Below are positions 1 through 59,239 of a DNA stretch of 59,239 bases, in pieces. The position numbers and the translations under genes are program-made. Source of the stretch: Methanomassiliicoccaceae archaeon (GTDB lineage Archaea; Thermoplasmatota; Thermoplasmata; Methanomassiliicoccales; Methanomethylophilaceae); assembly GCA_003557905.1 (NCBI GenBank), contig PWNH01000089.1, positions 1 to 59,239 of the forward strand, read 5' to 3'. The notes beneath the pieces are model-generated. The model was not told the origin of the DNA and did not search any database. It saw only the letters and a list, made by a program, of their open reading frames with translations. Position 1 is the stretch's first letter, and each line of letters starts with the position of its first letter.

Positions 1-41
1 ATCAAACTTAAATCGTTTAATCCGTTCTCAAACCGATACAA

Positions 42-2243
42 ATGACCAAGGTCTTCATAGGAGTCGCATGGCCCTACGCCAACGGTGTCATTCACCTCGG
101 CCATCTGGCCGGTTCATTGCTGCCGCCCGATATATTCAGACGATACAACCTGCTGAAGGGCAATGAGGTGATGATGGTCTCCGGCTCCGACCAGCACGGT
201 ACTCCCATCACCCTCAGTGCCGAGAAGCAGGGCGTGAGCCCCGAAGAGGTGGCCGAGCGTTTCCACACCATCAACAAGAAGGCCATCGAGGACATGGGCA
301 TAGACTTCTCATTGTTCACGAAGACCCATAACCAGCACCATGTGGAAGTGGTGCATGACATATTCAACGTGCTGAGGTCCAAAGGCCTCCTGTACACCAA
401 ACAGACCATGCAGTACTTCTGCGGTCACTGTGACCGTTTCCTTCCCGACCGTTATGTGGAGGGCAAATGTCCCAAGTGCGGCTGCCCCAACGCCCGCGCC
501 GACCAATGTGATGAATGCGGTACCACGTTCGAGGTCGGGGACCTGGAGGAGGGGGTATGTATCCATTGCCAGGGTTGCCCCGACATCAGGGAGACGGAGC
601 ACTTCTTCCTTAAGCTGAGTGAGTTCCAGGACCGTCTGCTCCGTTATCTGGACCATAAGGATGGTTGGAGGCCGAGCGTCAAGACCTTCACCAAGAACTG
701 GTTGGAAGGCGGATTGCAGGACCGTCCCATCACCCGTGACATGGATTGGGGGATACCCGTTCCAATGCCTGGTTGGGATGGGAAGGTGATATATGTCTGG
801 TTCGAGGCCGTCATAGGTTACCTTGCCGCATCGAAGGAGTATTCCAAGCATATCGGAAGGCCGGATCTGTGGGAGCAGTATTGGAAGGACGACGATTCCC
901 GCCATTATTATTTCCTGGGTAAGGACAACATACCATTCCACTCCATAATCTGGCCCGCCATCCTTATGGGCTATGGCGGCCTGCATCTCCCCGACGAGAT
1001 TCCGGCCAACGAATATCTCACCACAAAGGGCGGCAAACTGTCCAAGAGCAGAGGGACCTCGATAGACCTGCAGTCGGTGCTGCAGGAATACCATCCTGAC
1101 CTGATACGTTACTATCTATCGATAAACATGCCTGACCACCGCGACAGCGAGTTCTCATGGTCGGATTTCATGACCAAGGTCAACAACGAACTGGTCGCTG
1201 AACTTGGCAACTACTACCATCGCGTCCTGAGTTTCACACGTAAGAACTACGGCTCGATACCTCCCGCTTCAGATGAGGTCCTGAAGCCTGTGAGGGAGGA
1301 GATAGCGCGCTTCATCGAAGAGACGGCCTGCCTTTTGGATGAGTGTGATTTCAAGAAGGCTTTGAAGTCAGTCATGGAGTTGGCCCGCTACGGCAACCGT
1401 TATTTCGATTCTGTGAAACCGTGGGCCCTGCTGAAAGAGGACCGTGGAGCTTGCGGAGCCGTACTGCATGCGAACCTGGAGATAGTCAGGGCACTGGCGA
1501 TAATCAGCCACCCCTTCCTTCCCTTCTCCTCACAGACTATATGGGAGGATATGGGATTCGAGGGCAACGTCCTTGATGCTGGATGGGATGGATTCAAGAG
1601 GCCTTTGCCGTCCGGGCAGACACTCAACGATCCCACCCCCGTCTTCCGTAAAGTGGACATCCCCGAGGATGAGAATGCGGATGACGGTTTCTCCGACTTC
1701 AGAAAACTGGAGTTGAAGGTCGGTGAGATCCTCAGTGTCTGTGACCATCCTGATGCTGACAAACTCTACGTGATGACATTGGACACCGGGGAGGAGAGAC
1801 AGGTCGTCGCAGGTCTGAAGTCCCATTACACCCCCCAGCAGCTGCAGGGGAAGAAGGTCGTGGTGGTCTGCAACCTAAAACCCGCCAAGCTTCGCGGCGT
1901 GGAATCCAAGGGAATGGTCCTCGCCGCCGATGACGAGAAGATGGGAGGGGACAACGTCAGGCTGTTGACCCCGTCCGCGGACCTTGCCAACGGCAGTCGG
2001 GTGGATTGCGGGATGGACGTAAACGGTGGCAAGCTGGACTACAAGGAATTCCAGAAGGTGGATATGAAAGTGTTCAACATCACCGAGGGTCAGGAGGAGG
2101 TCGCTGGAGCCAAGCTAGATTGGCAATCAGCAGACGCCTCGGTGGTTATCGTGAGGGACGAACACCGGGCGGCAGTGCTGCGTAGCGGTGATGTGTTCAT
2201 CACGGTGGACGGGGAACTGCGTGATGGAGCCATGGTGCGATGA
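42..2243 (+). CDS. metG: Methionyl-tRNA synthetase with C-terminal tRNA-binding (EMAP-like) domain
   Basis: MTKVFIGVAWPYANGVIHLGHLAG N-terminus, KLSKSRG motif, zinc-knuckle cysteines, C-terminal FRKLELKVGEIL..HPDADKLY tRNA-binding domain. Confidence 0.97.
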   Translation: MTKVFIGVAWPYANGVIHLGHLAGSLLPPDIFRRYNLLKGNEVMMVSGSDQHGTPITLSAEKQGVSPEEVAERFHTINKKAIEDMGIDFSLFTKTHNQHHVEVVHDIFNVLRSKGLLYTKQTMQYFCGHCDRFLPDRYVEGKCPKCGCPNARADQCDECGTTFEVGDLEEGVCIHCQGCPDIRETEHFFLKLSEFQDRLLRYLDHKDGWRPSVKTFTKNWLEGGLQDRPITRDMDWGIPVPMPGWDGKVIYVWFEAVIGYLAASKEYSKHIGRPDLWEQYWKDDDSRHYYFLGKDNIPFHSIIWPAILMGYGGLHLPDEIPANEYLTTKGGKLSKSRGTSIDLQSVLQEYHPDLIRYYLSINMPDHRDSEFSWSDFMTKVNNELVAELGNYYHRVLSFTRKNYGSIPPASDEVLKPVREEIARFIEETACLLDECDFKKALKSVMELARYGNRYFDSVKPWALLKEDRGACGAVLHANLEIVRALAIISHPFLPFSSQTIWEDMGFEGNVLDAGWDGFKRPLPSGQTLNDPTPVFRKVDIPEDENADDGFSDFRKLELKVGEILSVCDHPDADKLYVMTLDTGEERQVVAGLKSHYTPQQLQGKKVVVVCNLKPAKLRGVESKGMVLAADDEKMGGDNVRLLTPSADLANGSRVDCGMDVNGGKLDYKEFQKVDMKVFNITEGQEEVAGAKLDWQSADASVVIVRDEHRAAVLRSGDVFITVDGELRDGAMVR

Positions 2244-2896
2244 AGGCCGATCTCCACGTCCACACCGACCATTCATCGGATGGGGTCTCAAGCGTCTCAG
2301 AGGTGCTGGAGGCGGCACGGTCCCTGGGCATGGGGTGCATAGCCATCACCGACCACAACACCATGGCCGGTTACCATGAGGCCAAACGATACTCAGACGG
2401 TATGATATTGGTTCCAGCGATGGAGGTTTCATCGGCCGATGGTCACATACTTGCTTATGGTTTGACCGAAGAGGTCGCCGCCGGCATGTCCGTCAAGGAG
2501 ACAGTGGCCGCCATCCATGCGGCCGGTGGGATCGCTGTCGCCGCCCACCCATACCGTACATGGTCCGGTCTGGGGGAATCCAACGTCATAGAGGATTTCG
2601 ATGCCATCGAGGTTCTCAACGGACGCTCTGCGGAGAAGGGGAACCGTTCCGCTCTCAACCTGGCAAGGAAGATGGGCAAACCGGTAACGGGCGGAAGCGA
2701 CGCCCACAAGATCGAGCAGATGGGTGACGCCTACAGCATACTTCCATCCGACTGCCAGAATGCGGATGACGTGATCGATGCGATCAAGCAGGGAAAGGTT
2801 TCCGTTGCCGGTGGGTCGCGTACGGCCATGGGAACCTTGAGATACGTCTACAAAGCGGTCAGCGAGTGGATCGGTCGCGGATTCAGACGTATGTGA
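2240..2896 (+). CDS. PHP-domain metal-dependent phosphoesterase
   Basis: DLHVHTDHSSDG, ITDHNTM, AAHPYR, GSDAHK motifs; ATGA overlap with metG stop. Confidence 0.9.
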   Translation: MKADLHVHTDHSSDGVSSVSEVLEAARSLGMGCIAITDHNTMAGYHEAKRYSDGMILVPAMEVSSADGHILAYGLTEEVAAGMSVKETVAAIHAAGGIAVAAHPYRTWSGLGESNVIEDFDAIEVLNGRSAEKGNRSALNLARKMGKPVTGGSDAHKIEQMGDAYSILPSDCQNADDVIDAIKQGKVSVAGGSRTAMGTLRYVYKAVSEWIGRGFRRM

Positions 2897-4816
2897 TCAC
2901 ATCTGGAAGTCATCGTCCCGGAAACTTGTGGCGGGACATGGTCCATCGGTACATTTTTCGCAACCGTCGCATTCACCGGAAAGATAGACCCTGCCTCCAC
3001 GGAGCTCCAGGCTGCCACGGGGACAACGGGCGATGCACAGTGAGCAACCCACGCATTCTTCGGACCGCAGGACCAGTTCCTGCATCCTCTTAGCCTTCTT
3101 TCTTATGGACCCCTCGCTCGGTCCCTTGGAGGTGATGACGCCTTCATCATAGACCGTGACATCATCGACGGTTATCCATCCGTCCTCCTCATTGAATTCC
3201 ACATCACCCATCATGGCGGCCAGGTTGGCCAGCCTGTCGATGTCTATGCTGCGGGAGAAAGCACCCTCTATGCTGAAACCAAGCACACAGGGGCTGACAC
3301 CTTCCTGAAGCCTCATCTCCAAACGCCCCTCGCCCTCCAACGGGACTCCTCTGCGCAATGAACCGAGGTCCTTCCCCGTGAGCGTCTCCAACTCCTCACG
3401 GATGGATTGCGGGACCTTCTTCCAACGCCAGAGCGCATACTCCTCCCATTCCTCAGGAAGACCACGGGAGATCCTGTGCTGCCGGAGACAATCACTCCAC
3501 TGCCCGTAACGCGAACTCTCCCCTTTGACGATCTCCAATTCAGCCATATCGGAAGCGGGGCAGAGGAAACAACCGATACGGTCCAATCCGCGTCGGTACC
3601 AGGGGTTGAAATCCTCCCCTTTTGAGAGTATGTACATCCATACGTGTAAGGCGTTCCATTCCTGTATGGGTGAAGCCCCGATCTGTCCTGGGGTCCAAGG
3701 GTTCCTCCATGTTCGGGACTTGGCGCGGCGGGCCTCGGATTCGTACCGTCTCTGTCCGATGAACGACAGTACACCATCGGGGAAATTGCGCATTATCGCA
3801 CCCACCGTCGGACCCAGCTTGTTGGTCTTGCAACACCAGCGATAATCCTTGGCCGGAGGGCCGAAATGAGGCAGGTTCCCAAAGAACGCATCAACGGGCG
3901 CGGACTCTATGATAAGGTCCAATCCATGTCTTTCCGCGACCTCCTTCACATGTTCCACAGTCTCATCGAACTCCAACCCGGTGTCAACGAATAGTATGGG
4001 AAGCCTCTGCCCTGCATCCATGGTAAGTAGGAGGGTGGCAAGGCTGTCCTTGCCCCCTGAGAAGGATACGATTGCCGGGAGGTCATGGGCCGCCATAGCG
4101 TCCTTTATGAAACCTGTGGCCTCGGCCACCCATCTCCCAAGGACCTCGGCGTTGGCCGTCAACACATCATCCCATGACGGCGTCTGCTTTACAACCGGGA
4201 TCTGGACGTCCTTCGTCCATTTGGTCTTCACGGCCAGCCCCTTGTCGGCGGACACCATCTCATCCGACTCCATGCGCGCTAGACCGGTGGCGATGGCTTC
4301 GCCGTCTGCCACCACTATGACCTCGTCGCCTTTGGCAATGGAGTCAGAAGCACCGATGACGCCGGGAGCCATCAGGTTCTTCCCCTCGCGTATGAATGGT
4401 AGAGCACCCATGTCAGAGATAACCATCCCTCTGGACATCACGGGTGCTATCCTCTTCGCCCCCTGCATCCGGTTGATGAACACATAACCCTTACCAAGGT
4501 CATAGCGCAATGCGCCCAGTACCACTCCGTCCGCTATCACCTCATCCATGCGGTCCAGTGCTGGGACTCTGTTGAGAAGAACGACCCGCCCCTCCGGTAT
4601 CAATGCGAGACCGGTACCCTTTCCGAACTGCCTGTCGACGACCTCTCTGATATGCAGGATGTCCCTCTCAAAGGCGGGGCGCACGTCAGAAGGAGGTGTC
4701 ACCTCCACCTCTCGGGTGTCCATGCCGCAAACTGGGCAGTCCTTTCTCTCCAGCAAGGGCAGGTTGCAATCATCGCACCAACGCAGGTGGTTCTTCCCCA
4801 GTCTGACGGCGGCCAT
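2897..4816 (-). CDS. Multi-domain PP-loop (PAPS reductase-like) protein: N-terminal zinc ribbon, PUA-like region, SGGKDS PP-loop, C-terminal ferredoxin-type cysteines
   Basis: CDDC..CPVC N-terminus; SFSGGKDSLATLLL; WCCKTNKLGP; CVGCSLCIARCP and CDGCEKCTDGPC C-terminus. Confidence 0.88.
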   Translation of the reverse strand: MAAVRLGKNHLRWCDDCNLPLLERKDCPVCGMDTREVEVTPPSDVRPAFERDILHIREVVDRQFGKGTGLALIPEGRVVLLNRVPALDRMDEVIADGVVLGALRYDLGKGYVFINRMQGAKRIAPVMSRGMVISDMGALPFIREGKNLMAPGVIGASDSIAKGDEVIVVADGEAIATGLARMESDEMVSADKGLAVKTKWTKDVQIPVVKQTPSWDDVLTANAEVLGRWVAEATGFIKDAMAAHDLPAIVSFSGGKDSLATLLLTMDAGQRLPILFVDTGLEFDETVEHVKEVAERHGLDLIIESAPVDAFFGNLPHFGPPAKDYRWCCKTNKLGPTVGAIMRNFPDGVLSFIGQRRYESEARRAKSRTWRNPWTPGQIGASPIQEWNALHVWMYILSKGEDFNPWYRRGLDRIGCFLCPASDMAELEIVKGESSRYGQWSDCLRQHRISRGLPEEWEEYALWRWKKVPQSIREELETLTGKDLGSLRRGVPLEGEGRLEMRLQEGVSPCVLGFSIEGAFSRSIDIDRLANLAAMMGDVEFNEEDGWITVDDVTVYDEGVITSKGPSEGSIRKKAKRMQELVLRSEECVGCSLCIARCPRGSLELRGGRVYLSGECDGCEKCTDGPCPATSFRDDDFQM

Positions 4817-5093
4817 TATGCCTTGGACAGTTAACGTTTATTTAAGCTTGGCGTAGATGCCACAATCATATGTTACGGGTTCATTCCTGAGATCCGTTGT
4901 CATCATTTTTGTTCATCTATCTGCGATCAATGGATCTGGAACATCCCAAAGTGATACGGACATAGGCGAACCCGTCATTCCGCAACGATCGAATCAGTCG
5001 TCTTCCAGTATTATTTTTGTATGCTGCCCGGGTCGGTCCATTTGTTCCTTGAAAGTTTCCCAGTAGATAGCTAACATTTTAAGTAATAGCATT

Positions 5094-5122
5094 GTAATTC
5101 AAAATTATTTGAAATACATTAC
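5094..5122. promoter_or_regulatory. Dyad upstream of acr3 (TTCAAA-ATTA-TTTGAA nested between GTAAT and ATTAC)
   Basis: Inverted repeat read directly, about 33 nt upstream of the acr3 start codon. Confidence 0.4.
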
Positions 5123-5154
5123 CCGATCGAAGTATGGAATACTGAGGTGTATGA

Positions 5155-6219
5155 ATGGCTGATAAGGAATACAATCTGGGGTTGTTCCAGAAGTATCTGA
5201 CTGTATGGGTGCTGCTGGGAATTCTGACGGGTGTGGCGTTGGGAAGACTGATACCCGGGGCCGCTGAGTACCTGTCTTCGATCCAGGTAGCTCAGGTGAA
5301 CCTGCCCATTGCGGTACTGCTGTTCGCAATGATGTACCCCATAATGCTGCAGATAGATTTCAGGGAGGTGAAGAATGCGGTCAAGGCGCCCAAGCCCGTA
5401 CTTCTGACGCTTGTTATCAATTGGGGCATCAAGCCATTCACGATGTTCGCATTCGCCTGGCTTTTCTTCCAGGTCATCTGGGCCCCATATCTCGATCCCG
5501 GTTTGGCGAATGAATACATGGCAGGGATGATATTGTTGGGGATAGCCCCTTGCACCGCCATGGTGCTGGTATTCAGCTACCTTGCCCGTGGCCTCATGGG
5601 TTTGACCCTTGTCCTGGTGGCCATCAACTCCTTGACGATGCTGATACTGTATGCCCCGCTGGGCAACTTCCTGCTCGATGTCGGCGGCATATCGATACCG
5701 TTCGAGACGATTTTCTTCAGTGTCATGCTGTACGTCGGCGTCTCCCTGGTCGCCGGATACATAACCAGGACACAATTGATACGACGCCGTGGTATACAAT
5801 GGTATGAGACCAGTTTCCTGAAGCCGATGGGCACCATTTCAATGGCCGCCCTGATCCTCACCCTGGTCTACATATTCATGCTGCAGGGCGACGTCATAAT
5901 AGAGAACCCCTTGTCGGTGGGGATGGTGGCCTTGCCTTTGACGCTTCAGATAATCCTCATCTTCGCAGTCGGTCTAGGGCTCTCAAAGGTTCTCAAGCTG
6001 ACTTATGAGGAGGCGGCTCCGGTATCGTTGATAGGAACAAGCAATCACTTCGAAGTGGCGATAGCCACTGCGGTGATGGTGTTCGGCATCAGCAGCGGCG
6101 CCGCATTGGCAACCGTCGTCGGTGTCCTCATCGAGGTTCCGATAATGCTTCTGCTGGTGACGATCCTGTTGCGCTATAGGGAAAGATTCCCAAGAATGGT
6201 CGACCACGAGGCGTCGTAG
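5155..6219 (+). CDS. Acr3-family arsenite efflux permease
   Basis: 10-TM-like hydrophobic pattern, GIAPCTAMVLVFSYLARG motif containing the conserved Cys, SNHFEVAIATAV motif. Confidence 0.92.
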   Translation: MADKEYNLGLFQKYLTVWVLLGILTGVALGRLIPGAAEYLSSIQVAQVNLPIAVLLFAMMYPIMLQIDFREVKNAVKAPKPVLLTLVINWGIKPFTMFAFAWLFFQVIWAPYLDPGLANEYMAGMILLGIAPCTAMVLVFSYLARGLMGLTLVLVAINSLTMLILYAPLGNFLLDVGGISIPFETIFFSVMLYVGVSLVAGYITRTQLIRRRGIQWYETSFLKPMGTISMAALILTLVYIFMLQGDVIIENPLSVGMVALPLTLQIILIFAVGLGLSKVLKLTYEEAAPVSLIGTSNHFEVAIATAVMVFGISSGAALATVVGVLIEVPIMLLLVTILLRYRERFPRMVDHEAS

Positions 6220-6225
6220 GCAGAA

Positions 6226-7065
6226 TCAAAGCATGGATCCGTGCAGCAAGAGGTCCACCCTGGCCTGGTGGACCTCATTTTCAATCTTCCTCTGCAACAC
6301 AGGATCATGGAAGGTCTTGAAGTCCAGACCCTTGTACTGAACGTCCATCAGGATGAGGTTTCCAGGGTCCGCCAGACCGAACTGCAGGTCCTCCCCTGCC
6401 AATGCACGTTCCACATCCTCGATCGGCACCTTCCCTCTACCCACGCCCTCTATGGCCGCAACCATCCGTCTTATCATGTTCCATAGGAACCTCTGAGCAT
6501 GGAAATCCAATGACAACACATCACCCTCACGAATCTCGATGGAAAGAAGGTCGATGATGGTGCCGCGACCCTCATCACGGCAGAAACGGCGGAAATCATG
6601 CACACCTTGGAAGAGAGCGGCGACCGCGCGCATCCTCTCCACATCAATGTCATTTTTTGGCAGGATGTACCGGTAGTGTCGACGATCGGCATAACGGATG
6701 TTACGTCCTTGGTCGATTTCCGCCACAGAGAGGAAATGGACACGCTCACAAACCGCGTTAAGGGCTCGAAGGAGGGATGCATCGTCGGAGATGCTGGTGT
6801 TGAAAGCCATCACGTTGCCTAGGGCGCTAACGCCCGCATCAGTCCGACTGGCGGCCTTCAAGCCATGGTCCGATTCGCCGTTTGTGGGGGATATGGTCTC
6901 CAATGCCCTGATGATGTCTCCTTCGACAGTCCTCCTTCCTGGTTGTCTCTGTGACCCATGGAACCCTCCACCGCGGTAGGCGATCTTGACGGCCACCCTT
7001 CTGCACGATGGTGTGTCGGGCCTGCCGATGTTGTGATTATCGAAATCCACAATCCTGCAGAACAA
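6226..7065 (-). CDS. truA: tRNA pseudouridine synthase A
   Basis: KIAYRGGGFHGSQRQP..RTVEG, ASRTDAGVSALGNV catalytic Asp motif, FLWNMIRRMV. Confidence 0.95.
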   Translation of the reverse strand: MFCRIVDFDNHNIGRPDTPSCRRVAVKIAYRGGGFHGSQRQPGRRTVEGDIIRALETISPTNGESDHGLKAASRTDAGVSALGNVMAFNTSISDDASLLRALNAVCERVHFLSVAEIDQGRNIRYADRRHYRYILPKNDIDVERMRAVAALFQGVHDFRRFCRDEGRGTIIDLLSIEIREGDVLSLDFHAQRFLWNMIRRMVAAIEGVGRGKVPIEDVERALAGEDLQFGLADPGNLILMDVQYKGLDFKTFHDPVLQRKIENEVHQARVDLLLHGSML

Positions 7066-7110
7066 AGGACTTTTAAATAATGTCCTGAATTATGTAGGCA
7101 TTCTGAAGGA

Positions 7111-8319
7111 ATGGGTTATATGAAGGCATCCAGGCGCTCAATGAAGATGTATTACGCCATCAGACAGGTGACCATCCCCGCTGACGAGATGGAGAGCAAG
7201 GGTGCAGAGGTCATCAGGATGAACATCGGCGATCCCAACAAATGGGACTTCGAGACGCCTGAGTACTTCAAGGCCGCGTTACGTGAGGCCGTGGACATGG
7301 TCGATAACGGATACGGTGACTCACAGGGAAGTCTGGAGTTGCGTCAGGCCATCGTCGACCGGGAGTTCGAGAAGCACGGTGCCAGGATAAGATCCGAAGA
7401 CGTCATTGTGACCAACGGTGTGAGCGAATCGGTACAGGTCATCCTCGGAGCCATGCTGGAAGCCGGTGACGAGGTGCTCGTCCCCGGTCCAGGATATCCT
7501 TCTTACACACAGTACATCGGATTCTTCGATGGAGTACCTGTCCCCTACGAGCAGGTCGAGGAGAATGATTGGCAGCCGGACATAGACATGATGAGGGCCC
7601 GCATCAATGAGAAGACGAAGGGCATAGTCGTCATCAACCCCAACAATCCCACCGGTGCGGTGTATCCGGAGAAGGCTGTCAAGGAGATAGCCAATCTGGC
7701 CGCCGAGTATGATATACCGATCCTTTCCGATGAGATATACGATAAGATAACCTTCGACACGCCATTCTATTCGTTCTCCCGTACCCCGTCGGACGTCAAG
7801 AAGATAATAATGAACGGGTTCTCAAAGGTAAACCTGATGCCCGGATGGAGGGTGGGTTACAGTTATTTCATGGACGAATCGGGAGAACTCGATGAACTTT
7901 TCGAGGGCGTCATGCGCCAACTCCGGGCCCGTCTATGCCCCAACGTTCCCTGCCAATGGGCGGCCAGGGCGTCTCTGCAAGGGCCGCAGGATTACATCAA
8001 GGAACTGAACGCAAAACTATCCAGCAGGGCGGATTATTCCTATAAGCGACTCAATGAGATCCCCGGGATATCAACGCGCCGGGCCAAGGGGTCAATGTTC
8101 ATGTTCCCCAATGTGGAGGCCGATCTGTGGAAGACCGACATGGACTTCATACTCGATGTCCTTTGGAACACCGGTGTGTTGTTCGTCCCTGGTACCGGGT
8201 TCTGTGAGGAGTTCGGACAGCATCACTTCCGTACGATAATACTGCCGGACATCCCCATCCTGGAGAAGGCCTACGACAAGCTGGAGACCTTCATGGTCGG
8301 TAAGCTGAAGAAGGCGTGA
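7111..8319 (+). CDS. Class I/II pyridoxal-phosphate aminotransferase
   Basis: NPNNPTGAVYP, SDEIYDKITF, GFSKVNLMPGWRVGY (PLP Lys) motifs. Confidence 0.93.
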   Translation: MGYMKASRRSMKMYYAIRQVTIPADEMESKGAEVIRMNIGDPNKWDFETPEYFKAALREAVDMVDNGYGDSQGSLELRQAIVDREFEKHGARIRSEDVIVTNGVSESVQVILGAMLEAGDEVLVPGPGYPSYTQYIGFFDGVPVPYEQVEENDWQPDIDMMRARINEKTKGIVVINPNNPTGAVYPEKAVKEIANLAAEYDIPILSDEIYDKITFDTPFYSFSRTPSDVKKIIMNGFSKVNLMPGWRVGYSYFMDESGELDELFEGVMRQLRARLCPNVPCQWAARASLQGPQDYIKELNAKLSSRADYSYKRLNEIPGISTRRAKGSMFMFPNVEADLWKTDMDFILDVLWNTGVLFVPGTGFCEEFGQHHFRTIILPDIPILEKAYDKLETFMVGKLKKA

Positions 8320-8332
8320 AAGGGTTTGGTGC

Positions 8333-8743
8333 CTACTCCAGGCGTTTCAGCATCTTGATGGCCGCGTCGACAGCGTCGCGTCCCTTCTCGATGCGCTTCT
8401 CAGCCTGCAGACGGGTCATCCCCGGACCGGTGATGCCCAGTGACACGGGTTTACCGAATTCCAGGGCCAGGTCGGCGATCTTCCTCGATGCGTGACCGGC
8501 AACGATGTCGTCATGCTTGGTCTCACCCTCGATGACCGTACCCAGGGTGACCACGGCATCGATATCATCCATCTGCAGAAGCTTCTTGATAGCCAGGGGC
8601 ATGTCGAAGACGCCCGGGACGTAGATGGTCTTCACTATCTCCGCGTCCAGGAACTCCACCTGTGACTTCGCCCTCTCCATCATCATAGAGGTGATGTCGA
8701 AGTTGAACTCCGCCACCACAAATCCCAATCTGTATCTTTTCAT
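8333..8743 (-). CDS. ribH: 6,7-dimethyl-8-ribityllumazine synthase
   Basis: [38 protein letters not shown] motifs; position in rib cluster. Confidence 0.94.
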
Positions 8744-8755
8744 ATCATCTCCTCC

Positions 8756-9650
<895 letters not shown>

Positions 9651-9662
9651 TCACAACCCTCC

Positions 9663-10349
9663 TCAATGTTTGGCCCAGGCTTCGATGACATCCTTGCCTT
9701 CCAAGAACACCAGGCCGTTACGTTCAGCGTAATCGATCGCCTCCTCCTTGGATAAAGCTTCCCCATCGTCGCCCATCATCTCACATATGGTTGCGGACGG
9801 TATGAGGCCGGCCATCATCGTCAGGACGGTGCTCATCTCGGTGTGACCTTTACGTGTGCTAAGGAGTTCCTCACTGGTACGAAGAAGGTGTACGTGGCCG
9901 GGAGCACGGAAATGCTTTCCGAACTCATCCCTCTTACCGGAAGCATCACTGTCAGAACCTGCGATCTTAGCCAATTCCACGATCGTCAACGCCCGGTCGC
10001 GGTCGGTTATGCCGGTGTAGGTGTCACGATGGTTGATCGTGATCGAGAAAGCCGATTTTGTGTCATAGGGTATGTCGAAAGGTGTGAGTCCGGTCATTGA
10101 CGGGTAATCCTTGGATGCAATCGCGAACAGGTCTGCCAGGAATGGAAGTCCAAGCTCTTCGGCCAAAGGTCCATGCAGGGTGGTGCATATCAGACCGCCC
10201 CCATCTTTACGCATGGTCCGTATGTGTAAGTGGTCCACGAACTGTGATCCCACTACCATGTCAGTCTCCCTCTCCCGGTCGTCAAAGTCATAGACCAGGA
10301 CCATCTTCCCATTTTTAAGGTCGTTCAGGGCTTTTTCGATGATGTCCAT
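9663..10349 (-). CDS. ribB: 3,4-dihydroxy-2-butanone 4-phosphate synthase
   Basis: VYDFDDRERETDMVV, PGHVHLLR, RKGHTEMSTVLTMMAGL motifs. Confidence 0.95.
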   Translation of the reverse strand: MDIIEKALNDLKNGKMVLVYDFDDRERETDMVVGSQFVDHLHIRTMRKDGGGLICTTLHGPLAEELGLPFLADLFAIASKDYPSMTGLTPFDIPYDTKSAFSITINHRDTYTGITDRDRALTIVELAKIAGSDSDASGKRDEFGKHFRAPGHVHLLRTSEELLSTRKGHTEMSTVLTMMAGLIPSATICEMMGDDGEALSKEEAIDYAERNGLVFLEGKDVIEAWAKH

Positions 10350-10526
10350 CGTAATCTCCGTCCCATCTGAGTCTTTTTGCTCTGGATGAATGCTAACGAC
10401 ATCGGACCGAGGTTAAAATATCTTTACTCTACTACCAAACTTTAGAACGTTTTCAAACCGATATACTGGCATAATGATTTTGATTGGATATAATATTTAT
10501 ATGAATAATACTATCACATAGATATC

Positions 10527-11573
10527 ATGTCGGCAACCGTCGAACCGACACTGTTTGATTTTGTTAACGGTGGCAGTAGGATAGGTCGCGCCATAAGCGA
10601 GACTCCTGAGCAGCTAGAATATTCTCTTTCACAGGAGGTCGACCTCCATTATGATTTCAATAAGGTATGCGTCTGTGGGATGGGCGCATCGGCGATTGCC
10701 GGTGATATATTCGCTGATTTCGCCAACGAAACCTCATCGATGCCCATCAACGTCGTCCGCGGTGTCATGCTTCCGCGTTGGGTGGACTCCGACACACTTA
10801 CATTGATAACGAGTTACTCCGGTAACACCTGGGAGACATTGGAGCTCTATAAACAGGCCAAGTCCCGAGGATGTCCTGTAGTCTCTGTCACATCCGGCGG
10901 GGAACTGCAGCGACTCGGCCAGCGCGACGGTGTACCGACGTTCACGGTTCCCAAAGGCATACAACCAAGAGCCGCTTTGGGTCATATACTCGGCCTGACC
11001 GCCAACACTCTTGAATCCCTCGGTGTCTGCCCATCTAGAACGGAACTCATGAGGATAATCCCGGAGCTCAAGGAGCTCAGGGATTCCATGATGCCGAATT
11101 CCGGGGACAATGAGGCCATAAACCTCGCCGAGTCCCTTTACGGTACCGTCCCGGTTATCTACGGCCATCCTAACATGGCGGCCTCCGCTCTGAGGTGGAA
11201 GACACAGATTAACGAGAACTCCAAGATGCTGGCCTTCTCCGGCATCATGCCGGAGTTCAATCACAATGAGATAGTTGGGTGGGTGGAAGGCAGTCCCACC
11301 ATGAGATGTTCCCCTGTCGTCCTTTATGACGCCAACGCACCGGAAACCTTGAAGAGCATCATCGATGCGACCGTTGACAGCCTACGCGACTCGGGCGTTG
11401 AGGTGCACGAGGTCCAAGTCGAGGGCGATGGCAGTCTGGAGAAGAACCTAAGGTCGTCCATAATCGGGGACTTCGTCTCCCTATACCTGGCATTCCTACG
11501 TAAGGTCGATCCTGAACCGGTCGCCTCGATAATGTCCTTGAAGGAGCGGCTGGGCCTATCCCTTCGTCAATGA
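10527..11573 (+). CDS. Bifunctional phosphoglucose/phosphomannose isomerase
   Basis: VCGMGASAIAGDIFADF, TSYSGNTWETLELYKQA, ENSKMLAFSGIMPEFNHNEIVGW. Confidence 0.92.
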   Translation: MSATVEPTLFDFVNGGSRIGRAISETPEQLEYSLSQEVDLHYDFNKVCVCGMGASAIAGDIFADFANETSSMPINVVRGVMLPRWVDSDTLTLITSYSGNTWETLELYKQAKSRGCPVVSVTSGGELQRLGQRDGVPTFTVPKGIQPRAALGHILGLTANTLESLGVCPSRTELMRIIPELKELRDSMMPNSGDNEAINLAESLYGTVPVIYGHPNMAASALRWKTQINENSKMLAFSGIMPEFNHNEIVGWVEGSPTMRCSPVVLYDANAPETLKSIIDATVDSLRDSGVEVHEVQVEGDGSLEKNLRSSIIGDFVSLYLAFLRKVDPEPVASIMSLKERLGLSLRQ

Positions 11574-11628
11574 GACTCGCTCAGGGATACATTAATAAAA
11601 GAAAAGCGTATGGCAATTCTGAGCATCC

Positions 11629-12906
11629 ATGATAAACGAGGAAGCGCTTTGGATTCGTGACAAAGTCAAGGCCCATAACAAATGGTTCGAGGAGTGCATC
11701 CCAATGATCGCATCCGAGAATCTCATGAGCCCTCTGGCTAAGGAGATGTTGATTTCTGATTTCGCAGACCGATATGCCGAAGGGCTTCCGGGAAAGAGGT
11801 ATTATCAGGGCAACATATACGTCGACCAGGTGGAGTCCAAGGCCATGGAGATGGCCCGGGAGTTGTTCGAATGCAACTTCGCCGATCTGAGACCCATCTC
11901 AGGGACCGTCGCCAACATGGCGGTCCTCTTTGCTTTCGCTGAGCCTGGGGACGTTATAACAACCTGTGCCCTCGCTCAGGGAGCCCACATATCCACTGCC
12001 AAGTTCGGGGCTTTCGGCCTCAGGGCTGTGGAGTCGGTCAACTATCCGTTCAACGAGAGTGACATGAACTTGGATGTGGACGGGACAATCAAGCTATTGA
12101 ACGAGGTGAAACCAAAGGTTGCCCAGTTCGGTCTCTCGGTGTTCCTGTTCCCTCCGCCGCTCAAGGAATTGCAGGATACATTCCAGGAGATAGGCTGCAC
12201 CGTATGGTATGATGCGGCACATGTCCTAGGTCTGATAGCCGGTGGCCAGTTCCAGGACCCCTTCCGCGAAGGTGTCAACGTGATGTCATCCAGCACGCAC
12301 AAGACATTCCCTGGACCCAACCACGGTATGCTGCTCGGTCACAACCTGGATGAGGAACAGGAGAAGGCCCTGTACCGTGCGGTCTTCCCCGGCGTCACGA
12401 GCAGTCACCATCTGCACGCCATGGCCGCATTGGCCATCACCCTGGCGGAGCAGAAGGTCTTCGCCAAGGAGTACGCCGCTCAGACGGTCAAGAACTCCCG
12501 TGCCCTCGGTGAGGCCCTCTATGAGAGGGGTGTGGACGTCCTCTGTCCCGACCTAGGTTTCACCAGATCCCATGCCATTGCTGTCGATGTCTCCAAGTTC
12601 GGAGGCGGCAAGACCGTGGCCCAGGACCTAGAGGACGCCAACATCATCTGCAACAAGAACATGCTGCCCAGCGACACATCCGCCATCAAGCCCTCGGGCA
12701 TAAGGCTCGGTGTCCAGGAATTGACCAGGGTGGGCATGAAGGAGAGCGAGATGATCCAGGTGGCGGAGCTCGTGGCAAGGGTTTGCAACAAAGAACCCAT
12801 AGCCAAGGTCAAGGAGGATGTGAAGGAGCTGAAACGCAACTTCACCAAGATCCGCTATTGCTTCAACGACGGCGAGGAAGCATATCGTTTCCACGAACTG
12901 GTCTGA
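11629..12906 (+). CDS. glyA: Serine hydroxymethyltransferase
   Basis: MIASENLMSP, GLPGKRYYQG, YDAAHVLGLIAGGQFQ, SSTHKTFPGPNHG (PLP Lys). Confidence 0.96.
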   Translation: MINEEALWIRDKVKAHNKWFEECIPMIASENLMSPLAKEMLISDFADRYAEGLPGKRYYQGNIYVDQVESKAMEMARELFECNFADLRPISGTVANMAVLFAFAEPGDVITTCALAQGAHISTAKFGAFGLRAVESVNYPFNESDMNLDVDGTIKLLNEVKPKVAQFGLSVFLFPPPLKELQDTFQEIGCTVWYDAAHVLGLIAGGQFQDPFREGVNVMSSSTHKTFPGPNHGMLLGHNLDEEQEKALYRAVFPGVTSSHHLHAMAALAITLAEQKVFAKEYAAQTVKNSRALGEALYERGVDVLCPDLGFTRSHAIAVDVSKFGGGKTVAQDLEDANIICNKNMLPSDTSAIKPSGIRLGVQELTRVGMKESEMIQVAELVARVCNKEPIAKVKEDVKELKRNFTKIRYCFNDGEEAYRFHELV

Positions 12907-13043
12907 ACATCGGTCGGATCAAACTTCAAAACCCCAACCCTCTTCCATCCCTTTTCTTGATCATCAATGGGTATTCACGGTAGTTGTGAACCACTCCCGT
13001 CAAGGGTTCTTCTGTTCACGTAACGGGATGTCGCAAAATTCCC

Positions 13044-13949
13044 TCAGGGCAGACCTGATAGAAGTTGGCAGGCCTTGCATTTGGCGCCCAGAGTGGGCTC
13101 TCCGCAGGAACACTGCTTAAGGTCCGTCTGGGGGATTTTCTCCCGAAGCATTGGGGCCAGCTGATCGTATGAGGATAGTATGCTGAACTTCGAGCCGGGC
13201 GACCTCTTCTCCAACTCGTCGACTATGGAACGGTATTGGTTGCGTAGCGCCTCATCGGCGTACGGGCATTCGCCATCATGGAATTCCAGTCCGGCGCACA
13301 TTGCATACAGGTAGGATTCCTTCTCCGGGATCACCCTCAGAGGCTGAATCCTCGGAATCAATCCTGGTTGCACCTTCACATGTGGGCCCATCCTCGCCAT
13401 CCTCTCCACGTCGCCGCGGGCGAAATTCATCATCAATGACTGAGCGGTGTCATCCAGATTCAGGCCGGTTGCCAGATGTCCGCACTCCAACTCCCGGGCC
13501 ATGGAGTTCAAGCACTTTCGGCGCAACACCCCGCAATAGGTGCAGGGGCTGCTGGTCCCGCTCAAAGGTGCGATATCATCCATTCCCCTGTCGAATTCCT
13601 TCACGAACGATTTCTCATGATAAGGTATGGAATGCTCCTGACAGTATCGCTGTACGATATCCAGGCTCGGTCTCCGGTAACCTTCTATCCCTTCATCGAT
13701 GGAGATGCAGTGTATCTCGGCATCCCTGCGTTTACCGAACGTCCGGCGGATCAGGTCCAGAGTCACCATGCTGTCCTTGCCGCCCGACACAGCGACGGCT
13801 ATCCGCGAACCGCGGGAGAGGTCCACCTGTTTGCGGAGCTCGCGTTTGACCCTGCGTTCCACATAGGCCATGAAATGTCCGGAGCAGAGATGGCTGCCGT
13901 TGTAGCGGATGAAGGTGACCGCGTCATTCTGGCAATGGTCACACCTCAA
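13044..13949 (-). CDS. TtuA/NcsA-type tRNA 2-thiolation PP-loop protein
   Basis: CDHCQNDAV N-terminal cysteines, VAVSGGKDSMVTL, PCTYCGVLRRK, C-terminal CSCGEPTLGAKCKAC. Confidence 0.9.
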   Translation of the reverse strand: MRCDHCQNDAVTFIRYNGSHLCSGHFMAYVERRVKRELRKQVDLSRGSRIAVAVSGGKDSMVTLDLIRRTFGKRRDAEIHCISIDEGIEGYRRPSLDIVQRYCQEHSIPYHEKSFVKEFDRGMDDIAPLSGTSSPCTYCGVLRRKCLNSMARELECGHLATGLNLDDTAQSLMMNFARGDVERMARMGPHVKVQPGLIPRIQPLRVIPEKESYLYAMCAGLEFHDGECPYADEALRNQYRSIVDELEKRSPGSKFSILSSYDQLAPMLREKIPQTDLKQCSCGEPTLGAKCKACQLLSGLP

Positions 13950-13970
13950 AGACAGCCCTCCGGTGCGGGT

Positions 13971-15131
13971 TCAGCGGTCAAGCATCTCCTCCAGTTTACC
14001 CCTCAGGACCTTGGCAGGAATATCAGGGATGGAGATGTAGGTAGTCCTTCCTCCGTCAGGGTCGCCCTGTACCTTGGTATGCACAAGGCCAAGGTCGTGG
14101 AGGTCGTTGACATAGTTCCAGAACTGGGTGTGTTTACGGGGGTTCTCACCATATTCCTCGGCGACGACATGATAGGTCTTCTCCGCCCTTCCCGTGTTCA
14201 CATACACATCTTCTTTGAGGCAGCGGGTGATGGAGAGTAGGGTCATCATGCGATGTTTGTCAAGCTGCTCCAGCTTCGACTCCGTTATGGTCGAGTACGT
14301 CAGGGCCTTGGCCTCACGGACGTACTCCGCCTTCACCTCGCCGACCCCGTCCTCCTCTGCCAGCATGGCGGATTTCTCCAGCATCTCTATCGCGAACCTG
14401 GCGTCACCCCATTCAGAGGCGATGTCGGATATGAGGTTCATGGAATCGACCTCAATGGAACCAGGGACCAGGGCCATTTCGGCCCTGCTGTTGACAATGT
14501 CGAAAAGCTCATCCCTGCTGTAACGACCGAAACGTACCGTGTTGGCACGTTTGAATGTGGACATGGATGCCTGGTCCAGACGGTCTATGACGTGCTCCTG
14601 TGAGATCATCATCAAGGACAGCGAGGTGGAGAGGTCGCCCCTCTCCTCGTTGAACCTTGAAAGTTGGTATACAAGGTCATCGGCGCCTTTCTTGAGCAGT
14701 ACGTCCACCTCATCCAATACCACCATCAGCCGCAAACGTCGCTTGTCCACATGGCGTTTCAGTGTACGCAGCATCTCAGAGACCGAGAATCCCCGGTCAG
14801 GATATCCGGGGTCGAAATGCCATATCATGGACAATAGGGCGCTGGATTCAGTGTTGCTCTGCCTACAGTTGACCATCACGTAATCCATGGGGATGCCTTT
14901 TTCGGAGGCATGCCTGAGGATGTCCATACAGAACCTTTTCGCCGTGGCGGTCTTACCGGTCCCGACAGGCCCAATCAGGAAGGCGGATTGCGGAACCCCG
15001 CTCTCCACCACAGGGCGGAAAAGCATGCGCAGGGAACGCATCTGCTCCTCTCGGTGCACCAGCGTCGGGGGGACGTAGTCAAAGGTAAGAACCTTCGGGT
15101 CCCGTATGATCGTCGTCCTTGGATCAAACAT
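13971..15131 (-). CDS. cdc6: Orc1/Cdc6 replication initiator AAA+ ATPase
   Basis: PTLVHREEQ, GPVGTGKTATAKRF Walker A, LMVVLDEVDVLL Walker B, C-terminal winged helix. Confidence 0.93.
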   Translation of the reverse strand: MFDPRTTIIRDPKVLTFDYVPPTLVHREEQMRSLRMLFRPVVESGVPQSAFLIGPVGTGKTATAKRFCMDILRHASEKGIPMDYVMVNCRQSNTESSALLSMIWHFDPGYPDRGFSVSEMLRTLKRHVDKRRLRLMVVLDEVDVLLKKGADDLVYQLSRFNEERGDLSTSLSLMMISQEHVIDRLDQASMSTFKRANTVRFGRYSRDELFDIVNSRAEMALVPGSIEVDSMNLISDIASEWGDARFAIEMLEKSAMLAEEDGVGEVKAEYVREAKALTYSTITESKLEQLDKHRMMTLLSITRCLKEDVYVNTGRAEKTYHVVAEEYGENPRKHTQFWNYVNDLHDLGLVHTKVQGDPDGGRTTYISIPDIPAKVLRGKLEEMLDR

Positions 15132-16089
15132 CTTTGTTCCTGCTCACCCTGAGGAATCCTGAGAAAGGTATCACTTCGACCCCTCCCGCCTCGACCATGT
15201 CAGCCGCCAGATTCATCCCGAGTGAGTCAGAGGACATGTGTCCGGCGACAACCACGTTGATATGGTATTTCTTGCATTCATCAATATGCTTATCGGGGAA
15301 ATGCATCCCGACGACGGTACCAACCCCCGCATCGGCGAGCTTCTCGTAAATCTCAACAGGTCCAGAGGTGCCTCCGGTCATCTTGACCGCCACCTTGCCG
15401 ACACTGGCATCCTTCTTTCCATAGACGATATTGGGCGGCGAGTTGCCACTGGCTGCCAACCTGTACTCCGGAATCTCGAACACCGCATCCACCAGATCCT
15501 TTAGTCTACGCGGGGACTTCTCTTCCAGATATATCTCCATGAACTGCTGGGCAAGGTTGTCGGTGGGCGTATGGGCGTTCATCAGCGGGATCTCCAACAG
15601 ACGGCAGGCATCGACGACCTGATTGTAGTTGGACGCCATCACGGCCCGGGTGACCTCATCGATGCGTTTGGACATCATGCCCTCAGCGATGTTGATGGGT
15701 ATGCCCAATTCGTGATACATGCCCTCTTGCATGGACATGACCTCCGGGAATATCGATCTTCCCTTGCCTATCGGATGGTGTCCGATTATGGCATCTATCC
15801 CATGCCCCTTCTGATTCAGCCTGTCTGTGAGAACCACTTCCCCCGTACCAATGTCTATTCCCCAGATGACCTTCTTCAGATCCGTGTCCGGGTCACCGAA
15901 CGAGAGGCGGCTGTCTGCATAGGGGTTCCAAAGCCTTTCCTGGTCGTAGAACTCCTTCTTGTCCTCATCCATCTTATCGAATTCCGATTTCTGTTTCTCA
16001 AGGCCCTCATCAATCTCATCGCGACCGCGAGGGTCGGATTCGATACCCCTTTCAATTATCATCCGATAGACGTCGATGAGTTTCATCAT
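15124..16089 (-). CDS. NIF3 (DUF34) family protein
   Basis: IIGHHPIGKG, MNAHTPTDN, VVAGHMSSDSLGMNL motifs; overlaps cdc6 start. Confidence 0.75.
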   Translation of the reverse strand: MMKLIDVYRMIIERGIESDPRGRDEIDEGLEKQKSEFDKMDEDKKEFYDQERLWNPYADSRLSFGDPDTDLKKVIWGIDIGTGEVVLTDRLNQKGHGIDAIIGHHPIGKGRSIFPEVMSMQEGMYHELGIPINIAEGMMSKRIDEVTRAVMASNYNQVVDACRLLEIPLMNAHTPTDNLAQQFMEIYLEEKSPRRLKDLVDAVFEIPEYRLAASGNSPPNIVYGKKDASVGKVAVKMTGGTSGPVEIYEKLADAGVGTVVGMHFPDKHIDECKKYHINVVVAGHMSSDSLGMNLAADMVEAGGVEVIPFSGFLRVSRNKDV

Positions 16090-16199
16090 CTTGGTTAGGA
16101 AGGATTAATGTTATCAAGTTTTTCCATGAACGCTCAATTTCAGTCAACTCCGAAGGGAAAGTATTTTTTAACCTTACCCGATAGCGACGATGGTTGGCT

Positions 16200-17159
16200 A
16201 TGAGGGAGATTTGGATAGAGAAATACCGTCCCCGTAAACTGGACGAGGTAGTGGGTCAGAAGCACATAACCGAAAGGCTGAGGTCTTATGTGAAAACCCA
16301 GAACATGCCCCATCTTCTTTTCACTGGTCCGGCAGGTACGGGTAAGACCACCTGCGCCCTTTCATTGGCCAAGGAGATGTTCGGAGAGGACTGGAAAGGA
16401 AACGTCATAGAGCTCAATGCATCCGATGAAAGGGGTATAGATGTTGTCAGAGGGAAGATAAAGGACTTTGCCCGCACATCTCCACTGGGAGGGTCGGATT
16501 TCAAGATAATCTTCCTCGATGAGGCCGATGCCCTCACTCCCGAGGCCCAGGCGGCGCTGCGTCGAACCATGGAGCGTTACTCGGCAATATGCCGTTTCAT
16601 CCTCTCCTGCAATTACTCGTCCAAGATCATAGACCCCATCCAATCGCGCTGTGCGGTGTTCAGGTTCAGCCCTCTGACCGCCGATGACATAAGGGAATAC
16701 GTCACCCACATATCCAAGAAGGAGGAGCTGGTCATCGATGAGGAGTCCATAGAGGCCTTGGTCCATGTGTCCCAAGGGGATATGCGCAAGGCCATCAACT
16801 CGCTCCAGGTGGCGGCCTCATTGGACGTGCCCATCGACATTGATGTGATATATCAAACGACCGGCATGGCCAGACCAGAAGAGGTCAAGGGGATGCTGGA
16901 GACCGCTTTGTCCGGTGATTTCCTCAAGGCGCGCGCCCTGCTTGATGACATCATGATAACCTACGGCCTGTCAGGCCAGGACATAATCAAACAGATACAC
17001 CGTAGCTACTATGAGCTGTCCGTTTCCGATTCCGAGAAGGTCAGGCTGATAGACCGGACGGGAGAGGCCGAGTTCCGTATGGTTGAGGGAAGTAACGAGA
17101 GAATACAGTTGGAAGCACTGCTCGCTTATCTCACAATGATAGGGTCATCTCACCGTTGA
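16200..17159 (+). CDS. rfcS: Replication factor C small subunit
   Basis: WIEKYRPRKLDEVVGQ, FTGPAGTGKTTCAL, IIFLDEADALTPEAQAALRRTME, SCNYSSKIIDPIQSRC; ATG chosen over upstream TTG (16194). Confidence 0.96.
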   Translation: MREIWIEKYRPRKLDEVVGQKHITERLRSYVKTQNMPHLLFTGPAGTGKTTCALSLAKEMFGEDWKGNVIELNASDERGIDVVRGKIKDFARTSPLGGSDFKIIFLDEADALTPEAQAALRRTMERYSAICRFILSCNYSSKIIDPIQSRCAVFRFSPLTADDIREYVTHISKKEELVIDEESIEALVHVSQGDMRKAINSLQVAASLDVPIDIDVIYQTTGMARPEEVKGMLETALSGDFLKARALLDDIMITYGLSGQDIIKQIHRSYYELSVSDSEKVRLIDRTGEAEFRMVEGSNERIQLEALLAYLTMIGSSHR

Positions 17160-17212
17160 CTTTGCCAAGCTATAAATAAGGAATCATTATTCAGAGCACT
17201 GGAGACTAACAC

Positions 17213-17362
17213 ATGGCACGTTTCAAAGAGGCTGATGAGAGGCTTCTCAACAAGACAGTTTGCATGAGTTGCTCAGTGACCAACCCCGCCAAGGCAACCC
17301 GTTGCCGCAAGTGTGGATACAGCAACCTCAGGCCCAAGGCCAAGGAGAGCAGGAAATCGTGA
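17213..17362 (+). CDS. rpl40e: Ribosomal protein L40e (49 aa, absent from ORF track)
   Basis: Translated by hand: [49 protein letters not shown], CxxC..CxxC zinc finger. Confidence 0.95.
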
Positions 17363-17396
17363 TCCCGACGACCGGCCGTCAAACGTCGGCCGATCT

Positions 17397-17416
17397 CGCA
17401 AATTCTTCAATTTGCG
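17397..17416 (+). terminator. Perfect 8-bp hairpin (CGCAAATT-CTTC-AATTTGCG) downstream of L40e
   Basis: Inverted repeat read directly; preceded by a CCGACG..CGTCGG dyad (17365-17389). Confidence 0.4.
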
Positions 17417-17485
17417 CACCCAGGAGGGCACTATTAAAATACGTGCATCTCCATCAAAAGGCGCACTAATGGAGGCCATTGGATT

Positions 17486-18403
17486 ATGAAGGTCCTCATA
17501 GTCGACGACAACGTCGCAATCCAGGAGATCGTCTCTGAGATATTGACGACCGAAGGTAATGTGGTAGAGGCAGTCGGGAACGGAAAGGACGCTTTCAACA
17601 AAATCCGTCAATTCCGACCCGAACTGGTTCTATTGGACATCAATCTGCCTGATATGGATGGTTGGACCATCCTTCGCAAGATGAAGGAGGACGGCCTCAC
17701 CCAGGGGCTGAAGGTCCTCATGTTCACCGCGGACACGGATATAGGCAGCGAGATATTCGGCCTACAGGATGTCGTCGACGGCTACATACGCAAACCGTTC
17801 AAGGGCAACGAGCTCATCGAGAGGATCAAAAGCATTTCTGCCGACGACCAATCCTCAGACCCCAAGGGTAAGTTCAAATTCAAATCCCTGTTCGGAAAGA
17901 AGGATGAGAAATCGTCCACCCCTGTGTATCGGAAACTCAATCTGAAGTCAGGCAAGGCCTACATTGTGATGGAGAAGAAGCCGCAGAGGGTGTATGAGGG
18001 ATTCGTGGTCGAGGTCAACGAAGGCAAATCCGGTATGGTCGTCACCAGTGATCACCCCAAATCCATCCGTGAGAAGTGGGATCTGGAGAAGACACCAATA
18101 ATATGGTTGACGTCCAGGGCGGGGAAGGCGTACATAGACCCATCCAAGCTGGGGAGCATAACATCCTACATTTCACAGTTCATCGAGAACAGCAAGAACA
18201 GCCTGATCCTGATAGATGGATTGGAGGTTCTGACACTCAACAACGAGTTCAACCAGGTTCTTAAGATGATCAATCAGATAGATGATCTTCTGGTGGAGAA
18301 CAATTCCACACTTCTGATTTCTTTGAACTCCCAGGTCCTGGATCAGAAGGACCTTGCGCTGATGCAGCGCAACAAGGAGATCCTGGATTTCATGTCAGAT
18401 TAG
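17486..18403 (+). CDS. Response regulator receiver domain fused to DUF835-like domain
   Basis: VLIVDDNVAIQEIV, LVLLDINLPDMDGW, FTADTD, GYIRKPFKG; C-terminus SGKAYIVMEKKPQRVYEGF..ILIDGLEVLTLNNEF. Confidence 0.88.
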   Translation: MKVLIVDDNVAIQEIVSEILTTEGNVVEAVGNGKDAFNKIRQFRPELVLLDINLPDMDGWTILRKMKEDGLTQGLKVLMFTADTDIGSEIFGLQDVVDGYIRKPFKGNELIERIKSISADDQSSDPKGKFKFKSLFGKKDEKSSTPVYRKLNLKSGKAYIVMEKKPQRVYEGFVVEVNEGKSGMVVTSDHPKSIREKWDLEKTPIIWLTSRAGKAYIDPSKLGSITSYISQFIENSKNSLILIDGLEVLTLNNEFNQVLKMINQIDDLLVENNSTLLISLNSQVLDQKDLALMQRNKEILDFMSD

Positions 18404-18422
18404 GCCTAAGGAGCTGCCTTAA

Positions 18423-19688
18423 ATGAAAATCGAGAGGGTTTGGGCAAGGGAGGTTTTGGACTCCCGAGGTAACCCCACCGTCGAGGCTGAAGTCTGGACG
18501 AACGGGGTGTGTGTGACCGCCATTGCTCCATCGGGTGCTTCGACCGGTACTTTCGAGGCCGTCGAGCTGCGCGATGGGGGTGACCGTTACGGAGGCAAAG
18601 GCGTCCTGAATGCGGTGGAGAACGTACGAAGGTACATCGCTCCCGCATTGGTCGGTATGGATTGCAGCGACCAGCGAGCTGTGGATTCCGTACTTGTTGA
18701 AACGGACGGCACCTCTAACAAATCCAAGCTAGGGGGCAACGCCATCACTGCTGTGTCAATGGCAGTGGCGAAGGCGGGCTCGATGGTCTCGGGAAAAGAG
18801 GTCTATGAGCACATCGGTGATGACAATGTCACATTGCCGGTACCCATGTTCAACATAATCAACGGCGGTAAACACGCTGGAGGGGACCTTAGGATACAGG
18901 AGTTCATGGTAATCCCCACTGGGGCGCCTTCGTTCTCAGAGGGTCTGAGGATGGCGGCCGAGATATACGCTTCGCTCAAAACCTTACTTAAGAACCGTTA
19001 CGGGGTGTCCTCAGTCAACATCGGTGACGAAGGGGGTTTCGCACCCGCACTGAACAATTCCTCAGAGGCGCTGTCGACTATTGTGACGGCGATAGAGGAT
19101 GCGGGATACCTCCCTGGAAAGGAGGTGTTCCTGGCATTGGATGCCGCATCCAGTGAATTCCATAAGGCCGGTGTCTACAACATCGACGGTCTGGATCTCA
19201 ACTCCGGCCAGTTGGTCGACCACTATTCTCAGATGGTGGAGGACTTCCCATTGATCAGCATCGAGGATCCCTTCGAGGAGGATGATTTCGATGCTTTGAA
19301 AGAACTCACCAGGAAACTGGGCGATAAGATACAGATTGTCGGCGATGACGTTTTCGTCACCAACACCGAACGCCTGTCCAAAGGTATCGAAATGGGGGCA
19401 GGCAACGCCTTGTTGCTGAAGGTCAATCAGATCGGGACGATATCCGAGGCCGAGGATGCCGCCATCATGAGCTTCAAGAACGGTTACAACGTCGTGGTGT
19501 CCCATCGCTCTGGCGAGTCCGAGGACGTCACCATCGCTGACCTATCCGTCGGTTGGGGTGCGGGACAGATCAAGACCGGAGCCCCCGCCCGTGGTGAGAG
19601 GACTGCTAAGTACAACCGTTTGTTGAGGATCGAGGAGCGCCTCGGGGACAAAGCGGTCTACCCTGGCCTCAAGGCGTTCAAGCATTGA
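18423..19688 (+). CDS. eno: Enolase
   Basis: REVLDSRGNPTVEAEV, SGASTGTFEA, NIINGGKHAGG, SHRSGESED. Confidence 0.97.
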   Translation: MKIERVWAREVLDSRGNPTVEAEVWTNGVCVTAIAPSGASTGTFEAVELRDGGDRYGGKGVLNAVENVRRYIAPALVGMDCSDQRAVDSVLVETDGTSNKSKLGGNAITAVSMAVAKAGSMVSGKEVYEHIGDDNVTLPVPMFNIINGGKHAGGDLRIQEFMVIPTGAPSFSEGLRMAAEIYASLKTLLKNRYGVSSVNIGDEGGFAPALNNSSEALSTIVTAIEDAGYLPGKEVFLALDAASSEFHKAGVYNIDGLDLNSGQLVDHYSQMVEDFPLISIEDPFEEDDFDALKELTRKLGDKIQIVGDDVFVTNTERLSKGIEMGAGNALLLKVNQIGTISEAEDAAIMSFKNGYNVVVSHRSGESEDVTIADLSVGWGAGQIKTGAPARGERTAKYNRLLRIEERLGDKAVYPGLKAFKH

Positions 19689-19726
19689 AGCGATGGCCCC
19701 GGCATCGATGATCTGGAAGGGTTAAA

Positions 19727-20932
19727 ATGGAGAGGCTGTTCATTGCCACCGAGGAGGACATACGTCAGGGCAGGACGATGGATGTTTATTTCCAACGCAG
19801 CCTAGGGGTGTTGAAGGCCTTGGATATGGAGGAAACCCGCGTCAAAGCGGAGTTCAGCGCCGGATCCCTCCCTGCGGGTTGGCCATGGGCGATAATATGC
19901 GGCACGGAGGAGGTGCTCCGCCTGATGGAAGGCCTGCCCGTGGATCTCTACGGGATACCTGAGGGCACGCTGTGGCGTCCCAGATCCTCCCGCGGTCCGC
20001 GCATACCCTTCATGAACATCGAAGGCCCATATTGCGGTTTCGGGGAGATGGAAACTTCGATTTTGGGTATGTTATGCCATTCCAGCGGCGTCGCGACCAA
20101 GGCGGCCAGATGCAAGATGGCGGCGGAAATGGGCCATCTGATGGCATTCGGTAACCGTCGCATGCATCCTGCCTTGGCCCCTATGTTGGATAGGTCCGCG
20201 TTCATCGGTGGATGCGACGGAGTGGCATCCCCTCTCGGTGCCGAACTCATAGGCGAGGAGGCTCTGGGAACTGTCCCACACGCATTGATTCTCATGATAG
20301 GCGACGAGGTCAAGGCCTACCAGGCCTTCAATGACCATTCGGACGCAGATGTTCCGAGGATAGTTCTGGTGGACACCTTCTCGGATGAGCGCTTCGGGGC
20401 TCTCGAGGCATGCCGTAGCATACCGGGTTTGGAAGGCATCAGACTCGACACCCCCGGTTCTCGTCGCGGATCGTTCCGCGAACTTGTACAGGAGGTCCGG
20501 TGGGAGATGGACATGGCAGGTCATCACAAAGTGAGGATCATCGCCACCGGCGGTCTTGACGAGGACAGTATCCGTAAGTTGAAAGGATCGGGCGTGGACT
20601 CATTCGGCGTTGGTACGAGTATCAGCAACGCTCCGACCGTGGATTTCTCTATGGACCTGGTGGAGAAGGACGGTGTACCGATATCCAAGAGGGGCAAGTT
20701 CAGCGGACGCAAGTATCCGTTCCGCTGTCCTGCATGTCTGTTGATGGATGTCTCTCTGGACCGGGAAGAAGAGATGCAATGTGAGTGCGGCGCGGTCATG
20801 GAGATGATCGAGGTCAGGATGATGGAGAACGGGCGTCGCACAATTCCCGCGGAATCCGCTAAACATATCCGGAACCGCGTCCTCGAGCAATTGCAGATGA
20901 TTCACGATGTCGACAACAATCGAAAGATATGA
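19727..20932 (+). CDS. Nicotinate phosphoribosyltransferase-like protein
   Basis: SGVATKAARCKMAA, FGNRRMHP, IIATGGLDEDSIRKLKGSGVDSFGVGTSIS; C-terminal CPACLL..CECG zinc ribbon. Confidence 0.88.
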   Translation: MERLFIATEEDIRQGRTMDVYFQRSLGVLKALDMEETRVKAEFSAGSLPAGWPWAIICGTEEVLRLMEGLPVDLYGIPEGTLWRPRSSRGPRIPFMNIEGPYCGFGEMETSILGMLCHSSGVATKAARCKMAAEMGHLMAFGNRRMHPALAPMLDRSAFIGGCDGVASPLGAELIGEEALGTVPHALILMIGDEVKAYQAFNDHSDADVPRIVLVDTFSDERFGALEACRSIPGLEGIRLDTPGSRRGSFRELVQEVRWEMDMAGHHKVRIIATGGLDEDSIRKLKGSGVDSFGVGTSISNAPTVDFSMDLVEKDGVPISKRGKFSGRKYPFRCPACLLMDVSLDREEEMQCECGAVMEMIEVRMMENGRRTIPAESAKHIRNRVLEQLQMIHDVDNNRKI

Positions 20933-21117
20933 TTATATAGCCGATTGAGGCGGCCAATCATGAATTCCCCTTTTCGATAGTTGCGAGCCCTTTTTTGATT
21001 GTTTTGTTATATACTCTATGAAACCACCTATCTACCAATTTTTAACATTCGTTTATATGGATGTCAATAGATTTCGGTAGCAAAACGAAAGCATTAAAAG
21101 ACAAGCGTTGTTTTCCA

Positions 21118-21200
21118 ATCATCGTCTTCGGACGATCGCCGCCGTTTGGAGGGACGGAGGCAACTGGCTCCAAGCCAGGTCGACGGGAAGGGCAGAGATT
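21118..21200 (+). ncRNA. Candidate structured RNA with three consecutive hairpins (unnamed)
   Basis: ATCGTC-TTCG-GACGAT (cUUCGg tetraloop), GCCGCCGT..ACGGAGGC, CTGGCT-CCA-AGCCAG; preceded by an A/T-rich promoter-like ATTAAAAG at about 21092; no convincing ORF. Confidence 0.4.
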
Positions 21201-21228
21201 GAATGAATAGTTCAGCTTATGCTCTATA

Positions 21229-21242
21229 CTTGTTCGAACAAG
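21229..21242. promoter_or_regulatory. 14-bp perfect palindrome CTTGTTCGAACAAG just before a small ORF
   Basis: Read directly; ends 1 nt before the ATG at 21244. Confidence 0.45.
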
Positions 21243-21243
21243 G

Positions 21244-21480
21244 ATGAGAGGTATTCCAGGGATGATAGGTTCAATTATGGAGATGGGAGGCCATTGCGCC
21301 CCTGATATCGGCAAGGTCTATTGCGAGTGCGGAAGCATTGTAGACCTTGACCGTTCATTCATTAATCTAAAACGTAAATTAGGAAAACCTATCGAATGCC
21401 CCACATGTCGCAACAATAGAATCTCCCACGACATTGATGCCTTGGACCGCCACTTCATCGGTGATGATGAAGAGGAATGA
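21244..21480 (+). CDS. Small Cys4 zinc-ribbon-like protein, acidic C-terminus
   Basis: CECGSIVDL...CPTC pattern, DDEEE tail; start may be a downstream ATG (21262 or 21277). Confidence 0.6.
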   Translation: MRGIPGMIGSIMEMGGHCAPDIGKVYCECGSIVDLDRSFINLKRKLGKPIECPTCRNNRISHDIDALDRHFIGDDEEE

Positions 21481-21499
21481 ATCTCTAAAAATTATTAAG

Positions 21500-21517
21500 T
21501 TAAAGACCAATCTTTAA
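21500..21517. promoter_or_regulatory. 7-bp perfect hairpin/dyad TTAAAGA-CCAA-TCTTTAA in promoter of COG0523 GTPase
   Basis: Read directly, 36 nt upstream of the TTG start at 21553. Confidence 0.35.
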
Positions 21518-21552
21518 TAACTCTGATTATCAATCTAACCCAAGGTGAGAAA

Positions 21553-22146
21553 TTGCATTTCGTTCTGGTATCCGGTCTATTAGGGGTGGGTAAGACCACT
21601 GTAATCCTGAACATGATGGATGCTCTCTATGAGAGCAAAGGACATCGTATAATGGTCATCGAGAATGACTTCGGGAACAAAGGCATAGACGGGGAGGTCA
21701 TGCGTAAATACGGCATGGACGTCCAAGAACTCAAGGGAGGGTGTATATGCTGTACCCTGAAGACCGGACTGATTGACACCGTTCGGGTTGTCCAGGCCAA
21801 TATGGATCCCGACATAATAATCGTGGAGCCGACGGGAATAGCCGACCCCGAGATAATCATAAATGCGGTCCAGGACTGCTCCGGGATAGAGATTGACCGG
21901 CTCAGCACTATCATAGTGGTCGATGCAGAACGTTTCGCCAAGACCTGGAAGATGTTCGAGAGGCCTCTGAAAAACCAATTGAAGGTCGCAGATATCGTAT
22001 TGGTGAACAAGATAGACACTGTATCCGACGAAGACCTTGACGGCATCAAGGAACGCATCAAGACGTTCGGTTTCAACGGCCCTGTGGAGGCCGTACAGGC
22101 TGACAAAGGTGTGAACATGGGTAAGTTGTTGGAGTTGTTCGAATGA
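21553..22146 (+). CDS. COG0523/CobW-like G3E-family GTPase (metal chaperone)
   Basis: GLLGVGKTTVI Walker A, ELKGGCICCTLKTGL (CxCC metal motif), VEPTGIADP, VNKIDTV; TTG start with GGTGAG upstream. Confidence 0.92.
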   Translation: MHFVLVSGLLGVGKTTVILNMMDALYESKGHRIMVIENDFGNKGIDGEVMRKYGMDVQELKGGCICCTLKTGLIDTVRVVQANMDPDIIIVEPTGIADPEIIINAVQDCSGIEIDRLSTIIVVDAERFAKTWKMFERPLKNQLKVADIVLVNKIDTVSDEDLDGIKERIKTFGFNGPVEAVQADKGVNMGKLLELFE

Positions 22147-22613
22147 CCGAGGACCAAGAGTTCATACCCACTCCGCTCGCCGCGGACCTCAAAGGGGTTT
22201 TCTCACCCCCGATGGAAGGAACGGATGCAGTTCAGAAGTTCTCCGACCTCCTGAAGGCCTTGACGCTCGGGGCGGTGGATGTCGGCGCCTGGTCCATAGG
22301 CCATGTCAAGGCTGTGGTGGAGGCAGGACAGGGATTCATATCAATGAGCAGCACCACTGAGGATGGCAACGTCCGTACCAAGGGCGAGTTGTCATCGGTG
22401 GAAGAATGGACGATGACCGTGAACGTTATTGTTTTCGGGCCGGATGTGGAAGACCTTGAGACTATGCTCTTGGAAAAGGTGGAATCCATAATGCCGGGTA
22501 GCAAGGTCAATGTCTATCACGCTGAAGGATGCGACGACCCCGAATGCTTCGATCCCTTCTGCCGCCGTCCCGAACACGTCCACGAGGACGATTGCGACTG
22601 TGACCGTTGCTAA
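22143..22613 (+). CDS. Hypothetical protein with Cys/His/Asp-rich putative metal-binding C-terminus
   Basis: ATGA overlap with GTPase gene; tail EGCDDPECFDPFCRRPEHVHEDDCDCDRC. Confidence 0.85.
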   Translation: MTEDQEFIPTPLAADLKGVFSPPMEGTDAVQKFSDLLKALTLGAVDVGAWSIGHVKAVVEAGQGFISMSSTTEDGNVRTKGELSSVEEWTMTVNVIVFGPDVEDLETMLLEKVESIMPGSKVNVYHAEGCDDPECFDPFCRRPEHVHEDDCDCDRC

Positions 22614-22615
22614 GT

Positions 22616-24922
22616 TCAAACGGTCTTCTTGACCGTCTTTTTCTTCTTAGCGGTGGCGGCCTTGGGTTTTTTGGCCGCCTTCTTCGGTCTGGTCGGGCAT
22701 TCGGGGTTGATGCACTGTTGCCTCTCCCCGAGACCAATGACCGGAGATCCACACTCGCCGCATTGCTCGCTCAAGACGTCGATCTTTCCCCTCAGAGGGA
22801 GGGGATAGGTCTGGTCGCAGTCCGGCCATGACGAACATCCAGCGAACCTTTTACCGGCACGGGAGAACAGCATCCTCACTGTCCCCTCGCCGCATTTGGG
22901 ACATTTCCCAAGGTCGTTCATCTGCTTGTTGGTGATGCAATCCGGATCGACGCATTGCTCCTGAGGGGGCTGACCGCGTCTGATCACACGTAGAACGGGC
23001 ATGCCGCATTCAGCACATCCCTCCTCCGTGGGCTGGATCATTGCCGACCGGGGCATAGGGAACGCCTTGTTGCAGTCAGGGTATGAATCGCAACCTATGA
23101 AGTTACCTTTGCGCGACCTCTTGATGGTGATGTTACCACCGCACTCGGCGCACTTTCCGATATGGGACTGCTCATGCAGAGCCTTGCGTATCTCCTCGCC
23201 TATCTCGTTGCGGTTGGCCTTCATCACATCAACCGCAGCGGAGAGCATCTGCTGGGACTCCTTCACAACGAATTCCAGTGATTTCTCGCCGTCAGCGATC
23301 TCCCCCATGTCCTCCTCCAGCCGTGCGGTCATCTCCACATCCGTGATCTGGCCGCCATACTTCTGCAGCGCCTTCACCAAGGCCATTCCGCTGGGGGTGG
23401 GTATGAGGTTCTTTCCCTGTACGTAGTTACGGGAGTACAGTTTACCGACAATGTCATGCCTGGTGCTCTTGGTCCCTAGATTCAGGTTCTCCATCTCTTG
23501 GATGATGGAGCCCTGGTTGAACCTGTACGGTGGACGCGTCTCGTCCTGTTCCATTGCCAAGTCCTTGACGTCCACCATACTCCCCTCCTCCAAATTCGGG
23601 ATGAGGTTCTCTGTGAATCTATAATGGGGATAATACCTTCTCCAACCCTCGAACAGTAGCTTCTGCCCCTTGGCCTCGAAGGTCTCACCTCCGACATCCA
23701 GTGTGCAGGATTTCTCCTCCACTCTGCCTGAAGGAGCGACGGTGGCGAGGAAACGCCTGACAACCAGCTCGTAGATCTTCCACTTGTCGCCTTTGATCTT
23801 CTTGGAAGATGCAACCCCTGTAGGGTATATCGGAGGGTGGTCCGTGGTCATCCGCTTACCCCTCGAAGGTCTTATGGTCTCCTGGTCGAGGATCTCGGCG
23901 ACCTCCTTGGAGAATTCGGAATCCGCAAGACGGTTCAGAACACCTTTGAGGCTGAGGCTCTTAGGGTAAACCGTATTGTCCGTCCTCGGGTATGATATGA
24001 AACCACTGGTGTAAAGGTCCTCGGCCAATTTCATCGCCAAACCCGGAGGTATGCCGATTCGGTTGGCCTCAGTGAGCAATATTGTGGTACTGAAGGGTGA
24101 TGGCGGGAAATCATCCCTCTCCTCGACGCTGAACGAGAGCACCTTGGCCTTATCAACGCCACCACAGCCGACCATCCTCTTCTCCGCCTCGGCCTTATTC
24201 CAGAACGGATTTTCGGAATGTTCTCCCTGGAATCCTTCTTCGGCAAAACTGCCTTTGATCAGCCAGAACGGTTCGGGAACGAAATCCTCTATCTCCTGGT
24301 GACGGTCTATCAGCAGTCTGAGGGTGGGACTTTGGACCCTGCCAACGGAAAGGAAGTTCCTGCCCAGTTGTCCGGAGTATATCGATATCATCCGGGTGAG
24401 CACCGCTCCCCAGGTCAGATCTATTATCTGTCTTGCCTCAGCGGCGTCTGCCAGTTTGGCGTCCGGTATCGTAAGATTCTCAAAGGCGTTCTCAACCTCT
24501 CCCTTGGTCAAAGCGCTGAAGCGCGCACGGCGGACAGTCTCCATATTGACGGCCGCCAGACGAACGGTCTCGAGACCAATCAACTCTCCCTCCCTGTCGT
24601 AGTCAGTGGCGATGATTATCTGATCCGCCTCGGCCGAAAGGGTACGTATGGCGCTGAGGATGTTCTTGGCTTTGACCAGCTTCTCCTGTGGAGCGTTGAT
24701 CAATTCCTCCGGAGGGACGCTGGACCAATTGTTGTAATGCTCCGGATAATCAAGTTCTATGATATGTCCTCTGAGCCCGATGACGGAGAATTCATCCCCT
24801 CCGCGGGTGAAGGTGATGACAGTGGCCCCATCCACCTTGGTGGTCTCCTGTTTCTCGTCTGATAGTATGGTGGAGATCCTGCGGGCGGCGTTGGCCTTCT
24901 CCGTTATCACTAGCCGCTTCAT
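22616..24922 (-). CDS. topA: DNA topoisomerase I (type IA) with multiple C-terminal zinc fingers
   Basis: KRLVITEKANAARRIS, ATDYDREGELIG, SYPRTDNTVYP catalytic Tyr, repeated CxxCG zinc fingers; start chosen at MKRLVITEK within ORF to 24943. Confidence 0.96.
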   Translation of the reverse strand: MKRLVITEKANAARRISTILSDEKQETTKVDGATVITFTRGGDEFSVIGLRGHIIELDYPEHYNNWSSVPPEELINAPQEKLVKAKNILSAIRTLSAEADQIIIATDYDREGELIGLETVRLAAVNMETVRRARFSALTKGEVENAFENLTIPDAKLADAAEARQIIDLTWGAVLTRMISIYSGQLGRNFLSVGRVQSPTLRLLIDRHQEIEDFVPEPFWLIKGSFAEEGFQGEHSENPFWNKAEAEKRMVGCGGVDKAKVLSFSVEERDDFPPSPFSTTILLTEANRIGIPPGLAMKLAEDLYTSGFISYPRTDNTVYPKSLSLKGVLNRLADSEFSKEVAEILDQETIRPSRGKRMTTDHPPIYPTGVASSKKIKGDKWKIYELVVRRFLATVAPSGRVEEKSCTLDVGGETFEAKGQKLLFEGWRRYYPHYRFTENLIPNLEEGSMVDVKDLAMEQDETRPPYRFNQGSIIQEMENLNLGTKSTRHDIVGKLYSRNYVQGKNLIPTPSGMALVKALQKYGGQITDVEMTARLEEDMGEIADGEKSLEFVVKESQQMLSAAVDVMKANRNEIGEEIRKALHEQSHIGKCAECGGNITIKRSRKGNFIGCDSYPDCNKAFPMPRSAMIQPTEEGCAECGMPVLRVIRRGQPPQEQCVDPDCITNKQMNDLGKCPKCGEGTVRMLFSRAGKRFAGCSSWPDCDQTYPLPLRGKIDVLSEQCGECGSPVIGLGERQQCINPECPTRPKKAAKKPKAATAKKKKTVKKTV

Positions 24923-24973
24923 CGACCTCGACCAATAATTCAAGGATATAAAAACTGTGGCTCGAATGTCAGC

Positions 24974-25429
24974 TCACTTGTAATGACGGGGGCCTATATG
25001 ATGCATATGTGTGCTGGATGGTGACGCCATGGTCAATTTAGACCTCAAAACACCCTTTATGCTCATCAACTCGTTGGAGAAGTCCTGCAGCTCTTTCAAT
25101 GTGCCACTCACCAATAGGATCTCCATACAACGGTCATGATCCAGATGTATGTGTATGGTGGTGCTTACATGGTCATGTTTCTCATGCTGGATCGAGGTCA
25201 GCTTTTCTTTGACGCTACCGGTCTCATGGTCGTAAATCAGAGTGATGGTCCCTACCATGAATTGTTCCGGGTTCTTCCACTCCTCCTCCGCCAAAGCATC
25301 GCGGATAAGGTCTCTGATCCCCTCGGACCTGCTACCGTAGCCCTTCTTCTCCAAGGACCTGTCGAATCTCTCCAGCAGGTCGGGCTCCAGTGATACTCCT
25401 ATACGCGTTACGTTGTCCATACAATCCAC
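24974..25429 (-). CDS. nikR: Nickel-responsive regulator NikR
   Basis: VTRIGVSLEPDLLERFD ribbon-helix-helix, HEKHDHVSTTIHIHLDHDRCMEILLV Ni-binding His/Cys. Confidence 0.93.
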   Translation of the reverse strand: MDCMDNVTRIGVSLEPDLLERFDRSLEKKGYGSRSEGIRDLIRDALAEEEWKNPEQFMVGTITLIYDHETGSVKEKLTSIQHEKHDHVSTTIHIHLDHDRCMEILLVSGTLKELQDFSNELMSIKGVLRSKLTMASPSSTHMHHIGPRHYK

Positions 25430-25441
25430 GTATCCCGATAG

Positions 25442-25461
25442 ATGTTAAAATGGTTTTACAT
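25442..25461. promoter_or_regulatory. Imperfect dyad ATGT(T)AAAA-TGG-TTTTACAT overlapping the nikR promoter region
   Basis: Read directly, 12 nt upstream of the nikR ORF start. Confidence 0.3.
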
Positions 25462-25545
25462 GGTTGAGGATGCTACAGGAATGAGAGAACAATTATCGAA
25501 CAGGTTATTATAGTCGAAATCATAGCTTCGCATGGAGATGGATCA

Positions 25546-26325
25546 TTGAAAGATGCTCAGATTCTGGTCGATGCATTCCGTGCAGCGACAGCGGCAACTA
25601 TAGATGAGCAGGAAGTCGGCGTACTTTTCTCTGGAGGTCTCGACAGTACGATCATAGCAATATTGGCATCCGAGATTTCCGAAGTCACCCTTTATTCCGT
25701 GGGTGTGGAGGGTTCACACGATCTCGAGGCAGGGAGGAGTGCCGCTGACGAGCTGGGATTGAGATGGGAGCCGATAATCATCAACGAGGACCAGGTAGTT
25801 CAAGCAGTAAGTGAGATGGTGAAGCTCACTGGCAGCCGCAACCCGGTTAGCCTGTCCTTTCAGATTCCCATGTATTTCGTTTCCCGTCATGCCAAGGAAC
25901 ACCTTCTCGTCAGCGGACAAGGGGCGGACGAGCTCTTCGCCGGTTATGCCCGCTACTCGGTGATGAGTGTGGAGGAGAAGGGAAGGCAGATGGAGACCGA
26001 TATGGCGAAACTCATGGAGGACACCCTGCATCAGGAGCAGAAGGTGGCGTCCTCCGGAGGCAAGGACCTTCGTTACCCATTTCTCCATATGTCTTCGGTG
26101 GAGGCGGTAAACGGCATTCCATTGGAAAGAAGGGTAGGCTTCGAGACGTCGAAGGAGCTTTTGCGTGAAGTGGGCAGGATGCTAGGCGCTGGTTTCCTGG
26201 CGGAGAGGAAGAAGAAAGCCGCTCAGTACGGTAGCGGAGCCATGCGCTCATTGAAGGCCAATGCCCGTAGGCAAGGCCTAACTGTACGAGCCCTCATAGC
26301 AGGTATGAACGAGGAAGTACCATGA
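25546..26325 (+). CDS. Asparagine synthase-like PP-loop protein lacking a glutaminase domain
   Basis: VLFSGGLDSTIIAIL PP-loop, LLVSGQGADELFAGYARY; TTG start. Confidence 0.83.
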   Translation: MKDAQILVDAFRAATAATIDEQEVGVLFSGGLDSTIIAILASEISEVTLYSVGVEGSHDLEAGRSAADELGLRWEPIIINEDQVVQAVSEMVKLTGSRNPVSLSFQIPMYFVSRHAKEHLLVSGQGADELFAGYARYSVMSVEEKGRQMETDMAKLMEDTLHQEQKVASSGGKDLRYPFLHMSSVEAVNGIPLERRVGFETSKELLREVGRMLGAGFLAERKKKAAQYGSGAMRSLKANARRQGLTVRALIAGMNEEVP

Positions 26326-27593
26326 ATCATCTCCAACAGAGTCTGGCATGGCTGTTCTCACTTAACGCCAGGGGTATGAAACTGGGTTTGGACAACACCC
26401 GTGAACTACTGAGGAGGCTCGGTGATCCACAGAATGATTTCAAATCGATACACGTCGCAGGCTCCAACGGAAAAGGATCGGTCTGCGCCCTCATCCACTC
26501 CATTATGTCACAGGCCGGTATACGGGCGGGCCTTTACACGTCACCCCATCTGCTAAGGTTCAACGAGAGGATGAGGATAGGTGATGAACAGATCGATGAT
26601 TATGAATTATCCGAATTGATTGACAGATGCCGTCCAATCGCTGAAGCGATGGCCGCCGAAGGGATGGAGTTGACCTTCTTCGAGATAACCACCGCAATGG
26701 CCTTCCTCCATTTCTCCGAGAAGCAGGTTGAGTACGTCGTCGTCGAGACGGGAATGGGCGGACGTCTAGATTCCACTAATGTCGTGAATCCGGCTCTGAG
26801 TGTGATCACTCCGATAAGCATTGAACACAGCGAGTATCTGGGACGTACCCTGCGAGAGATAGCATCTGAGAAAGCAGGGATAATCAAGCCCGATACTCCC
26901 GTGGTGGCCAATTCCGGCGATGAGGTCAGGGAAGTCGTTTCGGCCCGCGCTGCCGACCTAGGTTCGATGGTCCATTATCTTGAGGATGACGTATATTCCC
27001 TGGTCTCCATGGGTCGGGAAGGGATTGTCCTCAATTATGCCGGTAAGGAATATGAGGTAGGTATAAGTGGCTCCATCCAGGCCGGTAACGCTGCCACGGC
27101 AATATTGGCCATGGAGGTACTGGGCGATGATAGGATCGGAGAAAAGGATATCCGGAAAGGGTTGGCTGATTGCAATTGGCCCTGTCGGATGCAGTTGGTT
27201 GGGAACGACCCCCCGACCGTGGTGGATGTAACACACACCACAATGGGGGCGAAGTCATTGGCCAAGGATTTCCCCTCCGTATACGGTCCGGGCAACATAC
27301 TGGTTATAGGGGTTCTGTTGGACAAGGATGTCAACGGACTAGCCTCAGCCTTAGGTCCGGTGTTCCGAAAGATTGTGGCAACAGAACCGGACAGCGACAG
27401 AGGGATGGCCGCCGATGCCGTGGGTCGCGCTTTCATGCACCACTGTGAGGATGTGACGGTGGAGGAGAAGGTGGGGGACGCCATACGGTTAGCGTATGAT
27501 AATCTTGAGATGGGAGAGACGGTTCTTGTGACGGGATCCCTCTACACCGCAGGGGATGCACTCAGATGGTTGGCGAAAAGGACCCCGTCCTGA
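26322..27593 (+). CDS. folC: Folylpolyglutamate/dihydrofolate synthase family (Mur ligase fold)
   Basis: VAGSNGKGSVCALI, TSPHLLRFNERM, VVETGMGGRLDSTN, HSEYLG. Confidence 0.9.
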   Translation: MNHLQQSLAWLFSLNARGMKLGLDNTRELLRRLGDPQNDFKSIHVAGSNGKGSVCALIHSIMSQAGIRAGLYTSPHLLRFNERMRIGDEQIDDYELSELIDRCRPIAEAMAAEGMELTFFEITTAMAFLHFSEKQVEYVVVETGMGGRLDSTNVVNPALSVITPISIEHSEYLGRTLREIASEKAGIIKPDTPVVANSGDEVREVVSARAADLGSMVHYLEDDVYSLVSMGREGIVLNYAGKEYEVGISGSIQAGNAATAILAMEVLGDDRIGEKDIRKGLADCNWPCRMQLVGNDPPTVVDVTHTTMGAKSLAKDFPSVYGPGNILVIGVLLDKDVNGLASALGPVFRKIVATEPDSDRGMAADAVGRAFMHHCEDVTVEEKVGDAIRLAYDNLEMGETVLVTGSLYTAGDALRWLAKRTPS

Positions 27594-28231
27594 TACTCGA
27601 CCGTCTGCGGCCTCTCTACGGGGAGGGTGTTTACCCCGGAAGGTCCGACAAAAGATCCAGACCGGATTGGATGGACATCCCCTTCAATGTGCTGATAGCC
27701 ACTGTACTCTCACAACGCACCCGTGATGAGAACACCAGGGAGGCATCAGACAACCTGTTCAAGGCTCTACCGACGATCGAGGCCATTGCGGGGGCGGATA
27801 CAGAAACGATCGAGCTTCTGATAAGGAAAGCCGGTTTCCCGGTGCAGAAGGCCAAGGCCATCAAGAGTATAGCGAGGATCGTTCTTGAGGATCACGGAGG
27901 CATTCTTCCTACAGACATGGACGCCCTCCTCAGCATGCCCATGGTGGGCCGGAAGACCGCCAACTGCGTTTTGGCCTATGCCTTCGGTGTGCCGGCCATA
28001 TGCGTCGACACCCACGTGCACCGGATATCCAACCTCATTGGCATGGTCAGTTCCAGGAATCCGGATGAGACCGAGATCCAACTAAGGGAGACCGTTCCTG
28101 AAAACCTTTGGAGGGACATAAACGCCTTGATGGTCAGGCACGGCCAGGTCACCTGTCTGCCCCGGAGGCCGAAGTGCCAGGAATGTCCTGTCATAGGTTG
28201 TTGTGACCACGGTTCCTCAGCAGACAGATAA
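27566..28231 (+). CDS. nth: Endonuclease III
   Basis: VLSQRTRDENT, LLSMPMVGRKTANCVLAYAFG HhH, VDTHVHRI, C-terminal FeS cysteines CLPRRPKCQECPVIGCC. Confidence 0.95.
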   Translation: MVGEKDPVLILDRLRPLYGEGVYPGRSDKRSRPDWMDIPFNVLIATVLSQRTRDENTREASDNLFKALPTIEAIAGADTETIELLIRKAGFPVQKAKAIKSIARIVLEDHGGILPTDMDALLSMPMVGRKTANCVLAYAFGVPAICVDTHVHRISNLIGMVSSRNPDETEIQLRETVPENLWRDINALMVRHGQVTCLPRRPKCQECPVIGCCDHGSSADR

Positions 28232-28260
28232 TAAATACTCTTTTCGTGTTTTGAGCCAGG

Positions 28261-28632
28261 ATGCATGAGGTCTCAGTCATGGCGAGCATCGTCGAATCGG
28301 TGTTAAGGGAACTTGAGAAGCACCAGGTGAGCAAGGTAGAGGAGGTCGAGCTAATTCTGGGTGAACTCACCCGCCTCGGCAGGGAACAGATGGAGTTCGC
28401 TTTCGAAATTGTCTCCAAAGGCACTATTCTGGAAGGGTCCAGCCTGAGCATAATCGAGGAACCGATCGAGATAAGATGCCCGAATTGTTCCTTCGAAGGT
28501 CCTGCTGGACGTTTGGAGGATGACGGTTTCAGCCATAACATACCGGTGCTGAGCTGTCCGGATTGTTCAAAGCCCGTCGAAGTCATCAAGGGCAAGTCAT
28601 GCATGGTAAAATCGTTGAAGGTGTTGGAATGA
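28261..28632 (+). CDS. hypA: Hydrogenase nickel incorporation protein HypA
   Basis: MHEVSVMASIVESVL (Ni-binding MHE), CPNC..CPDC zinc motif. Confidence 0.95.
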   Translation: MHEVSVMASIVESVLRELEKHQVSKVEEVELILGELTRLGREQMEFAFEIVSKGTILEGSSLSIIEEPIEIRCPNCSFEGPAGRLEDDGFSHNIPVLSCPDCSKPVEVIKGKSCMVKSLKVLE

Positions 28633-29714
28633 GTGTTTTCAAACTCAGGGACGGTGGGACGGCCAAGGAGATCCTCGATTCGATATCAAAGTATGAAGTG
28701 GATTACAAATTCATGCACGTCTGCGGCACACATCAGGACACCATGGTGCATTTCGGGCTTGAGGAGTTGCTGCAGGATGTGGGCATTGAGATAAGACAGG
28801 GACCTGGTTGTCCGGTCTGTGTCACCACCGGTACCGAGATCGGCGCCGGCATAGCATTGGCTGAAGCCGGTATCGCCGTCTGTGTGTTCGGCGATATGTT
28901 GAACGTCCCCACTCCCATGGGGTCCTTGGCGGACGCCCGTTCCCGCGGGGCCGACGTGCGCATCGTCTATTCGATAACCGATGCGGTGGAGATGGCAAAA
29001 AAAGAGGAGAAGGAGTTCGTTTTCATGGCCGTGGGCTTCGAGACGACAGCCCCCACAACCGCCGTGCCGCTGATACGCGGAGTGCCTGAGAACTTCAGCG
29101 TCTACAGCTGTCACAGGATAGTCCCTCCCGCCCTGGAGGCGATATTCCAGATGGGTGAGGTCAGTGTCGATGGCTTCATACAGCCGGGACATGTGAGCGC
29201 CATAACCGGTACCGAGATGTACGAACCCTTCTCTCAGAAGTACAACATGCCTCAGGTGGTTGCCGGATTCGAGCCTCTGGACATTCTTATGGCATGCCAC
29301 ATGCTGGTACGGCAATTGGCCGATGGCAGGGCAGAAGTGGAGAACGAGTATCGCCGCCTGGTCCGGAAAGAGGGCAATCCCAAGGCACGGGCTATGATGG
29401 CCCAGGTGTTCAAAGAGGAGGACCGGGCCTGGAGAGGGTTCCCCGTAATACCGTTGAGCGCCCTCGGCCTCAGGGAGGAATATTCAGCCCACGATGCCAA
29501 ATTGGTGCATGAGGGGATTCTGAAAGACCTCCCGGCCATGGATGAGGAGCCCAAGGGATGCCGCTGTGGCGAGGTCCTGCGAGGGATAATCCGCTCTGAG
29601 GAATGTCCTATGTTCGGCAGGGCATGCGATCCCAACAGCCCCAAGGGCCCATGTATGGTTTCCCGCGAGGGTAGCTGCAACATCGCCTTCCGTTACAGCA
29701 GTCTGCAACGTTGA
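28629..29714 (+). CDS. hypD: Hydrogenase maturation factor HypD
   Basis: HVCGTHQDTM, GPGCPVCVTTG, GFETTAPTTA, C-terminal FeS cysteines; start at MSVFKLRDGG, ATGA overlap with hypA stop. Confidence 0.95.
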   Translation: MSVFKLRDGGTAKEILDSISKYEVDYKFMHVCGTHQDTMVHFGLEELLQDVGIEIRQGPGCPVCVTTGTEIGAGIALAEAGIAVCVFGDMLNVPTPMGSLADARSRGADVRIVYSITDAVEMAKKEEKEFVFMAVGFETTAPTTAVPLIRGVPENFSVYSCHRIVPPALEAIFQMGEVSVDGFIQPGHVSAITGTEMYEPFSQKYNMPQVVAGFEPLDILMACHMLVRQLADGRAEVENEYRRLVRKEGNPKARAMMAQVFKEEDRAWRGFPVIPLSALGLREEYSAHDAKLVHEGILKDLPAMDEEPKGCRCGEVLRGIIRSEECPMFGRACDPNSPKGPCMVSREGSCNIAFRYSSLQR

Positions 29715-29750
29715 AAAAATAGAGTTAGGTAAAAGGTTTCGGAAGCCTTC

Positions 29751-30260
29751 TTACGCAGTCCGCAGCTCGGATATCTTCATCAATGACATAAGGACACTGA
29801 CGAAGAACACCACTGCAAGCGATATGACGAACAGCACAAATATGAACATCAATTCGTGGCTGGTCATTGCCTGATTTATCGGCCAGAAGTTATTGTTAAC
29901 CCAACTGAAATATGTGGTGGCTATCACAATCAGGAAATATCCCACTATCGACAGTATTGTTGCGATGGTCAATTTCCCATTCAGCGATTCGAAGTAGCCA
30001 GCATCCTTCAGAATAGACATCAGACCATCACTGCTAGCTATGACCAGTATCATGTAGGAAATAACCATGGTCACCAATAAGAATACCAGGACGAATTCGA
30101 AATTGGCCATCATGGCATTGTAGTTGCCGTATCTATTCGGGGTGATGTACCAAAGAACCAGAGCGATCACAGCAGCAGCTATCAGGTGCTGAAGGTATTT
30201 CTCTTTGATCTCCCCCACAATGGGGTCGATCTTTGTTTTATCAATGTTAAGTTCTACCAT
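29751..30260 (-). CDS. Small integral membrane protein, unknown function
   Basis: About four hydrophobic segments. Confidence 0.65.
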   Translation of the reverse strand: MVELNIDKTKIDPIVGEIKEKYLQHLIAAAVIALVLWYITPNRYGNYNAMMANFEFVLVFLLVTMVISYMILVIASSDGLMSILKDAGYFESLNGKLTIATILSIVGYFLIVIATTYFSWVNNNFWPINQAMTSHELMFIFVLFVISLAVVFFVSVLMSLMKISELRTA

Positions 30261-30368
30261 GCATATACCTTGTTAGGTATTGCCGGCAAGGATATTTAGC
30301 CTGTTTGGTAAAATTAATTACTGGTGTGGGTGGGAAAGCAAATAATCGTTACGGCATATCGTTGCTCG

Positions 30369-31034
30369 ATGAGGGTATACTGTGTAAGCAATGATTCCGA
30401 GATGTTCATATTTCACGATGTGAGGAACGAACGGGGTCTGAGGCCCCAAGACCACGCTGCTTATGTCGATGCCCTAACGAAAATCGGATATGATGTACCT
30501 GATTGCAACACCCCTGAAATCATGGACCCGTCCCTTGAGCATTATAAGATGGCGTTAGGGGAGGCGTTAGGCGGACGTTTTACTGAGGTCAGACGCTTCC
30601 ATAAATCGATTGAAGGGTCTGGACTGGGAATAATCTCCAGTAGGCATGGTTTGATGGATTCAGAAAAAGAAGTCCTTCCCTATCAATGCGCGGCGGAAGG
30701 GAGGAGGGACGTTGTCCGTCTTGACGACCGAACATCATTCACAGGTTCATTGATGGAGATTCACAGAAGTTATGACATCATCCTGTTATTCCTGCCCAGA
30801 GCATATACGGAATTGATATTGGAAAGGTGGGAGGGGAGTATGACAGGGATGATATTCGTCACCTCAGAATCTTTGTTCAAGACTCTGGAGAAAAGAGGTG
30901 CTTTGGCTTTGCCGCGTAGAGGGGCAAGGATAGGTAAACACAATCTGCAGCCAATTTTGGAAGAGTTGAGGAGAAATGGATGGTGCGGACGCCGGGATTT
31001 GAACCCGAGTTCTAAGCTTGGCAAGCTCAAGTGA
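30369..31034 (+). CDS. DUF6884/YaaA-like hypothetical protein whose 3' end runs into an antisense tRNA gene
   Basis: IISSRHGLMDSEKEVLPYQ motif; ATG at 30369 chosen over GTG 30324; last about 17 codons are tRNA antisense. Confidence 0.6.
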   Translation: MRVYCVSNDSEMFIFHDVRNERGLRPQDHAAYVDALTKIGYDVPDCNTPEIMDPSLEHYKMALGEALGGRFTEVRRFHKSIEGSGLGIISSRHGLMDSEKEVLPYQCAAEGRRDVVRLDDRTSFTGSLMEIHRSYDIILLFLPRAYTELILERWEGSMTGMIFVTSESLFKTLEKRGALALPRRGARIGKHNLQPILEELRRNGWCGRRDLNPSSKLGKLK

Positions 31035-31056
31035 TAACCAGCTACACTACGTCCGC
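30981..31056 (-). tRNA. tRNA-Gly (anticodon GCC), CCA encoded
   Basis: Reverse complement GCGGACG TA GTGTAGCTGGTTATCAC T TGAGC TTGCCAA GCTTA GAAC TCGGG TTCAAAT CCCGG CGTCCGC A CCA; perfect 7-bp acceptor stem. Confidence 0.95.
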
Positions 31057-31082
31057 TTCAATCCAGGGGAACAATTTTCCCC

Positions 31083-31090
31083 ATATAAAC
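31083..31090 (-). promoter_or_regulatory. TATA box (GTTTATAT on minus strand) for tRNA-Gly
   Basis: AT-rich box 27 nt upstream of tRNA 5' end. Confidence 0.55.
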
Positions 31091-31139
31091 TTTATCGTCT
31101 CCCAGCTTGAATCACGATGGAATATGGCTCAAGGCAGCT

Positions 31140-31156
31140 GTTTTTTATCAAAAAAC
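31140..31156. other. 7-bp perfect hairpin GTTTTTT-ATC-AAAAAAC upstream of helicase gene
   Basis: Read directly in intergenic region. Confidence 0.4.
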
Positions 31157-31244
31157 GGCATGTTCCAAAAGGCTTAGCATGGGTAGGTAATAAATCATAG
31201 GAGGGAATAGGGTTTTCTATATTCGTTACGAATCAGTGATTACA

Positions 31245-32651
31245 ATGGATTCAGAATTCAAACCATTAGGCATCGGGAATGAAGTTGAGAAGGCGATCGA
31301 GGAAATGGGCTGGAAGAGCCCGACCCCGATCCAGGTCGAATCAATACCGTATGGTCTGGAAGGCAGAGATGTCCTTGCCCAGGCTCAGACCGGTACGGGT
31401 AAGACCGGTGCCTTCGGCGGTATTATACTCGAGAAAATCAAGCCACGCATGAAAATACCCTCCGCCCTGATATTGGCGCCTACACGCGAACTCGCCATAC
31501 AGGTTTCGGAGGAACTTGAGAAACTATCCAAGTATTCAGGCCATGTCTGTCTGCCAGTTTATGGCGGTACCGACATCGAACGTCAGTTCAGGGCCCTGAA
31601 GAAGGGTGTTGACATAATCATCGGGACCCCCGGGAGGGTTAAGGACCACATCAATCGCGGCACGTTGAACCTGAGCAAGGTCCAGATTGCCGTCCTAGAT
31701 GAGGCGGACCGTATGCTTGACATGGGTTTCATAGAGGATATCGAGGATATCCTCCGTAGAACCCCCAAAGCCCGTCAGACCCTTCTCTATTCCGCCACTT
31801 TGCCGGAAGGGGTCAGGAAACTGGCTTATGAATACATGAATGACCCCAAGGAGATAACCGTCTCCAAGGACGAGATGGTCCTGGACCTCACCAAGCAGTT
31901 CTACATACAGGTCGGCCGCCGCAACAAACTGTGGGCCTTGTGCCGTGTCCTGGATGCGGAGAGGCCCAAAGCCATAATATTCTGTCACACGAAGCGCATG
32001 GTCGACATGTTGGTCGAGAAGCTCCAAGGTCTGGATTACAAGGCCGAGGCCATACATGGCGATATGACCCAATCGAAGAGGGAGAAGGTCATAAAGCAGT
32101 TCAAGAGCGACAAGATAGACCTCATGGTGGCCACAGACGTTGCCGCCCGCGGCCTGGACATCGACGATGTCAACTATGTCATCAACTACGACATACCTGA
32201 ACACCCGGATGTCTACGTCCACCGCATAGGAAGGACGGGACGTGCCGGCAAGGCTGGTGTGGCCATCAGTTTCGTCACCAAGGACGAGAAATACTATCTT
32301 CGCAGCATAACCGCCTACACCGGCATGGAGATAATGGAGATGGTCCCCCCCGAGACGGAGGGAAGGGACACGGTCCGCGAGGTCATGGATTATGACCAGC
32401 TTTCAGACATCTTCGGCATGGTGGTGTTCAGGATCAACCTCGGGGACAACGACGGTGTCAAGAAGAATGAGATCGTCGAGACCCTGATACGTGAGTTGCG
32501 CATCAAGGACCATTCGATCGGCAAGGTCAAAATAGGCGAATCCACCAGCACCGTGGAGGTGCACAAGGAATTCGCCCAGCGGATGGCCAAAGAGATGCCG
32601 AAGATGAAATACAATGGAAAGAGTTTGAAGGTAGAGACCGTACCTCGCTGA
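31245..32651 (+). CDS. DEAD-box RNA helicase
   Basis: AQTGTGKTGAF, PTRELAIQ, VLDEADRMLDMGF, HRIGRTGRAG; ATG at 31245 chosen. Confidence 0.96.
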   Translation: MDSEFKPLGIGNEVEKAIEEMGWKSPTPIQVESIPYGLEGRDVLAQAQTGTGKTGAFGGIILEKIKPRMKIPSALILAPTRELAIQVSEELEKLSKYSGHVCLPVYGGTDIERQFRALKKGVDIIIGTPGRVKDHINRGTLNLSKVQIAVLDEADRMLDMGFIEDIEDILRRTPKARQTLLYSATLPEGVRKLAYEYMNDPKEITVSKDEMVLDLTKQFYIQVGRRNKLWALCRVLDAERPKAIIFCHTKRMVDMLVEKLQGLDYKAEAIHGDMTQSKREKVIKQFKSDKIDLMVATDVAARGLDIDDVNYVINYDIPEHPDVYVHRIGRTGRAGKAGVAISFVTKDEKYYLRSITAYTGMEIMEMVPPETEGRDTVREVMDYDQLSDIFGMVVFRINLGDNDGVKKNEIVETLIRELRIKDHSIGKVKIGESTSTVEVHKEFAQRMAKEMPKMKYNGKSLKVETVPR

Positions 32652-35249
32652 TCAGAGCTCTATAGCCACCAAAACATCTCCTACCTGCACGGTCTCGACC
32701 TCGCGGCCGTGCAGCATGAGACTCTTCTCGAGCTCGACGTGCTCTGGACCTATCTCCAGGCCGTCGATGCTCACCTTTCCCTTTGAAAGGGATTCGGCCA
32801 GTGTCTGGGGGTCCATACTCTTGATGGCCTCGACGACCTTCTTCGCGTCCGCCTTGAACTCCGGGCCGATTCGGGAATGTACCGGTTTTGCGGCCACGAC
32901 CCTCTCCTCCAGCTCAGCGGCGGTTACGACACGCAGATCCTTGGCCTTCAGTGTACCCATGACATCAGCCTCATGTCCTATGAGCACGGAAGCCTTCTCA
33001 CCGATGAGTTCCAAAGACGCTATCTCCTGGTTGAGCGGCATCTTGTTGTTGGCCTTCCAGCTGCGGACAGACGAGATGATGTCCCTCATCATCTCACCGA
33101 TCTCCACCGCCTCAGGGTCGAGGGGGTAGGTCTCCGGCCAGGGGCTGATATGGATGCTGCGGTGTCCCTCATGGACCTGGAAATGGGTCTGGAAGGCCTC
33201 CTCGGTCACATGGGGCATGAACGGCGCCAATATCTTGATCAATCCCAGATAGGCGGTGTAGAGGGTGTACCGTACCGCATCGTCATCCCGGTGCTTGACC
33301 ATCTCTATGTAATGGTCCGCGAATTCGTGCCAAGCGAAGTTCTCGATCTCACGCATGGCCTTGTCGAACTGATATGATGCGAACATGCGGTCGACGTTAT
33401 CCGCAGTCTCGCTGAAACGACTCAGGATCCAACGGTCGGCAGCTGGCAGCTCTGCGGGGCGTTGCGGTCTGCTATCTATCTTACGGGCCACAAAATTACC
33501 CATGTTGAATATCTTGTTGATGAGCCTCTTTCCGCGTTTGACATCCTTCTCGCGGAAGGCATGGTCCACCCCCAGGGAGCAGGTGCAGGCGTAATAACGC
33601 ATGGCATCGGCACCGTACTCCTCCAATATCGGCATGGGGTCGATGACGTTGCCCAGCGAGGAGTGCATGGGTGTTCCGTCGGGGGACATGATGAAACCAT
33701 GGACCATTATGTCCTTCCAGGGTATGCTGTCTGTGAGCTGATGCGAACGCAGAAGGGTGTAGAAGGCCCATGTCCGTATGATGTCATGGGACTGCGGACG
33801 CATGGACATCGGGTACAGTTTCTTGAAGAGCTCCTCGTCCCTCTCCCAGAAACAGTTGTACATGGCCGATCCGGAGGAATCCATCCAGGTGTCGAAGACA
33901 TCCTCGCATCCCACCAGCTCCCCGCCGCAATCAGGGCATGAGCTCTGGGGCGGTTCATCCACGGTCGGGTCAACGTAGCACTGGTCCTCCTCAGCCGCGA
34001 CAACATGGCCGCAACCCACGCACTCCCATATGGGGATGGGGGTGGCGAATATGCGCTGTCGCGATATGACCCAATCCCATTCCAGTGAGTCCACCCAGTC
34101 CTTCAGTCTGATCTTCATGAACTCCGGGAACCAATCGACATCATCAGCACGTTTGAGGACCTCCTCCTTGAACTCCAGGGTCTTCAGGAACCATTGGGGC
34201 ACCTGTAGGTACTCGATGGTCTCATGACAACGCCAGCATACGGAGAGGTTCTGGTCCTGTGCTTCCTGGGAATCGAGTTTCCCGTCCGCTCCCAAGTCGG
34301 TGATGACAGCCGAACGGGCCTCTTTCACGGTCATGCCGCTGTAAGGTCCAGCGATATCGGTCATACGCCCTCCCTCGTCGATACCCTTCTCCAATGGGAG
34401 GTTGTACTTCATCACCCATTCCAGGTCCACCTTGTCGCCGATGGTGCATATCATGACCGTCCCGGTTCCGTATTCAGGGTCGACCTTCTCGTCGGCGATG
34501 ACCTTGACCTTCTTACCGTACAGAGGTGTGACCAGCTCCTTGCCCACCAGGTCGGCCTTGGATGCATCCTTGGGATGAACGGCGACGGCCTGACAGGTGC
34601 ATATCAGTTCCGGTCTCGTTGTGGCTATCATCACATGGCGGTCCTCGCCGTCCACGCCGAAGCGTATGTAGTTCAGCTTGGTGACGTTGTCGCGGTACTC
34701 GACCTCAGCGTCGGCAAGAGCGGTCATGCAACGGGGGCACCAATTGACCGGATAGTCCCCTTTGTAGGCCAATCCCATCTTGAGCAGCCTGAGGAATGAT
34801 ATCTGGGTTATCCTGCGGTAATAGGGGGCGTCAGTCTGATAGTAGATGCTAGGGTCCATACTCTGACCCAATATCTCGAAATGGTGCGTCATCTCCTCAA
34901 TGAAGCCGTTGGCGTATTCCGAGCATAAGCGGCGGTACTCGCCCCGGGGGAGGTCGAGTTTGGTGATCCCGTGCTTCTTCTCAACCTTTACCTCCGTGGG
35001 TGTACCGTTGACATCGAAGCAAAGGGGGTAGAAGACGTTGTAACCCTTCATCCGGTGATAGCGGGCGGCGAAATCGATCAGTGAGTAACCGGTCGCATGG
35101 CCGAGATGCAATGAGCCGGAGGTGTAACGGGGAGGATTGTCTATACTGTAAATAGGGCGGTCGGAGTCCTGGTCGAAATGGTGTATCTCCCATTCCTTCC
35201 ATTTCCCCTGCCAATTCCTCTCGGTGGATAGGGAATCATATTGCGACAT
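32652..35249 (-). CDS. valS: Valyl-tRNA synthetase
   Basis: PPRYTSGSLHLGHATGYS, CWRCH/CxxC zinc knuckles, MHSSLGNVIDP signature region; start MSQYDSLSTERNWQGKWKEWE. Confidence 0.95.
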   Translation of the reverse strand: MSQYDSLSTERNWQGKWKEWEIHHFDQDSDRPIYSIDNPPRYTSGSLHLGHATGYSLIDFAARYHRMKGYNVFYPLCFDVNGTPTEVKVEKKHGITKLDLPRGEYRRLCSEYANGFIEEMTHHFEILGQSMDPSIYYQTDAPYYRRITQISFLRLLKMGLAYKGDYPVNWCPRCMTALADAEVEYRDNVTKLNYIRFGVDGEDRHVMIATTRPELICTCQAVAVHPKDASKADLVGKELVTPLYGKKVKVIADEKVDPEYGTGTVMICTIGDKVDLEWVMKYNLPLEKGIDEGGRMTDIAGPYSGMTVKEARSAVITDLGADGKLDSQEAQDQNLSVCWRCHETIEYLQVPQWFLKTLEFKEEVLKRADDVDWFPEFMKIRLKDWVDSLEWDWVISRQRIFATPIPIWECVGCGHVVAAEEDQCYVDPTVDEPPQSSCPDCGGELVGCEDVFDTWMDSSGSAMYNCFWERDEELFKKLYPMSMRPQSHDIIRTWAFYTLLRSHQLTDSIPWKDIMVHGFIMSPDGTPMHSSLGNVIDPMPILEEYGADAMRYYACTCSLGVDHAFREKDVKRGKRLINKIFNMGNFVARKIDSRPQRPAELPAADRWILSRFSETADNVDRMFASYQFDKAMREIENFAWHEFADHYIEMVKHRDDDAVRYTLYTAYLGLIKILAPFMPHVTEEAFQTHFQVHEGHRSIHISPWPETYPLDPEAVEIGEMMRDIISSVRSWKANNKMPLNQEIASLELIGEKASVLIGHEADVMGTLKAKDLRVVTAAELEERVVAAKPVHSRIGPEFKADAKKVVEAIKSMDPQTLAESLSKGKVSIDGLEIGPEHVELEKSLMLHGREVETVQVGDVLVAIEL

Positions 35250-35293
35250 GACATCGTGGAGAATATAAAAAAGATTAAAAAAGGTTGTGAGGG

Positions 35294-36475
35294 TCAGCGT
35301 GTCCGCTTGCGGTGGTCTATCCGCTGTTCCTTGGTGTCGTTCACCATGCCCATGAGCTTCTTCATCAGCTCCTCGGTGGTGCGGACCAGGTCCCAATCGA
35401 CAGCCTTGGCGCTGAACAGCTTACCCCCGGCGGTGAGACGGCCCGCGAGGCTGTACTTTGCCGATGAACCCTCGGAGTTGTACTTCGAAACATGCATGAC
35501 GAAGGTCTGGGGCTGGTAGATCCTGGCAATCTTCGCCAGCTCGTTCCCTATCTCCTTGTCCAGGGCGGGCATGAAGTAACGGTCCTCGTCCTCCAGGCCA
35601 GTTATCTGCACGAAGACGACATCCCTCTCACGGCAGGCGGCCATCAGCTCGATTATGTCGTAGCGGGTGATGATGCCCACGAGCCTACCTTCCTCCACGA
35701 CCGGCAATGTAGATATGTCGTTATCGGCCATCAGGGTGGCGGCCTTCCCGAGGTCGTCCTCCCATCCTATCGTCATGGGGTTCTCAACACACAGGGACTC
35801 CACCTTTAGTTCGACAGGCGTCTTGATGCCTGTCAACTCACCGACCGTCTGGCGGTTCTTCTCGCGGTAGTTGTAGTCGATGACCTCCCTCATGCCGATA
35901 ATGCCGAAGACCCCATCGTTCTCGTCGAGAACAGGGATGGTCCTGATGTCAAGACGCCTCATGATGTCCATGGCGTCCTCCAGCTTGTCACCGGGATATA
36001 CAGCGTCAACGACGTTGCTCATTATCTCCCAGACCTTGATCTCCTTGAGCTGGCGAATCGTCGCCACCCACTTGACCAGATCAGCCCGGGAAATGATGCC
36101 GATGACGCGGTTGCCCTTGACGACCGGAAGTTGCCGGGCGTTGCTGGACATCATGTGCTCCGCAACCTCCGTCAGCGGTGTGCTGAGTTCAATGGTCGGG
36201 ACGCTTGTCATCAACGTCTTGGCCTTGGTCTCCAATGAGAGGCTCTTCCTCTTCATCACATTCCCGTAGGAGACCATCCCCAGGAACTTCCCCCCGTCAA
36301 TCACGGGTATCTCGTGGAGCTTCGAAGCGCGCATGATCGACAGGATGTCGACCAATTCATCTTCGGGCTTAACCGCCTCGAAGTTCCCATCCATGTTCTC
36401 TTCAACCGTCTTGGAGTCGATCTGCGAGCGCAGAATCGACAGTTGCTTAAGGTCCTCTAGATCCATGGCTCCCAT
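35294..36475 (-). CDS. Four-CBS-domain protein with C-terminal HPF/RaiA-like domain
   Basis: Four CBS repeats (e.g. IPVIDGGKFLGMVSYGNVM, LPVVEEGRLVGIITRYDI); C-terminus VQITGLEDEDRYF..YQPQTFVMHVSKYNSEGSSAKYSLAGRL..RIDHRKRTR. Confidence 0.85.
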   Translation of the reverse strand: MGAMDLEDLKQLSILRSQIDSKTVEENMDGNFEAVKPEDELVDILSIMRASKLHEIPVIDGGKFLGMVSYGNVMKRKSLSLETKAKTLMTSVPTIELSTPLTEVAEHMMSSNARQLPVVKGNRVIGIISRADLVKWVATIRQLKEIKVWEIMSNVVDAVYPGDKLEDAMDIMRRLDIRTIPVLDENDGVFGIIGMREVIDYNYREKNRQTVGELTGIKTPVELKVESLCVENPMTIGWEDDLGKAATLMADNDISTLPVVEEGRLVGIITRYDIIELMAACRERDVVFVQITGLEDEDRYFMPALDKEIGNELAKIARIYQPQTFVMHVSKYNSEGSSAKYSLAGRLTAGGKLFSAKAVDWDLVRTTEELMKKLMGMVNDTKEQRIDHRKRTR

Positions 36476-36686
36476 CTGATAACACCTTTCTAATTACTAT
36501 TCATCGTACAGGTTCTTAACGGTAATGGGTGAAACGGGCCGATGAGCCGTAACACATGACCGCCATAGGACAATCTTATGAAACGACTGTTTTTCCAGCC
36601 GTTCCTCGAACAGTCCTACGAAGGGTTTATGTACCTTATCGAATGAGCGATTCAATAAATAAATCATGATATTCGTATTGAAACGG

Positions 36687-38384
36687 TCAAAGAGATGCGA
36701 AATCCACACCTTTGATGAGTTTTTGCACAACATCGATGATATCGTCTATCGGAATCCTCCGTTGTTCGGAACTGTCGCGGTCACGGATGGTGACCGTGTC
36801 CTTCAAACCCCTGTCGTCCTCTAAGGTCTCATAATCAACCGTGACACACCAGGGGGTGCCGACCTCGTCCATGCGTGCATACCGTTTACCGATCGAACCC
36901 GAGTCATCGTAGTAGGCGTCGATGCCGGCATCGTTCAGCGTACGGAATAACTCCCGCGCCTTAGTGTCCAGTCCGTCACGTGTCATCAATGGGAAGACGC
37001 CCACCTTGATCGGGGCGACCTCCGGCCTCAATGACAGCACTGTGTATTCATCGTCACGTCTGTACGCATGCTCCAATATGGTGTAGAATATCCGGTCAAG
37101 CCCATGGGATGGTTCGATGACATGAGGAACGACCTTCTCACCCGAGACCTTCTCGTTGATCGTCACAGCCTCGAAGAGGTTGTCCGTGATATCGAGTGTG
37201 CGACCATTGAAATCCACCTTGAGCACGCTGTTCTCGATATCCGCGGGAGTCCGTTCCTCTATAAGGCGGGCTATCTCCTTGGCATCGCCTTTGAACAGGG
37301 GTCCGAGTTCACGGTACTTGGCCTTGATGGCCTCCCGCTCGACCTCCTTGGGCTCATCGAAACGCTTGAAATGACTCATCTCCTGCTTAGACCATTTGGC
37401 ATGCTGGGTTAGGTCCCAGCATCCCCGGTCCGCAATACCGACTATCTCCGTCCAACCATATGACAGGAGGACCTCTGCGTCCCAACAGTCCATGGCATAA
37501 TGGGCCATCTCGTCACGGAGGTGCTGCCGGAACCGCAGTCTTTCGCCATCCACTCCCAGTCTCGTCAACAGGTCCTTGGTGAACCAGATGAAATAGGCCA
37601 GGACCTCGTTGGCTATTATACCTCCGGAAACCGCCTCATCCACAGTGATGGAACGTTCCCGCCCGTCCTCAGGCACCAAGCGCAACATCTCATCCCTGAT
37701 GGCAGGATAACGGACCCATCCCTTGTCCTCGGGATCAACGAACAGTTCAACCTCCATCATGTTGAACTCCCTGAGTCTGATTATCCCCTGTCGCGGGGAT
37801 ATCTCATTGCGGTATCCGCGTCCGTGCTGGATCACTCCCAAGGGGAGCTTCTCGCGGTTGTAGCGGTAAAGATGGGGGAAGTTGACGAATATCCCTTGCG
37901 CCGTCTCGGGACGAAGATAGCCGACCCGTGATGACCCCGGACCGATGGTGGTCTTGAACATCAGATTGAACTCCTCGACCTCGCCGAGTTCACCATCGCA
38001 GTCCGGACACAGTACGCCGTTCTCCACGAACAGTGATTTCAAACCTTCAGCGTCAAGCGTGTCAGGGTTGGGATGGAGGTCACCGACCAGATGGTCAGCG
38101 CGGAATGGTTCCTTGCAACCTTGGCAGTAGACGACGAAGTCCGAGAACTCGTCGATGTGCCCGGATGCTTTGAAGACCGGCTCAGGGTTCACCGTTTCGG
38201 AGTCTATCTCCACGAAGCCCTCGCCTCTCTTGTAGGCGTCGCGCCACATCGAGATGATGTTGTCCTTGAGCACGGTGCCCAATGGGCCGTAGTCGTACAT
38301 ACCGGCCACTCCGCCGTAGATCTCGAAGGAGGGCCAGATGAAGCCACGTCTCTTACACAGTGAAAGGAGTTCACCTGCATTCAT
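36687..38384 (-). CDS. glyS: Glycyl-tRNA synthetase
   Basis: GFIWPSFEIYGGVAGMYDYGPLG, RPETAQGIFVNF, RNEISPRQGIIRLREF; ATG at 38384 chosen over TTG 38402. Confidence 0.96.
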   Translation of the reverse strand: MNAGELLSLCKRRGFIWPSFEIYGGVAGMYDYGPLGTVLKDNIISMWRDAYKRGEGFVEIDSETVNPEPVFKASGHIDEFSDFVVYCQGCKEPFRADHLVGDLHPNPDTLDAEGLKSLFVENGVLCPDCDGELGEVEEFNLMFKTTIGPGSSRVGYLRPETAQGIFVNFPHLYRYNREKLPLGVIQHGRGYRNEISPRQGIIRLREFNMMEVELFVDPEDKGWVRYPAIRDEMLRLVPEDGRERSITVDEAVSGGIIANEVLAYFIWFTKDLLTRLGVDGERLRFRQHLRDEMAHYAMDCWDAEVLLSYGWTEIVGIADRGCWDLTQHAKWSKQEMSHFKRFDEPKEVEREAIKAKYRELGPLFKGDAKEIARLIEERTPADIENSVLKVDFNGRTLDITDNLFEAVTINEKVSGEKVVPHVIEPSHGLDRIFYTILEHAYRRDDEYTVLSLRPEVAPIKVGVFPLMTRDGLDTKARELFRTLNDAGIDAYYDDSGSIGKRYARMDEVGTPWCVTVDYETLEDDRGLKDTVTIRDRDSSEQRRIPIDDIIDVVQKLIKGVDFASL

Positions 38385-38398
38385 CTGTAAGGCCCCGT

Positions 38399-39247
38399 TC
38401 AATCCATCAGAAGGGCGTTTATGACATCAAGGTCATAGATCATGCCCAGTAACCGGTCCTTGTTGTCGCGGATGGGGAGCTGACCGAAGTCGTTCCTCTT
38501 CATTATGCCCGCAGCTTCCGAGACCGAACTCTTCTTGAACAACGTCGACGGATCCTTGACCATAAGGTCGCGGACGAACGCATCCGGCAGGTCCACCTTG
38601 GAGACCTCGTAGAAGAGGGGCATGACGTTCCTCAGGCCCTCCCACGACCATTCGTCCTCGTCAGGCCCTATGCCCAGTTCGGATTTTGCGACCTTGTCCT
38701 TTATCAGAGCCTTGTTGAAAAGATCCCTGTCGGTGATGAGGCCTACGATGTCCCCGTTGGAGTTCAAGACCGGTAAAGCATTCATATTGGTGAGGCGGAA
38801 GACCGTCTGAACGTATTTCAGGGGGTCCCCCTCCCAAAGTGGCACACAGGTCTTTCTTATGAGATTCTCCACCGGAATCTGCAGATTCCTTTTTTTGACC
38901 TCTTTGAGAAGGTCGGTGGGTGTGACTATGCCAACCAACATACCGTCGTCAACCACCGGCAGACGGTGGATGTTGTTATCCACCAGGATGCGGGCGGCCT
39001 CCTCGATTTCGGCATCGGGTCCGATGACCAGGACGTCCTTCTTCATCAGAAGGGACAATTGGTCCTCTTCGGGGTTATTGTAGATGTCCTTACGGGATAT
39101 TATCCCTGCCAGGCGCCCATCGCTAGCCCTGACCACTGGCATTCCGGTTAGGTTGTGCTTGACCATCATGGTCAAGACCTCGCTTCGGCTGCCTGGTACG
39201 ATGGCGACAATTGGGTTACTGACCATCACATCAGAGACTTTTGTCAT
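38399..39247 (-). CDS. Four-CBS-domain protein
   Basis: Repeated CBS motifs TGMPVVRASDGRLAGIISRKDI, HRLPVVDDGMLVGIVTPTDL, NALPVLNSNGDIVGLITDRDL, GQLPIRDNKDRLLGMIYDLDV. Confidence 0.92.
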   Translation of the reverse strand: MTKVSDVMVSNPIVAIVPGSRSEVLTMMVKHNLTGMPVVRASDGRLAGIISRKDIYNNPEEDQLSLLMKKDVLVIGPDAEIEEAARILVDNNIHRLPVVDDGMLVGIVTPTDLLKEVKKRNLQIPVENLIRKTCVPLWEGDPLKYVQTVFRLTNMNALPVLNSNGDIVGLITDRDLFNKALIKDKVAKSELGIGPDEDEWSWEGLRNVMPLFYEVSKVDLPDAFVRDLMVKDPSTLFKKSSVSEAAGIMKRNDFGQLPIRDNKDRLLGMIYDLDVINALLMD

Positions 39248-39696
39248 TAAGCCGCATCCTCCTTGGCTCTGACCACCATAACTGGACAGGATGCGTGGCG
39301 GACAACCTTCTCCGCCACACTGCCCATCATAAGCTTGGAGAGGCCCCCTCTTCCCAGGGTCCCCATCACTATGAGGTCGAAGTCCTTGGATGCATCGATG
39401 ATCTTCTTGACCGGGGATCCCTCATCGATTTTCATTTCGACTTCGACCCCCATCTCTTCTCCCATTCTCTTGACGTAGTCCACAGCTTCCTTGCCCTCGT
39501 CCTCTAGCAGAGAGTATATGCTCAAGGTGGTGGCGTCCATAGGCACGTTTACGAACGCGGTCTGATCTAGGATGTAGTAAGCGCTGACCTTGGCGTCCAG
39601 GGCCTTGGCCAGCATCAGACCCTTCTTGACGGCCTGTTTGGTGTATTCGCTACCGTCGGTGGGTATCATAATTTTCTTGAATGCCATTTTGCCCAT
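39247..39696 (-). CDS. Universal stress protein (UspA family)
   Basis: MIPTDGSEYTKQAVKKGL, MGTLGRGGLSKLMMGSVAEKVVRHASCPVMVVR ATP-binding motif. Confidence 0.95.
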   Translation of the reverse strand: MGKMAFKKIMIPTDGSEYTKQAVKKGLMLAKALDAKVSAYYILDQTAFVNVPMDATTLSIYSLLEDEGKEAVDYVKRMGEEMGVEVEMKIDEGSPVKKIIDASKDFDLIVMGTLGRGGLSKLMMGSVAEKVVRHASCPVMVVRAKEDAA

Positions 39697-39703
39697 CTCC
39701 TCC

Positions 39704-40762
39704 TCATCTTATGCAGACCATGCCCATACCGTTGCCAGAACGGAACAGCAGATCGCATGCCGGTTCGGTTCCCCGGCCCTTATAGACCACCAAGTTGGCG
39801 GCCCTTCCTTCAGTGAACGGTAACTCCGCATCAAGATTTAATAGCTTTCTCGATGAAATGAATGCGGCATCAATCGCCAGACGAGCATCGGAACCTTGGG
39901 ACCTCAGCAGTCTGGCCATCATCTCCATTTCTGCCCTCATGTCCCCATCGGCGTTCATGAAGTTATCGGTCCCGATGCACAGCTCCATACCCGCTTCGAT
40001 CATCCGGGACAACGGAGGGGTCTTGCCCATGAACAGGTTGCTCCGGGGACAGATCACGGTTGGAACCCCCTCTTCACCGACACGGCGCATGTCCACATCC
40101 GTGGCCTCGCACATGTGGACGATGAAAGAGGGCTCCAAGGATAGTATCCTATCTATGTCCTCCCTCCTTCCCTCCGATGCATGCATGGCGAAGGGCACCT
40201 TCTCGCGATGGAGGTGGTCAGCCAACGCATCCAGTTCGGACCTCTCCCAGTCTGAAATGGATGAAATGCCGATTCCATGGGCGATATCGATTATCGAGGA
40301 GACCTCCTCCTCATCGTAGCGGAGGTCCGAAGGCCTCCCCATGATCGTGGCGTGGGGCGGTGGCGACAATCCCGCCAATGCCTCCGTACCCATGATACCG
40401 CCCTCGCGGAAATCTATGAAATGTGAGGTACCGGTGTCCAGCATCATACCTGTCGCGCTAAGGATTGACGATCTCAGCATGTCGCCAGACATCGCGGCGA
40501 GCGCCCGGTGCTTCAAACCATCCGGTGGTGCCACCAGTTCCTCGAGGCTGAGACCGAGGTCCAATGAGACGGCGGCATCACCGACATGAGTGTGACAATT
40601 GACGTAAGAGGGTACAACAATACCCTCAATCGCCGGACGTTCGGGAGATCTGCCGGATCCGGTCTCCACTATGATGCCCCTATCGATGCCCAGGTACCCC
40701 TCTTCGAACGTGGAACCTCTGAGAATCTGACCGGCGATGTATATCACATAAAAACATATCAC
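39704..40762 (-). CDS. Amidohydrolase family protein (cytosine/SAH deaminase-like)
   Basis: IVVPSYVNCHTHVGDA, IVHMCEATDVDM, CPRSNLFMG, CIGTDNFM motifs. Confidence 0.88.
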   Translation of the reverse strand: MICFYVIYIAGQILRGSTFEEGYLGIDRGIIVETGSGRSPERPAIEGIVVPSYVNCHTHVGDAAVSLDLGLSLEELVAPPDGLKHRALAAMSGDMLRSSILSATGMMLDTGTSHFIDFREGGIMGTEALAGLSPPPHATIMGRPSDLRYDEEEVSSIIDIAHGIGISSISDWERSELDALADHLHREKVPFAMHASEGRREDIDRILSLEPSFIVHMCEATDVDMRRVGEEGVPTVICPRSNLFMGKTPPLSRMIEAGMELCIGTDNFMNADGDMRAEMEMMARLLRSQGSDARLAIDAAFISSRKLLNLDAELPFTEGRAANLVVYKGRGTEPACDLLFRSGNGMGMVCIR

Positions 40763-40838
40763 TTACGATTATATATATGGTACCAGTCACTAAAAACCAA
40801 GGAAAAGGTTTATGTCCCCCGTTCCAAATATTCGCAAC

Positions 40839-41120
40839 ATGGAACGGGATGAGAGGCTATACCAGTTGGCCATCAAACGTGTGGAGGAGAAGAGGAGCTT
40901 CTTCATACATCTTGCAGCATACATTCTTGTCAATGGACTGTTCTGGACTGTCTATTTCTGGAACGGCGGCGGTGGATTCCCCTGGCCCGCATTCATATCC
41001 TTCTTTTGGGGAATAGGTTTGGCAGCCCACTTCATCGAGGCGTTCTTCGCCGTCGATGAGTACGACAAGTCCGTAGACAAGGAATACAAAAGGATGCTGG
41101 ATAGGAAGAACGGTCGCTGA
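40839..41120 (+). CDS. 2TM-domain protein
   Basis: RDERLYQLAIKRVEEKRSFFIHLAAYILVNGLFWTVYFW..FWGIGLAAHFIEAF; ATG at 40839 chosen. Confidence 0.8.
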   Translation: MERDERLYQLAIKRVEEKRSFFIHLAAYILVNGLFWTVYFWNGGGGFPWPAFISFFWGIGLAAHFIEAFFAVDEYDKSVDKEYKRMLDRKNGR

Positions 41121-41167
41121 GAAAACGTTAAAATATCATTACTAGGTTTAACCGCTGAGGTTTCAAA

Positions 41168-41335
41168 ATGGTAGTTAAGATAATAGAGGAAGAGTGCGTC
41201 GCCTGCGGCGCCTGCGCCGATGTCTGCCCAGAGGACGCCATAACCGTTGATGATGTCGCTGTTGTCGATGCTGACAAATGCATCGACTGCCTAGCCTGCA
41301 TCGACGAGTGCCCCTCTGACGCTATCACCGAGTGA
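41168..41335 (+). CDS. 2x[4Fe-4S] ferredoxin (55 aa, absent from ORF track)
   Basis: Translated by hand: MVVKIIEEECVACGACADVCPEDAITVDDVAVVDADKCIDCLACIDECPSDAITE*. Confidence 0.96.
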   Translation: MVVKIIEEECVACGACADVCPEDAITVDDVAVVDADKCIDCLACIDECPSDAITE

Positions 41336-41409
41336 TCACGTCGCAGAAAACCACTTAAAAACCCCTCTTTTCACAATTTTTCAAAACATTGCGATCAAGG
41401 GTCGCAGAT

Positions 41410-42345
41410 TCATGCCCAATAGGGCTTCTTGACGAACTTGTAGGCGCTGTTGGCAGCCGTGGCCGCCTCGCCACAGGCGGTTACGATCTGACGGTACTTG
41501 CCGGGATATATCACGACATCACCGCAGCCGAAAACACCGGGACGTGATGTTCTCATGTCGCTGTCAACAATGAGAAGCCCATCGGGATCCAGTTCCAATC
41601 CCCATTCCTTGAGGTCCTCGAGGTCAGGCGTGGTGCCTATGTTGATTATCACGAAGTCGGCAGGCAGGTCAACGAGTTCCCCTCCGCAGTCCACGGTAAC
41701 TGATTCAACCGCGTTCTCGCCATTGATGGAAACAGTGTTGGTCTCCAGAAACCGTCTGACGCCACTCCTGTCCAAAGCCTCCACGACGCTCTCATCAGCA
41801 CGGAAACAGTCACGGCGATGTACCAGGGTGGTATCGGCCACACTATCTGCGATTATGGCCATCTCCAATGCGCTGTTGCCACCTCCGATCATGACCACGT
41901 GCTTATCCACCAGACTGTCCTTCTCAGGGAGGACGTAATCCACGCCCCTTCCGTGGAGACGTTCCTCGCCCGGTACTTCGAGTTTACGTGGTTTGAACAG
42001 CCCCATACCTATGGCGACGATGACTGAACGGGATCGGAACTCCTCCTTTTCCCCTCTGACTATGAAACACCCATCACCTTGCTCTATACGCATGGCACGG
42101 AATGACTCCCGTATCTCACAACCCATTGATTCAGCGTGAGCCATGAGTCTCTCGGAGAGTTTCTTGGCCTGTATCTCCGCGAACCCGGGGTAGTTGTGTA
42201 TCCCTTTGTCAGGGTATAGTGATATCAATTGCCCGCCAGCGGATACAGCATCGAGAATAAGGGTACTCATCTTCCTCGACCTGGTGTAGATCCCCGCGGT
42301 CAGTCCCGCGGGGCCAGCGCCGATTATGATGATGTCCCTAATCAT
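41410..42345 (-). CDS. Thioredoxin reductase-like flavoprotein lacking the CxxC redox motif (TrxR-like ferredoxin-NADP reductase type)
   Basis: IIIIGAGPAGLTAGIY, VVMIGGGNSALEMA, GVFGCGDV; no CATC motif at expected position (YVLPEKDSL). Confidence 0.85.
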   Translation of the reverse strand: MIRDIIIIGAGPAGLTAGIYTRSRKMSTLILDAVSAGGQLISLYPDKGIHNYPGFAEIQAKKLSERLMAHAESMGCEIRESFRAMRIEQGDGCFIVRGEKEEFRSRSVIVAIGMGLFKPRKLEVPGEERLHGRGVDYVLPEKDSLVDKHVVMIGGGNSALEMAIIADSVADTTLVHRRDCFRADESVVEALDRSGVRRFLETNTVSINGENAVESVTVDCGGELVDLPADFVIINIGTTPDLEDLKEWGLELDPDGLLIVDSDMRTSRPGVFGCGDVVIYPGKYRQIVTACGEAATAANSAYKFVKKPYWA

Positions 42346-42352
42346 TGTTCGT

Positions 42353-42389
42353 CCAACCGATACAACATATAATAATTTTATCCGGTTGG
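42353..42389. promoter_or_regulatory. Inverted repeat CCAACCG...CGGTTGG flanking the TATA-like element of the flavoprotein gene
   Basis: 7-bp arms 42353-42359 and 42383-42389 with CATATAATAATTTTAT between. Confidence 0.4.
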
Positions 42390-42488
42390 CACAAGCAACC
42401 TTTCAGCTCCCGATCATTAATGGTTCGGATCCCGTAGTCAGGAAAAGATTAAATCGCCAGCCCCCAATCGAATCCCCGAGGATTGAAA

Positions 42489-43004
42489 ATGTTGTCAACC
42501 AAAATGGAGAAAGGCCTCAACGATCAGATGGTGGCGGAGACCTACTCTGCTTATCTTTATTGGTCGATGGCCGCCTATCTGCACGATCAGGACTATCCGG
42601 GTATGGGTCATTGGATGGAGTGTCAGGCCAAAGAGGAGCTCTCACACGCCGCCAAGATATTCGCCTACATCATGGAAAGGGGCTCCAAGGCCTCCATGGG
42701 CGCCATAGAGGCCCCGCCGTCGGAATGGGATTCCCCACTGCATCTGATGGACAGCGTCCTGGATCATGAGAGGAAGGTCACCGGCATGATTAACGACCTG
42801 GTCGACATAGCCATTGATGAGAAGGACCATGCCACCCATCAGTTCCTCGCCTGGTTCGTAACCGAGCAGGTGGAGGAGGAGAGCACCGTCTCCTCGATAT
42901 TGTCGCGCATGAAGAAGATGGGCGACTACGTGCAGGGTCTGATAATGCTCGACAACGAGCTCGGAACCCGTGTCCCGTTGTACGATATCATACCAAAAAA
43001 GTAA
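42489..43004 (+). CDS. Ferritin-like (nonheme ferritin)
   Basis: NDQMVAETYSAYLYWSMAAYLHDQDYPGMGHWMECQAKEELSHAAKIF; ATG at 42489 chosen over TTG 42483. Confidence 0.95.
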   Translation: MLSTKMEKGLNDQMVAETYSAYLYWSMAAYLHDQDYPGMGHWMECQAKEELSHAAKIFAYIMERGSKASMGAIEAPPSEWDSPLHLMDSVLDHERKVTGMINDLVDIAIDEKDHATHQFLAWFVTEQVEEESTVSSILSRMKKMGDYVQGLIMLDNELGTRVPLYDIIPKK

Positions 43005-43095
43005 GATATTCTTTATAAACATCTTTCTCAATTTTTACCTAGGAAAAAACCGTGTTTTCACAACCATGATATACTAAAGAACAGATAGTATAAAC

Positions 43096-43560
43096 ATGTC
43101 AGACCTGGCAACCAGCCTTGCCTTGGCTTTTGTGATCATTGGCATACTGCTTCTAATAACCGAAGCGGTCAGTCCCGGGACCTTTTTGGTCGTTCCAGGG
43201 ACCGTGCTTCTGATCCTTGGAGCCATAGGACTAGTCTTCCCCGAGATACTTTTGAGCTGGTGGTCCCCATTGATAGCCGGGTTAGTGATGATACCCACAA
43301 CCATTCTCACGATCAAATTCTATCAGAAACTGGGAACTCCGATTCCTCCTACCACGACCGTTTCAACATCCTTAATCGGACGAACTGGCACGGTCACGGT
43401 AAAGGTCATACCTGGTAATTTGAGAGGGAAGGTGAGGGTGGGTAGCGATACCTGGAGCGCCACATCCCAGAGCGAGATCGAGGTAGGAACCAAAGTCAAA
43501 ATCTTTGGCAGTGAAGGCGTCCACATCAAGGTGGAACCGCTGATAGAGGAGGATAATTGA
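43096..43560 (+). CDS. NfeD-like membrane protein
   Basis: TM segments followed by OB-fold-like LIGRTGTVTVKV..VRVGSDTWSATSQSEIEVGTKVKI; paired with SPFH gene. Confidence 0.9.
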   Translation: MSDLATSLALAFVIIGILLLITEAVSPGTFLVVPGTVLLILGAIGLVFPEILLSWWSPLIAGLVMIPTTILTIKFYQKLGTPIPPTTTVSTSLIGRTGTVTVKVIPGNLRGKVRVGSDTWSATSQSEIEVGTKVKIFGSEGVHIKVEPLIEEDN

Positions 43561-43561
43561 A

Positions 43562-44659
43562 ATGGCAGCAGCAATAATAGGCCTGGTCATTTTCATAATA
43601 CTGGCCGTTCTGATCATACTGATAAGCGGTGTGAAGATCGTGCAGCCTTATGAACAGGCCATATATATGAGGTTAGGAAAATACATAAAGACCTTGGACC
43701 AGGGTTTCAACGTCGTTACACCGTTGATAAACGAGGTCGTCAAGCTCGACCTCAGGACCCAGGTCCTGGACGTTCCCCGGCAGGAAGTCATAACCAAGGA
43801 CAACTCGCCAGTCTTCGTGGACGCTATCATCTACATCAAGGTGATCGACCCCGTAAAGTCGTTCTTCGAGGTCACGAACTACCGTACTGCAACACTGTAC
43901 CTCGCCCAGACGACCCTGAGGTCCGTCATCGGCGAGATGGAGCTGGATCAGATATTCTCCAGCAGGGAGAGCATCAACCTCCAGCTCCGTGACACACTTG
44001 ACGAAAGCACTGATAAGTGGGGCGTCAAGGTGGAGGCCGTGGAGATCCGTGAGGTCGACCCCGCCGCTCGTGTCAAGGAGTCCATGGAGGAGCAGACCTC
44101 GGCAGAGAGGAAGAGGCGCGCCGCCATCCTGGAGGCCGACGGTAAGAAGAGGGCCGCCATCCTCGAGGCCGAGGGTAAGAAGAGGGCCCGCATCCTGGAG
44201 GCCGAGGGGCTGCGTCAATCGCAGATACTCGAGGCTGAGGGAGAGAGGACGGCCATCATCCTGCAGTCGCAGGGAGAGGCCCAGAAGTTGCGTATACTGT
44301 CCCTGGGAGCATCCACTTTGGATTCCAAGGCCATAACCGTGCTCTCACTCGACACGCTGCGTGAGCTCGGACAGGGAGAGGCGACCAAGTTCTTCTTCCC
44401 CATGGAGCTGACACGTCTAGCCCAGGGAATGTCCGAGTACATGGGTACCGGCACCTCCGTTCCTGAGAGGCAGGTTTCCAACCTCAAGGACCTGATCGAT
44501 GCCTTGGGACTCCCCGAGGACATGCTGGGTCCAGTGCCCAAGGTCGAGGAGCTACGCACCGAGATGGAGAATCTCAGTGAGAGCTTGGAGGAGGAGATGA
44601 AGGAATCGACTCAGATAGCCATGGCCGCCTCCCGTAAGCTAGAGGAGGAAGCTCAGTAA
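43562..44659 (+). CDS. SPFH/stomatin-like (slipin) protein
   Basis: IVQPYEQAIYMRLGKYIKTLDQGFNVVTPLINEVVKLDLRTQVLDVPRQEVITKDN; downstream of NfeD. Confidence 0.95.
   Translation: MAAAIIGLVIFIILAVLIILISGVKIVQPYEQAIYMRLGKYIKTLDQGFNVVTPLINEVVKLDLRTQVLDVPRQEVITKDNSPVFVDAIIYIKVIDPVKSFFEVTNYRTATLYLAQTTLRSVIGEMELDQIFSSRESINLQLRDTLDESTDKWGVKVEAVEIREVDPAARVKESMEEQTSAERKRRAAILEADGKKRAAILEAEGKKRARILEAEGLRQSQILEAEGERTAIILQSQGEAQKLRILSLGASTLDSKAITVLSLDTLRELGQGEATKFFFPMELTRLAQGMSEYMGTGTSVPERQVSNLKDLIDALGLPEDMLGPVPKVEELRTEMENLSESLEEEMKESTQIAMAASRKLEEEAQ
44114..44278 (+). repeat. Five consecutive 11-residue (33-nt) repeats in SPFH coiled-coil region
   Basis: RRAAILEADGK/KRAAILEAEGK/KRARILEAEGL/RQSQILEAEGE/RTAIILQSQGE. 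Confidence 0.85.
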
Positions 44660-44723
44660 AACCCCTCCCAAACCACTTATCAACCCTTTACCCCATTTTT
44701 CCATTTGATTCAGAGGGCTAGAC

Positions 44724-45356
44724 ATGAGAGATGCCTATATGGACGGTGATGACGACCATTCGAATTTGACAGATGGTTTGGGAGGCAAAGGTCTCAAACC
44801 CTGGTCATTCCATGGCAGGCCCGCACTCTTGGTGATGGATATGCAGTCCTTCTTCACTGATGACTGCTCACCGGCATTCCTGCCTTCAGCACCCACAATC
44901 GTGACAAGGTTACGCAGACTCATCGACGGTTTCCGGTCCGCCGGTCTTCCTGTGATATTCACTGTGCATAAGGACGGGGGAGGTCCGATGGAAAGATGGT
45001 GGGGAAGAGGGATGAACGATGAATGGACCCAGGAATTGGCGCTTCAGCCCCTGGATTCCGAGAGCATTTTGATGAAGGATGTCTACGATGCCTTCCACAA
45101 TGGATCCTTGGGGAGACTGCTGAAAGATATGAAGGTCGAGAGCATCGTCATCGGCGGGGTATGCACACATCTCTGTGTGGAATCGACCGTCCGTTCAGCC
45201 TTCTGCCATGGTTTCCAGGTGATAGTCCCATCAGACGGTACGGCCTGTCATGACCGCGAACACCACCGGGCTTCCCTACTCAACATGTCCCATGGTTTCG
45301 CTCATATCGATTCCAGCGACAACATATTGACCAAGTTGGAGACCATCCATGATTGA
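44724..45356 (+). CDS. Isochorismatase-like cysteine hydrolase
   Basis: ALLVMDMQSFF (Asp), SILMKDVYDAFHN (Lys), GVCTHLCVESTVRSAF (Cys). Confidence 0.92.
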   Translation: MRDAYMDGDDDHSNLTDGLGGKGLKPWSFHGRPALLVMDMQSFFTDDCSPAFLPSAPTIVTRLRRLIDGFRSAGLPVIFTVHKDGGGPMERWWGRGMNDEWTQELALQPLDSESILMKDVYDAFHNGSLGRLLKDMKVESIVIGGVCTHLCVESTVRSAFCHGFQVIVPSDGTACHDREHHRASLLNMSHGFAHIDSSDNILTKLETIHD

Positions 45357-46212
45357 AATGGCCGTGGTCGGTGCTGGACCCGCGGGTATGGCTGCCGCAG
45401 TCCAATGCCGCCGGGCGGGCATAGGGGCGGTGCTATTCGAGAAGGACCGTCTCGGCGGCCTGCTAAGGGAGGCGAATCTGGTCGAGAACTATCTTGGTTT
45501 CCCGGGAGGTATTCCCGGTGATGATTTATGCAACATCTTCCAGGAACATGTGATTGTACAGGGTGTCGAGGTCCGTAGGGAAGAGGTCATGCTGATAGAG
45601 CATGATGGAGAGTCATTCATCCTCGTCACTCCCTTGGGTCAATACCGCTCCAGGATGTTGACGATAGCCACTGGCACACTTCCTGCTGCAGCCAGACTCG
45701 GACTTGGCGCGGATAATCGCAGGGTGTTCGATTCCATAAATCATCTAGCAGGGGTAGAAGGACTCTCGGTGGCGGTGATAGGCGGCGGTGATGCGGCCTA
45801 TGACTACTCATTGCGACTTGCAGAGAAAAACAGTGTGACCATCATAAGCCGTGGGCCGCCAAGATGTCTTCCACTTCTGCAGCAGAGGGCGTTAGACAAT
45901 CCTTCAATCGGTTTCCTGGAAGGCCGGACGGTTTTACGGAGCATAAAAGCCGAGGGTTCTGTTACGTTGGTCATGTCACACAATGGCGAAGAGGAGTCTC
46001 TGGAATTCGATGCTTTGCTGCTTGCAATAGGCAGGGTCCCGAACCTATTGATGATCGGGGACTCATTAACGGGGTCATTAGAATCACTTATGAATAATGG
46101 ATTATTGTATATGGCGGGAGACGTGGTGAACGGGGACCGCAGGCAGGCAGCGATAGCGGCCGCCGATGGGATACGTGCCGCCATGTCGGCTCGGGAGGCG
46201 AAGGAAAGATGA
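45349..46212 (+). CDS. FAD-dependent NAD(P)-disulfide oxidoreductase-like (TrxB-like, no CxxC)
   Basis: MAVVGAGPAGMAAAVQC, VAVIGGGDAAYDYSL, LLYMAGDVVNGDRRQAAIAAADGI; overlaps upstream gene. Confidence 0.9.
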   Translation: MIEMAVVGAGPAGMAAAVQCRRAGIGAVLFEKDRLGGLLREANLVENYLGFPGGIPGDDLCNIFQEHVIVQGVEVRREEVMLIEHDGESFILVTPLGQYRSRMLTIATGTLPAAARLGLGADNRRVFDSINHLAGVEGLSVAVIGGGDAAYDYSLRLAEKNSVTIISRGPPRCLPLLQQRALDNPSIGFLEGRTVLRSIKAEGSVTLVMSHNGEEESLEFDALLLAIGRVPNLLMIGDSLTGSLESLMNNGLLYMAGDVVNGDRRQAAIAAADGIRAAMSAREAKER

Positions 46213-47132
46213 TCAGGCTGCTGGCTTCAACGGGCAGAGAGGACATCGCCAAGGTTTATGTGGCCGAGGGCACCGATGGCAATCGATTGGAATTCGTGGA
46301 ATCGATCCAACCGCCGCTGTCAAGGGATGAGAAATGGGTGTTGATAATATCCACCCTTTACGGGTGTCCGGTCGGTTGCCGTTTCTGCGATGCCGGCGGA
46401 TCATATTCCGGTAAGGTCTCCCGTGAGGACCTTTTGGGACAGTTGGACCACATGGTGCTGTCCCGCTATCCCGATGGCAGGGTCCCATCGAAAAAGTTCA
46501 AGATACAGTTCGCCAGGATGGGGGAGCCGGCCTATAACGACGCCGTGCTTGACGTCATGGAGGAACTCCCATCAAGATATGATTCCGATGGACTGCTGCT
46601 GTCCTTGTCAACAATCGCTCCCAGCGGCCGGGAAAAATTCTTCGACAGACTCCTCGACATCAAACGTGACCGTTACCAAGGTCGTTTCCAATTCCAGTTC
46701 TCGCTCCACACCACCGATGAGGAGAAGAGGAGGTGGCTGATACCCTCGCGTACATGGGGCATGGAGGAGATGGCCGCCTACGGAACGGAAATGCGTCGGG
46801 GGGATGAACGCAAGGTCGTATTGAATTTCGCCATCGGAGATGATATGCCCCTCGATCCCGATGTGCTGCTCCATCATTTCGATCCTCATGATTTCATAAT
46901 CAAATTAACGCCGGTGAATCCCACCTTCCAAGCGATGTCCAACAACATATCATCAAAACTCGACGACAAATCGGTGGCATCCAACCTTGAGCAGGCTGGA
47001 TTCGAGGTCATCGTCAGCATCGGAGAGGAGGAGGAGAACCTCATCGGCAGCAACTGCGGCCAATATCTGAAGGCCTATGAGCAGGGAACGCCTCTGCCCG
47101 GCGGTTACACCTATCCGTTGCAGGACATATGA
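46209..47132 (+). CDS. RlmN/Cfr-like radical SAM enzyme lacking the N-terminal accessory domain
   Basis: YGCPVGCRFCDAGGSYSG (CxxxCxxC), FARMGEPAYND, FIIKLTPVNPT, C-terminal IGSNCGQYL resembling RlmN ACGQL. Confidence 0.88.
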   Translation: MIRLLASTGREDIAKVYVAEGTDGNRLEFVESIQPPLSRDEKWVLIISTLYGCPVGCRFCDAGGSYSGKVSREDLLGQLDHMVLSRYPDGRVPSKKFKIQFARMGEPAYNDAVLDVMEELPSRYDSDGLLLSLSTIAPSGREKFFDRLLDIKRDRYQGRFQFQFSLHTTDEEKRRWLIPSRTWGMEEMAAYGTEMRRGDERKVVLNFAIGDDMPLDPDVLLHHFDPHDFIIKLTPVNPTFQAMSNNISSKLDDKSVASNLEQAGFEVIVSIGEEEENLIGSNCGQYLKAYEQGTPLPGGYTYPLQDI

Positions 47133-47503
47133 AAGAAAACAAGGTACTCTTGGCTCTATATGGGACGCTCCGTAGTGGCGGGAGCCTCCATGAATCATAC
47201 CTTGTCCATCGTTCTCAATGCATCGGCAAAGGTAAGGTGGATGGTTATGCGATGATGGTGTGTCTTGATGAATGGTTCCCAAGAGCATTCCACGATGCCG
47301 ATGAATCCGTCGTTGTTGAGGTATTCAGCATGGATCCTGAGACTGCCAAAAGGATATCCGTAATGGAATTGAGCGCAGGTTACAGGATCGAGGAATGTTC
47401 CGTTTCATTGGATGATGGCGAAAAGGTCAAAGCGATGATCTTCGTCTGCGAAGGCGCCAGGAAAGGTTGCAGGAAAGTCCCAAGTGGAGATTGGATGCCC
47501 TGA
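47129..47503 (+). CDS. Gamma-glutamylcyclotransferase-like (AIG2/GGCT) protein
   Basis: LLALYGTLRSGGSLH motif, ATGA overlap with upstream gene. Confidence 0.87.
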   Translation: MKENKVLLALYGTLRSGGSLHESYLVHRSQCIGKGKVDGYAMMVCLDEWFPRAFHDADESVVVEVFSMDPETAKRISVMELSAGYRIEECSVSLDDGEKVKAMIFVCEGARKGCRKVPSGDWMP

Positions 47504-47510
47504 CCGGTCT

Positions 47511-48599
47511 TCAATCCAGTTTACTGAATATCTTGACGATGTCGTTAACCAGGTCATTCTGGAAATAATTATAGTAGATGTAGATGTAAATCAGGGCTAT
47601 GCAGACCGCCACCAGCAGATAGAAGATGTACATCGCGGCAATCTCCCCGAGCGATCTCATCTGCACTGTCAGAAGGAAAAGAAGAATGAGGGTGCTCCAT
47701 CCCAACAGTCCCATCACGGTTCTTCTGAACCCCATCCCGAGTTCGAAATCCCTACCCTGATTGACTGCACGGGCCTTTGAATCGATGACACTGGAGAATG
47801 GGAATATGGCCACCGGTATGAACAAGGAGGTCCCTATGGCAAGAGAAACAAGGTCGACCGTTCCTGACTGTTGCAGGAAAAGAGGATTGAGCAGGATATA
47901 CGAAGGGATGAGTACCGCGAAATACATTATCAAAAGGAAATTGCGTTTAAGGTTATCATATGGAAAGGTCTGGCTAGCGGGTACTGGACCGATATCGACC
48001 CTCTTGATGTCGATGATGGTCGGGATGGAGAACGCCGTTATGACAATGCGGTTCCTCAGTGATTTCACCGTTACATCCATATGACCGATGAAGGCGAGAA
48101 GCCGAGGTATGTCCCTTCTCAAAAAGGCGCATGTGACTGCAATTACTCCGAAGCAAACGAGATAAGCCCATAGAAGGTTAGCACTTATCGTCAGAAAGAC
48201 GCTCCATATATTGAATAAGGCAGCACCATCGCCCATGGTGGGCTGGAATATGAATCGTACTCCATAGCCATAACGATCCAACTCCACCAGGACTGCCGCC
48301 AGTAAAATACACAACAATGCCGCTCCAGCCGCGGTGCTCAGACTTCTGAAGTAACCGCGACTGAATCTCATTATGTAGGCGATTATGCCGATGAGGAAGA
48401 ACATAGCCATGAGTATCTGAACGAGTATGAAGAGGAAGTATGCCAAACTCGGACTGTCGCCATAGAACAGCAACTGTATGGTTGAGATTATCACCGATAT
48501 TGATAGAAGGACATAGAAGATCTTGATGAGCAGACGGTCCTGTCTGAAACGTAGGCGCAGATGTTGATCGGCATCACGGCAAATCCGTTTCTGAACCAT
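47511..48599 (-). CDS. Polytopic membrane protein, unknown function
   Basis: Multiple hydrophobic segments, good coding continuity. Confidence 0.75.
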   Translation of the reverse strand: MVQKRICRDADQHLRLRFRQDRLLIKIFYVLLSISVIISTIQLLFYGDSPSLAYFLFILVQILMAMFFLIGIIAYIMRFSRGYFRSLSTAAGAALLCILLAAVLVELDRYGYGVRFIFQPTMGDGAALFNIWSVFLTISANLLWAYLVCFGVIAVTCAFLRRDIPRLLAFIGHMDVTVKSLRNRIVITAFSIPTIIDIKRVDIGPVPASQTFPYDNLKRNFLLIMYFAVLIPSYILLNPLFLQQSGTVDLVSLAIGTSLFIPVAIFPFSSVIDSKARAVNQGRDFELGMGFRRTVMGLLGWSTLILLFLLTVQMRSLGEIAAMYIFYLLVAVCIALIYIYIYYNYFQNDLVNDIVKIFSKLD

Positions 48600-48636
48600 A
48601 TAACTGAAAGGTAATTTTCCTATTTAGTCCGACCGT

Positions 48637-48915
48637 TCACTGATCGTCCTCATCCTCCCATGCCCTCTGGAATCTTAGGCGATGAAGGTAAAACTGAGCC
48701 ATGAACAGACCGATCCCCACAAAAGCCATTCCGCCGAAGGCGAAACCCACGAGTATGAACATGTTCTGTCCGAGAACACTTATGTCCCCATATGCGATAT
48801 GCAATGCCAGGCCGACGATCATTAGGATAATCGCACCGATGAAACCGACTACCATGAGGAAGAAGCCTACCATGGCGAAGAAAGTATCCAAACCCTCAGC
48901 CTCACTCGGGGACAT
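48637..48915 (-). CDS. Small two-TM membrane protein
   Basis: Two hydrophobic segments; same strand as 47511-48599. Confidence 0.65.
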   Translation of the reverse strand: MSPSEAEGLDTFFAMVGFFLMVVGFIGAIILMIVGLALHIAYGDISVLGQNMFILVGFAFGGMAFVGIGLFMAQFYLHRLRFQRAWEDEDDQ

Positions 48916-49043
48916 GTTTCAGTCAATCCATTTCATTATTATTTATATCTAAGGTCAGCGGTCATGGAATATTCGTTGCTTCCTGGTATTATCAGAATAG
49001 CATTAAATACTCCTCTTCCAAATCTAATCAACGAGGAAGGGAG

Positions 49044-49406
49044 ATGAAGAAGGAAAGGTTGTCTGACTATTGCGAGGTCCTTCTTAACATCATCATGGAT
49101 GTGGTGCAAGACATCATAATAATCCATGATTCAGAGCACACAGTTGTATGGATGAATCAGGCTGGATTAAAGGCCTGTGACAAGCAGATCGATGACGTTC
49201 TGGGTAAGAGATGCTATGCCTTGATGGGTCGCGGGTCTCCCTGTGAGGATTGTGGGACGCCGGCAGTGAATAAGTTGAACAACGTAAACAAGTTCAATAA
49301 GTTCATTCCGAAGACAGGCAAGTACTATGAATGCACAAGCACTCCGATCGAGGATGAGGAGGGCAAGGTCACCATGGTGGTACAGCATCTAAGACTCATC
49401 GAATGA
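49044..49406 (+). CDS. Stand-alone PAS-domain protein with Cys cluster
   Basis: DIIIIHDSEHTVVWMNQAGLKACDKQIDDVLGKRCYALMGRGSPCEDCGTPAV. Confidence 0.85.
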   Translation: MKKERLSDYCEVLLNIIMDVVQDIIIIHDSEHTVVWMNQAGLKACDKQIDDVLGKRCYALMGRGSPCEDCGTPAVNKLNNVNKFNKFIPKTGKYYECTSTPIEDEEGKVTMVVQHLRLIE

Positions 49407-49463
49407 CCATTTTCGTCATGAATAAATATAATCTTGACCTTTAGCTGCTCAGAGGACATTCAG

Positions 49464-49553
49464 ATGAAGCTGGAACTAATTGATTTGCTACCTTTGTTGT
49501 TGGCTGCCTCGGCAACGATAATAGGCATATTCCTATTGAACCGCAAGCGCTGA
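49464..49553 (+). CDS. Putative 29-aa single-TM small protein (absent from ORF track)
   Basis: MKLELIDLLPLLLAASATIIGIFLLNRKR*; AGAGGA RBS-like sequence upstream and TATA-like AATAAATATAATC at about 49421. Confidence 0.5.
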   Translation: MKLELIDLLPLLLAASATIIGIFLLNRKR

Positions 49554-49608
49554 GCAACGGAAACAATCACTTAAAATAACTACGGTCGGCCTTCGTTCTG
49601 GCCAAGGT

Positions 49609-49659
49609 TGACATAAAAACCACTGTTCCCATTTTGTTCGTTTCTTAGTTTTTATGTCA
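49609..49659. promoter_or_regulatory. 12-bp perfect inverted repeat TGACATAAAAAC / GTTTTTATGTCA with 27-nt loop
   Basis: Arms 49609-49620 and 49648-49659 read directly. Confidence 0.6.
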
Positions 49660-49715
49660 GAACTTGAAAACTAAATGTTATGCATGCCAATGCCAGATTT
49701 ATCCGTTTTGTGATA

Positions 49716-49760
49716 CTGTAATATATTAATATATATTAATATAATAAAATATTAAATATC
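49716..49760. other. AT-only tract of about 45 bp upstream of FMN-binding split-barrel gene
   Basis: TGTAATATATTAATATATATTAATATAATAAAATATTAAATAT. Confidence 0.8.
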
Positions 49761-49789
49761 CTCGACCATCCTATGACTAATGTGGTAAA

Positions 49790-50188
49790 ATGACAGTCAT
49801 ACCAGAGAACGTAAGAGCATTGTTGAACGACCCCGCCGCCACAAAGGTATTGGCAAGTGTGTCTGCTGAGGGAATGCCCCATGCCATCGTTGTAGGTAGT
49901 TGCATGTCACCCTCCCCTGATCTCATAGTTGCAGGAGAGGTGTTGATGAAAACTACCAGTGCCAACTTCAAGGCCACCGGAAAGGCAGCGATTACTGTTG
50001 TCAAAGGAACGGAGGCTTATCTCGTGACGGCTGAGGATCCCGGGCTCATAACCGATGGCCCGATGGTGGACAAGATGAACGAGCAGTTGGCAAAGCACGG
50101 CCTCACCGCCCGCGGAGTCTGGACATTCACACCCACCGGTGTTTGGAATGAGAGCGCCAGTCCGGAGGCGGGGACCAAACTGGCCTAG
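49790..50188 (+). CDS. Pyridoxamine 5'-phosphate oxidase family (FMN-binding split barrel) protein
   Basis: VLASVSAEGMPHAIVVGSCMSP..VAGEVLMKTTSANFKATGKAAITV. Confidence 0.87.
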   Translation: MTVIPENVRALLNDPAATKVLASVSAEGMPHAIVVGSCMSPSPDLIVAGEVLMKTTSANFKATGKAAITVVKGTEAYLVTAEDPGLITDGPMVDKMNEQLAKHGLTARGVWTFTPTGVWNESASPEAGTKLA

Positions 50189-50213
50189 GCTTAAACATCT
50201 TCAATCATTATTT

Positions 50214-51632
50214 TTACTTCAAATGGCGTATGTTGGCCAGAGGTATCGAGATCTCAAAGCGCGCTCCTTTCCCTTCGACACCCACTTCCTTGATCTTCAT
50301 ATTCGTCAGTTCCAATATCTCCTTGCTGACGAACAGACCGTAACCGGTGCCCTTTCCATATCCGCGCTCGAATATCTTCTCCTTCATTGAATCAGGTATG
50401 CCGGTTCCGTTATCCTGATAGGCGATTACCGCCTCTTTCTGTCCGTGGCCGTAGCTGATGTCAACCTTCTTCACTTGGCCGCCGTGTTTGATACTGTTCT
50501 CGAACAGGTTGTAGAAGACGTTCATGAACAGAGGGTCGCCAAGGACCTCTATTGGACAATCCACAGTGACCTCCAATTCCTGGAATTCAGGCCTAACGGC
50601 CATCTTCTTGACCTTCTCCGGGATGTTGTGCCACTCCGGGGCCTTGGCACCGATATCCTGGTACTGCCTGGTGAATTCCATCTGTCTCAGAATGTTCTCA
50701 ATCGAATCATTGACCCTTTTGAGATAATCATACGATTTGGTATCAGGAAGGATGTAACCGTCTAGGTCAATCAGTCCCAGGTATCCCTGTACGGCCGTAA
50801 TCTCATTCTGGATATCATGGCGGGTTATACTGGACAGGATGTTAAGTTTCTCATTGGCGGATACAACGGCCATCTGCTGGACTATGCTGGATGTGATGTC
50901 CTCCAATATACCGACTATCTTCGATACCTGGCCGTCCTTGGAGTGCTTAACGTTCAAGAAAATCCTCGCCCACATCTCCTCTCCGTTCTTACGGTAGAGT
51001 TTGAGCTCCATCTTGCTGTTGTCCAGACCGCCTTTCGTTAAAAGGGCCTCGGTTTCCTGGTATTTCTGCAGGAATTCAGGATGTATATGGGTCTGGAACA
51101 TGTCGCGGGGCAGGTCGTCCTTCGGACTGTATCCCATAAGGGCCCTCCATCTCGCGTCACCACTTTCTTGACCCTCCAGAAGATCCTTTTCCCAGACCCC
51201 CAACCCCGCTCCCCATAGGGCGGTACCCAATAACTCCTTGCTATCCTGGAGGTCCTTTGTCATATCCTCCAGCTCGGAGCGGTTCTGTTCAGTCTTGATG
51301 ACCAGGAATGATATCAGCCATCCGATTATGACGAAGAAAATTAGCCAAAGCAACAAAGATATGGCGTAGTCGACGCCTGGTATGAAGGCGATATAAGCAA
51401 CCATGAAAGGTACAGACCCGATCAACAAAGCCTGGAACGGTCCGTATTTAGGGTAATAATAGGAAACGAGTATCATGGGGAGGTAATACAGGCTCAGGTA
51501 GACCTGCATGTAATCCTCCAAACCATCTCTTGAAAACCAGATCTGGAAAACAACTGCGAAAAAAAGAGCAAATGCCGGGACGGATAGCTTAAGGATCTCT
51601 TTACGGTTTTCGTCAATCAGTTTATCCAGCAT
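50214..51632 (-). CDS. Membrane-bound PAS sensor histidine kinase
   Basis: N-terminal TM segments, PAS/PAC region, SSITRHDIQNEITAVQGYL H-box, NLFENSIKHGG N-box, DNGTGIPDSMKEKIFERGYGKGTGYGLF; start at MLDKLIDENRK. Confidence 0.92.
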   Translation of the reverse strand: MLDKLIDENRKEILKLSVPAFALFFAVVFQIWFSRDGLEDYMQVYLSLYYLPMILVSYYYPKYGPFQALLIGSVPFMVAYIAFIPGVDYAISLLLWLIFFVIIGWLISFLVIKTEQNRSELEDMTKDLQDSKELLGTALWGAGLGVWEKDLLEGQESGDARWRALMGYSPKDDLPRDMFQTHIHPEFLQKYQETEALLTKGGLDNSKMELKLYRKNGEEMWARIFLNVKHSKDGQVSKIVGILEDITSSIVQQMAVVSANEKLNILSSITRHDIQNEITAVQGYLGLIDLDGYILPDTKSYDYLKRVNDSIENILRQMEFTRQYQDIGAKAPEWHNIPEKVKKMAVRPEFQELEVTVDCPIEVLGDPLFMNVFYNLFENSIKHGGQVKKVDISYGHGQKEAVIAYQDNGTGIPDSMKEKIFERGYGKGTGYGLFVSKEILELTNMKIKEVGVEGKGARFEISIPLANIRHLK

Positions 51633-51717
51633 ACAGGCCCTCATTAGGGATAGGTGTATGGGTGATTATAATATCTTCTGCATAAATGGGAAAACGATTA
51701 GATATTCCAGTCATATT

Positions 51718-51933
51718 ATGGTACGGATGAAACTTAATGCTCCGACATTGAGAAAAATTGCCGTTACGGGGTTTGCATTGTCTGTAATAGGCGGTTGGAT
51801 GATGTTATCAGATGTATCATTAATACTCGGGGCAGTGTCATTTATGGTCGGTGCGTTCCTTTTCCTTTTTGGCGGTAAGGGACATGTTCTTCTGCTGGAG
51901 AAAGACATCAAATCAATGAGCAACGATGAATGA
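51718..51933 (+). CDS. Small two-TM membrane protein
   Basis: KIAVTGFALSVIGGWMMLSDVSLILGAVSFMVGAFLFLFGG; ATG at 51718 chosen. Confidence 0.55.
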   Translation: MVRMKLNAPTLRKIAVTGFALSVIGGWMMLSDVSLILGAVSFMVGAFLFLFGGKGHVLLLEKDIKSMSNDE

Positions 51934-52085
51934 TTGTCTGTTCCACGATTTTGTTCATGACAGTCCACATAAAAAACCAATCATTTTGTTGATACATCCC
52001 ATTTGATCGGGTATGTCCTTCAACCTCTCGGTTGACAACCATTTTTATAAACAATCAAGATAGGCGAAACAGAGGTGTATTAAAA

Positions 52086-53021
52086 ATGGGCGATCCCATA
52101 GTATTGGAGGGTCTGACCAAGGCGTACGGCGATTTCGTCGCCGTTGACTCCGTGGACATGAAGGTGAAGAAGAACAGCTTCACCGGTTTCCTCGGACCGA
52201 ACGGTGCCGGCAAGAGCACCACCTTGAAGATCCTCACGAATCTGACCAAAGCGACCTCCGGGTCCGCATATCTGAACGGGATAGACGTGACAAAAGACTT
52301 CAAAGGCGCATTGGCCAACGTGGGTGTGGTCGTGGAGACCCCTGAGTTCTATCCCTATCTGACTCCACATGAGACCTTTAACTACATAGGCGAGCTGAAT
52401 GGGATGTCCAAGGAGAGCATCACTGCCCGTGGTGACGAGATACTCGAGTTCCTGAAGATGACCGAGAACGCTGACAAACGCATCGGTGAGTTCTCCAAGG
52501 GCATGAAGCAGAGGGTCGCCCTCGGCCAAGCCCTCCTGGTGGATCCGGAGATCATCATTCTTGATGAGCCGACGTCCGGTCTCGACCCCCGAGGCATGGT
52601 GGAGATGCGTGAGATACTCAAGGGCCTCAGCACCAGCGGACTCACGATCTTCATGTCCTCCCACATAATGCAGGAGGTCTCCTACCTCTGCGACCATGTG
52701 GCCATCATCGAGCGCGGAAAGATCATCGCCGATGGAGATGTCAAGGATCTGTTGGCAACGAACGGCATGAGGCACATCGAGGTGACCACCTTGAAGGACA
52801 TAACCGATGCTCATCTTGATACGATATCGTCATGGTCCGAAGTGGACAGCATCACCCGGCTGACGAACCATCAGATGCAGATCAAGCTCAACGGCGGCGA
52901 CAGCGAGCAGGCTGCCCTTATGAGCAAGATGCATGCCATGGACCTAGGGGTCTACAACGTCAGCAGCCAAGGCGCAGACCTGGAGAAGCTCTACATGGAG
53001 CTCGTCAAGGAGACGAGGTGA
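52086..53021 (+). CDS. ABC transporter ATP-binding protein
   Basis: GPNGAGKSTTLKIL Walker A, FSKGMKQRVALGQALLVDPEIIILDEPTSGLDP; start MGDPIVLEGLTKAYGD. Confidence 0.96.
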   Translation: MGDPIVLEGLTKAYGDFVAVDSVDMKVKKNSFTGFLGPNGAGKSTTLKILTNLTKATSGSAYLNGIDVTKDFKGALANVGVVVETPEFYPYLTPHETFNYIGELNGMSKESITARGDEILEFLKMTENADKRIGEFSKGMKQRVALGQALLVDPEIIILDEPTSGLDPRGMVEMREILKGLSTSGLTIFMSSHIMQEVSYLCDHVAIIERGKIIADGDVKDLLATNGMRHIEVTTLKDITDAHLDTISSWSEVDSITRLTNHQMQIKLNGGDSEQAALMSKMHAMDLGVYNVSSQGADLEKLYMELVKETR

Positions 53022-53026
53022 TCCCG

Positions 53027-53821
53027 ATGACAACAACACTACCTAGCGATCTCAACCAGGCCATGACCGTGGTGAAGTATGAGATACTGAAGTATCTGCG
53101 TGGCAAGAAGCTCCTGGTGTTCCTAGGCCTGATCACACTGATTATGGTTCTTTTCACCGCAATGCCCTACCTTCTGGGTGAAAGAGCAGGATTGCCTACG
53201 GATGCCGGTGAACTGATGATCTGGTACATGGCCTTCATCATGATCTTGATAATCCTTGCTGTGACACTGTTCGCAGCCGACTCGTTGGCGTCAGAGTTCG
53301 AGCACCGCACAGGTCTCCTTCTTTTGCCCCGCCCGATCAAAAGGGAGGTTATGTTCGCAGGCAAATTCATCGCCAGCTATCTCGTATCCGCGATAATGAT
53401 ACTGATATTCTATGTGTCTGTGTTCGTTATATCGTTCGCAGTCACCGGTGAAGTCACGTCTAAAGGGTACACGTCTCTGGGAATGGCGATGCTGTACATA
53501 CTAGCTGCAACAGGGCTAGGTTTCCTCTTCAGCGCATTCATGGCCCGTGGGAACACCGCCGCCATACTGCTTTTCGCCTGCTTGTTGATGATCTTCCCGA
53601 TCATCGATGTCGTGTTCATGTTCGCTGACATCGAGCCAGTTTTCAGCCTGACGTACAATGGCGATTCAGTGTACTATGCGCTTACCGATGCGGAGACCAA
53701 TAGCGATTTCGGATTCACCACCTATGTTCCGAAACTGAGCTCGGCCGCACCGGTTCTTGCTGGATGGGCGATCTTGACGACGGCTATTGCTGCCTTCAAA
53801 TTCAAGAGGCGTGAGTTCTGA
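53027..53821 (+). CDS. ABC-2 type transporter permease
   Basis: Six hydrophobic segments; ATG at 53027 within longer ORF; immediately follows the ATPase gene. Confidence 0.9.
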   Translation: MTTTLPSDLNQAMTVVKYEILKYLRGKKLLVFLGLITLIMVLFTAMPYLLGERAGLPTDAGELMIWYMAFIMILIILAVTLFAADSLASEFEHRTGLLLLPRPIKREVMFAGKFIASYLVSAIMILIFYVSVFVISFAVTGEVTSKGYTSLGMAMLYILAATGLGFLFSAFMARGNTAAILLFACLLMIFPIIDVVFMFADIEPVFSLTYNGDSVYYALTDAETNSDFGFTTYVPKLSSAAPVLAGWAILTTAIAAFKFKRREF

Positions 53822-53850
53822 AACCCCTACGTAAACCATTTAACCGTTTT

Positions 53851-55230
53851 TCATCCACGGCAAACATTCCTCATTGAAATGCTTAAAATCATAGCTAGAA
53901 GAGCGAATATCAGACCCAGGCCGAAACCCCATTCGAAACCAGTCTGCATCATCGATAACGACGGTTCGGTCCCAGCGAACATCTGATAAACCGCCGGCAT
54001 CGTGGCTGCCCCAACCAGGTTCCCGATCTGGCGTATCATCTGATGCATGCCTGAGGCGGTTCCGATATGCGGCATCGGGACATTGCAGAAGACCCTGCGG
54101 TTGTTAGGGGCATTGAACAGTCCATGACTGACACCCATCAGTATCAATCCTATGGATGTGAATATTATCCAATCCAACCTGCCCATTGCAACGAACACCA
54201 ACATAGCAACGACCATAACCGCGGTCGCCACCAGGGTTATCGAGTAGGATCCGCGCCGGTCCGCGAACCCGCCCGATATGGGTCCGAGGACGATGACGAA
54301 AAATGCGGGGAGCAAGAACAACATGCCGGTGGCCGCTGGGCTTAGGCCCTTGGTGTATTCCAGGTAGAAAGGAAGCAGCACCATGGATCCAGAGTAGCAC
54401 ATGTAGATCAATGACATGCAGAACAAAGGAAGCATGATGTCCCTTCTCTTGATTATAGCCCGTTCCATCAAAGGGTTCTCCGCCTTTGATTGACGTCTGT
54501 ATGCGAGGAATGCGGCTGTCAACGCTATGATGGCGGAAATGACGACCACATCGCTCATCCCCTCGACCAGATAGCGGTTGAGAGCGAGTATTCCGAACAG
54601 CAGAAGAAGGAACATCGCTATGGTCTGCTGCATGTCAGCCGGCTTCCCCATCCCCCCGCTCTCAGGGATAAATGCCACCGACATCACCAGTCCGACAATA
54701 CCGATGCTGCCGCTGAGGTAGAAGATCCAATTCCATTGGAGTGCATCGATCAATAATCCCGAGGACAGGGGTCCGAGCATGAATCCCAATGCCCCGAATA
54801 TCGAGAAGTAACCCAACCCCCTCCCCCTGACATCCTCCGGGAGGTTCAATGACACTATGGCAAAGTTCACGGACACCATCATTGCCGCGCCGGTCGCCGA
54901 GATCCCACGCAACACCACGAGTGCCAGAAAATCGTTGAGATGGTAACTGAATCCAGAAGAGAAATTCCCCACTGAGAAAATGCCCATTCCGAGGATGTAA
55001 AGCCTGCGATGCCCTATCACGTCCCCCGCCTTTCCGAAAGGAAGCAGAAGCCCGCACAGTACGACCCCGAACAATATCACCAACCATGCGGACGTGGCGA
55101 CATCGAGATTGAAATGAGCGGTTATGGTCGGAAGGGCGATGTTGACCATGTTTATGTCGAAGGAAATGAGGAAAAGGCTCATCGCCGCTGAACTGACGAT
55201 AAGCATCTGCCTTCGACCGTCATCAACCAT
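53851..55230 (-). CDS. MFS transporter, DHA2/EmrB-like
   Basis: FDINMVNIALPTIT, GDVIGHRRLYILG, LVVLRGISATGAAMM motifs; start MVDDGRRQM. Confidence 0.92.
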   Translation of the reverse strand: MVDDGRRQMLIVSSAAMSLFLISFDINMVNIALPTITAHFNLDVATSAWLVILFGVVLCGLLLPFGKAGDVIGHRRLYILGMGIFSVGNFSSGFSYHLNDFLALVVLRGISATGAAMMVSVNFAIVSLNLPEDVRGRGLGYFSIFGALGFMLGPLSSGLLIDALQWNWIFYLSGSIGIVGLVMSVAFIPESGGMGKPADMQQTIAMFLLLLFGILALNRYLVEGMSDVVVISAIIALTAAFLAYRRQSKAENPLMERAIIKRRDIMLPLFCMSLIYMCYSGSMVLLPFYLEYTKGLSPAATGMLFLLPAFFVIVLGPISGGFADRRGSYSITLVATAVMVVAMLVFVAMGRLDWIIFTSIGLILMGVSHGLFNAPNNRRVFCNVPMPHIGTASGMHQMIRQIGNLVGAATMPAVYQMFAGTEPSLSMMQTGFEWGFGLGLIFALLAMILSISMRNVCRG

Positions 55231-55270
55231 GCTGCCCTGAATACAGTCAAGACCTAAAAATTGCGGTCCT

Positions 55271-56653
55271 TCAAATCCTGCATTCCTTCCGTATCGAAGC
55301 ACTTACGATCAAGGCCATCAGAGCGAATCCCAGGCCGATGATGAAACTCGCCTGGAAACCATCCACCATCATTCCCATGTCAGGGGATGGTCCGGCCACG
55401 ACATGGTATACTGCCGGCATTGTCGCGGCCCCCAGGACGTTGCCGATATGGCGCATGGTCTGATGCATCCCTGATGCCGCCCCCATCCTGTCCACACTGA
55501 CAGAGCAGAATACCCTGCGGTTGTTAGGGGCATTGAAACCCCCGTAGCTGACCCCCATCAAAACAAGACCGACCAGGGCAATGGCCGTCAGGTCGAAGCG
55601 TTTTATACTGAGGAAGAACAACATGGATACGACCATCACGCCTGCGGCAATCAGTGTCAGTTTGTACGACCCATGTAGATCGGAGGCCCTCCCCGATGCA
55701 GGCCCCAGGAATGTTATGATGATCGCGGGGATGATGAACAACATGCCTATCGCCGCCGTCTCCAGCCCCCTGACGTATTCCAGATAGAACGGTAGCAGCA
55801 CCATTGTCCCTGAGAAGCACATGAAGAGAAGCGACATGGATATCAGAGGCAGCATCACCCGTGGTTCGAAGACCAACTTCGGATCCAACAATGGGTTGCT
55901 GGACGCCTTCTCCCTCCAAACAACGACAATCGCTGCCGATACCGCGATGATGGCTGAGAGACTCACCAACGTGGAAGGGCCATCGATCAGGTACCGGTTG
56001 ATGGTCAAAACCAGGAACAGAACCGTGAGGAAGAATGCAATGGTCTGGATGATATCGGCCGGAATCCCCTCCCCGCCACTCTCCGGTATCACCTTCAATC
56101 CCAACAGAAGTCCTATGGATGCTATGGCTGCCAGAAGGATGAACAACGAATTCCATTGGAAGAAGGTGAGCAAAAGGCCGGATACAATCGGTCCGGTCAT
56201 GAATCCCAAGGAGCCGAAGACAGCGGAATAGCCCAGCCCCCTTCCTCTCAGCCCCATCGGCAGGTTCGTGGTTATTATGGCGAAGTTCACCGATAGCATC
56301 ATCGCTGCCCCGATGGCAGAGAATGAACGCAGTACCACCAAGATGATGAAGTCTTGGAAGATGATGCTTATGCCCGCGGCAAGGTTTGCCAATCCGAAGA
56401 TGGATATGCCGACAATGAACAGGCGTCTATGCCCGATCACATCCCCCGCTCTCCCGAAGGGAAGGAGCAGGCTGCAAAGAATGATACCATGCACAATAAC
56501 CAACCATGTCGATGTGGCGATGTCAAGCCCGAATTCCGAGGTGATGGTAGGGAGTGCGATGTTGAGCATGTTCACATCGAAGGCGATTAGGAAGTTGCCT
56601 AAGGCGGCGGCGCCGATCAGAAGCGCCATATCCCTCCCCCTCTCTGAGACCAT
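55271..56653 (-). CDS. MFS transporter, DHA2/EmrB-like (paralogue of the adjacent gene)
   Basis: FDVNMLNIALPTITSEFG, GDVIGHRRLFIVG, LVVLRSFSAIGAAMM; start MVSERGRDMALL. Confidence 0.92.
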   Translation of the reverse strand: MVSERGRDMALLIGAAALGNFLIAFDVNMLNIALPTITSEFGLDIATSTWLVIVHGIILCSLLLPFGRAGDVIGHRRLFIVGISIFGLANLAAGISIIFQDFIILVVLRSFSAIGAAMMLSVNFAIITTNLPMGLRGRGLGYSAVFGSLGFMTGPIVSGLLLTFFQWNSLFILLAAIASIGLLLGLKVIPESGGEGIPADIIQTIAFFLTVLFLVLTINRYLIDGPSTLVSLSAIIAVSAAIVVVWREKASSNPLLDPKLVFEPRVMLPLISMSLLFMCFSGTMVLLPFYLEYVRGLETAAIGMLFIIPAIIITFLGPASGRASDLHGSYKLTLIAAGVMVVSMLFFLSIKRFDLTAIALVGLVLMGVSYGGFNAPNNRRVFCSVSVDRMGAASGMHQTMRHIGNVLGAATMPAVYHVVAGPSPDMGMMVDGFQASFIIGLGFALMALIVSASIRKECRI

Positions 56654-56700
56654 GCTTTGGTATTGTAGTGTATCGGTAAAAACTGTTCTTTTATCCCCGG

Positions 56701-57396
56701 TCACAATTTTCTGAGAATGACCGTCATCCAATTACGTTCCTCAATCAGATATGTTCGGGGGATGGACCCATGTGGGGCCATCGCGATCAAATCCTCCGGG
56801 CTATGGAGCGTGAATCCATGAAGACGGGCGTTCTCCTCGTTGCGTTCCTTGAAATCCGGATGCGGATAGGCCTCTGAACAGATCAAAACAGACCCCCCCT
56901 GTCGGGTCACCCTTGCCATCTCCCCTATACCTGACCCGATATCATCCCAGAAGAAGAAACTCTCGAAACTCATGACAAGGTCGAAAGACATATCGTCGAA
57001 TGGTAGGTCCGTTGCCGATCCCTCTACAAGTTCCAAGCCTTTTTCGACAAGGTCCTTATGCTCACGTCTGCAGAAAGCCAATGCGTCCTGGGAAATGTCC
57101 AGTCCGGTCAAGGAGGCTCCGGGCCAGAGTTGATGGGCGACCCTGAGTCCGCCACCCCCTCCACAGCCCACATCAAGGATGCTCAAAGGCAGTTCATCGC
57201 ACAATTTGGAGAGGCCCCACTCCGTCAGGTCTCTATGATGTTCGTTCATCGACCTCATCACATTGTCCCCGTCCTCCCCGACGGGCCTTGAGTACTGTGA
57301 CCTCTGCTCGTTCATATATACGCAATGGAGGCGGGATACGATATCTCTATCGGAGAAACCAATTGTGTCAAACTGATAGGAACGATATCGGTTCAT
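56701..57396 (-). CDS. Class I SAM-dependent methyltransferase
   Basis: ILDVGCGGGGGLRVA motif I, GLDIS, DMSFDLVMSFESFFFWDD. Confidence 0.92.
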   Translation of the reverse strand: MNRYRSYQFDTIGFSDRDIVSRLHCVYMNEQRSQYSRPVGEDGDNVMRSMNEHHRDLTEWGLSKLCDELPLSILDVGCGGGGGLRVAHQLWPGASLTGLDISQDALAFCRREHKDLVEKGLELVEGSATDLPFDDMSFDLVMSFESFFFWDDIGSGIGEMARVTRQGGSVLICSEAYPHPDFKERNEENARLHGFTLHSPEDLIAMAPHGSIPRTYLIEERNWMTVILRKL

Positions 57397-57428
57397 ACTA
57401 ATATATTAATAATAATAAAAATTATAAC

Positions 57429-58355
57429 ATGCGGATGGACGACATAGACATGAGATTGGCCATAGAGTTGACGATGGACCCTAGGGCCACGTTCAGAGAC
57501 CTTGCCAAGAAACTAGGCCTCTCGGTCAACGCCGTCCATAAGCGTTTCAGGTCCCTTCAGGACCAAGGAATAATAAACCGTCTCACTGTGCATCCTTCAC
57601 CGGCGGCGATGGGCTCATCGATATGCATGCTCTTGGCAAGGTTCGACCCTCTAGACGAGGAATGCGTTTATGAGCGCCTGACATCGGACGAGAGGGTACT
57701 GACCATCTACGCCAGTTCGGGGGATTATCTTTTTGTGATGATGATCCCCCTGCCTGGAGAGGATTTCGAGGATGTCGTGGAGAGCATACAGGATGACTGC
57801 AGATTGTACGACGTGTTCTTCGATGAAATCAAACTCCCCGCCCCCGAGGAACCATTGGATGAGAAGGACCACTGCATCATAACCGCCTTACAGGGAGACT
57901 CAAGACGCCCTCTTCAAGAGGTCTCCGACATCACCGGAATAAGTCTCAAGACCGTGAAGAAGCGTGTCAGGAGGATGATGGATGAGAGCCTCATATGGAT
58001 GAGGCTGATATGGTCTCCGTTGATGACCGGGGATTTCTTCTGCGTTGTGACCGCGAATCTTAAGGAACTGGACAACGCTACTGAGACCCTTCACCGTGTG
58101 CATAAGGATTTCATGCCCTCGGTGATCGGTATCGGTTCCTTCTCCAAGCGGCCGGAATTCGTTTTTATAAACATCTGGGCCAAGAACATGGTCGAGATCC
58201 ATGACATTCGACGGCGCCTTCAGTCCACAGGTCATTTCGTGGAAATGCGATATCAGATTCTCACCGACATGAGGGAGTGCGACTGCTGGCTTGACAAGGT
58301 CTCCCGTGAGAAGTGTTCCCGTTCATCCTATGATGCTCTGGATGGCACGGAGTAG
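57429..58355 (+). CDS. Lrp/AsnC-like regulator with two winged-HTH modules
   Basis: ATFRDLAKKLGLSVNAVHKRFRSLQDQGII and RPLQEVSDITGISLKTVKKRVRRMMDESLI. Confidence 0.88.
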   Translation: MRMDDIDMRLAIELTMDPRATFRDLAKKLGLSVNAVHKRFRSLQDQGIINRLTVHPSPAAMGSSICMLLARFDPLDEECVYERLTSDERVLTIYASSGDYLFVMMIPLPGEDFEDVVESIQDDCRLYDVFFDEIKLPAPEEPLDEKDHCIITALQGDSRRPLQEVSDITGISLKTVKKRVRRMMDESLIWMRLIWSPLMTGDFFCVVTANLKELDNATETLHRVHKDFMPSVIGIGSFSKRPEFVFINIWAKNMVEIHDIRRRLQSTGHFVEMRYQILTDMRECDCWLDKVSREKCSRSSYDALDGTE

Positions 58356-58823
58356 TTCATCGCCCCTGTCCGTTCCCAACAATATCTCGTTACCGTAGAT
58401 GGTCTTCAACATGACACCCTGATGGCCGCTCATGGTGTATGCCTTGTTACGATAGGACAGCAGACGGAACCGGATCCCCCAGCCACCGTATTCCGCCAGA
58501 CCACGGTAATCAACCATGTCCGCAGATGTTATCTCACCTGCGAATATCCTCCTTTTGATGAAAGGTCTGTAGTCAACCTCCACGCCAAAGTCATAGACCG
58601 TCAGGGTCATCCTGCTGTAAAGCAGCAGGGCGGGAACACCTAGGCCGATGAAAGCCGACATCAACAGCATCCCCCAGTCGGGGAGAGGATTGTTGCTCAC
58701 CGGGATGCCGAACCCCATTTCGATGATAGGGACCGACACCGCAAACAGAACCAGTACCGCGCAAACAAGATAGATGAACCGAGGTTTGTCATTCTGGATC
58801 TCGTGGTAGATGACCTTGCTCAT
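58323..58823 (-). CDS. Membrane protein, DUF6141-like (two TM plus PH-like region)
   Basis: Two hydrophobic segments then LTVYDFGVEVDYRPFIKRRI..GNEILLGTDRGDELLRAI; 33-bp antisense overlap with regulator 3' end. Confidence 0.65.
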   Translation of the reverse strand: MSKVIYHEIQNDKPRFIYLVCAVLVLFAVSVPIIEMGFGIPVSNNPLPDWGMLLMSAFIGLGVPALLLYSRMTLTVYDFGVEVDYRPFIKRRIFAGEITSADMVDYRGLAEYGGWGIRFRLLSYRNKAYTMSGHQGVMLKTIYGNEILLGTDRGDELLRAIQSIIG

Positions 58824-58982
58824 AGACCCGTTTCGTCAAGCACATATTAAACCCCCTGTCCCCGCGGTGTGGTAAAATCTGGAACCGGTTCAAGAATAGG
58901 CTTCACAATGGAAACAAGGCATTGAAAAATTCAGATAGATAAAGCGTTGAAGTGGTTTGGTCACTGCGGAAGCAGTACAGTC

Positions 58983-59144
58983 CTAGAACCTGTCACGTCG
59001 CGGGGGTGCGTGCTTTCTGAAGCAGTCCCTGCAATAGACGGGTTTTCCCTGGGTGGGCTTGAAAGGCACTTCGCACTCCTGTTTGCAGTCGCTGCAAGTG
59101 GCCTTGTGGAACTCCCTAGGGGGTCTATCCCTGTCAAAAGACAT
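58983..59144 (-). CDS. CxxC-x17-CxxC zinc-ribbon small protein (53 aa, absent from ORF track)
   Basis: Translated by hand: MSFDRDRPPREFHKATCSDCKQECEVPFKPTQGKPVYCRDCFRKHAPPRRDRF*; AAGGAGATGA RBS upstream on minus strand. Confidence 0.9.
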   Translation of the reverse strand: MSFDRDRPPREFHKATCSDCKQECEVPFKPTQGKPVYCRDCFRKHAPPRRDRF

Positions 59145-59239
59145 CTTTTCTCATCTCCTTTTCTTATAAGATCGATTTCCGTATTCTACGCCCAACTTAA
59201 CTACTGTCTTGTTCTTAGGGATATGACCAGGCTATAGTC

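Follow-up and report, generated by a model that had tools for sequence, protein, structure and literature searches.

A conserved module of a cysteine hydrolase, a flavoprotein and a short RlmN-like radical SAM enzyme in bacteria and archaea

Three genes – encoding an isochorismatase-superfamily cysteine hydrolase, a thioredoxin reductase (TrxR)-fold FAD/NAD(P) flavoprotein and a short RlmN-like radical SAM enzyme (rSAM) – are a genuine conserved functional unit whose association goes far beyond chance. The window that we analyzed, a 59,239-nucleotide contig from a Methanomassiliicoccaceae archaeon (PWNH01000089.1), belongs to an assembly of 1.56 Mb that is 86% complete. An earlier note, made from the letters of the window, had described the three genes together with a downstream gene for a GGCT/AIG2-like protein as a cassette of four overlapping reading frames. 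Its coordinates and overlaps proved exact (Table 1): 8 nt between hydrolase and flavoprotein, 4 nt between flavoprotein and rSAM, and 4 nt between rSAM and GGCT-like gene. Its family calls were borne out by profile matches to PF00857 (isochorismatase, 2e-34), Pyr_redox_2 (2.4e-17), Radical_SAM (1.4e-4, under the cut-off) and GGACT (4.5e-17), respectively.

Table 1. Coordinates of genes and residues in the window and of phage mini-proteins (locus:positions)
Feature	Position	Strand	Remark
Second TrxR-fold flavoprotein	41410-42345	-	no CxxC; ~2.4 kb upstream of the cassette
Ferritin-like, NfeD-like and SPFH/Band 7 genes	42483-44659	+	ahead of the cassette
Isochorismatase-superfamily cysteine hydrolase, 210 aa	44724-45356	+	core component
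Hydrolase triad D39	44838-44840	+	D-K-C
Hydrolase triad K118	45075-45077	+	D-K-C
Hydrolase triad C151	45174-45176	+	D-K-C
TrxR-fold FAD/NAD(P) flavoprotein without CxxC, 287 aa	45349-46212	+	core component
Short RlmN-like radical SAM enzyme (rSAM), 307 aa	46209-47132	+	core component
rSAM E28	46290-46292	+	equivalent of RlmN E105
rSAM Ile46	46344-46346	+	position of RlmN resolving Cys118
rSAM cluster cysteines C53/C57/C60	46365-46388	+	Cx3Cx2C
rSAM carrier cysteine C283	47055-47057	+	aligned with RlmN C355
GGCT/AIG2-like protein, 124 aa	47129-47503	+	genus-restricted passenger, outside the conserved module
Phage mini-proteins	L087:4679-4801, L088:4630-4761, L089:4919-5164, L137:3483-3779		

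Conservation and spread of the module

Relatives of the rSAM at 39–75% identity were found at 67 loci when 85,462 species genomes were scanned. Hosts include Thermoplasmatota, Methanoculleus, Thermococcus, Asgard archaea, Thermotogota, Bacteroidota, Ignavibacteriota, Acidobacteriota, WOR-3, Zixibacteria and Cloacimonadota, among others. Gene neighborhoods were compared at 76 loci that contain a reading frame for the rSAM, nine of them from relatives. In ~58 of these, which span no fewer than twelve phyla of bacteria and archaea, the hydrolase, flavoprotein and rSAM genes are adjacent, and many loci show a 4-nt overlap between the flavoprotein and rSAM genes. The order hydrolase–flavoprotein–rSAM is kept in 57 loci (flavoprotein and rSAM being fused in one), and the genes stay together in an altered order at L068 and L071 (flavoprotein–rSAM–hydrolase once, rSAM–hydrolase–flavoprotein once). 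Flavoprotein and rSAM occur without an adjoining hydrolase at 13 loci, at one of which (L030) the hydrolase is cut by the contig end. The rSAM stands alone at four, three of them at most ~1.7 kb from a contig end. Beyond these three, no gene family recurs as a constant neighbor.

The conserved unit thus has three genes instead of the four first proposed. Co-occurrence outside close relatives had been named beforehand as the observation on which the cassette would stand or fall; the hydrolase, flavoprotein and rSAM co-occur across many phyla, and the GGCT-like gene does not. It was seen beside the module in the window's genus only, where two genomes (G000 and G001) have it, G002 lacks it behind the rSAM, and an inserted 486-codon transposase-like ORF (L152:1319-2779) interrupts it in G005. 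The protein shares the YGTLRSG motif and PF06094 with GGACT/AIG2-like gamma-glutamyl cyclotransferases, but its gene is not conserved with the module. This gene is dispensable – a local hitch-hiker that is no part of the process – and a four-gene unit, genus-restricted and transposase-broken in one relative, was dropped. Because the gene is confined to part of one genus, the gamma-glutamyl substrate that had been suggested has no support.

The genes also keep company in trans. Among the 13 genomes without an adjoining hydrolase, 12 encode a high-scoring family hydrolase elsewhere (205–313 bits), and in four of those 12 (L117, L118, L119 and L126) a family-like flavoprotein adjoins the distant hydrolase. 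The rSAM is carried by 47 of 296 Thermoplasmatota genomes. By our reading of the separate rSAM and hydrolase tables, 46 of the 296 encode both, one the rSAM only, three the hydrolase only and 246 neither (Fisher p 4e-49, a statistic that ignores phylogeny). Hydrolase scores were bimodal, with the family above ~200 bits and paralogs at or below 172 bits; two hydrolase fragments at 164–166 bits both lie in rSAM carriers. The sole rSAM-only genome (G088) is 68% complete. As for the hydrolase-only genomes, the rSAM is cut by a contig end in G051, the locus of G144 is at a contig edge and G129 is 69% complete. The flavoprotein was left out of these genome-wide counts, since its family profile does not separate cleanly from ordinary TrxR scores. 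The three proteins are also co-inherited: across 58 loci, their pairwise identities are correlated (Spearman 0.59–0.64; 0 of 500 permutations).

Bacterial and archaeal sequences are intermixed in a quick rSAM tree. In this tree the window's genus clusters with Acidobacteriota, Fibrobacterota and Aminicenantes, apart from the other Methanomassiliicoccales (SH-aLRT 95), a placement suggestive of transfer. The bacterial frequency sample, which covered one phylum (that of the Bacteroidota bin G336), gave 3 of 199 genomes. On plasmids the only match was a distant one: an RlmN-type protein in which the second cysteine is present. Family f8, probably the Aciduliprofundum group, includes carriers whose genomes are complete in one contig; the module may therefore have a cultured host.

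Operon neighbors yielded no metabolic clue, CstA, MtnA and ABC ATPases being sporadic. In two WOR-3 genomes the hydrolase gene directly follows one for a CstA-like transporter (L034:2810-4462 and L035:2046-3659), with a 4-nt overlap in the former. In the window, the order of the ferritin-like, NfeD-like and SPFH/Band 7 genes ahead of the cassette is also kept at the same-genus locus L019. Further upstream, on the opposite strand, the second TrxR-fold flavoprotein looks like a TrxR-type ferredoxin-NADP reductase. None of the four proteins matched a PADLOC component model, and a reading as an anti-phage defense system was dropped on this account. The earlier note knew of no named pathway with this gene set, and we likewise found no description of the module in the open-access literature.

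The three encoded proteins

The rSAM is structurally closest to RlmN. Its AlphaFold model (pLDDT 94.7) gave RlmN structures 6fz6, 5hr6 and 3rfa as best Foldseek matches (TM ~0.67–0.73; E ~1e-13 to 1e-15), followed by Cfr 9p0p. Besides this fold, it shares with RlmN and Cfr the Cx3Cx2C motif, the cysteine of the C-terminal CGQ loop, an equivalent of Glu105, and GEP and NP motifs. The cysteines of the radical SAM motif, read correctly in the earlier note, are invariant in 68 of 68 homologs, as are E28 and C283, each on its own.

The methyl carrier of RlmN is C355, which E105 deprotonates, and C118 is indispensable for resolving the protein–RNA crosslink; the electron donor that resets the cysteinyl radical is described as unidentified (PMC9692996). 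Profile alignments equate rSAM C283 with RlmN C355, and residue 46 with RlmN C118 and Cfr C105. The resolving cysteine is absent from all 76 sequences, in which this column holds I, L, M, T or V. Unlike RlmN and Cfr, the rSAM also lacks the N-terminal RNA-binding stretch ahead of the SAM barrel: its alignment to TIGR00048 (RlmN) starts at position 79 of 355, and that to Cfr 9p0p at Cfr residue 66. RlmN and Cfr models were its best NCBIfam matches, far short of their cut-offs: it scored 34 bits against TIGR00048, for which the cut-off is 290, and fell under all the others. A further difference is that it has two constant partner genes and, by alignment, invariant polar residues of its own – K98, Q100, R103, Q163, K202, N206 and K232 – most of which fall in columns that differ in RlmN and Cfr. 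These family-specific residues suggest a changed pocket and a substrate that is small and polar or anionic.

Judged by its sequence, the rSAM is not an RlmN or Cfr enzyme but a relative that has lost one of the two catalytic cysteines. Since the definition of class A requires two cysteines, it falls outside that class. Most non-archaeal hosts also carry a canonical RlmN: RlmN scored over the cut-off in 14 of the 20 carriers tested (all non-archaeal or unclassified bins) and just under it in two more. The module is therefore not the rRNA methylase of those 14 carriers, and a role as a replacement RNA methylase was judged unlikely on the same count. The window's genome has no RlmN-family match besides the rSAM.

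The flavoprotein model (pLDDT 96.2) adopts a TrxR fold, with a best TM of 0.89 to 5u63. Fold and glycine-rich FAD and NAD(P) dinucleotide motifs are retained in common with thioredoxin reductases and TrxR-like ferredoxin-NADP reductases. Unlike these, and as the earlier note had remarked, it has no CxxC; indeed there is no conserved cysteine whatever in 68 homologs. It also differs in clustering with the rSAM and in being sometimes fused to it: a single ORF encodes both proteins in a member of the Ignavibacteriales (Ignavibacteriota; L063:5164-6906, 581 aa, linker absent) and in a member of the Thermoplasmatota (L105, 622 aa, linker of ~40 aa). These fusions are the best evidence that flavoprotein and rSAM act together. 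The proposal that the flavoprotein donates electrons to the rSAM thus gains ground in one part – the link between the two is backed by fusions in two distant phyla and by frequent gene overlap – and its electron-transfer chemistry is something we infer.

The hydrolase shares its fold and D-K-C triad with EntB, RutB, biuret hydrolase and nicotinamidase of the isochorismatase superfamily. The triad is intact, as had been claimed: K118 and C151 are invariant in 55 of 55 homologs and D39 is conserved at 90% or more. The closest PDB profile match is isochorismatase 2fq1, in which the nucleophilic cysteine is missing at the aligned position; the hydrolase thus differs from the aligned EntB chain in having this cysteine, and also in its conserved WW motif. 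The window protein scored below every named NCBIfam cut-off, missing RutB, biuret hydrolase and nicotinamidase all by far, and matches to named subfamilies were weak across the 55 homologs.

Proposed function and alternatives

Our leading reading, which we hold tentatively and at a little less than an even chance, takes the module as an autonomous, horizontally spread set of three enzymes in which a methyl-cysteine rSAM acts on a small polar substrate, its own flavin reductase supplies the power and the hydrolase handles an amide. Electrons from NAD(P)H would pass through the FAD of the flavoprotein to the rSAM, there to serve reductive SAM cleavage or regeneration of the carrier cysteine. With the help of Glu28, the rSAM would load a methyl group from one SAM onto Cys283, and a second SAM would turn the methyl-Cys283 into a methylene radical that adds to an sp2 carbon, not in rRNA but in a metabolite that is small and polar or anionic. 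Because the RlmN-type resolving cysteine is missing, resolution of the covalent adduct would fall to another residue or to electrons from the flavin. The hydrolase would cleave an amide or related bond, in either precursor or product, and the GGCT-like gene would stand outside this process. Substrates related to NAD, nucleotides or cobamides were considered and set aside for want of evidence.

The proposed scheme bears on RlmN itself: a relative with genetic ties to what appears to be its own flavin reductase, two fusions included, makes the question of the RlmN-type reset electron directly testable. If the rSAM acts on a metabolite, the module would represent an undescribed anaerobic pathway common to bacteria and archaea, with Asgard archaea, Thermotogota and Thermoplasmatota among its hosts.

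The flavoprotein might instead be a dehydrogenase or reductase that works on a pathway intermediate, the three genes then encoding three successive steps on one small molecule. A TrxR fold devoid of any redox cysteine would suit such a role, as would the four loci at which hydrolase and flavoprotein are paired with the rSAM elsewhere. Fusion of flavoprotein and rSAM in two distant lineages and their 4-nt overlaps in many loci argue for a direct partnership, though substrate channeling could also explain a fusion, and we consider this division of labor unlikely.

With the resolving cysteine lost, Cys283 could also have another role, for example as an H-atom donor or thiyl radical. It would then be no methyl carrier and would serve as a donor or radical relay in an epimerization, reduction or rearrangement and be re-reduced by the flavoprotein. 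Having just one extra conserved cysteine, with the RlmN-type resolving cysteine absent throughout, and a flavoprotein partner that is nearly always there, the rSAM would suit this chemistry. The invariance of Glu28 speaks against it, its RlmN equivalent being the residue that deprotonates the methyl-accepting cysteine (PMC9692996), and we rate such a role as improbable.

Much the same low probability attaches to an RNA-modifying system in which the rSAM, like RlmN, methylates a tRNA or rRNA nucleotide with the help of accessory enzymes. The retained RlmN fold, CGQ motif and E105 equivalent would be expected of such an enzyme, but the region before the SAM barrel and the resolving cysteine are both missing, most bacterial carriers have a canonical RlmN as well, and the hydrolase would have no obvious role.

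That all four genes are chance or weakly linked neighbors with independent housekeeping roles is hardly credible: the description holds for the GGCT-like gene, and for the three core genes it is already refuted by adjacency kept in two domains, co-occurrence in trans, fusions and co-divergence.

Phage relatives of the radical SAM protein

Distant relatives of the rSAM (26–32% identity) are encoded by phages and are of at least three kinds. Several unrelated phages (Moorella phage MTATph1, Kehishuvirus 'tikkala', Pectobacterium phages, Yersinia phage P778 and Vibrio phage D479) encode a core that stops short of the carrier cysteine. A separate mini-protein of 40–98 aa, encoded just downstream of the truncated core, bears this cysteine in an AACGQ motif; its consensus is about GF/Y..G.A.AT..E...AACGQ. 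The truncated cores also lack the resolving cysteine and have R103, Q163, K202, N206 and K232 in common with the window family. When two mini-proteins were searched against 50,697 phage records, matches were confined to phages that also matched the rSAM or to near-identical sister phages. Core and mini-protein apparently form a split enzyme with a free methyl carrier, as far as their sequences tell. We found no description of a split enzyme of this kind in the open-access literature.

A broader reading, which we regard as doubtful, is that the module belongs to an undescribed cross-domain pathway in which the rSAM, with its carrier cysteine kept and its resolving cysteine replaced, represents a new class of radical C1 transfer. 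A dedicated NAD(P)H flavoprotein would close the cycle, and the wider clan would include phage enzymes with a free-standing carrier mini-protein.

In Vibrio phage D479 (L142, record positions 195027-195308), the mini-protein is duplicated in tandem and has two AACGQM motifs. Another type of short phage RlmN-like protein (L138, L139, L140, L141 and L143) has both catalytic cysteines and no N-terminal RlmN domain. In Vibrio phage PS17B-2, a short two-cysteine RlmN-like gene adjoins genes for nicotinamide phosphoribosyltransferase and PRPP synthetase.
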